A program made the translations under genes and the position numbers. A model generated the notes under the pieces. It was not told the origin of the DNA. It made no database searches and was given only the letters and a program-made list of their open reading frames with translations. Of a DNA stretch of 64,000 nucleotides, positions 1-64,000 are shown one piece after another. Positions within the stretch are counted from its first letter, which is position 1. Every line of letters starts with the position of its first letter. The stretch spans positions 34,019,820 to 34,083,819 of the forward strand of contig OY727096.1 of NCBI GenBank assembly GCA_963402885.1, written 5' to 3'. This DNA comes from Antedon bifida. Taxonomy: Eukaryota > Echinodermata > Crinoidea > Comatulida > Antedonidae.

Positions 1-2591
1 GTAGGGAATAGGGCAATTAGTTTAGCATGAGAACAAGTGCACATGGTCAGAGAGTGGGGTTGATAGAGTAGGGGTTGATTGTTACATTTGGTAAGAACAA
101 TATAATATGAAAACAATTACATAGAGACAAATAAGCCAAGCATTATTTATAAAAGAGTATTCAGTGTTTAAAAAAAAATGTATATATTAATTTTCTTCTT
201 GTACAATTAAAAAACATATAATAGAAATTTTACAAAATTGTATTATTTACAAAAAATTGGATATGAAGTGATAATTTGAAACTGAAAGGTTCAAATGAGG
301 TTTAACTATAACAACATAGGGACTTTCTTTCCGACGAAATAGCGAAATCATGATTAAAAACTTCCTGTGTGAAAAAAAATGTTCCTGCTTTAATAAAATA
401 AATCATATTGACATATTATGTGAAATGCAATGTTGTAACTCCTCCCAATTGCATCCTCTTTTGCTAATTTACATAAACTCCACCCATTATATTTCTTTTC
501 ATATTAAAGAATAATAACAAATACAGATTTTCAGTACACATCTATAACTTTGTTTAAGAGTAAATGTTAATAATAAAACAGACACCCAATAGCCTGTCAT
601 ACAACAGTCAGTAACATTAAACAGTTACCACAAAGGAACTTCTGTTAAACCTCCTGCAAATATTTCTAATTTGGAAATCTTACAACTAGTTGCAGAATGA
701 TGTAATGAACTAAATTTGACACCTACAAACAGTCATTTTGCCATCAACATTTCTTGTTTATTTCTACAATTTAGGCAAAGACTTTTTATTCTAAAGGTTT
801 CTTAAATGAATTTAAGTTAAAAAAACAAAAACAAAATTACAATTTAATTAATCTCAGACTTATGTAAATGATAAATTATGGTTTAAGTTACAATTGAAAC
901 ATGCAACCACATAATAAAAGACAAAACTCCATCCAATTATTTAACTTGTATATTTCTTGGTACCAAGATTGACTTTAGCATCCTACTTTTCATCGTTAAA
1001 ACATAAAATAATAATTCTACTTATTTTGTAGTTGCATGTTTTGATTCTTTGTTAAAACAATTTTTGTATTCTTGCTTTATGGAAAGGTTTATTCTGGTTC
1101 TCCTCAATCATACTCATTTATAATTCAGTATTAAGATTTCAAATAAATTCTGCACTATAAACACTGTACTATCTTGGTCTACTTTCGTAAATCAGTTATT
1201 TTAGCATAATGAATTTCCATTACTATTTAAATGTCAACATTTGAAAAGAAAGTGTTACTTTTGAAGAAACCACGATTGATCATTGGTTCTCAAACTGAAA
1301 GTCTGGGAACTAAATCACCATCTAATACCAAACACTAGACTTTGAACTTTTCTTTTCAACTTATATAGATGAATTTAAAATAAATATAAATCCAATATTT
1401 ACTGGTATCTGGTGTCAAAACAAGCTTTATGTGTCCATTATCATATAAAATAATAATAGAAATAGATTGGCAAATATATATTTTAGCACAATTAAAAACA
1501 GATTGATCCTGAATGGTTAAAATACACACTAAATGAATCAATAAGTGTGTAAAACTGTTTAAAAAACATGATGACGGGGAGTTTGTAATAAAATCTTCAA
1601 TTTAAAAAAAACCCCAAATCTTTTCATTAAATATGCGGTATTTAAAGTATGTAATTTGATAAGAGTTGAATTACGAAAGAGGTTTTTTATTAGGAATCCA
1701 TATAAATGCACCTTTTAATAAGAAATCTAAAGCCGTACCAGACTCGGTAATATGTATTCACACAGCTCAATTTATAGTAAACCGTAATTGAAAGCAGAAG
1801 CTTGAAAATAGAAAAACAAAAAACGACTCTAAGGAACAGTGAACTATAGTTGGCAAGATATTAAAAACATCAACAAAAATCATGTCAAAAAACTTTTATT
1901 TCTAAAGCTAATATTTTCACTCTTTTTGGATTTTTATACTACAAAAAACGATCTTGTTTGTATGCAGTGTTAGGGGATTAAGATTTTGCTAAATATACTA
2001 CGATTTTTAAGGGCCATCTTCTTTCATATTACAATTTATATTGGATATTTGTTCTTATTTTATGTGGAGGAAATAAATGTTGATTTGATTGATTGATTGA
2101 TTGACATAAAAGTGGTCTAAAAATTGTATGTAAAGCTGACCAGAATGTACTACTGTATATCGAGACAATACACTGCATGAATTTAACAATAAAAACATGT
2201 TTGAACACATTTTTAATACTTATATAATCCAACTTGTTATAAATTCAACACAATATTACTGCAAGGACGATTTGACATGATTTTGACATTTGATAAATTA
2301 ATGTGAAACAAGAGGTTAATACAATTCAGGATGAAGCCGATTAATCTTTTAAAATCTGTTATGTTCGCAACAAATTGACTTATCGACGAGAAGAAGTAAA
2401 TAATTTAGCAAACATAACTACAGTAATAAATGCAAATAGTTTCTTGATGTCCATGGGGATTAATACATCATTTAAAGCGATATAACTATAAATAAACCTT
2501 GTGCAAATTATTCATAGAAGTTGATTAATTACGATTTCAGAAGCGAGAAATGGATGTTTCTAAATTCAATATTTGGTTTTCATAATTGCAA

Positions 2592-2770
2592 GAATAAACA
2601 CAGGTGGTTTGAAAAGAAGTACAGTAGTTCATTCAGGTGTTATGTAGGACTCTGATGTATAAGCAACATGTGAGGGACCACAACAAACTGAATATATTTT
2701 ATAAATAAACACAGGTGGTTGGCAAGTGAAGTAGTGAAACCATTCAGGTGTTATGCAGGGCTCCGATTTA
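2592..2770. repeat. Imperfect two-copy tandem duplication, period about 110 bp
   Basis: Both copies begin AATAAACACAGGTGGTT and share CATTCAGGTGTTATG further in. The second copy has diverged by substitutions and small indels. No coding content seen. Confidence 0.5.
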
Positions 2771-3931
2771 TATAGGTATGGATCTCGTAATCGTTAAGAT
2801 AGAAAACTATAAATGGAAAGCAGTTGTGTGAGAATTTATATAAGATGATGCCCCATGATGCTAAAAGAGCTATATCAGGGCTGTAGCCATCATGAGGCAG
2901 ACGAGGCGATCGCCCCGTCTGCAATTTTCACCACCCACCCCAATTCCCCAGCACAGATCGTTATATTTTATATTAATAATTGTATTTAAAGCATCTTTGC
3001 CTCACCTGTTTTTAACCTCTCGCTATGGCCTTGTATATGCTACAGTATATTTTTACATTCTAAATATAAACCGAATTTGATTCAGTGGATATAAAACAAA
3101 AAGATTTTTAAAATAAGTTTTGTTACCACTAAGAAACAAGACGAACATGATGCGATTAGGGACATGAGCAGCAGGGGACATTGTGGGTCTAGTATATAAT
3201 CTTTAGATCTCATTTTAATGATGAGAACTTCTATTCAAAAGATGAGATAACAAGAAATGAGACACATTAAAAACATTAATAGACGGAAGCGAACAGTGAA
3301 TTTGTCATTGTCACAAACTAAGATCAGTCTCAGGAATTAGCCAATAGTTCAGTATAAACATTAGGTATAAGCCAATAACCCTATTCTATTTTGGTTATAC
3401 AGTATTACTATAACATTGTCTTATGTTATCTTACATGTTGTAGTATTTTGCATTGTCCTCAAAACCTTTGGAAAATTTCAATGCCAAATATAGCTGGTCT
3501 TTAGTTCAGCACTTAATTTTACATTTGTTTTATTTCAAAATTCACCACTAGACAATGCCCCTTCTTTTAAACTTGTCCAAAAAAATGCAAATGACCTTTT
3601 GTGTTCACGAGCAGTTTAGCAGAACTAACACTGTTGGAAATATACACTTGTATATCTGTCAATACAGGAAAGCTGGAATAGAGAAAGTGTAAAATAATCG
3701 CAAACTGTGTCCGATTGACGCAATCACCGTTACAATTCACTGGTTTGTGGCTTGCATTTCTTGTGAAAGCTATCAATAATAATAAACTATAATATTGTGC
3801 ATTCACAATTATTAAATAAATCAATTATGAATAACTGTAAATGTCAAGATTGATTATATATTATGAGCTTATCAAATAATACATTATTTACCACGTGCAA
3901 ATCTCAACTCTACCGGAACAGTTATTATAAA

Positions 3932-3971
3932 TAATGTTCTTAAGCAGTTTTTAAACTGCTTAAGAACATTA
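3932..3971. repeat. Perfect 19-bp inverted repeat with 2-nt loop
   Basis: The arms TAATGTTCTTAAGCAGTTT (3932-3950) and their exact reverse complement (3953-3971) are separated only by TT, giving a 40-bp near-perfect palindrome. The stem is too short for a typical animal pre-miRNA. It could be a cruciform-forming site or a remnant of an inverted insertion. Confidence 0.85.
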
Positions 3972-4365
3972 AAATTCAATAATAATTCAATAGTAGTGTA
4001 AATAAAGGATGTATAAACTTCAAATCAGTCAAAAACAAGGTAAAATTTAACTAAATAATATGAAAGGAATGTATATTGTATCATAGAGTAGAGCAGCAGT
4101 AATGTGTGTATCCATGGAGTCACATGTGCGCTCTTTTTTTTTCACTATCATCCACTGGAGTGCAAAAAGTGACAGCAAAAATCGTATGGCAGATTACCGA
4201 TCGCAGTACCTGATGATGTAACAGTTTTTTTCAGTTCAAGTATTATTAGTCCTCTGTATTTACCATTTTCAATCCTTTCTTCGGTTATATTTATTAATGC
4301 CGATGACATAGGCAATTAACACTCTAAATATATCCTAATTTGTATAATTTACACTTTATACTGGT

Positions 4366-4532
4366 GGTAGGGCTTGGTTATAATCGACAGGGCTTGGTAG
4401 GGCTTGGTTATAATCGACAGGGCTTGGTAGGGCTTGGTTATAATTGGTAGGGCTTGGTTATAATCGACAGGGCTTGGTAGGGCTTGGTAGGGCTTGGTTA
4501 TAATCGACAGGGCTTGGTAGGGCTTGGTTGAA
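4366..4532. repeat. AGGGCTTGG-type minisatellite
   Basis: Alternating 10-bp (TAGGGCTTGG) and 20-bp (TTATAATCGACAGGGCTTGG) units repeat across about 165 bp. They make a spurious repetitive open frame on the minus strand, so the open frame here is not evidence of a gene. Confidence 0.9.
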
Positions 4533-5087
4533 GCGATTGTTATCTCTAAACATAATGTTAAAACAAAGGTGTGTATGTGTAGTTTAATCCAATAGTCCAG
4601 TAGTGAGCAACCAGAGAAAAGGTGTATGTAATGGAATGAAAAAATATGCACATTATGCTGTGTGTGAGGAATCATTTACCTTTGAAATAGAAATAAATAA
4701 TACAGTTTATGAAACCCATTTTAAAACAAGCATGGCATGAATTCATTAAATTACAATTTGTTGGAACTGTAAGTCTCTCCCAAGTTCCTTTGTTACCATC
4801 AATCAAACACTAACAGACTCATAAAGTATACATTTTTATTAATCTTATTAATATTACATGATTTATGTTCACCATTTTTCTGTACTATATATCAAAACAT
4901 TTGTCATTAAATAATAAAAAGTTTACATAAAGCAAGGATGATTTAATGCTTCTTAAATATATTATATTCAGATTTTAATTTTACAAAAATAAAAATAAAA
5001 TGGGTGCTTACATTGGGGTTGTTCGGTTGGAAAAAGAGAAGACAGTGGGCCACACATAAGGGGCCTCCAAGCACTACTCCTGTATTC

Positions 5088-5094
5088 ATTATAC
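5088..5094. repeat. Target site duplication, left (ATTATAC)
   Basis: The 7 bases before the left terminal repeat are identical to the 7 bases after the right one (11548-11554). P superfamily elements usually make 8-bp duplications. Extending to 8 gives one mismatch. Confidence 0.7.
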
Positions 5095-5128
5095 CATGGA
5101 GAAATAAGTTAGGAAGGAGTAACATCGA
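5095..5128 (+). repeat. Left terminal inverted repeat, 34 bp
   Basis: Begins CATGGAGAAATAAGTTAGGA and continues to 5128. It is a perfect 34/34 inverted match to 11514-11547. Just inside lies TAATCCAATTA (5145-5155), found again in direct orientation near the other end (11471-11481), a possible subterminal transposase-binding site. Confidence 0.95.
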
Positions 5129-6166
5129 TGTAATGCATGGATTTTAATCCAATTAAGCACATTACATGGTCAAATGACTCCTATTAAATTGCACTGCGAC
5201 CGCCCGCCGCGTTATCTCGGTTCGATCTCCTTACACACAAGGCTCCTCGCCGCTAAGTAGCAACCCCTATACCCTGTCTAACTAACAGTGGAGTACATAA
5301 ATACGAACAAAAAACACATTGCATATGCGCAGTTAATTGTCAACAAGGATTCACATGCGTGTTTTATGTATTCGGATTCCGAATTTTTTTGCGAACGTAC
5401 CAGTCATTAAATCATTAAAATCAACCAAAAATAACTACTTGTTTCTTCAATTGTAAGTATTCCATTATTTTGAATATAACAACGAAACAAACACGTATTT
5501 TAATAGTTTCCCTTTGTACTGGAGTTTTAAGTTTTAGTTATATGAATAAAGGAAAGCTGTAGCTTTCATTTGATGCCTTGCATGACAGTTTCCGATGGTG
5601 TCCGGCTGACATACAACGAATTGAAAAGCATCGAATCTGTCCGACCGCCGAACCGAATAGCCGGAGTTAGTTCCACCGGTCGTAGTTATTTTGGTCCACC
5701 GGTCGTTGTATTACTTAGGCCTAGCTAGGTCTAGGGCAGTTATTGTTTCGATGTTTAATTTAGGCTAGGTCTTAGATTTAAATTTTAAACCAATAAATAA
5801 TAACTAACATTAGCCATAAAATAATTACTTTCGTAGGCCTACTACTACTACTAGCTAGGCTAGGACTAAAGTACTCGACTCCTAGCTAGGGTCTAGTCCT
5901 ACTAGCTAGGCTAGACCTAGGCCTACCTATTGTTCTATGTACTATTTATCATAGAGGTAATGTTAATCTACCACCTAGGGTTATGCCAAAAATACCAATA
6001 CTACTATCTAGGGCCGGCCTAATTAGACTATGTTCAATAACATTAACAATAAAAAAAAGCAGGTATTTATTTTTAGTTAGCTAGCCTAGATAGTACTACT
6101 ACTAGGACAACAACTCTAGGTCATCATTCGCCATTTAAATTAAATTGCTCTTGTTTTCAGAGAACG

Positions 6167-9100
6167 ATGACAGGACACAGTGTTTGTTTGAAACCTACTT
6201 GTCGACTTTGTGGAATTTCCAGGGCGATTCCTTCAGATCGTTCACCTTATACAAAGGACGCGTTCAAGTCTGTAATCAAGTCATGTTTTTGCTTAGATAT
6301 TGATAATGATGATCCAGAAATCCACCCACCATTTATTTGTTATTCCTGTGTGCAAAAACTGAAAAGGTGGAAGAAAGGCCACAGCAAGGACCGCAGTAAA
6401 GTGTGCAATATTGTAATTGCAAAATTCAATGATTCTCAATGTGCGTCTTGTATGACTGATGGGGAGATTCCTACCAATCTTCACGATTACAGAAAGGAAG
6501 CAGAAAAATGTAGCCTTGTCTCTTTGTTTCCACATGAAGATGAATTACTAATAATTAGACTTTCACCAACTGGTGATGCTGTCATCAAGTTAACAGTCAA
6601 CAGTGATTCGACATGGGGAGTTGTCATTGCTGGTGTTGTATTGCAAGCACAGCCTATTCTAGGAGAAGTCTTTAACAAAAAATTACCATTACATCAGTTC
6701 ACCAAGCTGTGTGATATATTGAGGAGTGCTAAAATCTGTGCAGGCAATGAAGATTATTTAGATTTGATAGAGAGACGAAAAGGACCAGAAGGGCAGATTC
6801 CTATAAGGATAACACCAAAAGATGTCTATTTATGCAACACCATTAGACATAATGACTGTGAATTGCTAATTGCTGAGGATCTGAAGCGGTGCGCAGTTTG
6901 CCGAATTTATCGTGGGGATTTATCATCAATGCGAAGTGCTTCCTGCAAGGAAAAGTCTTCACTGACGGTAGCCAACAAGTATTTATCAAATTCTCAACTG
7001 CAGAACAAAGCAGCAACATTACAATGTAATTACAGACGGTTGAAAAGAAAGAGTGGTTCCCTTGAGAATAAAGTTTCCAAGATGTACATGCTAGAAAGCA
7101 AATTAATTTCTGAAAATGCAGCTCACTTAATGGAAGACACAATGGAAATGGGAAAACCTGAAATTGAGAGTTTATTATGTAAATATCCGTCAGCAAAGCT
7201 TTTGTGGGAGCAGCAACTGGCATCTATGGGCAAGGGAAAGCAGATGCGTTGGCACCCGGCAATTTTACGTTGGTGCATTGCTATCCAAAGCAAGTCTCCG
7301 TCAGCTTATAATTTAATTCGCGAAAGTGGATTCATGACGCTGCCTCATCCAAACACACTCCAACCCTACAGCCACTTTGCTGGTGTGACAACTGGTTTTT
7401 GCCATGAGATGTTAAGTAGAGTTGTAACAGACCTCAAATTATATGAAGAAGGTAATGAATTGCAAAAACATGTTGTGCTATTATTTGATGAAATGAAGAT
7501 AAAATCAGGATTGGTTTTTTCACAAAGCTCTGGCAAAGTTGTTGGATCAACAGATGTAGGCAGCTTAGCCAATGAGATGCATTCATTTGAGCGGCGATGT
7601 CGAGGTGAAGAAGAAATCCCAGTTGCCTCACATGTTCTGGTGTTGATGATCCGGGGTTTGTTTTCTAACCTGCATGTTCCAATTGCCTACTATCCAACAA
7701 CTGGAGCTTCTAGTTGTGATCTGTTCATGGCAATGTGGGAAGCTGTTGAGATGATCGAAGTAGCTGGGTTTGTAGTTCATGCGATGGTTTCTGATGGTGC
7801 CACTCCGAACAGGAAGTTTTACAGACTGCATTCACCATCATCTACCACTTCATCCATTGTCTTCAAGACATCGCATCAGGGAGACCCAGATCGCAGTGTT
7901 TTTTTCTACAGTGATGTGCCGCATCTAATAAAGACGCTTCGAAACAATGTAGAGAACTCTGGCTACAATAACAAGACACGGAATCTTCATGTAAGTACTG
8001 TATGATCATACACCACATTGAAAATACCAATTTCATTATAGCATGTTGAAAATGATATTTACTTATTTCTAAATCTAAAAATGTTCTTCATTTAAAGTAT
8101 AACAAACAAGACATCAAGTGGAGTCATTTTCTTGACACCTATGAATGGGATGTGAAATTGCAGAACACATGTCCAGGGCTGAGGATGCTCCACAAGTTGA
8201 CGCATGAACACCTCCACCTTACTCCATCATTGAGAATGCGGGTATACTTGGCTGCACAGGTAATTACTTGCAAGTTTTGTGTTCAGCCCTTGTTCTTTTG
8301 CAAACAATTCTGTAATTTAATTTTTCATGAATGTTTTTTATTTTCTTCATATTTTCAGGTGTTAAGCAATTCGACAGCAAATGCAATGGAGATTATGGAT
8401 CGACATGACATGACATCCACTATCAAATTTGTTAGAATGGTAGACCAATTTTTTGATTGCCTTAATGTCTCTAGTTTTTTCCAAGGCAAACGATCCAGAA
8501 AACCAGCTATGGAGCCATACAGGACAAAAGATGACTGGCGTTTTAAGGTACATTTTTTTTAAATAGAAAATTTAAAAAAAATTGAACATGGGACATGATT
8601 GGGCTTATTATTGTTTTTGTTCAATTTCAATTAGCATTTGGATATACATTGAGAAATATCTATAATTTTTGTATTAATCGAAGGAATAATTGCCACTATT
8701 TTTTGTTCTGATGTTTTTAAGTGGTTGCAAGATGACTTCCTGGGTTTCTTTAAAGAATGGCAAGACGAGGTGAATGCGCTTGAAGATGTAGAGAAGAGTG
8801 TAAAAAAGAGGATGTTATTAAGCACCGCAACACTTGATGGACTTGAGATAACAAGCAAGTACATTTCGTTTTTTTTTTACAGCTGACTTTGTTTAATAAT
8901 TAATCAAAAGTTCTGACATCACAAGAGTGACAAAGTATATTAAAAATGAATTAATAATAAGTATATTAATTTTTATTCTTTGCCATCAACAGTTAATTCG
9001 TTTGTAGAGTTGACTAAAAAACTACTGGACCTGCCAGGGGTAGAGTGTGTTCTAAGTGCGAAGTATAATCAAGATCCGTTGGAACAGTACTTCAGTAAAC

Positions 9101-9282
9101 AGAGAGGATGTGGTGGAAGTAACACAAACCCAACATCAATGCAGTTTGGCCACAATATGCATGCACTGTATGTAGCTGCGAACTGTTCCAAGGCATCCAG
9201 GAGAGGCAACTGCCGCAGCCAAATTGTTGACCAAACTATTGATGACTCACCTCTTCAAAGGAAGAAGACACCAAATGCATAA
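6167..9282 (+). CDS. P-element/THAP9-like transposase, 865 aa, five coding exons
   Basis: Cut-and-paste transposase of the host element. Exons: 6167-7990, 8098-8259, 8359-8547, 8722-8854, 8993-9282; total 2,598 nt with every junction in frame. ATG 6167 lies 7 bases after an acceptor-like TTGTTTTCAG, so a 5' non-coding exon is likely. The N-terminus (about residues 12-67) has CRLC followed by PPFICYSC, a Cx2C...Cx2C zinc-binding layout, not a THAP finger. RNase-H-like core: Asp441 (LLFDEMKIKSG), Asp543 (MVSDGATPN), Asp583 (FYSDVPHLIKTLRNN) and Glu800 (DPLEQYFSK), followed by the GG..TNPT..QF signature. Exon 2 supplies the KLTHEHLHLTPS.RMRVYLAAQ segment typical of the family. Intron 4 needs a GC donor (ACAA/GCAAGT); the nearby GT would give an immediate stop. 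Family assignment is firm; activity is inferred. Confidence 0.9.
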
Positions 9283-9408
9283 ATGATATTTATGATCAGC
9301 AAACTTTTTCAAACCAAACGGTTCTTTTCAGAACCAACCAAAATACAATTGAGATTTAATTTAGCTATTGTCGTTATTTATTTCATCACACACACAAAAT
9401 AGTATATA

Positions 9409-11268
9409 TTACAACAATTCTTTTCTGAGAGATTTTTCACCCTTTTTTGAAACTTTGCCGCTTTCCTTCTTTAAATTCAAGTATACCTTGAGGAATGCAT
9501 TAGCTCTGATTTTCAACCAGTATCTAACTACAATTTGTAATAATTGAGCAGAAGCATTGTCACCTAGTGTATCTCTGGTTATTCTGCACCAGAAAGTTTG
9601 AACATTCTCCTTATTGATAATACGGTCATACAAATCAGCCAGATAGTTACTATTTAACATCGTATTAAGTTTATTTGTAGCTAAATGCTGCCTTGTTTCT
9701 ATTTCAACGCTTCTAAAAAACAGATATACATCATCATCAACAACAAACAAACCTGATCTATTTTGTTTGTCGATCCATTCTTTGGAATAGTCGTAGAAGG
9801 AATGGGTTACGTTGGTACTACACACTTGCCACTTAGTGAGCACATCACAGTAGGCTCTGGCAGTACTACTTTTACCCTTTCGAAATCTTTTCACAAGCGC
9901 ATAAGGCACATAACCGGCAACGTACCGAATTATCTTTTCTGTGTGAACATCCAACTGTGGGATGTCAGTTACCGTTTCCTCATGTGGCAAATCTATTTTA
10001 TGCTTATCATTTAGAATTAACCTTAACATTGTACGTTGCAAAAATAGGTTCAGTGTTTTTACATGCTGCCCATCAGAGTTGACATTTAGCTCCTTTAACA
10101 GGGTGACCCACCTTCCCAAACTTGTACACATGTGTTGGTGAAATGCCCGGCACATCATCTCATCAGCTTCTGGTTTCATTTTCTTTGTGTTTCCTGATGT
10201 TATTACCTTCCAAAGTAATTTTGTACTGTCTTCCCAAAATGTTTTTATAATGACTGTATTTGAGTGCTTCTGCAGATCATTTGCCAATTTTTTCACTTGA
10301 CGAGCTATTGGATACAAGTCATTGCTGTATACTGGATCGTTCGCTAACATGGTAAAAGCAGCATCAACGTATTCATTAACCCTGCTGACAGCTTCATCTT
10401 CACTAAACTTATTGGAGGGTCGGTTGATGCCTGAAAATACAGAAAAGAAAGATTATTGAGCATACAACAGTTTTAATAAATGATGAGAATGCATTTAATA
10501 TAGTAAAGATGAAATGTTCAAAATAAAATGTTATCATTCGTTCAAAATCCTTACTCTTTTTCCTTGATTGGTTTTTGGCTGGGTTTGTTGACACTTCCTT
10601 CTTCTGATGGGTTGCGGTAATAGTAGTTGGATGTAGGCCTACACTAACATCCATACCTAAATAGCATAATAAAATTGAAAATTAACTCATGTTGTCCTAT
10701 AAGAATGAAAAATAATAATTTATCTAAAAAATACAGACTAATACTAATACTAATGGTTTGAGGTCTTGACAAGGTCATAGATGAGTTGGTTGCATCAGAT
10801 GATAATCGTGCCTTCATAATTAATATAATAATATGAATGATGCATTATTGATGATTGTGCAATAAAATTAATGATATATTAGGCCTAGGCCTCCTATAGG
10901 GGGAAATCCATGGATGGATAGATTATAGGGCCTAGCCTAGCTAGACCTATCAATAAATCGGGCGGCTAATTTTTGGCGTACAGAAAGAAAAACTACAAAA
11001 ATACTACCTAGCCTAGAGAGGACGAACGAATTCAGAATTATCGTTGTTACAATCAACCCGGTCGTGTAGACAGCCTAGAGTGGGCCGGGGCAGACGAGGC
11101 CTCTTTAAAAGAGAAGAGGTTCAGGTAACTAGGCCTAGCTACTAAACTTAAATGCAATGCCTAGTTTTAACCTAGCATACCATTTTCCAGGTCTTCATGT
11201 TCGCTGGCAAACTTCAATTCCTCGAGAATTCCGGGTTCCAATTCGTCCTCCAATTCATAAAAATCCAT
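9409..11268 (-). CDS. Convergent second gene of the transposon, 403 aa, unknown function
   Basis: Three exons on the minus strand: 11181-11268, 10555-10656, 9409-10430. Total is 1,212 nt with GT-AG introns and frame kept throughout (phases 1 and 1). The short acidic N-terminus (MDFYELEDELEPG) is followed by a basic, Lys-rich stretch (KKEVSTNPAKNQSRKK), then a mostly helical body and a very basic C-terminus. The segment IIRYVAGYVPYALVKRF resembles the Y.AGYV..K motif seen in C-terminal parts of several DNA-transposon proteins; this is suggestive only. No zinc finger or catalytic triad is evident. It sits inside the terminal repeats, tail-to-tail with the transposase, so it travels with the element. 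Possible roles: transposition accessory or regulator, or captured host gene. I do not recognise the family. Confidence 0.8.
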
Positions 11269-11513
11269 AATGATAAATAAAACGCGTAAACAAAATGTAT
11301 CGAGTGTGGTATAATTATTCTTCTGCTGTGTGTATGGTCGCCGCGTGTGTAGATCAGCATCAACAACGAGTCTCGCTTGATGACGCGTCACATGAAAGCA
11401 ATGGATATGCGCATGCTCAAATCTAACAAGCGACAGATCAACGGCAATTAAATGTTACGTAACAGTCAGATAATCCAATTAGCGGCGGGGTGGCCTATTC
11501 GTTTGATGTATTC

Positions 11514-11547
11514 TCGATGTTACTCCTTCCTAACTTATTTCTCCATG
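11514..11547 (-). repeat. Right terminal inverted repeat, 34 bp
   Basis: Exact reverse complement of 5095-5128, ending ...TTATTTCTCCATG, directly followed by the ATTATAC target duplication (11548-11554). Confidence 0.95.
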
Positions 11548-11554
11548 ATTATAC
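11548..11554. repeat. Target site duplication, right (ATTATAC)
   Basis: Matches 5088-5094. It lies about 30 bp beyond the putative STX8 poly(A) signal (in STX8 sense), so the insertion point is at or just past the STX8 transcript end. Confidence 0.7.
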
Positions 11555-11584
11555 ATACATTTGATTAATTTAGAAGGCTAGTAT

Positions 11585-11590
11585 TTTATT
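11585..11590 (-). terminator. Putative STX8 poly(A) signal AATAAA
   Basis: AATAAA on the minus strand, about 405 nt after the STX8 stop codon. It is the only canonical signal I see between the stop and the transposon end, so the 3' UTR would be roughly 420-430 nt. Cleavage site not verified. Confidence 0.5.
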
Positions 11591-11993
11591 TTTACATGTT
11601 GATGGTTGAGCATTTTGTTCCAATCAAATCCTAGCAAGAAATTCTCCATGCAAAACAACACAAAATCCAAAATGGTGTATTATTATTGAAAATGAAAAGG
11701 AGTTGTGAAAAGGAAGGATAAACAGTGTGTAAAATAGGTGTAACATACAAATCTCTTTGCGTCTGCAACGAAACTTTGTCTCCAAGGTTCAAATACGCAA
11801 AATCAGTAAGTTATCCATCCATCATACGACCCAACACTCAATGTGTGTTATAGCAAGTATCCAACATTAATCCAATAAATGTATTATTATAAATTCTGTA
11901 TAATTGTCACCTGAATCTTATTTAAAACATTGGACACCTGGAGTCAAGTCAATATTGTGCCACCACCTGGAATGTAAAACTGGTCTCTGGACA

Positions 11994-14900
11994 CTATGAT
12001 GTAGGAATTGCTATTATGACGACAATAGCTATGAGAAGACCAACAATAATAACCAAATATGCTGCAAGAAAAAAAACACAAAAACTACTTAGTAGTTTAT
12101 ATCAATTTTAAGACTTTAATACAATATTTTATAAAGACCGAAAAAGCAAAAGCTTGTGATGGGGAAGCCCAAAAGTTAAAAAATGACAAAAAAAGGGTTA
12201 CAAACAGAAAAAAACCCAATAAGTTAAAAAGATGTAAAAAAAAAGAGCTATTGATTTGAGATTAAAAAGTGATAATATTTAAGATAAAAGCTTTTCTTCA
12301 ATACAGATTTGTGAGTGTTTTCATTTGCTGGTGGAAGTAGAAGAGTGATACACTCAGAAATACTAGTAAAGAACATTATGTAACAAACAACATCAAAACA
12401 AGCTGATACAAACAAGGACTTAGGTTATAGAAGTTCATATCAGTACTGAATAAAGAAAGAATTATATAAACTTGTGTCAATCATACATCTAATATTTAAT
12501 TGTAAATAGCAGATGAGAATATAATCGGATGAGAAAACTAAACAAATTCTGATTCTATATAAAAATATTAGAAGCCTTCTTTATAAATTCTTAAGCAAAT
12601 CATGTTATTGACTTAAGAACCTTCACATTTGCCAGTGTCAACTATTCGTCTTTGACGGTTAAATAATAGAGCATGTAAGATAAAACTTGCACACACTGTG
12701 ATTTCCTCATAGTGTATTGTTAGAGCAACTGTTAGTGACGTCTAGGCTGTGTTGAAACGCTCAGGTAAACTCCCACAGGGAGGGGACCGTACGCTCAGGA
12801 CTGCAGCGCTGACTCGTGTGATTGACGGTTATCTTTACTTTTTGAAATTACAAAGTTAAAAAAGACATGTATGATGATCGACAAGCATCTATTACTGTAG
12901 TAGTGATCTTATTTTGTTGAAGTGCAGTTACACTAACGGGAAAGGCTAATTACGACAAATAAACAGGCAGCTTCACATAACTATACAATTTAGAATAAAT
13001 TATATTTATCAGCGATACTATAAAAGAGTTGATGCCTGATACAAACAAGTATACCACATTAAACGGTTGAATAAAATATTGTATTTAAAAGGAACACAAA
13101 TAAGAGGAACGCAATGAAATCGTGCCAAGAATGCAACGAGTAAGAATTGAATTCATCCTTAATCCATAATGTCACTATGATTGATGGTTTTTGCATGCGA
13201 AATATACTGCTCTCTCAAGACACTTTTAATCGCCAGTATCATCATAGTATAAATAATGTTACATTTTGAACTACCGGTCAGTAACCTTTGCCCTGGGTGT
13301 GAGATACCAATACATAATTTGGGGGTGTTCCGGGTTGTAAAGGTGTTCCAGCCTTTACGGCAAAATGATGGGGAAGAGAATAGAGAGTTGGGTTCACATG
13401 CAATACTTTGCCGTTTTTTAAAACATTTTACATCAAATATTTTACCTTCCACAGTATTCAACAAGACAACATTCAATCAAGACAAACCACCTCAACATTG
13501 AATGTTTTAAAAAGTATGTCAAATAACAAGAAATTGCTAAAATGTATATTTAATTCGTTCAAAACAAATTAAATACATTATTTGGTGGTTTTTCACAAAG
13601 CCTGTTGATATATGAAATTCCAAATTGTCCTATTTTTATATTCAGTTAATTACGGCTTCTTAATTTAATAACAGACAGTACAATTTGAATACAAGATCAT
13701 GTTGGCTGATTTCAAACATTTTTATTAATTTAATTTGAGAAGGGCGTCATCTTTATACTTCCATCTGTCATTGATATTGTTAATCATTTCTTAATTTATG
13801 ACACCTACAAATTTACTAAATTAAAATTAATTTTTGTTTTCATGACAAAGCAAGTTTTATTATGATATTACACAGCAGATGTGATGACTTCTACTAAATT
13901 TTAAAAAATAAAATCATTCTCAAAAATGATTTTTAAAAAAGGTGTAAGTTGGTATGGAAGGGCTTTATTCTTGCATGTTTCAATTGAATGCCAATTTTGT
14001 ATTTAAATTTCATACCATTTTTGTATATATTTTTGCATGGGATGGCATTTAGGTTATTTTATCCTGGAGGATTACCAATAAAAGATGAATAGAGTTTAAG
14101 GGATAATGATTAAGATTAAATGAATGGGATATGGGATATAATGGATTGATCCCTTGTGTCCATCAATTGAGATTAAAGGAATGGGATATGGGATATAATG
14201 AATTGATCCCTTGTGTTCCATCAATTGAGATTAAAGGAATGGGGTATGGGATATAATGGATTGATCCCTTGTCTTCCATCAATTGAGATTAAAGGAATGG
14301 GATATGGGATATAATGGATTGATCCCTTGTGTTCCATCAATTGAGATTAAAGGAATGGGATATGGGATATAATGGATTGATCCCTTGTCTTCCATCAATT
14401 GAGATTAAAGGAATGGGATATGGGATATAATGGATTGATCCCTTGTGTTCCATCAATTGAGATTAAAGGAATGGGATATGGGATATAATGGATTGATCCC
14501 TTGTGTTCCATCAATTGAGATTAAAGGAATGGGATATGGGATATAATGGATTGATCCCTTGTGTTCCATCAATTGAGATTAAAGGAATGGGATATAATGG
14601 ATTGATCCCTTGTGTTCCATCAATTGAGATTAAAGGAATGGGATATGGGATATAATGGATTGATCCCTTGTGTTCAGGGACAGGGATTAATAACTCTAGG
14701 CCCAGGGTACAAAATAATAAAAATTGGATTAAACAAAAACATCCATCAATGAAACCATAAATGTATAAGATAAAGTAAATACTACTGACTTGATGTATTT
14801 TTTCCTACTTAAATAAAGTATAAACTTACTACAATCTTCAGCTTTCTTTGAAACTCTCCGTATGTGTTTAGTCTCCTTTACCAAACGTTGATCTGTATGT

Positions 14901-17900
14901 CCTATGTGTGTGTTAATATCATCAATAATTTCTGTAAAGATAAAACAATTAAAGAATGTTAGAAACCAAAAGGCCTTGCTAAACAGAAAATAATACCATT
15001 TTCCAAAATCCAAGTAATATTATGAATAAATTATTGCAGTGACATAATTATTTGTAACTTTTAAATTCAAAAACTTTTATTGTTCAATATTCATACACAC
15101 ATTAAAGACACATTAGATTATAGTAAGCCAAATATGTAATGAGAATGTATCTATCGCACGTCCTATTATAGGTGATGATTGAGCTAGGAACAAATGAATT
15201 ATGATACCTTGTAGTTTGTGATAGAATGCTACACAATCGACAGCCTGTACACAGGAAGTATCGTAAACAAGGGATGACTGTGATTGGACATAATTTGTTT
15301 GACCAGTGTTAAAACAGAATGATCAAACTTAAAATCAAGATCATTAACAGGAAAGTTTAATATTCGACTAGATTACAGTCTAAAGCTATTTGCATTGGAG
15401 TACCTGTATTCATATTTACCAAAGATTTATGTTGTTTAAAATCAGTTTGGCAGGAAATACTTATCTACAATTTATTAAAATATGACAAATTCAGTTGAAT
15501 TTAATGTGAATTATTATTTATGAGTTGGTATGAATTTGGGTTTCTGCCAGTCAAAATATCAAGTGACGGAATGCTTCCACAGTAGACCAAAAGACTGGAA
15601 TGGGCGTAATTTAGTAAATAACTGTAGGTGTCAATTATACTTTTTTTAAATTACTGTAACATTTTAAAAAATGTTTTAAAAATGACAATACTCAACAAGG
15701 AAATAATATTAAGCCTACTTATTATTTAATAATAATAATATTGTTTATGCAAGAAAAAAACCCACAAATCTCTAAGAAACAAGGCTATATATCAATCTGA
15801 ATCTTATAAAGAAAATATTTGAATATGAAGTATAAAATGACATTCCGTTGAAAAATGACAAACAGTTTGACGAGTGATTAGAAATGTTTGCAAGTTGGAC
15901 ATATCATAACAACAGGTGTATTGGAATGTATGTTTTTGTAAGTTAGTAGCCCTAGGGCTAGTAGGTAACTGATGAATTTGACATGGTAGACTCAAATATT
16001 ATGGTCTCTAACACTGAATAGTCTCCTAAAGTTGAGTGAACGGATTATAACACTGAGTAGACTCCTAACATTGAGCAAAAGGTTTCTTAAAATGAGTAGA
16101 CTCCAAATATTGAGCAAAGGTTTCACTCAAATAGACTAAAGTTGAGTAAAAGGTTTCAAACAATGAGTAGACTCAAAATATTGGGCAAAAAGTTTTACTC
16201 AAATAGACTCTAATTTTGTTGATACAAGTCAACAATGTTGAAACATTAAAATGTTAGCAAACTTAAAAAATAAATAAATATGAATTGTGAAAGTTATGAG
16301 AGGAATGCATTGCAGTATAATTTAAGGGGATCTAATTAACTCCAGTTAACATACAGTGTGTGACAAAGGTGGAAAGGAGCAATTTGTTCACTCTGACACA
16401 AAACGTTTTCCTCCCTTTTTCAATCACCAATTGATCCATCAAACGATATATACATTGCATTGGTCTACAACATTGGTGAAGGCATGTTTTATTTGTCTCA
16501 TACATCAAATCAGACATAACAATCATTGGACAAACAAAAATTTATCAAACGTGTATTGCTCTACTGCTATACTCAAATGTTAATCTATTTTTGCTTGAAT
16601 AAAATCAACAAAAAGTATGTTCCAAATTTGATTTGACATTTAGTCGACTCATCTTAGTAATTTTCACATTTGTCTAAATAGGAATGGAGAACCACAAAGA
16701 AAGGATGTTGAATGAATATGGACATAAATAATGTATGACTTCTCTTTAAAAATCAGCCTCCTTGATAATCAAAAATACAATTTAATAAACATGAATATTT
16801 AAAAAAATCAAGTATACTTCAGAAAATATATTTCTTTCTAATTTTGTAATTAATAAATTGTTCATAATATAAAATCACTTTGTTTCTTCGCTAAAAATGC
16901 TAATTATAGTTGCTACAGAAATACAACATCTGGATCTGCTTCATTAAACCAATTCTATTTTAGCCCAACATAAACATGTCTAAAAAATAGAGACATTCAA
17001 TTCTTTATTTCCTCTCTAATCCGAGTTTCATTAGGTTGAGTTTATTTTCTTTATTTTCAATAAAGGAAACATAACCAATACAAAAGGTTCTGAAAACAGG
17101 GTCAACTTTTACAACATGAGACATGACCGGTAATTTAAGATATTATCTTTGCTTTTAAACCCAACTTAAGTACATTATAATGATCAAAAATGGATAACAA
17201 TCAAATCAAAGCAACATGAAAGGCTTTCAAGTAAAAAACATAATTAATAAGTCATAATATACTAATTCATCAAACTTAGGGAAACATTCTGTTCATGTTG
17301 TCTCGAAATCTGTTCCCAGATAGACATGACCTTATAAGAGGTCATACATTATGGAGCTGACGGTAGCTCCCAGGTTGTTTTGCCTCCAAACAAGCAAAGA
17401 GTTTATAGGAGCCTAACTTTGTATGTATTTCATCATTGAGAGAGTTTATTCGGAACAGCAGCTGGTTAGGCCCTATGGCATGACCCACTTCTATTAGCTG
17501 GTTTATACCCCCAACCAGCCTACCAAGGGCTACATCAAAAGTAGCCTACCTAAGGCTAAGAGATACAGCTGAAAAATAATAGGAAACCACACACAAATAT
17601 GTTGCGTCAATAAATCAATCACAAATAATAGTTTTGAGTGAAATTTAACGATAATTAATGCCTCCCCATTGGTTTAAACACAGTACAAGATCTTTCACTT
17701 TCGTATTACAGAGTATCTGGTACATTGATGTGGACTTCTGTACCAGTATTACAAAAAAAAATCATTTTTATCCATGTCACAGGGGACATATCAAGTTAAT
17801 GAACGTTTCCTCCACTGCAACGCTACTGTCGCCATACACCAAATAAACCCTAACCATCTTTAGTTTCTTTTTATCAATCTAGTTAAATAACATAATTGTT

Positions 17901-20900
17901 TGGCCAATCTGAATCAGGGGAGGAATGCTGTCTAAAAAAAGGCAACCTTTAACATGACGGGTTGTTGATTGTTCTGGTGAAACAAGACTTATTATAGGCA
18001 ATGTACAAGGAAAACAAGAAACAGATAACAGATATCTTCTGTGCGTAACCATCTTCACAGAATTTCAGTGCAAATGCAAGTAAAGCAGTTGCAATAATAC
18101 CAAGGACTTCAATTGTTTGTATTCACAGTAACGCTGATGAAAGCAAACCGAAGACCACCAAACCTTTTTGCAATAAGGTGACGAAAAACAAGACTTAATA
18201 CAGGGGTAACATAACACTATTATCCTACCGAGGAGCGCCGCCAGTACTACTGTATTTTAAGTCTCAAATTGATATGCTATTTACAGTATAACGTCACCAG
18301 TATTCTAGTAGAAGTGACATGTATTTGTTGTACATATGTGTCTATTTTATCGGTAATAATCTTAAATATTGAATCAGAACCCCCAAGTTTATGAGGATTA
18401 CATGAAATTTAAAACCAATTTCCAATTAAGCAATAATCCCCAATACAATTGCGACTCTTGTGTATTTAAAATAGTATTCCAAGGAATTTTGAAATTGACG
18501 GAAAATTAAATAAAAGCTTTGTTTAATAGACATTCTCACGTAGCTTCAACAATGCATTATATTCCAATACACTATAAATCATTACTTTAGAAGCTACCAG
18601 GCAAATGATAAACATCATTGTATTGATGGTGAACTAAGATACAGACAAACAGCAATCTCTTACAATAAAATGGTGACAGATATTAATTATGGCAGGTTTA
18701 ACTAATCTATATTGTGAATTTGAATAAATATCTTACAAATGTTTGTAATTGGAATATGATAAACGTATTTCTGTTTATTTATTAATATGCAAATGAGTAT
18801 AAAATAATGGGTTCTAACAAATACTATACAGTCTATTAAGTTTTCTAACAGTAATGTAGACACAAGAAATAAAGTGGTACGGTTTTCACAAGAAAAGGGA
18901 ACAATCTCTGTTTATAAGCTACTGGGTTGTCAAAAAGTGGACAGGTTGAAAGCTTACCAACTGAACTGGTGGCTATGACCCTGTTTAAGGCTATTCCTAA
19001 TAATAATTTTTACTATTAATTATATATTACTATACATATTTACATTTTGTTTTCCTCAACAGATAACAAATAATATCATGATAATTGGTTTTTAAAAATT
19101 TATAAGTAGTTCTTTCTACGTGACGTAATATTGTATGCCTCAATGAAAGTTTAACTGTTTGAATAAATAAAGAGTGTAATAAAGGTAATAAATTAGGAGA
19201 ATGTCTTATAAATAATGCAAAAAATATACATGTTCATCATAGGTTGATTTATGTTACTGAATTATGTAGAAAATTCAAAATAACTTAAAATACAAATAAG
19301 TAGTAGAAGAAGCAATTTATAAAGAGTAATGCTTTGTTTGTTTACTTCTGTTAAATGGAATCTCCTTTAAAAGAAGTGGGTACAGTACATAGTTTTGCTA
19401 AATGTAGAAAATAATATAAAAGTAAAACATGAATGACTAAACTGAAATGAGTTGACTGACGTTGACCATAGAGGGAACTATACTAATTAGTTTAAGTAAG
19501 TGAAGATCGCAATGAAATGGTTGAAATAATCATTTAGTAATTTTGCTACATTTTGCTAAAAAATATGTACTCATCTACAAACTTTAAATACTGATGTATA
19601 AAAATGAGAAAACAACAATGTTTGTGTACAAAAAATAAAAAGTGATGGTGGTAAATTTCCCACACATTTCAATCAAAGAACAAAAAGATTTTAAGGACAA
19701 GAGTGACTGACAAAAATATCCCTTGGCAAAGGGACCAGAAAGCCCCTAGTGCCTGGTTGAATGTTCCATATTAGGGGCCTAAGATCAATTATCTACCCAA
19801 AATTACTGAATACACCTGTGCTAAACTGCTTTCACATTTTGCAGTGCTTCATGTCACAAATATCGGACGGCTTTCGGGGTTGTTTTTTCAGATGGGTTAA
19901 GTCTTGTGGTGTCTTGAATGTGGACCTCAATTTGCCCTGAGGTGAGTAAACACTGGTTAAGCATTTAAACTTGGACTGACAATGGTCATTTAAAAAAGCA
20001 ATTCTGTGTACATATTAGAATAAAAAGTTGGAGGACATTGACTTAATTATTGTAGGCTTTAGCTATAACAAATTAATTATATAAAGTATCATAATTTGAC
20101 TGTAGTTAAAGTGTTTAGTACCTTCTGTAACGAAGACACCCAGGGACAAAAAATGTTATGTATTAACATACAAATTAACATTTTAATAAGAAATATAGAT
20201 TGGAAGGATTGGTAAATTGAGAAGAATACCAAAATATCAGACACAGGTTGACTATACAGATACAACCTGTAAGTGGCCACTTTTCCTGGACCCACGTATG
20301 AGAGATTCAACTGTAGTGAAATACATTTCATTTCTATAAAATGAAGTTAAACTAGGAAAATACACTCTTTATTGTTAATACTTTTTATATACTTCTTTTT
20401 GTAGGATAGAAAGAAAAATATTTAGTGGTGGTGTTTCATTACTCATGGCACTTCCTATCCTGAGGTTAAACAATTGGATATCTACAGCCTAAAGGAAGAC
20501 TACAAATTCCTAGACCACACCTGCATTTTGTGTCAAAATACAGTTTCACAAATTGTACAAGTATGTAACAATTAGGAACCAATTACAGATGCTACAAATG
20601 GTGTTAGAACGCAGGGGGTGCCTCAAACTCTTGCTTGCTACAGGCAAGTAAAAATGATTTTTTTGGCTCAATTTCCAGTAATTACATTAAGAACACCAGG
20701 AATACAGCTATAATAATACAAATTGAATCTTTTGACTTGTGAGGTATACTCTGACCTGCAATCAATTGAATACCTTTTTTCACAGTAAAACACAGCTTTC
20801 TAGTTATATCATCTTTGTTGGAATTATCTCTGAATAGTTACAATGGAAATATACAGTTATCAGTAAATTGTTACAGTATATTTGTCAATTTAAATGTGAA

Positions 20901-23900
20901 AACACTAATCTCACATTGCTGTAGATACATTCTGTTTAGATATCTCATGCTTGCAACTATTTGTAACCTCTAATCTCACACTGCTGTAGATACATTCATT
21001 TTAAACTTTACAATCTGTTTAGATATCACATGCTTGCAACTATTTGTAACCTATAATCTCACACTGCTGTAGAAACATTCATTTTAAACTTTACAATCTG
21101 TTTAGATATCTCATGCTTGCAACTATTTGTAACCTCTCTCACACTGCTGTAGATACATTCAATTTAAACTTTACAATCTTTTTAAATATCTCATGCTTGC
21201 AACTATTTGTAACCTCTAATCTCACACTGCTGTAGATACATTCATTTTAAACTTTACAATCTGTTTAAATATCTCATGCTTGCAACTATTTGTAACCTTT
21301 TTTGAATGCTAGGTTGAAGATCTTTTAAAAAATGTTGGCTTCCCCATATCTGCAAAACACAATCACTCAAAAAAAGTATTATATTCTCATTTTATTAGAA
21401 TATAATTTAAACTGAATTTAAAAAAGAGGTTAAATGAGAGTTTAACAACAGGAAACTTTCTTACCCTCATCACAATTTACACTAATTTAGACATGGAAGT
21501 TTAAGACTAATATGTAGGCAGCAGCTCTAGGCATTTACCACAGCCTGTACAAACTTTCTTACCCTCATCACAAGCTAAATTTACACTAATTTAGACATGG
21601 AAGTTTAAGACTAATATGTAGGCAGCAGCTCTAGGCATTTACCACAGCCTGTACAAACTTTCTTACCCTCATCACAATTTACACTAATTTAGACATGGAA
21701 GTTTAAGACTAATATGTAGGCAGCAGCTCTAGGCATTTACCACAGCCTGTACAAACTTTCTTACCCTCATCACAAGCTAAATTTACACTAATTTAGACAT
21801 GGAAGTTTAAGACTAATATGTAGGCAGCAGCTCTAGGCATTTACCACAGCCTGTACAAACTTTCTTACCCTCATCACAAGCTAAATTTACACTAATTTAG
21901 ACATGGAAGTTTAAGACTAATATGTAGGCAGCAGCTCTAGGCATTTACCACAGCCTGTACAAACTTTCTTACCCTCATCACAAGCTAAATTTACACTAAT
22001 TTAGACATGGAAGTTTAAGACTAATATGTAGGCAGCAGCTCTAGGCATTTACCACAGCCTGTACAAACTTTCTTACCCTCATCACAAGCTAAATTTACAC
22101 TAATTTAGACATGGAAGTTTAAGACTAATATGTAGGCAGCAGCTCTAGGCATTTACCACAGCCTGTACAAACTTTCTTACCCTCATCACAAGCTAAATTT
22201 ACACTAATTTAGACATGGAAGTTTAAGACTAATATGTAGGCAGCAGCTCTAGGCATTTACCACAGCCTGTACAAACTTTCTTACCCTCATCACAAGCTAA
22301 ATTTACACTAATTTAGACATGGAAGTTTAAGACTAATATGTAGGCAGCAGCTCTAGGCATTTACCACAGCCTGTACAAACTTTCTTACCCTCATCACAAG
22401 CTAAATTTACACTAATTTAGACATGGAAGTTTAAGACTAATATGTAGGCAGCAGCTCTAGGCATTTACCACAGCCTGTACAAACTTTCTTACCCTCATCA
22501 CAAGCTAAATTTACACTAATTTAGGCATGGAAGTTTAAGACTAATATGTAGGCAGCAGCTCTAGGCATTTACCACAGCCTGTACAAACTTTCTTACCCTC
22601 ATCACAAGCTAAATTTACACTAATTTAGGCATGGAAGTTTAAGACTAATATGTAGGCAGCAGCTCTAGGCATTTACCACAGCCTGTACAAACTTTCTTAC
22701 CCTCATCACAAGCTAAATTTACACTAATTTAGACATGGAAGTTTAAGACTAATATGTAGGCAGCAGCTCTAGGCATTTACCACAGCCTGTACAAACTTTC
22801 TTACCCTCATCACAAGCTAAATTTACACTAATTTAGACATGGAAGTTTAAGACTAATATGTAGGCAGCAGCTCTAGGCATTTACCACAGCCTGTACAAAC
22901 TTTCTTACCCTCATCACAAGCTAAATTTACACTAATTTAGACATGGAAGTTTAAGACTAATATGTAGGCAGCAGCTCTAGGCATTTACCACAGCCTGTAC
23001 AAACTTTCTTACCCTCATCACAAGCTAAATTTACACTAATTTAGACATGGAAGTTTAAGACTAATATGTAGGCAGCAGCTCTAGGCATTTACCACAGCCT
23101 GTACAAACTTTCTTACCCTCATCACAAGCTAAATTTACACTAATTTAGACATGGAAGTTTAAGACTAATATGTAGGCAGCAGCTCTAGGCATTTACCACA
23201 GCCTGTACAAACTTTCTTACCCTCATCACAAGCTAAATTTACACTAATTTAGACATGGAAGTTTAAGACTAATATGTAGGCAGCAGCTCTAGGCATTTAC
23301 CACAGCCTGTACAAACTTTCTTACCCTCATCACAAGCTAAATTTACACTAATTTAGACATGGAAGTTTAAGACTAATATGTAGGCAGCAGCTCTAGGCAT
23401 TTACCACAGCCTGTACAAACTTTCTTACCCTCATCACAAGCTAAATTTACACTAATTTAGACATGGAAGTTTAAGACTAATATGTAGGCAGCAGCTCTAG
23501 GCATTTACCACAGCCTGTACAAACTTTCTTACCCTCATCACAATTTACACTAATTTAGACATGGAAGTTTAAGACTAATATGTAGGCAGCAGCTCTAGGC
23601 ATTTACCACAGCCTGTACAAACTTTCTTACCCTCATCACAAGCTAAATTTACACTAATTTAGACATGGAAGTTTAAGACTAATATGTAGGCAGCAGCTCT
23701 AGGCATTTACCACAGCCTGTACAAACTTTCTTACCCTCATCACAAGCTAAATTTACACTAATTTAGACATGGAAGTTTAAGACTAATATGTAGGCAGCAG
23801 CTCTAGGCATTTACCACAGCCTGTACAAACTTTCTTACCCTCATCACAAGCTAAATTTACACTAATTTAGACATGGAAGTTTAAGACTAATATGTAGGCA

Positions 23901-26900
23901 GCAGCTCTAGGCATTTACCACAGCCTGTACAAACTTTCTTACCCTCATCACAAGCTAAATTTACACTAATTTAGACATGGAAGTTTAAGACTAATATGTA
24001 GGCAGCAGCTCTAGGCATTTACCACAGCCTGTACAAACTTTCTTACCCTCATCACAAGCTAAATTTACACTAATTTAGACATGGAAGTTTAAGACTAATA
24101 TGTAGGCAGCAGCTCTAGGCATTTACCACAGCCTGTACAAACTTTCTTACCCTCATCACAAGCTAAATTTACACTAATTTAGACATGGAAGTTTAAGACT
24201 AATATGTAGGCAGCAGCTCTAGGCATTTACCACAGCCTGTACAAACTTTCTTACCCTCATCACAAGCTAAATTTACACTAATTTAGACATGGAAGTTTAA
24301 GACTAATATGTAGGCAGCAGCTCTAGGCATTTACCACAGCCTGTACAAACTTTCTTACCCTCATCACAAGCTAAATTTACACTAATTTAGACATGGAAGT
24401 TTAAGACTAATATGTAGGCAGCAGCTCTAGGCATTTACCACAGCCTGTACAAACTTTCTTACCCTCATCACAAGCTAAATTTACACTAATTTAGACATGG
24501 AAGTTTAAGACTAATATGTAGGCAGCAGCTCTAGGCATTTACCACAGCCTGTACAAACTTTCTTACCCTCATCACAAGCTAAATTTACACTAATTTAGAC
24601 ATGGAAGTTTAAGACTAATATGTAGGCAGCAGCTCTAGGCATTTACCACAGCCTGTACAAACTTTCTTACCCTCATCACAAGCTAAATTTACACTAATTT
24701 AGACATGGAAGTTTAAGACTAATATGTAGGCAGCAGCTCTAGGCATTTACCACAGCCTGTACAAACTTTCTTACCCTCATCACAATTTACACTAATTTAG
24801 ACATGGAAGTTTAAGACTAATATGTAGGCAGCAGCTCTAGGCATTTACCACAGCCTGTACAAACTTTCTTACCCTCATCACAAGCTAAATTTACACTAAT
24901 TTAGACATGGAAGTTTAAGACTAATATGTAGGCAGCAGCTCTAGGCATTTACCACAGCCTGTACAAACTTTCTTACCCTCATCACAAGCTAAATTTACAC
25001 TAATTTAGACATGGAAGTTTAAGACTAATATGTAGGCAGCAGCTCTAGGCATTTACCACAGCCTGTACAAACTTTCTTACCCTCATCACAAGCTAAATTT
25101 ACACTAATTTAGACATGGAAGTTTAAGACTAATATGTAGGCAGCAGCTCTAGGCATTTACCACAGCCTGTACAAACTTTCTTACCCTCATCACAAGCTAA
25201 ATTTACACTAATTTAGACATGGAAGTTTAAGACTAATATGTAGGCAGCAGCTCTAGGCATTTACCACAGCCTGTACAAACTTTCTTACCCTCATCACAAT
25301 TTACACTAATTTAGACATGGAAGTTTAAGACTAATATGTAGGCAGCAGCTCTAGGCATTTACCACAGCCTGTACAAACTTTCTTACCCTCATCACAAGCT
25401 AAATTTACACTAATTTAGACATGGAAGTTTAAGACTAATATGTAGGCAGCAGCTCTAGGCATTTACCACAGCCTGTACAAACTTTCTTACCCTCATCACA
25501 AGCTAAATTTACACTAATTTAGACATGGAAGTTTAAGACTAATATGTAGGCAGCAGCTCTAGGCATTTACCACAGCCTGTACAAACTTTCTTACCCTCAT
25601 CACAAGCTAAATTTACACTAATTTAGACATGGAAGTTTAAGACTAATATGTAGGCAGCAGCTCTAGGCATTTACCACAGCCTGTACAAACTTTCTTACCC
25701 TCATCACAAGCTAAATTTACACTAATTTAGACATGGAAGTTTAAGACTAATATGTAGGCAGCAGCTCTAGGCATTTACCACAGCCTGTACAAACTTTCTT
25801 ACCCTCATCACAATTTACACTAATTTAGACATGGAAGTTTAAGACTAATATGTAGGCAGCAGCTCTAGGCATTTACCACAGCCTGTACAAACTTTCTTAC
25901 CCTCATCACAAGCTAAATTTACACTAATTTAGACATGGAAGTTTAAGACTAATATGTAGGCAGCAGCTCTAGGCATTTACCACAGCCTGTACAAACTTTC
26001 TTACCCTCATCACAAGCTAAATTTACACTAATTTAGACATGGAAGTTTAAGACTAATATGTAGGCAGCAGCTCTAGGCATTTACCACAGCCTGTACAAAC
26101 TTTCTTACCCTCATCACAAGCTAAATTTACACTAATTTAGACATGGAAGTTTAAGACTAATATGTAGGCAGCAGCTCTAGGCATTTACCACAGCCTGTAC
26201 AAACTTTCTTACCCTCATCACAAGCTAAATTTACACTAATTTAGACATGGAAGTTTAAGACTAATATGTAGGCAGCAGCTCTAGGCATTTACCACAGCCT
26301 GTACAAACTTTCTTACCCTCATCACAAGCTAAATTTACACTAATTTAGACATGGAAGTTTAAGACTAATATGTAGGCAGCAGCTCTAGGCATTTACCACA
26401 GCCTGTACAAACTTTCTTACCCTCATCACAAGCTAAATTTACACTAATTTAGACATGGAAGTTTAAGACTAATATGTAGGCAGCAGCTCTAGGCATTTAC
26501 CACAGCCTGTACAAACTTTCTTACCCTCATCACAAGCTAAATTTACACTAATTTAGACATGGAAGTTTAAGACTAATATGTAGGCAGCAGCTCTAGGCAT
26601 TTACCACAGCCTGTACAAACTTTCTTACCCTCATCACAAGCTAAATTTACACTAATTTAGACATGGAAGTTTAAGACTAATATGTAGGCAGCAGCTCTAG
26701 GCATTTACCACAGCCTGTACAAACTTTCTTACCCTCATCACAAGCTAAATTTACACTAATTTAGACATGGAAGTTTAAGACTAATATGTAGGCAGCAGCT
26801 CTAGGCATTTACCACAGCCTGTACAAATTATCAGAGATTAAACTTCTCCTTACATTGTTATACCATTTCTAATTAAGCTTGAGTTGTAAACTATTGACAG

Positions 26901-29900
26901 GTATAATGACATGCTTTAGGCAAATGAATAACTTATGACTAACTTTCAAATAGGATAGAATACACTGATAATTTCTCAATAAAAGCAGGGACCATACTTT
27001 ATTTATTAGTATATTAGTATGCATCATCATTTTATCAAATTCATTTGTAAATAAAACATGTTCATAGAGAAAATTTAGGATAATCTACATATTTGATTTA
27101 TGTGAATGCTGGTAATTTAAAAGTCAGTTGTCATTACGGGTAAATGACTGAAGCAGATCTACAGCCACAAAACACAACTTGAATATTAATTGCTAAATGT
27201 CAATCAATACATTTTTTTACAAAAAGGACATTTATTTATAAGTTATTTATCAATTATGACAATTTCTAAAAAGTTAGAAATGCAACTTAAATGTTTCCAT
27301 TATGGACTGAAGAATGAGCGGAGCTTTCTGGCAGCTTAACAAAGCTTGTTGTTTTATTTGTCTTTTTCAGACGGTTGCTCCCCCTTAACCCCAACATATC
27401 CAATTACTCATATCCATAATTTCAAATTATAATAAATTACACTACAAGCCATTAAGGAGCAGATCCATAAAACCTAATACACATTCCCTTGACATCCATG
27501 AACTGTCGCCAAAAAGGGTTTCTGCAGGGAAACCCGGATTTTAGTAAAAAGTCAAGCAGTGTTTTTTCTAAGAAATATTTCTTGTTAGTATAGTAGGACT
27601 TTAGGATATTTTAGCGATATTCTAGTTCCAGTTTTTGGAGTGGTGACTATTAAATCAAATTATAAATGTTGCTAATGCTAGACAAAGTGGGTACATATTT
27701 AATCTGAAAGTATTGTGGTTTTCAGTATAACACACAGTAGGTTAGCATTTGGTTACTACATGACCTATTGACTAATGATAAATTAATGATATCATTAAAG
27801 AAATCATAAATAATTGAACTTATAAAGCAATGCAGGTTCACACATACCTGTGAGAAGTGGCTTAGGCAAGGATTGTGAAGATTAAAAGGGATGGAAGAGA
27901 GATTAGCAATGCTTAAAGCAAAGATTAGCTAAAGTACTAAGATGAATCAAACAGAGAAAAAATGTTCAATAATATACCAAATTAGCTGAAAAAGAGTTAC
28001 ATATAACATACATACATATAAACATCTCAAAAACTTGAAATAATTTAGTATAGTTAATAGATTGCTAACAAACTATTTGTTATTTTTAACTTTTCAGTAT
28101 ACACGGTTTTCTCTCTCCTGTGTCCTACAATAATTGGGTTGGTATTCAATATTGAATACTCAAATTTGCATTACAATAACAAGTTACTGGATTTCATTGG
28201 CTATAACATGTAACAAATGTGATTGGTAAATTGAACCCTAACTCTACACCTATCCCAATTGACTTGAATGGATTAAGTATTAAAGATTACCATGGATCAA
28301 GCAATAATCTTAGATTAGATTAAATCCTTTGATGTAATTCTCCCTGGTTAGAAATGTGGAATATTAAAATAATAAACAAAGGTTTCACAAACATGTCAGA
28401 AGCTCTTGCTTTTTAAAAATGTTTAAGTTGTCAGTTTATTAAAATAGGAGATCAAATTCAAACAGCTGTTTTAAAATCATAATCACATTTATTTCAAATT
28501 TAGTATTGAAATTAATGAAAACTGGTGGTAAAAAGAGATATTTTGCTGTTTTTCACAGTAACTGAAGTTTGTTGTAAACATGTCGATGAGTAAACTTATT
28601 AGAGTATATTACCCAATAAACAGAATACAGAACAATAGAGGGCACTATGTACATTTTTTAATGTTACAGACACCAAAGCAATTCCAAGTAATTTTGAGCA
28701 AAAACATGTGATAATTTGGGAGATTTGTGTCAATATGCACTGCATCCTAGTGGGAACTACCTAGTAATGTAATGTCACAAATTAGAAACAATGGATGGTT
28801 ACGTGATTGACCCTGAACAACAATAGTACCAAATTCATCAATTTGAAATAAAGGCCTTACAATACCAACATTTTATAATAATTAGTACATTATATATATC
28901 ACTTTTATTCAATTCAATAACATCCATATGTAACATCTCGTGGCCAAAGGCCATATTGCTAGTTATAAATTACATTAAAATTAAACATGCAGAGAGACAT
29001 TAAAATGTAAAAAAAGAGAAAAAAAGAGAGGGGGAAAAAAAGAGAAAAATAAGAGAGAGGAAAACCCATATAAACCATATCGCTCCCACAAACCATAAAA
29101 TGATGTTTACCTACCATTATGCTCATCTAATTCATTGCCAATATCCTGACCCATCTGCTTCTGTCTAGAAATTACGCTTGATAAAGCCTCTAAGCCTCGG
29201 TCTTGCTCTATCAAAATAAAGACTTTTATTTTCACAAAAAAAACCCTAATGTTCACATGAGCAACATGAAAAGGATGAAGAGAGGTTGTATTGGACAGAC
29301 AGCTTAATGGAATTTATTATTAAAACATTAAAAAAGATGGAGCAAGTATTTTGAAGTGTATTAAACCAGCCTACCTTCTATTGCTTGTAGTTGTTGGGAT
29401 CTTATGTCAGTGGCACTTAAGCCTCTTGTTTGTTCAGACTCTTCTTCCCAAAGATCTTGTCCAAAACCTGATGTACTTGAACTAATAAGCCCAGTTCTAT
29501 CCACAAAAACAAAACTACAGTATTATATTTATCATTCAAATTAAATAGATTAAAAAAGAATACCCCTAAAGACTCGATTAGGATTTTTTTTCTAATTCTT
29601 TTTTTAATATGCCATTTTAATGTCACACAATAGTTATTCACTTTGACCAAAAACTGGATTGAAAAAAAAATTATTTAGCTGAAAAAAATCTAATTTAAAG
29701 CAAAAAATATTTAAATTGTCAGAAAATGGTTTTTGGTTAAAATTAAATGTTTCTTTTGTCTTTTTATAAATGAAATAATTAATTTTTGATTTTTTTACAG
29801 AAGTTTATTAAAACTGCGAAATGACCTATTTATTTTATTAATCTTCATTTTACATTTTCAATACATCTTTAAAAATAATTGATTACACTTGCTGAATACA

Positions 29901-32188
29901 TATTCATTTAGTTATAATTTGTATAGCATAAATACACCCATTGATACACAGAATACAGAATCTATAGCATACATACAGAATCTATAGCATACATACAGAA
30001 TCTTTATTGTCCAAAAGGAAATTTGTTTTGTTGGTTATGATGGTTTTTAAATGAACTAAAACTACTTATACACTACATGTCATGTAAACACAATTTCTTA
30101 TACTTAAATTACAACTATTGTTTGCTTTATTCCACTTTGCCTTTTTGAAATTAAAAAAATTGAAATTCAAGACACATTTTCATAGTCTTCCATTTATTAT
30201 TTAAAAATTAAATACAAAATGGTTTACCTATCTGTTGCTGCTGTGTATCGAGATTGGTTAGTAAATGTATCCTCTAGTTGTCTGCCTTTAGTTGACAATT
30301 CGTCTATTAACATCTGTCTACGATCTCCTTCGTTTTGAGTTCTAAACAATCAGTCAAGGTTTGATAAAATAACATTTTCCCCCAATTGTTTATTTGAAAA
30401 ATGTTTTCTTGGCAATGTTATTGTTATAGAATACATTATATGAAAACAGGCTAACCTTTTCTATTTAGCGAGGAGGGGAATTTATTTAAAAAAAGACTAT
30501 AATTGTAAATCATCTTAACACACTATCTTCAGAACTCAACTAAACCATGTTTACTATTCATTTTCATTTCATTTCAGAACATTTATTTCTCTTTTCTTTT
30601 CTATTAACAGTGTTTGTAAAAAAACAATTTTAAATAAGAGAGGCGAACCCCAGAAAGTGTAAACTTGTGGTGGGCTGCCAAAAAATTAAAAAAATCATAA
30701 AAAAACCAAAGTAAACAAAAATAACCGATTGAAAATATCAATGAAATTTGAATTAATATTATTTAGGATTCAGTGATTATATGTGGATAATAGATGCCTT
30801 TTTAGCATGTTTTTTTGTTGGCGATTCGGTTATGTATTTGGGTAAGTTGTTCCAATATTTTGGCCCTGAAAACTGAATGTTATGTTGGAAAGATAGTGTT
30901 TTGTGTAATGGAATATGTATTTTATTTGAGGTTCTTGTGTTATGACTATGATAGTTGAAATTGAATTTGAACAGGGGTTGAAATTGAGCAGGTATTAGGG
31001 AATTTAACCAAGAGTATATAATAGTACGAAGGATGTTTTGAGGAATAAATGCTGAAAGTCTAAAAATAATACCAGAACTTTTAGATATTTTGTTTTCGAT
31101 TTCGTTAATATAAAAAGATACAGTTGATATGTAGAAACAGCTCTGTTTAACTTTACTTGCAGCGATTCCACATCTTCAGTAAATTTTTTCAGTAGAGTAC
31201 GTACTTTGGCACTAACCTGTAATAACAAAGGCGTAATGTGTAGCAAATAATTTAATAAGAGTAAATAGTATTCTTGCACTTGAATTGAACTTTATTACCG
31301 CAATTCATTTTATAAATAAATTGAAGTTGAACATAAAATATCGCATATAAAAAATACAAAACAATGCAATCAACAAGTTGCTTAAGTAAATGCATATTTT
31401 TATTTTATCAGTGTATTATGGTTGTCAGAAAGTCTGGAAATAAATGTTATGAAACAAAGTGACTGTTTAGTACTTGTTTGCTAGACTACTGTGTAAGTGT
31501 AAAAACAATAACAAAGTTCAAGATAAGCTTTTTACTCTAGAATGGCTTTTTCCATTTCTTTGCAAATCATTCCTTTCATTTATCTTCTCCATAATTTCTG
31601 CTGACAAACGTATACATGTTTCATGATCCCGCAGCCTGTAAGGAAAGAAAATTAAAAATACAGATATTCTGTGTTTATGTTGCCACACAGAGTTGCCACA
31701 CAGCAGCAAGCCAATATCCTCCAGGAAAAATCCCCCAAAATACATATTACTATGAAAATAATTATTTAATTGCCACGGTGACTACAATTTATTAAATAAA
31801 AATGTTTTATTTAGTATGAGCATATCATACACTTGGCCGAAACCTTCTAGCTTATTCTTGGTAGTAGGCCTACTAATTTTATCATCTAGCACTACTGTAG
31901 GGCTAACTAGGCCTACTCTACATATTACTTAGGCCTAGTACTACAAAGGGGGATGCTCGCTCGTCTCTCTCTCTCCCCGAGGGGAGGGAGGCCTATTAGC
32001 TACGCCTAACTAGCCTAGTAGTAGGCCTAGCCTAACTAAGTAATATTTAATAAGGGGCCTAAAGTAAAAGTAAATAATAGAGAGATATAAAATGCAATAT
32101 ATAGGCCTAGGCCTAGGCTACATGGATGGTAATCATTTTAATCAAATAATAACTAAACTTACCAGGAGTCACCGCCAAAACCCGCCAT
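11994..32188 (-). CDS. STX8: Syntaxin-8, 239 aa, eight coding exons
   Basis: Qc-type SNARE for fusion of late endosomal membranes. Coding exons in gene order: 32163-32188, 31536-31635, 31122-31216, 30228-30341, 29375-29496, 29115-29207, 14830-14931, 11994-12061. They sum to 720 nt in frame. The protein (human about 236 aa) has an N-terminal helical domain (RAVSTYQL, NEGDRRQMLIDEL), the conserved EESEQTRGL linker, a SNARE motif (ALSSVISRQKQMGQDIGNEL then EIIDDINTHIGHTDQRL) and a C-terminal membrane anchor (YLVIIVGLLIAIVVIIAIP) ending two residues later. No signal peptide, as expected for a tail-anchored protein. The gene spans 20 kb, mostly because the intron between exons 7 and 6 (14932-29114) holds three satellites. 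Mobile elements flank both ends: the P-like element at the 3' end and an inverted-repeat element 130 bp upstream of the ATG. Orthology is confident. Confidence 0.95.
12062..14829 (-). other. STX8 last intron (between the SNARE and membrane-anchor exons)
   Basis: 2.8 kb of AT-rich intron. The only structure I see is the 58-bp satellite at 14112-14677 and a non-repetitive stretch around 13240-13500 that is open on both strands but carries no recognisable domain. Confidence 0.8.
14112..14677. repeat. 58-bp satellite, about 10 copies
   Basis: The unit contains GGGATATAATGGATTGATCC then CCATCAATTGAGATTAAAGG. Copies are nearly identical; one near 14585 lacks a 7-bp GGGATAT step, and some alternate TGTGTT/TGTCTT. 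It lies in the last STX8 intron, about 150 bp from exon 7. Confidence 0.95.
16016..16205. repeat. Degenerate GAGTAGACTC-type repeat cluster
   Basis: Irregularly spaced variants of GAGTAGACTC, TTGAGCAAAAGGTTTC and CTCAAATAGACT recur over 190 bp, consistent with an old, decayed tandem array inside the STX8 intron. Confidence 0.55.
20907..21298. repeat. 83-bp satellite, about 5 copies
   Basis: The unit runs from TCTCACACTGCTGTAGATAC to CATGCTTGCAACTATTTGTA. First and middle copies have internal deletions. It ends 155 bp before the unrelated 104-bp array. Confidence 0.9.
21453..26826. repeat. 104-bp satellite, about 52 copies (5.4 kb)
   Basis: Head-to-tail copies of a unit running from CAAACTTTCTTACCCTCATC to GCATTTACCACAGCCTGTA. 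I count six short copies lacking 6 bp (CACAATTTACAC instead of CACAAGCTAAATTTACAC), near 21468, 21675, 23541, 24782, 25297 and 25810; 46 x 104 + 6 x 98 = 5,372 bp matches the length. Apart from those deletions and a G variant in two neighbouring copies near 22524 and 22628, copies look identical, indicating recent expansion or homogenisation. No open frame is conserved. Confidence 0.97.
28890..29000 (-). mobile_element. Possible 3' tail of a LINE
   Basis: The stretch with CATCTCGTGGCCAAAGGCCA, next to a TTTTATTCAATTCAATA run, looks like the 3' ends of LINE copies in other animal genomes. No protein-coding part is attached. Tentative. Confidence 0.3.
29006..29066. repeat. Polypurine tract next to an STX8 splice donor
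   Basis: About 60 bp of A/G only on the plus strand (AAAAGAGA/GGGGGAAAA blocks), i.e. polypyrimidine in the STX8 sense, starting about 50 bp downstream of the donor of the exon at 29115-29207. Confidence 0.7.
29954..30003. repeat. Short 20-bp tandem repeat, 2.5 copies
   Basis: ACAGAATCTATAGCATACAT repeated in tandem inside an STX8 intron. Confidence 0.8.
30600..31060 (-). mobile_element. LINE 3' fragment (end of reverse-transcriptase ORF) in an STX8 intron
   Basis: Minus-strand translation around 30820-30990 reads NYHSHNTRTSNKIHIPLHKT then FSGPKYWNNLPKYI. This is the pattern seen at the C-terminus of non-LTR retrotransposon polyproteins (H..NTR.....L..P, GP..WN.LP). The copy is 5'-truncated and has no catalytic part. 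It lies between STX8 exons 3 and 4, in the same orientation as STX8. Confidence 0.7.
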
Positions 32189-32317
32189 AATTGTACAAAA
32201 CGTCTTTCTTCTAGCTAGGCCTAGTAGTAGGTAGCCCAAGCCTCCCTTTTGATTTGTTGTCGGCCGGCAGCAGGTCTTCTTCTTGCATGCTGCTAGGCTT
32301 CTACTGTGTGCTGTGTG
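32189..32317 (-). promoter_or_regulatory. STX8 5' flank
   Basis: Only 129 bp separate the STX8 ATG from the start of the inverted-repeat element, so the 5' UTR and core promoter are either very compact or lie partly in the element. It includes AGCTAGGCCTAGTAGTAGG. No TATA box is obvious. Confidence 0.4.
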
Positions 32318-32513
32318 GAGGTATAATCAGAGCGTCATTCTGACGACTGGAGCATTCTCTACTTCTCTACGGAGCGCCATTTATGCCTTTATTAACTTCA
32401 ATAATAGAAATAGTACTACGGTAACTGTTCAAGTGGACCCAATTTAGCACCAGGGTAGCACAGTGATTAAAAATATAAATAAAAGTCACTACTTTTAATA
32501 TCGTTTCGTATAT

Positions 32514-33262
32514 ACCCATATCACAAACTGACAAACAGAAACATCTTGGCATTCACATTGATTCAAATTTATCTTTTTCTTTTCATGTAAATAAACTCCG
32601 TTCCAAACTGGGCTTGTCCATCTCCATCTTATCGCGTGCTCGGTCATTTCACTAATAAACACACATCCATACTCCTCTATAACACTATAATCCTCCCACA
32701 CATTGTCTATTGATGTTTGGGGAATCAGATCGAATATTGACCGAATACAGACCATTCAAAATAGAGCACTTCTCATTATCCTTAAATCTCATCCTCTCAC
32801 ACCACGAACTAACATTTACAACACCTTAAATCTTTTCATACAGTCCAAGATCGCAAGCATCTACAACTGGGCTGCCTTGCCTACAGGTCTGTAAATGGTC
32901 TTGCCCTGCGTCTTGCCAGAATTCCAAATCATCGATGTACCCGAAGTGTGATAGGAAATTTGTCGTCCCTTTCCCTAAAACTGAAACTTTTAAGAACAGC
33001 TTCATCATCTATAGAGTTTGCTACCCACCAAACTTAGAAATGCGGTAACAATAAATAATTATAAGTCTGCTCTAAAAGAATATTTAATCCCAAAAGAAAA
33101 AACTCAACGTTTTGTATAGTGTTGTAGGCTATATTTTTGTATTTAAGTACATATATATTATATATTTAAATTTTTTGAACATAGTTCATCTGTTTTTTCA
33201 TATATGTTTTTGACTGTCTCTGCATATGCTGTTTAGGGTCACTCTCACAAAATAAGGTTTAA
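32514..33262 (+). mobile_element. 5'-truncated, decayed LINE reverse-transcriptase fragment
   Basis: Plus-strand translation, with breaks, shows HLGIHIDSNLSFSFHVNKLR, then SIDVWGIRSNIDRIQTIQNR and TPRTNIYNTLN, matching the C-terminal part of non-LTR reverse-transcriptase ORFs (hLG..iD..l....Hv, ...QNRAL..I...). Stops and frame shifts interrupt it. It is inserted inside one of the 95-bp subterminal repeat units of the inverted-repeat element and ends in an A-rich tail. Confidence 0.75.
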
Positions 33263-33562
33263 TAAAAAAATAAAATAGAAATAAAGTCACTAAATTTTAA
33301 TATCTTTTCGTATGTTAATACAATGTGCTCAAGTGGACCCAATTTGGCCCCAGTTGAGCACAGTGATATAAATAGAAATAAAGTCACTAAATTTTAATAT
33401 CTTTTCGTATAAAACACTGTGCTCAAGTGGACAAAATTTGGTACCAGGGGAGCAGTGATATAAAATAGAAATAAAGTCACTCAAGTTTCAATCTTTTCGT
33501 ATGTTAATACACTGTGCTCAAGTTGACCCAATTTGGCGCCAGTGGATTTTTTTTTAATGGAA

Positions 33563-34680
33563 AATAATGAATATTGTTTTCTTTTATTTTGAAAGAAAGA
33601 TATTTTGAGGATTGTAAATGTCAAGTAGAACTTTTTTTAAAATCAGAAACAAAGTTGCATGGCATTATTTTCCATTAAATAAACTGCCATAAAACCTCGA
33701 AAAGAAGCCCATGTGCTCCTTCATTTTTAGTACTCTTGGGTGGGCTTCTTTTCCACATGGAGTTCTTTTCGAGATTACTTTTGCAAACTAAAAGAGGGGA
33801 GCTGATAGGTTCCCGGCCGGAAAATGTTTTATTTACATGATTTGAACAATCTTCTAATGTAAAAATTAACAACATCAGTGTGGCGTGTTGATCGCGAATG
33901 ACTAACATACCATCTTCCCCATAATACACCTGCACAAACTCATTTGCATAACAACGCACGGCATACCAAACTGTTTAAAATAGAGCTGCAAGGTCTCCGG
34001 AAATGACATCTATTATTTTTTCAAACATGTATAAGACTCTTCAGTACCCCACCATGCTTGGGGCTGAGCAAAGATAATTTTGAAAAATAGAGCTGCATAG
34101 GTTCCCGCCCAAAAAAAAATGGCACTTTACATGATTTTAAATTATATGAAACAAACTATATAAGACTCACCAGGGACAATAGAGCTTACCCCCGGAAAGT
34201 GCACCTATTCATTAACATATGAAATTAAATATTAAGTCTCCACTACTAGCCCACCATGGTTGGGGCAGAGCTAATAATGAAAATAGAGCCAAGAATTGCA
34301 CTTATACTTATAACTATACATAATCACCTATAATAATTATAATAATGTTAAAATTTCAACTATCCAGATGCGACTTCAACATTTTAGGTGGGGTTTTCTA
34401 CTTTAAAACTCGACTTCGTATATACCTAAGGCCTAGCCCGGCGGCGGAATTAGTCTAAGCTTCGAAATTGGTCTAAAAATCGGCATCTTTGCAAATGTTC
34501 TATATTTGATCTTATTTAACTCTCCATTATCCCCATACAAAAACCATCGAAGACAAACTATCTGTTTAAAACATGTTTATTCTGGGGACGGTGCGGTCAT
34601 ACACAGCAACTACCATCAAAGTTTATTCATAACATTTTTACAATAAAATATCTTGCATGAATCGGACATTTTCGCTATCA
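33563..34680. repeat. 1.1-kb direct repeat, copy A
   Basis: Nearly identical to 35402-36530 (starting around ATAATGAATATTGTTTT and ending near GAATCGGACATT). Copy A holds a short minus-strand open frame (33675-33959) starting MRCYANEFVQVYYGEDG. It is shared but shortened in copy B and matches no family I know, so I do not call it a gene. Confidence 0.9.
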
Positions 34681-34916
34681 ATGTAGCAACATTGATTAAC
34701 AAAATCAAAATTTAACAGTGTGGCGTGTTGACCGCGAATGACTAACAATACCATCTTTCCCACTACACCTGCACAACCATTGCATAACAACGCACGGCAT
34801 ACCAAACCGTTTCGTACACCTGCGATGAAAATATAAATTCAATTTCTTTTAAAATTGAGGGCGGCATACCTAAAATTTACGAGATCGAATACGGGTTGAA
34901 AAAAAAAATTAAATAA

Positions 34917-35173
34917 AAAAAAGATGTTAAATGTGCTCTCCCTGCCTCAGCACTAAGGCCCTGCCACAGCCTTTTGGGGTCGTTTCCAGCACATCACCAG
35001 ATGCATTGATGTTGTCGCCTCATGATGTGTGGTGGAAAGGGGGACGTATAATTCTGTGAACCCCAAACACAGTGGCCGCATGCCTTTAACTCTATTCCAC
35101 CGACCAGCGTGGGAATCGAACCCACGACATACGTGTTGTCAACACGACGCTCAGCCGACTGAGCTAACTGATC
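34917..35173 (-). mobile_element. tRNA-derived SINE, copy 1
   Basis: On the minus strand it starts with a tRNA-like head (35101-35173), continues with a body of about 170 bp (including CACTGTGTTTGGGG, CATCATGAGGCGACA and GGCTGTGGCAGGGCC) and ends at a T-rich run near 34920. A diverged copy lies at about 37245-37450, showing it is a repeated family. Confidence 0.7.
35101..35173 (-). tRNA. tRNA-Val(GAC)-like cloverleaf at a SINE head
   Basis: The 73-nt minus-strand sequence folds completely: acceptor stem GATCAGT/GCTGGTC (7 bp with G-U pairs), D arm GCTC-AGTCGGCT-GAGC, anticodon loop TTGACAA (GAC), 5-nt variable loop, and T arm GTGGG-TTCGATT-CCCAC. There is one T-T mismatch at the base of the anticodon stem. 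The adjoining SINE body argues for a retroposon head over a functional tRNA gene. Confidence 0.5.
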
Positions 35174-35264
35174 ATTTTGGTTTTAACAAGATTAATATGA
35201 TAGTTATGACGTACCGATGAATTACGTAATACACGTATAAATAGACTATTATCAGCTGTTCAGT

Positions 35265-35358
35265 CATGTACTACTTTGTGGCCTAACGGGTAATGCTCAG
35301 GCCTTAGGTGCTCTCAGCTCTAGTAGATTGGGTTCGAACCTCTACGGATATTTTTTTT
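35265..35358 (+). mobile_element. Second pol III-type tRNA-like unit
   Basis: A-box-like TGGCCTAACGGGTAATGC near 35279, B-box-like GGGTTCGAACC near 35331 and an immediate T run at 35351-35358 that could end pol III transcription. Related A- and B-box sequences recur near 37520 and 38020. It does not fold into a clean cloverleaf. Confidence 0.45.
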
Positions 35359-35401
35359 TAAATAAAAAAAAAATAAATAAAAATTAAATAAATAAATAAA
35401 A

Positions 35402-36530
35402 TAATGAATATTGTTTTTCTTTTATTTTAAAAGAGAGATATTTTGAGGGTTGTAAATGTCAGGCCTAATAACACAAGTGGACCTTTTTTAAAATCAGAAA
35501 CAAAGTTGCATGGCATTATTTTCCATTAAATAAACTGCCATAAAACCTCGAAAAGAAGCCCATGTGCTCCTTCATTTTTAGTACTCTTGGGTGGGCTTCT
35601 TTACCACATGGAGTTCTTTTTGAGATTACTTTTGCAAACTAAAAGAGGGGAGCTGATAGGTTTCCGGCCGGAAAATGTTTTATTTACATGATTTGAACAA
35701 TCTTCTAATGTAAAGATTAACAACATCAGTGTGGCGTGTTGATCGCGAATGACTAACATACCATCTTCCCCATAATACACCTGCACAAACTCATTTGCAT
35801 AACAACGCACGGCATACCAAACTGTTTAAAATAGAGCTGCAAGGTCTCCGGAAATGACATCTATTATTTTTTCAAACATGTATAAGACTCTTCAGTACCC
35901 CACCATGCTTGGGGCTGAGCAAAGATAATTTTGAAAAATAGAGCTGCATAGGTTGCCGCCCCCCCAAAAAAATGGCACTTTACATGATTTTAAATTATAT
36001 GAAACAAACTATATAAGACTCACCAGGGACAATAGAGCTTATCCCCGGAAAGTGCACCTATAATTCATTAACATATGAAATTAAATATTAAGTCTCCACT
36101 ACTAGCCCACCATGGTTGGGGCAGAGCTAATAATGAAAATAGAGCCAAGAATTGCACTTATACTTATAACTATACATAATCACCTATAATAATTATAATA
36201 ATGTTAAAATTTCAACTATCCAGATGCGACTTCAACATTTTAGGTGGGGTTTTCTACTTTAAAACTCGACTTCGTATATACCTAAGGCCTAGCCCGGCGG
36301 CGGAATTAGTCTAAGCTTCGAAATTGGTCTAAAAATCGGCATCTTTGCAAATGTTCTATATTTGATCTTATTTAACTCTCCATTATCCCCATACAAAAAC
36401 CATCGAAGACAAACTATCTGTTTAAAACATGTTTATTCTGGGGACGGTGCGGCCATACACAGCAACTACCATCAAAGTTTATTCATAACATTTTTACAAT
36501 AGAATATCTTGCATGAATCGGACATTGTCG
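35402..36530. repeat. 1.1-kb direct repeat, copy B
   Basis: Second copy of 33563-34680 with a few percent divergence. Together with the SINE-bearing spacer it forms most of the interior of the inverted-repeat element. A shorter, older fragment of the same sequence lies outside the element at about 38130-38430. Confidence 0.9.
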
Positions 36531-37074
36531 CCAAATTGGGTCCACTTGAGCACAGTGTATTAAAATACGAAAAGATATTAAAATTCCGTGACTTATTTCT
36601 ATTTTATATCACTGTGCTTCCCTGGCTCCAAATTGGGTCCACATGAGCACAATGCAATAACATAAGAAACGATATTAAAATTAGTGACTTATTTCTATTT
36701 CTTCTTATTTCTTATTTCTATTTTATATCACTGTGCTCCACTGGCTCTAAATTGTGTCCACTTGAGCACAGTGTTTTAGCATACGAAAAGATATTAACAT
36801 TCAATGACTTGTTTCTATTTATATCACTGTGCTCCACTGGCTCCAAATAGGGTCTACTTGAGCACAGTGTATTAACATACGAAAAGATATTAAAATTAGT
36901 GACTTATTTCTATTTTATATCATCACTGTATGTGCTCCACTGGTGCTAAATTTGGTCCACTGAACCAGAGTTACCGTAGTACTATTTCTATTTCGGAAGT
37001 AAATAAAGGCATATATGGCGCTCCGTAGAAGTAGAGAATGCTCGATCGCCGAAATGACGCTCTGAATATACCTC

Positions 37075-38706
37075 GAGGTATAGTGTCGATAGCGTTTTTT
37101 GTGTCACGAGTTGTCGATATGAAAGGCCAGGCTATAATTATAATATTTGTATAACATCACATAATATTCTATCATTTGTTCCTAATTTGCTGACATTATA
37201 AAGTTAATGCGCTAAACATAAAATTTACGAGATCGAGTAAAGATGATCAGAAGCAGAAAGGTTATGGTACCAGTTGTGCAGCCCTGCCACGACATCAGAT
37301 ATCTTAAATTGATGTGCTTCCTTCTTGATGATGTGTGGTGCAATGGGGGACGTAATTGCAAACACAGAGGCTCGCATAACTTTAACTTATTCCACCCAGT
37401 CACTGACTTTCGACCATATGGGATTCGAACCCATGACATGAAATTCTTGTTTAATCCCTTGTTTCGTAGTTTCGTTTCCTCAACCCCCCACCCTCCCCCT
37501 GTCGTCGTCGGCATGTACTTCTTGTGGCGTAACGGGAGGGTAATGCCTCTGGTTTGAGTATACTCTCAGATACTTAAAGAGAAATATATTTATAGAGAAT
37601 AAGTTAATTTAAGATAGTTATTTTCTCAGGGTGCCCAGCGATGAAAACAAAATGATGCTAGGTAGCAGAACAAAAGTATGCCAGATTATGCTAGGAAAAA
37701 TTATTATGGCCAAAATGTCACCAAAACATTGTATAAGAAAAAAAATCAGGTTTTTGGCCAAATTATGCTAAATTTGGTTACAATTATGCAATATTTTTTT
37801 ACAAATCATAACATCATAAACTACCATAAGCATTTTAGTAGTACAATACAATATACTGTATATGATATTTTAAGTGCTACGGTAGAATCATGGAGTACAC
37901 GTTAACAAAATCAAAAATTTACAGTGTAAGAATACTATTGTCACCCTTCATTAACCGTGTACATTGTCGCATAACAGCTAGTGTTCTTGTAACTATTGTT
38001 TGAATTCTCTCACCTCTACTAGCTGGGGTTCGAATCTCTGCGATTAAATAAATATAAAATGTTTTTCTTTATTTTGAAAGTGAGATATTTAGAGAGAAAG
38101 TTAGTTTAGGATAGGCAGGGGCTGGTCCTGGAGACTTATATTCTATCCATATTCCATGTGCTCCTTCATTTTTTAGTACTCTTATGTTGGCTTCTTTTCA
38201 ACGGAAGAGGCTTCATGGGGTTCTTTTCGAGATTACTTTTGCAAACTAAAGGAGGGGAGCTGCTAGGTTCCTGCACGGAAAATTGTTTCTTTAGGCCTAC
38301 ATGATTTGACATTAACAAAATCAAAAGGTAACAATGTGGCGTGTTGACCGCGAATGACTAAAACAATACCATCTTCCCCACTGCACATGCACAAACTCAT
38401 TTGCAGAACAACACGGCATACCTACCAAACTACGTTGAGGAGATATTATTATTAATTTTTATTCTAAACTTTAATTCCTTTTTTTAAAAATAAATTAAAT
38501 TGAGGGCGCTAAGCATAAAATTCACGAGATCGGCTATAATATCACTCACTGCGTGTTTTTTTATTGACAAAACACAGAATGATAATCATCGATCTCTGTA
38601 TGATTGATTGACATGTCATAATTATGGGGCGAACACTGTGCATGGGGAACACTTCAGGGAGTTTTTAATTAACTGCCTGGGGTTGTAATTTTTATAAATA
38701 AAGGTC
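37075..38706. other. SLC25A27 upstream region with repeat fragments
   Basis: No gene of its own seen. It holds a diverged SINE copy (about 37245-37450, minus), tRNA-like A/B-box remnants (about 37513-37560 and 38020-38045) and an older fragment of the 1.1-kb repeat (about 38130-38430). The SLC25A27 promoter must lie in the last few hundred bases; no core element is clear. Confidence 0.6.
37245..37450 (-). mobile_element. tRNA-derived SINE, copy 2 (diverged)
   Basis: Shares the body (GATGTGTGGTG.AA.GGGGGACGTA, ATTCCACC) and the B-box end (CATATGGGATTCGAACCCATGAC) with the SINE at 34917-35173, in the same orientation, with deletions. Confidence 0.6.
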
Positions 38707-41469
38707 ATGCCAGGTATTTTAAATCAGACCTGGATGAATCCTGACAGTACTATATTCAAATATGTTTTATCAGCATGTGCTGCAACTGTGGCTGAAACAG
38801 GTACGGCGCGGTAGGCTACCTTATTAGTTGGGAGGGCCTAGCCTAGGCCTAGAGGGTCTAGGCCTAGGCCTAGTAGTAGTGTAGGTAGGGCCTAGTTTAG
38901 GCCTATCGGTGCCTAGTGTAGTAGCTAGCTAGCACGGACGGGGAACAGACGATCGGGCCCAGCTATTTTGTATTTGCCGCACACACACACATTTTTTAGG
39001 GCATATTTTTTTTGAGGGCATATTTTATTTTTTTCCCCTTTCATTTCGTCTAGATTGCTGTTTTTATTTATCGAGGGCCGAAGCCCGATATTCTCATAAT
39101 ATTATAGGCCTAGTGTTTGGATTGCTTATGCTTTAAAATAGATTATTATTATTATTATTCGTTATTTTATTAATTAAAAGCACCCTTTCCAAGATGTACG
39201 TATAGCACTGTACATAGAATGATTAACAGAAACACAACATAGTTCACGTAGGTGATGTTCTAGAGCATCTATCATTATCAAGGCAGAAAATCATCCATGC
39301 AGTACAATTTTGTAGTTTCTGAAAGTGCTGCACATTTTAAAGATATTATAAGCCATTTTATTTGTATAAATCTAGCATATTTAAAATTTATTTATAGGAA
39401 CATTTCCACTGGATTTGACTAAGACCCGTCTTCAAATTCAAGGTGAAATCGGGGTAAAAAACAGTCAGAATTCTGCCCCTTATCGTGGAATGATGCGAAC
39501 AGCTGCAGGAGTTGGTAAGTTTTTTGTAGGCTACTACTGTACTGAACAAGATGTCATTTTTTTTTTCATTAAATAGTTTCTAAATTTACATATATATTTT
39601 TTTAAATATTCCAGTTGAAGAAGAAGGCATCTTAAAGTTATGGCAGGGAGTTACACCAGCCATATACAGACATATTGGTCAGTACATTTACTATTATTAT
39701 TCATATACCTGCCAACATTGAATTGGTACTGTAGGTCTGTATGGATGATTTTGCTTGCAACTATTGGCAGGGGCTAGGGGGCTGTGGAGGACCCCAGGTC
39801 GAACAGATTTCGAGACATTATTACGATAATTATATAATGGGGCCTACAAACAGCTTCTGTAAAGGCAGTGTGAACAAGTTGGTGTACATAAATAAAATGT
39901 TTTTTAGCAATGTAGGAAACAAATTCAATTAGTATTTCTGGAAATTGAACATGCTTTTGGTAAATAAAAACATCCAGCATATAAATGAGTAAAATGTTTT
40001 GTTTCCGATTCTTTAGTATACACAGGTTGTAGAATGGGTGCATATGAATATATTCGTGATAATGTATTGGGTAAAAATGAAGATGGAACTTTTCCTGTTT
40101 GGTATGTGAAGTTGTTGAATTAATGCAGGCAATCATCAGCTAAAAGCATAGTCTTTAAGTTTAATGATAATCTTTTTGATGCGAGTATTTGTATCATTCT
40201 TTATACAAGATATTTATCTCATCTAATAGGAAAGCTGTTTGTGGAGGCCTCGCAGCCGGTGCCATAGGCCAATTCATTGCTAGTCCAACTGACCTAGTAA
40301 AAGTTCAAATGCAGATGGAAGGTCGGAGACGGTTGGAGGGTAAACCACCGAGGTTGTGTTTTTAGATGTTGTCTTAATGTAGTAATTAAATTATTTTTTT
40401 TGACATGATTTCACTTGTATTGTTTTTTTTTTATTAAAAATCAAATAATAAACTTTAATTTATTTAATATTAGAGTTAAAGGAACATTCCATGCATTTAC
40501 TCAAATTGTAAAACAGGGAGGAGTGCGAGGTTTATGGAAGGGCTGGGTACCAAATGTCCAAAGAGCAGCATTAGTAAATATGGGAGGCAAGTATAAAATA
40601 ACTTAACTCTTATAATACTGTAATTCATTTGAGTACTCTACAACTAATTAAAGTATTCTATTATTATTTATAGACTTAGCAACTTATGATACAACAAAAC
40701 AAATAATCTTAAGAAATACAGTGCTGACAGATAACTGGCTTACACACACCCTTGCAAGGTAATGTTGGAGACATCCAATTATAAAATCACATCAACATCT
40801 GGTAAATAAAGTGAGAGGAATAACTACTGGTAAACAGATTCCCTCATGTAATGGGTTTTGTTATTTACAGTGCATGTTCAGGTCTTGTTGCTGCTATTTT
40901 AGGAACACCAGCAGATGTGATTAAAACACGAATTATGAATCAGCCTACCGATGCCAATGGTAGAGGCTTAATTTACAAATCATCGTTGGATTGTTTACGG
41001 AAAACAGTAGGTCAAGAAGGTTTCGGTGCCTTGTATAAAGGATTTTTTCCTATCTGGGCGAGAATGGTGAGAAATCCTTTTTCATTGTTCAGTTTGCACT
41101 AAAGGCAATAGGCAATACAACAACACACACCCCTAAGCATACCCCATGTACCTCATTGTTCAGGTTTTGAACCAGTAATTGTACCTACAATGTATAAATA
41201 ACTGCTGCAGTATTACACTTACTTTAATCTTATTGTTAATAAGGAATAAACCTTGGTGTGAGAAGCGCAACAGTGATTTTATATACCTATTTGTATAAAG
41301 ATGAAGAAAAGGCAATTGTGTAGTATTTTGTTTTTGTAAACTGATTTACAAACACTAGTAGTATTTATTAAATATATTTTTTTGTATTCTTTAATAGGCA
41401 CCTTGGTCGCTAGTCTTTTGGTTGTCATATGAAGAGATCCGAAAACTGTCTGGAGTGAGGTCCTTCTAA
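38707..41469 (+). CDS. SLC25A27: Mitochondrial carrier, UCP4 type, 315 aa, nine exons
   Basis: Inner-membrane mitochondrial carrier (SLC25), closest to uncoupling protein 4. Exons: 38707-38800, 39398-39514, 39615-39677, 40017-40101, 40230-40352, 40474-40586, 40674-40758, 40871-41066, 41398-41469; 948 nt in frame. Three carrier repeats with their signatures: [10 protein letters not shown] (from residue 35), [13 protein letters not shown] and [13 protein letters not shown]. Conserved UCP4 stretches include [40 protein letters not shown] and the final [18 protein letters not shown]. Human UCP4 is 323 aa. ATG 38707 is the first after an in-frame stop; ATG 38734 is an alternative start. The intron after VNMG requires a GC donor (GGAG/GCAAGT). 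It is divergent from STX8. Transported substrate cannot be read from sequence. Confidence 0.95.
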
Positions 41470-41571
41470 AATTATAGCAAAACTAGTGCTTTCTTTGGAT
41501 CGAATGAGGTTATGGATAATGAGGCTAGCAATAAAGTGCTTGTCAGACTGACATTCTTATTGCTAAAAATA

Positions 41572-41860
41572 AACTTGGTGGTCAATTTTCAAATGAACTT
41601 GGTGGTCAATTTTCAAATGAACTTGGTGGTCAATTTTCAAATGAACTTGGTGGTCAATTTTCAAATGAACTTGGTGGTCAATTTTCAAATGAACTTGGTG
41701 GTCAATTTTCAAATGAACTTGGTGGTCAATTTTCAAATGAACTTGGTGGTCAATTTTCAAATGAACTTGGTGGTCAATTTTCAAATGAACTTGGTGGTCA
41801 ATTTTCAAATGAACTTGGTGGTCAATTTTCAAATGAACTTGGTGGTCAATTTTCAAATGA
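41572..41860. repeat. 24-bp minisatellite, 12 copies, in the SLC25A27 3' UTR
   Basis: AACTTGGTGGTCAATTTTCA plus AATG, repeated 12 times with no visible variation, starting 103 bp after the stop codon. As 24 is divisible by 3, it is open on both strands, giving spurious repetitive frames (NLVVNFQM and its antisense). Confidence 0.97.
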
Positions 41861-41951
41861 GATTCTACCATTGTTAAATATACATTAAGAAGGCATGATG
41901 GTATATTGAGTATAATGTTATACTGTATATATATATTATCATTTCAGATGA

Positions 41952-41957
41952 AATAAA
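41952..41957 (+). terminator. Putative SLC25A27 poly(A) signal AATAAA
   Basis: AATAAA 480 nt after the stop codon, just past the minisatellite, so the array would be in the mature 3' UTR. Cleavage site unverified. Confidence 0.5.
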
Positions 41958-42483
41958 TGCAATGCTTTTGCTATAGTGTAATTTGTGTATAAAAGTTTAA
42001 TAGAAAAATAAGTATGCAAATCTGTGAACCTTCCAATCATTTCATATATGGAGTAACTAAAAAGAAAAATGTTGGAAGTTATTGAGAAACCAAAAATTGA
42101 GAAGTATTACTTTCTATAGAATGTTATAGAAGTATTACTTTCTATAGTATGTATGAGAAACTGAAAATATAAAGTCAGAAAGGAGAGTAGTTGTATTTGG
42201 AACTACTGCAACTTTGAGAAAATTCAGTCTGATATGATTGAAGTACTGTTTTTGATTATACAAAAATATGAGGCCCACTAAAAAATAATGGTTAATTAGG
42301 TAGTGATTACCAGTTAAATATAATATAATGGTTAATTGGGTAGAAATTTACCAGTTAAATATATTTTTACAAAACCAAGTGCAAAATCACTTAAACGACA
42401 GAAAATTATCAGATTATATTGTATGATGAAAGAATGAACTAATTATGATTAAAAGAAAGAGATATGATGCTTAAGCAGAAAAT

Positions 42484-42714
42484 AATGAACAAGGAGAATG
42501 CAGTTGATTCTGCACTATTTATACCGACATCATCAGCAACAGCAAACAGTCTAACTGGAGAATGAACAAGGAGAATGCCATTGATTCTGCACTATTTATA
42601 CCGACATCATCAGCAACAGCAAACAGTCTAACTGGAGAATGAACAAGGAGAATGCCATTGATTCTGCACTATTTGTACCGACATCATCAGCAACAGCAAA
42701 CAGTCTAACTGGAG
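42484..42714. repeat. 77-bp triplication at the 3' end of the cyclase-family gene
   Basis: Three head-to-tail 77-bp copies (42484-42560, 42561-42637, 42638-42714) differ at only a few bases. Two copies read TTTATACC where the coding one reads TTTGTACC. Because 77 is not a multiple of 3, each copy is read in a different frame. Confidence 0.95.
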
Positions 42715-44039
42715 CACCACTGCCATCCTTAATCTTGATAGGTAAAGCGTAAACCGTGCTTCCTGTTGTCGGTAGCTGATCGAGGTTGGCAACGTTTTCC
42801 AATCCATATATGTTTTGTTCATACAGTTTTACATGTGCAGAAAAAGTAAGGCTCGGACCATAGTCAATAGATGGCGTATCGATACCAACCCCAACGACAT
42901 CACGATTAATAATCAACCAATTGGCAGCTTCGGGACTAACTCCTGGAAAATGAAGAAGAGACTTCCCGTTTTCATCTGTGAAAGAGTCGTTACGATCCGA
43001 GCCAAAGTATGCTGTACGATTTGGGTAAAATCGTCCCCAATCCGTAAACACCATTAAGATAGCACCATTTGGTATGATGCCATTTTCTTCTTCCCAGCTC
43101 TTTAAATCTTCAACTTCGAGTAACGCGTCAGAATTTATGGATGCCTTTTCTGATATATCCACCTTAATACCAGGGCCAAATAAATGTTCCTTTGGTATAT
43201 CATGGATCCTCTGTTTACCCTCAGAAAAGTGTGAAGGGGCATCTATGTGTGTTCCTGAATGTTCGCCCATTTCAAATTTATTTGACTCATACCTTGAAAT
43301 ACAAAATAAAATCTGAAATTATTTAACGACTTTGGCCATATTAAAAAAACAATTGTTTAGCATTTTTTCCCCTAAATATGGGAATAATGTATATTAATGC
43401 AGCCTAAATCTGAAAATTGAACTGTTTATTTTGCCTTTTTAATAAGCGAAATACATGTAATTTCTTTTGATTTTTCATGTTTTGGGGGACAAATACATCT
43501 TTATTTAATGTTATAAGGATAATTTTATTTTGGGGAAAAAAATCTTAATCGAATTTTACCACTATGCGCATGTGCAATTAAAATGTAAAGGGATTTGTAG
43601 AGCCTTGGGCGGTTAGTAAAGTACATAGGCCTACTATCAATGTTTGTAACGGGAACTGTAAAAAAAAAACACGCCAGATTAATTAATTTATTTTATCATA
43701 AAAGAACTACACTACATATAGGCCTAGCTGGTGGTAATAGTGCTTACTATTATGTGTCCAATTTAAGAATCATAATAATGCTATAGCTATAATAGTTACA
43801 ACTAAAATGATCTTAAACGTCCGGGTTGCGTTTTCCTACCCGTGAATGACTTACCAGAAAACACCTGTTGGACCCCGCTGGACAATCGTATGAACAAACC
43901 GATCGCTCCCTGGCCAAAACAAGGTTTCCTCATCGTAAGAATAGCTTAGATCAATAATAACGTTCTTGTCACCATGATCACATGAAACAAAAACAAAGCA
44001 AAACTGAAACGCTACTGTAATACTAAGCATTAGAATCAT
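42596..44039 (-). CDS. Secreted cyclase-family (kynurenine-formamidase-like) hydrolase, 293 aa, two exons
   Basis: Member of the metal-dependent cyclase/hydrolase family that includes bacterial kynurenine formamidase. Exons: 43855-44039 and 42596-43292; 882 nt in frame. ATG 44039 is followed by a signal-like hydrophobic segment (MILMLSITVAFQFCFVFVSC). Then come DLSYSYDEETLFWPG, the metal-site motif GEHSGTHIDAPSHF (His-x-Gly-Thr-His-x-Asp-x-Pro-x-His-Phe), DWGRFYPNR, HFPGVS, VGIDTPSIDYG and PVRLFAV, in family order. The last residues come from the second copy of a 77-bp triplication read out of frame, ending LLLLMMSV. A single-copy version would also have ended in a hydrophobic tail, suggesting a C-terminal membrane or GPI-type signal. 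The natural substrate is unknown; animal homologues with signal peptides are not established formamidases. Confidence 0.85.
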
Positions 44040-45384
44040 CTTAAGACGGTAATAAACTACGTCGGATATTACAACTAACCTTCCTATCGGCAATTCCCTT
44101 TCACACTATAGTATTTTACAACTACCAACTAACTTCCTTTGACCATGGAATCCATGCTTTGACGTAACCGCCACTTGACACAGGCGACAACAAAAGTTTC
44201 ATTTGCATCGGCATTCCCAAACGCCCATCGGTTTTCACACTATAATAGCAGTGTTATAGGAAGATCTGATAGTGCAAGTGTAGGTCTACTGAGCAACGTG
44301 AAATCTCCAATTACTCGGGATCGGTTGCTGTTAATATTGAATTGTTTAGGCCTACTATATTTTAAAACAAAATTATAATTTATAAGGCTGAATTGTTTGA
44401 ATTGCTTAAAAGCACCTCACCTTCATCCCTTGATTCGGCGGCGGCCTCCTCTTTTTAACCCTAACCCATTTTTATTTGAAAAAAAAAACAACTTTGCGTA
44501 ACAATTCTATATACATTAATTAATGGTTTGTTGAAAATATACTAGGTGATTCGTTTGTTCATGTTAGAGTTGACGTGTGGTAGCATGAATCAATGTCAAT
44601 GACCTATTAACGGTAGGGCTACGGTACTTCTTAACTATAAGAAACACATTTTTAAAAACCGCCCTCGATCCCTTGAAATTTATTCAGATTAGCAAGTATT
44701 GTTTGCCTAATTCATGTATAGTATTATGAGTATTTGTTTGTGTTTTTTAATGAATTGAAAAATATATATAGGCCTATAGGCCTATAATATAATAATTCAT
44801 AAAGAGAGTTATGATGACTTTTTTTTAGTGGTAGGCTGATAACAAAGGAAGAAAGAAACAGTGCCCGCATTGTATAAATAGCGGTTATTATTCAAGTATT
44901 TAACAATAAATCTTTTCACAGATTCCTTAGGAATGAATGACATTATAGTCAGTTGGTTGTTGAGATCCGGAAAATGTATAGTAGGCGTAGCCTACCGATC
45001 ATATTAGTACCGTACAGAAACTGTCCTACTTTGATAGGATGCACTATGAATAGGGTATTCAACAGACGACGGATTAGCAGCTCTCGAACGGTCAGTTGGT
45101 TGCCAAGATCCGAAAACAATAATTTCTACTTATATATAATCCAGTATTAAAATTCTTTTAGTTTCTATACTTTTATTCATAATAGGACATAATCTATAAG
45201 TATTTAAATGTATTATTGTAGACCGTGGCAACATACTGTACACGGTTGGTATGCCATCATCTAATACAAATGCACTAGAAGTGTGTTGTAAACCCACACA
45301 TTATATTGGACATCAAAACTGTACGTATTTATCAATTTGTCACAGAATAGTGCATTGAGTAAAGAAGTCACCACGAAACTTAAA
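44040..45384. promoter_or_regulatory. Divergent intergenic region between the cyclase-family and chitin-binding genes
   Basis: 1.3 kb with no coding exon recognised. It should contain both promoters. TTTGACGTAA near 44159 is a CRE-like half site. Two imperfect direct repeats (GTCAGTTGGTTG..GATCCG, about 44949 and 45090) and several AGGCCTA motifs are present. Confidence 0.45.
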
Positions 45385-48300
45385 ATGGACGCAGTTTTGA
45401 GAATTCTAATGCTCACGGAATTCATTTGTAAGTATACTTATTCCATTCATTTAATTGCGAAATTTTGTTTGAGTGTAGCACATCCGACATACGGTGAATA
45501 TTCTGCTCCCGATGAAGATTTTAAAAGCATCAATTGCTCAAGGATCTTGAAAGATAGTTTCCTAGTTTCTGTTAACAAAATGATTAAATCTTAGCGTCTA
45601 CCAAGCTATCAACAACTACACCTAATCTTATCTCCGGGAGAACTTTATTGAAAAGTATCACTGTTATGGGTAGGCCCACTGATAATGAAGAATATCTTTA
45701 GAATTCAAAAAAATATTGAATACAAACTATATTGAATGGTAGGATAATAAATGTATTTAAATGTTATTCCAGCTACAGCATTCAGTATGCCAACAGTGCC
45801 TTATTTCACCACCGAGGAGCAACGAAGTAAGTAATGGTCATCTTATGCCAATAATCATTTTGTTTCGTTTTGTTTATTTAGTTGACCAGCATAAAATAAA
45901 AACAGATTTTAAAAAAGAGATGAAAAAATGCTGGGCAGCTTAAGCAAAAAACATGTTTTAGTATTTACAAACAACCTTTTACTATATTTTAAGCAACGTT
46001 AGATTTTCGTTTTTTTGTAAATTAAGATTAGATAAGGAGGCCGCGAAATTAGCCACGAGTCTCATGGCTATGTTTGCTATTTGGCCCGGCTCCGCGAGAC
46101 TTGTCTCAAAACTATAATATATAGTAATAAATTGCTTAAATAAATAAAATGTGTGATGATTAAAGCAAAACAAGTTCCAAATGATTATTAATGAAATGGA
46201 AATTTCGATATAGGCATAGTATTTATATAACTTTCTGTACTTGTCTAAAATATTAGCGTATGACTGTTCTGGAAAAATACCGGGAAAGTATTACGTAGAT
46301 CCGGAGGACCGTTCGTACTTCTACAGCTGTCTGGGGTCGACGTCAGTGGTTTTACGGTGCAACCCTCCAGATCTAGTATACTTTGAATCAAGAGGGTACT
46401 GTGATTACCCTATCTACACCGAAGAACTGGCAACTGATGATGTCACTCATCAAGCTGAGGAAGTGGTTACACAAATTTCAACGTCAGCAAAAATTGGTAC
46501 AAGTAAAGCAACTGAAAATGTTGAAGGTAAGAGACGCATTTTAGGGAGTGCGAAATAACATGATCATGATGAAAGGCTGAAGTTATGTCTCATTTTGCGC
46601 CCCGTGAATTTAGGCCTATATTATCTGGTTGCCATGGACATATAACATAGATAAACAATATACATTCTAGGCCTATGGCACATCCACCCTAAACAAATGT
46701 TATTTATTTAACTTTTTGTATGAATGAGCAGTTTTTGTTTACGTTTCACAGATTGGGTTTCGGTAAATTTTACATAGGCCTACCTTTATTTAATTTAATT
46801 TCAGTTTTTACATGCAAAAATAAAGACAATTTTGGGATGTACAAAGACGATGAAGATCCAAATAAATACTATTGGTGTGTACATGGATATGTGCATCACA
46901 TGGAGTGCCAGCCTGGCCTAGTATTTGATCCGCCGACAAACGCTTGTCAATATGAATTGACAGTAGTAACAGAAAGTAATGCTGTTAAGACTGTACAGAT
47001 AACAAAGACAACAATTGATGTGACGTCAAAGATGCCAGTTAGGCCTTCACACGACCGTGAGTTCCAAGTAATTTCTACATTTTTATAGATAATCCGGTAC
47101 GCCAACGAAAACTATGCAGGATATAAATCCAACTTAAGCGATTTAAATTGTAAACAAGTATTTCGAAAATGAATGTGTCCACTTATATAATGATATATTT
47201 ATCATAATATTATTATCACTTTAATGCCTCTTAAAATTTCTCCTCATCTCGTGTGAAGATGTCTCCTTGAGGGGTGTCCTGAATAGGGGTGTCTCAAAGG
47301 AGGGGTTCTACTGTACGTACAAAAATATGTCAATGACTTAAACTGACTTTTTATTTAAATAGCATTTGTGTGTCCAGAAGAAGGGAAAGAAGGGTTGTAT
47401 GCAAATCCATACGACATTTCAACATATTACCAATGCTCAGAATCTGGACGATTTTGGTTAATGAAATGTCCGTGGTCATTAGTGTTCAACCAAGCAGAGG
47501 GTATTTGCGATTATGAAGAAAATATACGAGATATTGGAACTACCGAATCATCCACTACCGAAAAAGAATACATACCTCAACCTTCTACGCATTACGAGAA
47601 CCACATTGGAACAACCGAAGCATCCACTACCAAAAAAGAATACATACCTCAACCTTCTATGCATTACGAAGACCACATTGTCACAACAGAAGCATCCACT
47701 ACCGAAAAAGAATACATACCTCAACCTTCTACGCATTACGAGGACCACATTGGAACTACCGAAGCATCCACTACCAAAAAAGAATACATACCTCAACCTT
47801 CTACGCATTACGAGGACCACATTGGAACTACCGAAGCATCCACTACCAAAAAAGAATACATACCTCAACCTTCTACGCATTACGAGGACCACATTGGAAC
47901 TACCGAAGCATCCACTACCAAAAAAGAATACATACCTCAACCTTCTACGCATTACGAGGACCACATTGTTACAACCGAAGCATCCACTACCGAAAAAGAA
48001 TACATACCTCAACCTTCTACGCATTACGAGGACCACATTGTTACAACCGAAGCATCCACTACCAAAAAAGAATACATACCTCAACCTTCTACGCATTACG
48101 AGGACCACATTGGAACTACCGAAGCATCCACTACCAAAAAAGAATACATACCTCAACCTTCTACGCATTACGAGGACCACATTGTTACAACCGAAGCATC
48201 CACTACCGAAAAAGAATACATACCTCAACCTTCTACGCATTACGAAGACCACATTGTTACAACCGAAGCATCCACTACCGAAAAAGAATACATACCTCAA

Positions 48301-51300
48301 CCTTCTACGCATTACGAGGACCACATTGGAACAACCGAAGCATCCACTACCAAAAAAGAATACATACCTCAACCTTCTACGCATTACGAGGACCACATTG
48401 TTACAACCGAAGCATCCACTACTGAAAAAGAATACATACCTCAACCTTCTACGCATTACGAGGACCACATTGGAACTACCGAAGCATCCACTACCGAAAA
48501 AGAATACATACCTCAACCTTCTACGCATTACGAGGACCACATTGGAACAACCGAAGCATCCACTACCGAAAAAGAATACATACCTCAACCTTCTACGCAT
48601 TACGAGGACCACATTGGAACTACCGAAGCATCCACTACCAAAAAAGAATACATACCTCAACCTTCTACGCATTACGAGGACCACATTGGAACTACCGAAG
48701 CATCCACTACCAAAAAAGAATACATACCTCAACCTTCTACGCATTACGAGGACCACATTGTTACAACCGAAGCATCCACTACCAAAAAAGAATACATACC
48801 TCAACCTTCTACGCATTACGAGGACCACATTGGAACTACCGAAGCATCCACTACCAAAAAAGAATACATACCTCAACCTTCTACGCATTACGAGGACCAC
48901 ATTGGAACTACCGAAGCATCCACTACCAAAAAAGAATACATACCTCAACCTTCTACGCATTACGAGGACCACATTGGAACTACCGAAGCATCCACTACCA
49001 AAAAAGAATACATACCTCAACCTTCTACGCATTACGAGGACCACATTGGAACTACCGAAGCATCCACTACCGAAAAAGAATACATACCTCAACCTTCTAC
49101 GCATTACGAGGACCACATTGGAACTACCGAAGCATCCACTACCGAAAAAGAATACATACCTCAACCTTCTACGCATTACGAGGACCACATTGGAACTACC
49201 GAAGCATCCACTACCAAAAAAGAATACATACCTCAACCTTCTACGCATTACGAGGACCACATTGGAACTACCGAAGCATCCACTACCAAAAAAGAATACA
49301 TACCTCAACCTTCTACGCATTACGAGGACCACATTGGAACTACCGAAGCATCCACTACCAAAAAAGAATACATACCTCAACCTTCTACGCATTACGAGGA
49401 CCACATTGTTACAACCGAAGCATCCACTACCGAAAAAGAATACATACCTCAACCTTCTACGCATTACGAGGACCACATTGTTACAACCGAAGCATCCACT
49501 ACCGAAAAAGAATACATACCTCAACCTTCTACGCATTACGAGGACCACATTGTTACAACCGAAGCATCCACTACCGAAAAAGAATACATACCTCAACCTT
49601 CTACGCATTACGAGGACCACATTGGAACTACCGAAGCATCCACTACCAAAAAAGAATACATACCTCAACCTTCTACGCATTACGAGGACCACATTGTTAC
49701 AACCGAAGCATCCACTACCGAAAAAGAATACATACCTCAACCTTCTACGCATTACGAGGACCACATTGTTACAACCGAAGCATCCACTACCGAAAAAGAA
49801 TACATACCTCAACCTTCTACGCATTACGAGGACCACATTGTTACAACCGAAGCATCCACTACCAAAAAAGAATACATACCTCAACCTTCTACGCATTACG
49901 AGGACCACATTGGAACAACCGAAGCATCCACTACCAAAAAAGAATACATACCTCAACCTTCTACGCATTACGAGGACCACATTGGAACTACCGAAGCATC
50001 CACTACTGAAAAAGAATACATACCTCAACCTTCTACGCATTACGAGGACCACATTGTTACAACCGAAGCATCCACTACCGAAAAAGAATACATACCTCAA
50101 CCTTCTACGCATTACGAGAACCACATTGGAACTACCGAAGCATCCACTACCGAAAAAGAATACATACCTCAACCTTCTACGCATTACGAGGACCACATTG
50201 GAACTACCGAAGCATCCACTACCGAAAAAGAATACATACCTCAACCTTCTACGCATTACGAGGACCACATTGGAACAACCGAAGCATTCACTACCGAAAA
50301 AGAATACATACCTCAACCTTCTACGCATTACGAGGACCACATTGGAACTACCGAAGCATCCACTACCGAAAAAGAATACATACCTCAACCTTCTACGCAT
50401 TACGAGGACCACATTGGAACAACCGAAGCATTCACTACCGAAAAAGAATACATACCTCAACCTTCTACGCATTACGAGAACCACATTGGAACTACCGAAG
50501 CATCCACTACCGAAAAAGAATACATACCTCAACCTTCTACGCATTACGAGGACCACATTGGAACTACCGAAGCATCCACTACCGAAAAAGAATACATACC
50601 TCAACCTTCTACGCATTACGAGGACCACATTGGAACTACCGAAGCATCCACTACCGAAAAAGAATACATACCTCAACCTTCTACGCATTACGAGGACCAC
50701 ATTGGAACAACAGAAGCATCCACTACCAAAAAAGAATACATACCTCAACCTTCTATGCATTACGAGGACCACATTGGAACTACCGAAAAAAGCAATGAAA
50801 TATCAACATTTCTGACTCAAACCGAAATATTTCCTACTTCAACTTATGATATGTTAGGTAAGTGCTTCTTTTTTTCTTTTTTAAATTTACCGACTTTAAA
50901 AAAAAAATTGATCCGACTTTAGAAACGAATAGTTTAGACGATTCGGTTATAAATCCGTAGTATCATAGGCACATTTCTAAATAAAGATTTGTGTAGTTGT
51001 GTAATGTGTAGTAGTAGTTCCTTATTTTGATACGTCGTCGGCCACCGTGCGTATGCCAGCGGTTTAGTGAGGCAACCACTATAATGTCCTATAATCTAAT
51101 AGTTGATAAGTCTATGTGAATAACATCCGAAGCTGTATCAGACCTTTTAATGAACCGTCTACATTTATACATTCCCGCGACATTCTCAACCTATTTCTCA
51201 AACACATAGTTTACTCAAACCAAAATTTACTATGGTCTCATTTCGAATGAGGACAATTGTTAAATGTAATTTGTTAACATGTAAGATATAAACGAAATAA

Positions 51301-54300
51301 TAATGAAAAATAAACAGATAATGAGCTTCTACCTTGTATAAACAGAAGCTGAATGCAAGACGCACGAAGCCAACAGAAGACAATTCTACATTGACGAGGA
51401 AGATTGTCAAGCTGGATATGTTTGTGAGCAAAATGAGTTAAAGCGGTTTGTGTGCCCAAATGGACATTGGTTTTTACCGGAGAACAATGGAGCAGTTGCG
51501 ACATGTCCGCTGGAGGGTACTGTTGAAAAAGACTGTGGGACAATCGTTACAACACAGATGTCAGGTAGGTCCTAGTAGTATATCAAACATCAAGATGTCC
51601 TCTGAAGGGTACTGTTGAAAAAGACTGTGGGACAACCACACTCGTTACAACACAGATGTCAGGTAGGTCCTAGTAGTATATCAAACATCAAGGTGTCCGC
51701 TGAAGGGTACTGTTGAAAAAGACTGTGGGACAACCACACTTGTTACAACACAGATGTCAGGTAGGTCCTAGTAGTATATCAAACATCAAGGTGTCCGCTG
51801 GAGGTTACTGTTGAAAAAGACTGTGGGACAACCACACTTGTGGTCAGGTAGGTCCTAGTAGTATATCAAACATCAAGGTGTCCGCTGGAGGTTACTGTTG
51901 AAAAAGACTGTGCGACAACCACACTCGTTACAACACAGATGTCAGGTAGGTCCTAGTAGTATATCAAACATCAAGATGTCCTCTGAAGGGTACTGTTGAA
52001 AAAGACTGTGGGACAACCACACTCGTGGTCAGGTAGGTCCTAGTATGTCCGGCTATACTGCCACCACAACTTTACTCACGAGCTCCATCAGACTGAGCAA
52101 ACTCCAAATATTATTTTTTTTCAGTTTTTCATAATACTTTTATTTGGCTTTTTAACTTTTTTTCTTCACTACCTGAATTATAGGATTCCTTATTGGTTTT
52201 GTGTGTCAATTTTCTGCCATTTTGTCTACGTGTCACAATTGGGTAGTCATCGTAAATAATAGATAGGTGCCAATTCATTGAATAATAATTCTATAATTAG
52301 GTTTATTGCAAAATAAAACTGTTTTCTAAATGATCTTCTGATTTACAGGTAAGTGTGCAACACCAGAAAACCATGGCAAACGATTTGAAAAGTACGAAGA
52401 TTGTGGGTCTTCATACTACTGCATCCTTGGAGTAGAAATCTCTGTCGACTGTCCTCTAGGGTTGTGGTTTGTTGGAGAGGAAAGAGCAGACAGATTAGGC
52501 ATAAAGTCTGGTTGTGTCGGGCCCGAAGAAACTGATCGTGTTTGTGATACGGACTTGCCAATCGAGAATGAAACACGTAAGAACTTGACCGAGAACCATA
52601 TTTGAACAAAGTATTAGGGATGTACATATGATTTATGAACAAACACGAGATTTACGATATCGCCGCACGCACTCGCCGTACAGCCGTCGCCGTAAATTGT
52701 TGTGACGTCACAAGTGCATGGCAAAATCAACCTCATGAGTTTTCACTGTTGTTAACATACAAGAGATAGGTACCGTCACTTCTATTGCTAATTTTACCTG
52801 TATTAAGCTTAAATTTGCCAAAATGTTTGGTATTTTGAAGAAACTCTTCAGTATCCAGATAGGCAAAAGAAACAACAAAAAAATTCAACATTTATATTTT
52901 TTACGATTTATTTAAAAAGTGTGTTTACTAGAAATGTTGGCGTAAAAGCATGATGTATGTGATGACGCCATGGAATCACTCACAACAATATCACACTCAA
53001 AACGTTCCTCTGTGGTGTGACACGCGACGGGTCGTGTCGGTGGAGTTATTGTGTCGGTGTGTTGTGGCGACTCTGCCTATTGATATTTCATTTCATTTAT
53101 TTATTTGACCAACAAAACATAATATTATATACAATGTACATAGAGGAATTGGTCAGGGACTGCTACAGTAATACGATTACTGTAACTACAAGAGTCAGCA
53201 GTCCCATGATCTTAACTAAAATAATATAATTAATTTTATAAACAAATAAAGTATAAAGCTGTGAGTATACGTATTAGGCATAAAGTTTGGTTGTGTCGAG
53301 CCCGAAGGAACTGATCGTATTTGTGATACGGACTTGCCAATCGAGAATAAAACACGTAACACGTATAAGTAGGATGCCTACTCTAGGGCGCCTATGCCTC
53401 TTAGGCCTATGCTAGCTACACTACTAGGTATCGAGCCGGTCTGATTATTTTGGCCGCCGTTTAGAGAACACCTAAATTCAAGAACTTTTATAATTTACTC
53501 ACCATCGTCTTAGGGTTAGGCCGGTGGATTACTATAAACATCATCGTCTTACCGAAATTCACCGCGATGTATTAACAAAGTTTTTAGTGCGATATGGCTG
53601 AATGATTCCAGAGCATCATACGTCATTTTTCTAGCTACTCTTTCGGATAATAGACAAGTCCGGCAAATCGCGAACATTTCTAGTAAACACACTTTTTAAA
53701 TAAATCGTAAAAAATATAAATGTTGAATTTATTTATTGTTTCTTTTGCCTATCTGGATAATGAAGTGTTTTTTCCAAATAACAGACTAAATATTTTGGCA
53801 AATTTAAGCCTAATACAGGTAAAATTAGCAATTGAAGTGACGGTACCTATATTTTGTATGTTAACAACAATGAAAGTCATGAGGTTGATTTCGCCATGCA
53901 CTTGTGACGTCACAACAATTAACGGGGACGTCTGTACGGCGAGCGATATCGTAAATCTCGCGATTGTTCTGAAATCATATGTACTGATGTACATCCCTAA
54001 ACGTTCTTAAAATATGGTTCTCGGTCAAGTTATCCTTTAATGCCCAATGTGACATTATAAATTGTGATACTTTCTTAAAAAGCACAAAACAATTTTACTT
54101 TGAACCTTGGTTGATACACAGTATTTTTAATATACATTTTATTTTGTAGCGTGTGTTGGCCAACCGGACCAACATCATTACGTCAATGAGAATGACTGCT
54201 CTCAGTTCTACGTCTGCTATGATGAAGTTCCCCATCTTGTACAGTGCTCTCTCAACACTTACTACAACCCGCAATACAACATGCAAACAGGACAACCTAT

Positions 54301-54352
54301 TGCATGCATAGAAACCATAACAGATACAGAATGCGTCATCCCACCACTTTAA
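45385..54352 (+). CDS. Secreted chitin-binding protein with six peritrophin-A domains and a 45-copy mucin-like repeat, 1,587 aa
   Basis: Exons: 45385-45427, 45773-45826, 46257-46526, 46805-47056, 47363-50857, 51346-51564, 52349-52576, 54150-54352; 4,764 nt in frame, all introns GT-AG. Signal-like N-terminus (MDAVLRILMLTEFISTAFS). Six cysteine-rich chitin-binding type-2 (CBM14) modules: residues about 35-85, 124-175, 208-260, 1375-1435, 1446-1515 and 1521-1580, with the family spacing (e.g. YYWCVHGYVHHMECQPGLVF, TYYQCSESG..LMKCPWSLVF). Between modules 3 and 4 lie 45 repeats of 24 residues (265-1344), consensus GTTEASTTKKEYIPQPSTHY plus EDHI, rich in Thr, Ser and Pro and probably O-glycosylated. 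Likely a gut-lining or cuticle-type matrix protein; tissue is not shown. Duplicated donor copies follow exon 6 and a foldback element follows exon 7. Confidence 0.9.
47536..50775 (+). repeat. Coding minisatellite: 45 copies of a 72-bp unit
   Basis: Exactly 3,240 bp. Units differ at few sites: GGA ACT, GGA ACA or GTT ACA at the start, and AAA or GAA in TTKKEY/TTEKEY. Rarer changes are ASTT to AFTT, THYED to THYEN and STHY to SMHY. No stop occurs in the + coding frame, one other + frame or one - frame, so long shadow frames overlap the real one. Confidence 0.97.
51504..52045 (+). repeat. About 98-bp tandem repeat duplicating an exon end and its 5' splice site
   Basis: The unit contains the end of exon 6 of the chitin-binding gene (GGGTACTGTTGAAAAAGACT ... 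CAG) plus the donor GTAGGTCC and about 35 bp of intron. Six CAG/GTAGGT donors occur at 51565, 51663, 51761, 51848, 51946 and 52033. Two units lack about 10 bp before the donor. Confidence 0.95.
52582..54031. mobile_element. Foldback element with 360-bp inverted arms in intron 7
   Basis: 52582-52942 and 53670-54031 are inverted copies with moderate divergence (outer ends AACTTGACCGAGAACCATA, inner ends near CTAGAAATGTT). The 727-bp loop holds a duplicated piece of exon 7 and AT-rich DNA. The left arm begins 5 bp after the exon 7 splice donor. No transposase seen; probably non-autonomous. Confidence 0.8.
53274..53359 (+). pseudogene. Duplicated fragment of exon 7 inside the foldback loop
   Basis: 86 bp matching the end of exon 7 and its donor (52495-52580) with five differences, all transitions. 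It has the same orientation, no acceptor is visible before it and it lacks the first two thirds of the exon. A partial exon copy, not expected to be spliced in. Confidence 0.85.
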
Positions 54353-55594
54353 AAACATGCAGTATAATTTATCAAATCAAAAGTATTATTTAAGTGAAAA
54401 TTATATTTAGAATATATTGGTCTATTATATAGTGATGTACAATATTTATTTAGAATTAAACATCCACTCAACAAATATTTCTGCGACTTAAAAGTGTTAG
54501 AACATAATATGACGTTCAAGTTCCTTCAAAGTGTCATAATAGCAGCAGCTTACATTTAAGGCAGTGTTTAGAGCCCTATTTTTGAAAGTAATATTCACTC
54601 ACAATATTTGAGTTCAAATGAATAACTAATAATACTCAATGTTAAAGTGGTAATTAACAATCATATAAACAATTTACAAAAGGTTCATACAAAATGATTT
54701 CTACTCTCCTTTTTTGCCTTTTTACTTTATTTTTATACAAAAGAAACAAATTGTGTGCATCAATTTGTACTAACTACCTACGAGATTACATGTTTCTCAG
54801 CACGCTATACGATTAAACATATAAAGCAAAATAACAGATTGTCATAAAAAATGTATTATTTCTGCAAAATATATGTGCCTGGTTGGTAAAGAATTTACAA
54901 TATTTACATCTCTCTATTTTACATACAGCTTACAATCATTCTATTTTGTTGCATAGTTACCGCACAAAAATAAAGGTTTCCTCAATGTGAATACAACATT
55001 TCAGTGATATTTTGGTCTTAAATTAGAATTACAAAATGATTATGTGAACATGCTTTTTGTAAAATGTTTGCTTTAAATAGGAGCCCAAGAACAGTAGCTA
55101 AAGTGAGTCCCTATTTTCATATTTAGAATAGAAAGTGGCCTACAATAACACAGACTGTATGTGTAGTGGGTATGTGATGTGGCTCTGCAGTGAAGTGGCT
55201 CAACAACATACACTTCAACAACTGCAACAAATGCAATGCAAAACATGCACAATTGTAGTCTATCAAATTCATCTGAGGAATAGAGCTACTGTATAAGAAA
55301 TTTCATATAAATTGAGTTTATCTATTAAAATAGTAGCAAGATATACACATCCACCAGACATATTATGCTACACAAGTAGCAAGAAATCAAATGCTACAAA
55401 AATAAATCAATAATCATTACAAATGAAATAAAAATGATATATAATATTTCAGGAATAAAATTAAAAATCATGATAAAAATGAAAAAAAACATCCACACCA
55501 CATATCAATCTCCTAATGATTCTCAATAATGTGTTCTTGTTATTTTTTTGATTATTTTCCGAGGAACTTTGAGGTTAAAGTTCAGAATACTTAC
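54353..55594. other. Convergent intergenic / 3' UTR region
   Basis: AT-rich 1.2 kb between the stop codons of the chitin-binding gene (+) and SUZ12 (-). It should contain both 3' UTRs; several AATAAA-like signals exist on each strand and I cannot choose between them. No other feature seen. Confidence 0.6.
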
Positions 55595-62060
<6,466 letters not shown>

Positions 62061-62835
62061 ATCGTAAAAAATGTGGTTTTGAGTTGATAAAAAGCCTACT
62101 TTCTCGGGCTCTCAGCCTAGCTAGGCTCTCTCTCCTCTCTCACACACACACGATCGTCAATCAAATTTGAGTCTTTACAACTGGGAGGTGCGCCACCAAC
62201 GTTGAGGCGGGAAAACCCAAAGATCTTTATCTCTTTATTGTTGTGTGTGTGATCACACTGCTGACGATGGTTAAAGGGTAGCTCCGTGTATAAAATCAGC
62301 TAGTGATTAATTCACTTAGGTTGACCAAATTTCAGTTTTTTGTTATGTAAATACTGAAAAAATGCATAAATCATGAAATAAAATGAAAATAAAACACCAT
62401 GTCAACCCATGACAATTTAAGCCCACTTAGCGGCGCACATGCCATGCGCAACTCAATATGCGAGCGGACCAAGCGATATGTAGACAATTTAACAAAATAT
62501 GAGGCGGAAATTATATTGCTAAAAGGCTTATTAATAAATAGCTAAATATGTTTTTTTCTATATTTATGCAAATGATACTAAGTATCATCTGCATGGTGTT
62601 CTCCGGATGGTGGTGCGTATGTGTGTGTGGTTTCTATTTAATTAATTAAACGGCGCTGACTCAGATGTGAGCATATGTGGGCCGGTCCTGGTCATGTACA
62701 CGTATACATTGTGCACATTATCAGATGTGATTCTGGCCATCTGCTTTAACGAGATAAGAACCCGTCGCCTCCGAATAAAAGCTTCAATTCTCTCATCTCT
62801 GTACTACAACGTGCCTCCTTCACCGAGTGATTATC
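62061..62835. promoter_or_regulatory. Bidirectional promoter region between SUZ12 and the FKBP gene
   Basis: 775 bp between the two divergent start codons. It contains a CA/CACACA tract near 62140, an AP-1/NF-E2-like GCTGACTCAG at 62655-62664 and CCGAATAAAAGC near 62771, about 65 bp before the FKBP ATG. Assignment as a shared promoter rests on position only. Confidence 0.45.
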
Positions 62836-63503
62836 ATGGTTTTTAGTGCGTCCCTTTTCCTTCTGTTTACTTTTTACTCATGTTACTCTTCACAAACAAC
62901 AGAGTCGATTAAAATCCCCGACGAATTAAAGATCGAGGTGACGTTCAGACCAGATGACTGCAAGAAAACAGCGAGTCATGGGGACATGGTGCTTATTCAT
63001 TACACAGGACGGTTAGAGGACGGGACAGTCTTTGACACCAGGTAAGTATAATCAACACACAATATTATTTGATTCGGCACATAAATTGTAATGAATATGG
63101 TATAGGGCCTAAATGCGATTCTCTTTCGATTGTATTTTATTTTTATTATTATTCATTCAAAACCAACAACGATAATTACCGCCACTTCTACCGTTACAGG
63201 TTTGAAACATAAAACAATACAACAAACAAGTAACACTTGGATTTGATCAAACTAGTAAATATTCACGGTTTTTGACATTAACAGCAGCACAACTTATGCA
63301 TAAGATATACGATGTATTTCTGATTACATTTGAATGTATTCTATCCTCTAGTCGAGTAAATGAAGACTCTGAACCAATCGAGTTTCCGCTTGGTTTGCAA
63401 GAAGTAGTGAAAGGTTGGGATTACGGGATGGTAGACATGTGCACTGGTGAAAAACGAAGATTAACAGTACCATCGAGTCTTGCTTATGGTGAACAAGGAA
63501 AAG
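62836..63503 (+). CDS. Secretory-pathway FKBP-type prolyl isomerase, first two coding exons (partial)
   Basis: Peptidyl-prolyl cis-trans isomerase of the ER FKBP group. Exons seen: 62836-63041 and 63352-63503 (119 codons so far); the next exon is beyond the window or not recognised before 64000. ATG 62836 opens a signal-like segment (MVFSASLFLLFTFYSC). The FKBP domain follows: KIEVTFRPDDC, GDMVLIHYTGRLEDGTVFDT, then FPLGLQEVVKGWDYGMVDMC, TGEKRRLTVPSSLAYGEQGKG, including the VIKGWD-like and GEKR..L.IP..LAYG motifs of the active site. The disulfide-type cysteines after RPDD and in DMC fit FKBP2/7/14-like proteins. I cannot say which without the C-terminus (EF-hands or not). It is divergent from SUZ12. 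Confidence 0.85.
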
Positions 63504-64000
63504 GTGCGTTCTATTAGATCCGCCGACGTCATGCAAAAACACAAAGCATGCAGTCCTATATATAGTAGGCCTAATAGGCCCATCCCTGGAATTTACGTCC
63601 GATAGGAAGGGAATTTGTACATTATTCTCATCACAAACAATCTATTTTCTGGACAGTAGGCTTATAAGATAGACACATTAATACGGGTCTCGTGCCCGTT
63701 CACCCTTGTTGGTGCTGAAAGAAGAAGTGGTGTTATCTTTGCATGTAGCCTCCTAAACCTGGTTGCGGTGCATGACGCTTTATCGTGGGATTTCACAACA
63801 AAGCTACGTCTGGCAGGTCTAAGTGACTAGATAAATAATCGTAAATAGATAATGTTATTTAAAATAGATTGATGGATAACAACCCACGAAGATAGACTGT
63901 CGCATCAATTAAAAAGGAAGCTAGAAAATAAACCTTAATTAGTAGGCTACAACTATTCACGATATTTGCATAACATACCGTACGAATTATAATAAATATT
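63504..64000 (+). other. FKBP gene intron reaching the window edge
   Basis: Starts with the donor GTGCGT after GEQGKG. No further exon with the expected IPP..TL..E...L continuation was found before the end. AT-rich with a few AGGCCTA motifs. Confidence 0.7.

Follow-up and report, generated by a model that had tools for sequence, protein, structure and literature searches.

The window analysed here is a stretch of 64,000 nucleotides from the genome of the crinoid Antedon bifida. Positions 5095-11547 of it are, judged from their sequence, a P-superfamily transposon with two genes, of the cut-and-paste kind and recently active. A first-pass annotation had described an intact element with perfect 34-bp inverted ends, a 7-bp flanking duplication and two convergent spliced genes whose stop codons lie 126 bp apart, and all of this was borne out: the ends are 100% complementary, ATTATAC stands on both flanks, and splicing by hand, with the splice sites of both genes set from the sequence, yields open frames of 865 aa on the + strand and 403 aa on the - strand, with a gap at 9283-9408 between their stops (Table 1).

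Table 1. Features of the two-gene element, in window coordinates
Feature	Position	Strand	Basis
Target site duplication ATTATAC, left	5088..5094		sequence
Left terminal inverted repeat, 34 bp	5095..5128	+	left 206 bp at 100% in 16 places, window included
Transposase exon 1: zf-AD-like N-terminus, P-type HTH, RNase H N part, start of GTP-binding insertion; D441, D543	6167..7990	+	Pfam, structure model
Transposase exon 2: part of GTP-binding insertion domain	8098..8259	+	splicing, Pfam
Transposase exon 3: end of GTP-binding insertion domain	8359..8547	+	splicing, Pfam
Transposase exon 4, followed by GC-donor intron	8722..8854	+	splicing
Transposase exon 5: RNase H C part, E800, stop codon	8993..9282	+	splicing, Pfam
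5' flank TTCAAACCAAAC, as in host histone genes	9308..9319	+	comparison with histone ends
Histone 3' stem-loop GGTTCTTTTCAGAACC	9320..9335	+	37 nt past transposase stop; RF00032
Stretch like histone downstream element	9347..9363	+	14/17 to host histone consensus
Accessory polyA signal AATAAA	9377..9382	-	26 nt past accessory stop
Accessory gene exon 3, with stop codon	9409..10430	-	splicing
Accessory gene exon 2	10555..10656	-	splicing
Accessory gene exon 1, with start codon	11181..11268	-	splicing
Right terminal inverted repeat, 34 bp	11514..11547	-	paired with left end
Target site duplication ATTATAC, right	11548..11554		sequence

The transposase gene comprises five exons and four introns, three of them with GT-AG borders and the last with a GC donor, and its frame has one terminal stop. 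Three Pfam families exceed their cut-offs in the product, namely TNP-like RNaseH_N (PF21787, 4.3e-24), GBD (PF21788, 8e-16) and RNaseH_C (PF21789, 1.8e-08), and the P-type HTH and the zf-AD-like N-terminus (9.5e-05) stay below theirs. An N-terminal THAP domain is typical, not universal, in the P superfamily; none is detected by Pfam at this N-terminus at E 10, and among 26 aligned sequences of the transposase clade zf-AD matches 14, the RAG1 importin-binding model (RAG1_imp_bd) 9 and THAP 1 (E 0.1). By sequence, the only strong relative of solved structure is the Drosophila P transposase (6p5a, 6.5e-21). A structure model of exon 1 has just two matches under E 0.001, 6pe2 (1.1e-12) and 6p5a (1.6e-11), both with low TM values (0.24-0.32) and poor overall domain placement. 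D441, D543 and E800, which we take to be the counterparts of the catalytic residues of P transposase, fall in blocks aligned with 6p5a, and the RNase H core probably uses this acidic triad for catalysis. Where transposase homologues carry a species name, the animals are echinoderms or cnidarians; the nearest homologue, 67% identical over 87%, belongs to the crinoid Anneissia japonica.

Canonical P and THAP9 elements carry one transposase gene each, the transposase is the single gene of the Drosophila P element, and we know of no second gene described in Galileo, another member of the superfamily; here a second intact gene is present in the window and in all three other copies read fully. The element otherwise has the short ends and the 7- or 8-bp duplication of the superfamily (34 bp, and 7 bp in all four copies read to both ends), together with the core of the Drosophila P element, an RNase H domain split by a GTP-binding insertion, its HTH and its cut-and-paste movement. 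The ends of the two are also similar at about 30 bp (31 bp in P, according to PMC7776569). The same source gives the Drosophila element 8-bp duplications, THAP at the N-terminus and an acidic domain at the C-terminus, unlike the window element with its two genes, zf-AD-like N-terminus, 7-bp duplications and histone-type 3' end. Galileo, according to PMC4168063, duplicates 7 bp in most cases with the consensus GTANTAC, and the duplications of the window family likewise end in AC; it differs in its long inverted repeats and its THAP domain. Assignment to the RAG/Transib group was considered and rejected: the core is of P type, not Transib/RAG1 type, and the duplication is 7 bp, not the 5 bp of ProtoRAG/RAG (PMC8355894).

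The left 206 bp occur at 100% identity in 16 places of the 315.6-Mb genome, the window included, and further matches comprise two spanning all 206 bp at 95 and 81% plus shorter ones. When left and right ends are paired, 13 of the 16 copies measure 6446-6453 bp, within 7 bp of the length of the window element, and the rest 10,024, 7,100 and 3,583 bp. A 7-bp spacer separates two of the copies, which lie in tandem. The check proposed in the first-pass annotation, whether other full-length copies keep the minus-strand gene, came out in favour of a two-gene element, as all three copies read fully (L046, L047 and L048) carry it, with frames of 865 and 403 aa open. These copies differ from the window element in 0, 34 and 6 alignment columns, none of them in transposase exons and two in accessory exons, and their duplications are ATATAAC, ATTACAC and CCAAAAC. 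Because there are 15 further identical left ends and three copies with both frames open, the intact frames are not a product of chance. The window family has been active in the recent past.

A second P family in the same genome (L023 and L024, its C1 place also read as L043 and L044) encodes a transposase whose C-terminal piece is 44% identical to that of the window, convergent with an accessory frame of 374 aa that is 27% identical to the window's. Its C1 copy has 32-bp ends starting CATGGAG and the 7-bp duplication AGTTAAC, so that AC ends all five duplications seen in the two families; the 5' part of the transposase is deleted in this copy.

An Rfam scan of the whole window returned one tRNA and one histone stem-loop (RF00032). 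The RF00032 match, at 9315-9360 on the + strand, scores 35.4 bits, just 1.4 bits past the gathering cut-off of 34 (E 1.5e-6 over the whole window). It contains a 6-bp stem with a 4-nt loop whose distance from the transposase stop is within the 29-90 nt found in eight of nine host histone genes; for the ninth (L030) the fetched piece has no histone frame and therefore gives no distance. The stem-loop folds at -6.9 kcal/mol (z -2.7), a value equalled or bettered by 3 of 200 shuffles. It matches the motif GGYYCTTTTMAGRRCC exactly, and no other match within two mismatches occurs in the 64 kb, which is no evidence alone because 42 of 100 window shuffles also match at that tolerance; under a first-order model, the chance of an exact motif in the 126-nt gap is 4.9e-7. 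The histone loop can be read on the transposase strand only. From 9283 to 10474, about 1.2 kb past the transposase stop, the + strand has neither AATAAA nor ATTAAA, the first AATAAA following at 10475.

The sequences around the stem also resemble those of the host. Nine host histone ends have CTCAAACCAAAC or a near form of it before the stem and, 11-13 nt after it, a stretch like AAAAGAGATTTRATTTG (13-17 of 17 positions), scores that are biased upward because the consensus was chosen from these same ends. The corresponding stretch of the window agrees at 14 of 17 positions at an offset of 11, a level reached by 26 of 20,000 random window stretches. In a 401-bp slice of 12 other full-size copies the stem-loop is identical in all 12 and the 57-nt cassette in nine, three having a base change at 9360, inside the downstream stretch; this agreement shows little, because copies of the same family are nearly identical. 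A comparison of greater reach is that between the two P families. In the second, the stem-loop lies 29 nt past the transposase stop and its third pair is C-G against U-A in the window, a compensatory change; its downstream stretch matches at 10 of 17 positions, no better than chance given that 31% of random stretches score as high. We regard it as nearly certain that the cassette, read here from sequence, is present and conserved. The first-pass annotation did not mention a histone-type 3' end.

The same stem-loop was then sought genome-wide. With RF00032, 75 of 58,233 candidates in the animal's own genome scored, 72 of them above cut-off, and we read ten of these places, nine outside the big clusters and one inside a cluster. 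Six are histone genes, named by eye (L021, L022, L025, L026, L027 and the cluster piece L030), two belong to the second P family, and at two (L028 and L029) the stem-loop accompanies genes for BEN-domain proteins and Tc1-like transposases. Exact matches to the motif number 151 in the genome, compared with 2 for a reversed-motif control. Among the 100 matches listed, 71 lie in three clusters taken to be histone clusters (34 in C1 at 19.07-19.11 Mb, which was partly read; 18 in C9 at 33.2 Mb and 19 in C10 at 10.0 Mb, both unread) and 20 in transposon-type units. The 29 listed matches outside the clusters divide into 13 in window-family copies (nine read at the motif, the window included, and four placed by coordinates), one in the second P family, six arranged as three convergent pairs at genes for Tc1-like transposases and BEN proteins, four in histone genes that were read, one unread near a histone gene, one unread, one chance-like (L051) and two at C8:19.49 Mb.

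At the convergent pairs the Tc1-like transposase is recognised by DDE_3 (2.3e-17 in L029, where it is split over two overlapping frames) and its neighbour by BEN (8.9e-07 in L028, 0.0062 in L029). From the end of the transposase frame to the stem-loop there are 21-29 nt (L029, L049, L050), and from the end of the longest BEN frame found 27-183 nt (L028, L029, L049). In L028 and L029 the downstream stretches at both kinds of gene end agree at 13-15 of 17 positions. Inverted ends are absent from these places within the sequence fetched, so that these units are putative mobile elements. Because Tc1-like transposase genes and their BEN neighbours carry the same cassette, the tactic looks to have been used more than once.

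Taken together, we think it probable that the element is a two-gene P transposon whose transposase mRNA has a histone-type end and is thereby timed to S phase. Since the pre-mRNA ends in a histone-type cassette, it would be cut by the SLBP/U7 machinery, and the transposase mRNA would most likely share the S-phase schedule by which histone mRNAs are produced and degraded; for this S-phase role of the cassette, we lean towards acceptance with some reserve. We favour to a similar degree the broader proposal that two P families and, unrelated to them, Tc1-like transposases with BEN partners have adopted the host histone cassette, so that SLBP and U7 may give them tailless, S-phase transposase mRNAs, perhaps the first non-histone genes to be run in this way.

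An unlikely, if serious, alternative is that this is an ordinary two-gene P transposon, that its stem-loop was acquired once from a histone gene and lies idle, and that the transposase mRNA gains a polyA tail at some weak or remote site. The four introns of the transposase gene speak for this reading and also count against S-phase timing, since histone genes of the replication-dependent class nearly always lack introns, which are said to interfere with 3' ends of this type. The chance-level downstream stretch of the second family and the change at 9360 likewise count against S-phase timing. The AATAAA at 10475 could serve a polyadenylated transposase mRNA, and conservation among near-identical copies shows little. 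An idle remnant is hard to reconcile with a stem-loop that persists, and shows a compensatory pair change, in the second family at no more than 44% identity of the transposase piece, with the same cassette at Tc1-like and BEN genes, or with 1.2 kb free of a polyA signal.

The accessory protein has three relatives by sequence and nine in all by profile, the named ones from Anneissia and Acanthaster. No Pfam family passes its cut-off in it, a RAG2-like match being absent as well; among solved structures it has no convincing relative by sequence, and its model, which is predicted to be all-helical, has no convincing match among known folds. RAG2 has a PHD, and two of the accessory relatives start with a segment resembling the latter part of a PHD finger, neither reaching the Pfam cut-off (P0069, 9.5e-05; P0001, 0.18); the window's accessory protein and P0003 lack such a start. 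In these PHD-like starts, in the matches of its transposase clade to the RAG1 importin-binding model and in being a two-gene transposase system, the lineage recalls ProtoRAG and RAG1/RAG2. In Anneissia japonica the transposase and accessory records bear consecutive gene numbers, 117114750/117114751 and 117106473/117106474, together with contigs of equal length, from which we infer that the two genes are neighbours at two places. The two-gene P-superfamily lineage proposed in the first-pass annotation is thus real, being supported by the pair in other copies, in the second family and, by gene number, in Anneissia. Its suggestion that the second gene is kept under selection is plausible, given a conserved protein with open frames, and the pairing with the transposase is old, because the accessory proteins of the two families are 27% identical. 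The accessory protein, all-helical by prediction, accompanies the transposase lineage and most likely acts as a partner of the transposase.

Two other origins of the minus-strand gene need to be weighed. It may be a captured host gene, carried as cargo with no role in transposition, and the missing domain and fold assignments fit such a gene, as do the partial PHD starts of the Acanthaster and Anneissia relatives, since PHD fingers are frequent in host chromatin proteins. We find this quite unlikely: an accessory gene is also convergent with a related transposase in the second family and, by gene number, beside a transposase at two places in Anneissia, and the divergence between the accessory proteins of the two families argues for an old pairing. 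Alternatively, the C-terminal domain of P/THAP transposases might have become a separate gene, the one that encodes the accessory protein. The window transposase does stop soon past the RNase H C part, and hhalign sets the YVAGY...GLF block of the accessory protein on the C-terminal part of a THAP-type relative (P0067), with a P of 0.065 that is not significant; hmmsearch found no transposase above the level of reversed sequences, and we consider a split-off domain highly unlikely. Least credible, with a very slim chance in our view, is that the hairpin is a roadblock or terminator separating convergent transcripts, with no SLBP or cell-cycle control: it sits in the 126-nt gap between convergent stops and the Tc1-like/BEN pairs likewise have hairpins between convergent genes, but a generic terminator would need neither a histone loop, present only on the transposase strand, nor a host-type 5' flank and downstream stretch.

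Under S-phase timing of the transposase, the life cycle of the element might run as follows. As with histones, cleavage of the transposase pre-mRNA by SLBP and U7 would fall a few nucleotides past the stem, leaving an mRNA without a polyA tail that would be made and translated mainly in S phase, in oocytes and in cleaving embryos, and lost after S phase. The accessory mRNA, whose gene has a polyA signal, would be polyadenylated and free of the S-phase restriction. The transposase would cut at the 34-bp ends and insert the element with a 7-bp stagger, as the domains and the duplications suggest. Confined to S phase, it could move the element out of DNA already replicated into DNA still to be replicated, with a gain in copy number; the same reasoning is known for P and other elements.

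Coupling to DNA replication has long been proposed for P elements, and a stem-loop at the transposase ends of two superfamilies offers a testable route by which a transposon enzyme could be coupled to it. If true, this would be a new means by which transposons tie their activity to S phase, and it would widen the range of genes served by SLBP and U7. The P-type lineage also gains a second conserved gene. The likeness to replication-dependent histone mRNAs extends to the stem-loop, its flank, a candidate downstream element and the closeness to the stop codon; the difference is that this gene is a spliced transposase. Histone mRNA 3' elements and their restriction to S phase are described in PMC2781718, which called the stem-loop unique to histone mRNAs in 2009 and stated that SLBP had never been implicated in the direct regulation of other genes. 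In the open literature, as represented by titles and the beginnings of abstracts, we found no P element with a second gene or a histone-type 3' end; a Repbase entry may exist. The window element is a member of the P superfamily with both.

One of the two matches at C8:19.49 Mb was read (L052). It lies at the end of a short frame without assigned identity and has a host-type cassette. Among the matches read, a GGTTC...GAACC stem whose loop contains C is confined to this match and the window family.

Histone-type stem-loops end both members of each convergent pair of a Tc1-like transposase gene and a BEN-domain gene in the A. bifida genome (L028, L029, L049 and L050), and at three places the paired stem-loops are spaced about 720-760 bp apart. 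At L029 both outer sides of the pair bear CAGCCAATCAGA boxes, like those of histone promoters. On contig C8, a short frame at L052 (G000:C8:19490700-19491100) is followed by a histone-type cassette with GGTTCTTTTCAGAACC and its downstream stretch, and a second motif site lies at 19496184, 5.4 kb from the L052 site.

RAG1 importin-binding-like N-termini were found in 9 of the 26 aligned P-type transposases of this clade, and P-type transposons may have been the source of the N-terminal part of RAG1 and of the Aplysia N-RAG-TP element. Because the accessory-protein relatives from Anneissia (P0001) and Acanthaster (P0069) both begin inside a PHD-like finger, at the identical point, an upstream PHD exon may be absent from their gene models. 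Elsewhere in the genome, two full-size copies of the window's P-like element form a tandem array, separated by exactly 7 bp (G000:C9:27814044-27826956).

Within the window, the start of the 1187-aa frame, upstream of its repeats, appears chitin-binding-like by eye.

Features of the window and paired genes elsewhere in the genome
Feature	Location	Strand	Remarks
Tc1-like transposase and BEN-domain gene pair, L029	G000:C10:16937500-16941400		convergent
Same pairing, L028, L049, L050			convergent
Open frame, 1187 aa	window 47359-50922		mostly near-identical repeats (GTTEASTTEKEYIPQPSTHYEDHI)
Frame, 240 aa	window 42596-43318	-	resembles kynurenine formamidase-type cyclase, by eye
tRNA gene	window 35101-35173	-	Rfam 53.4 bits
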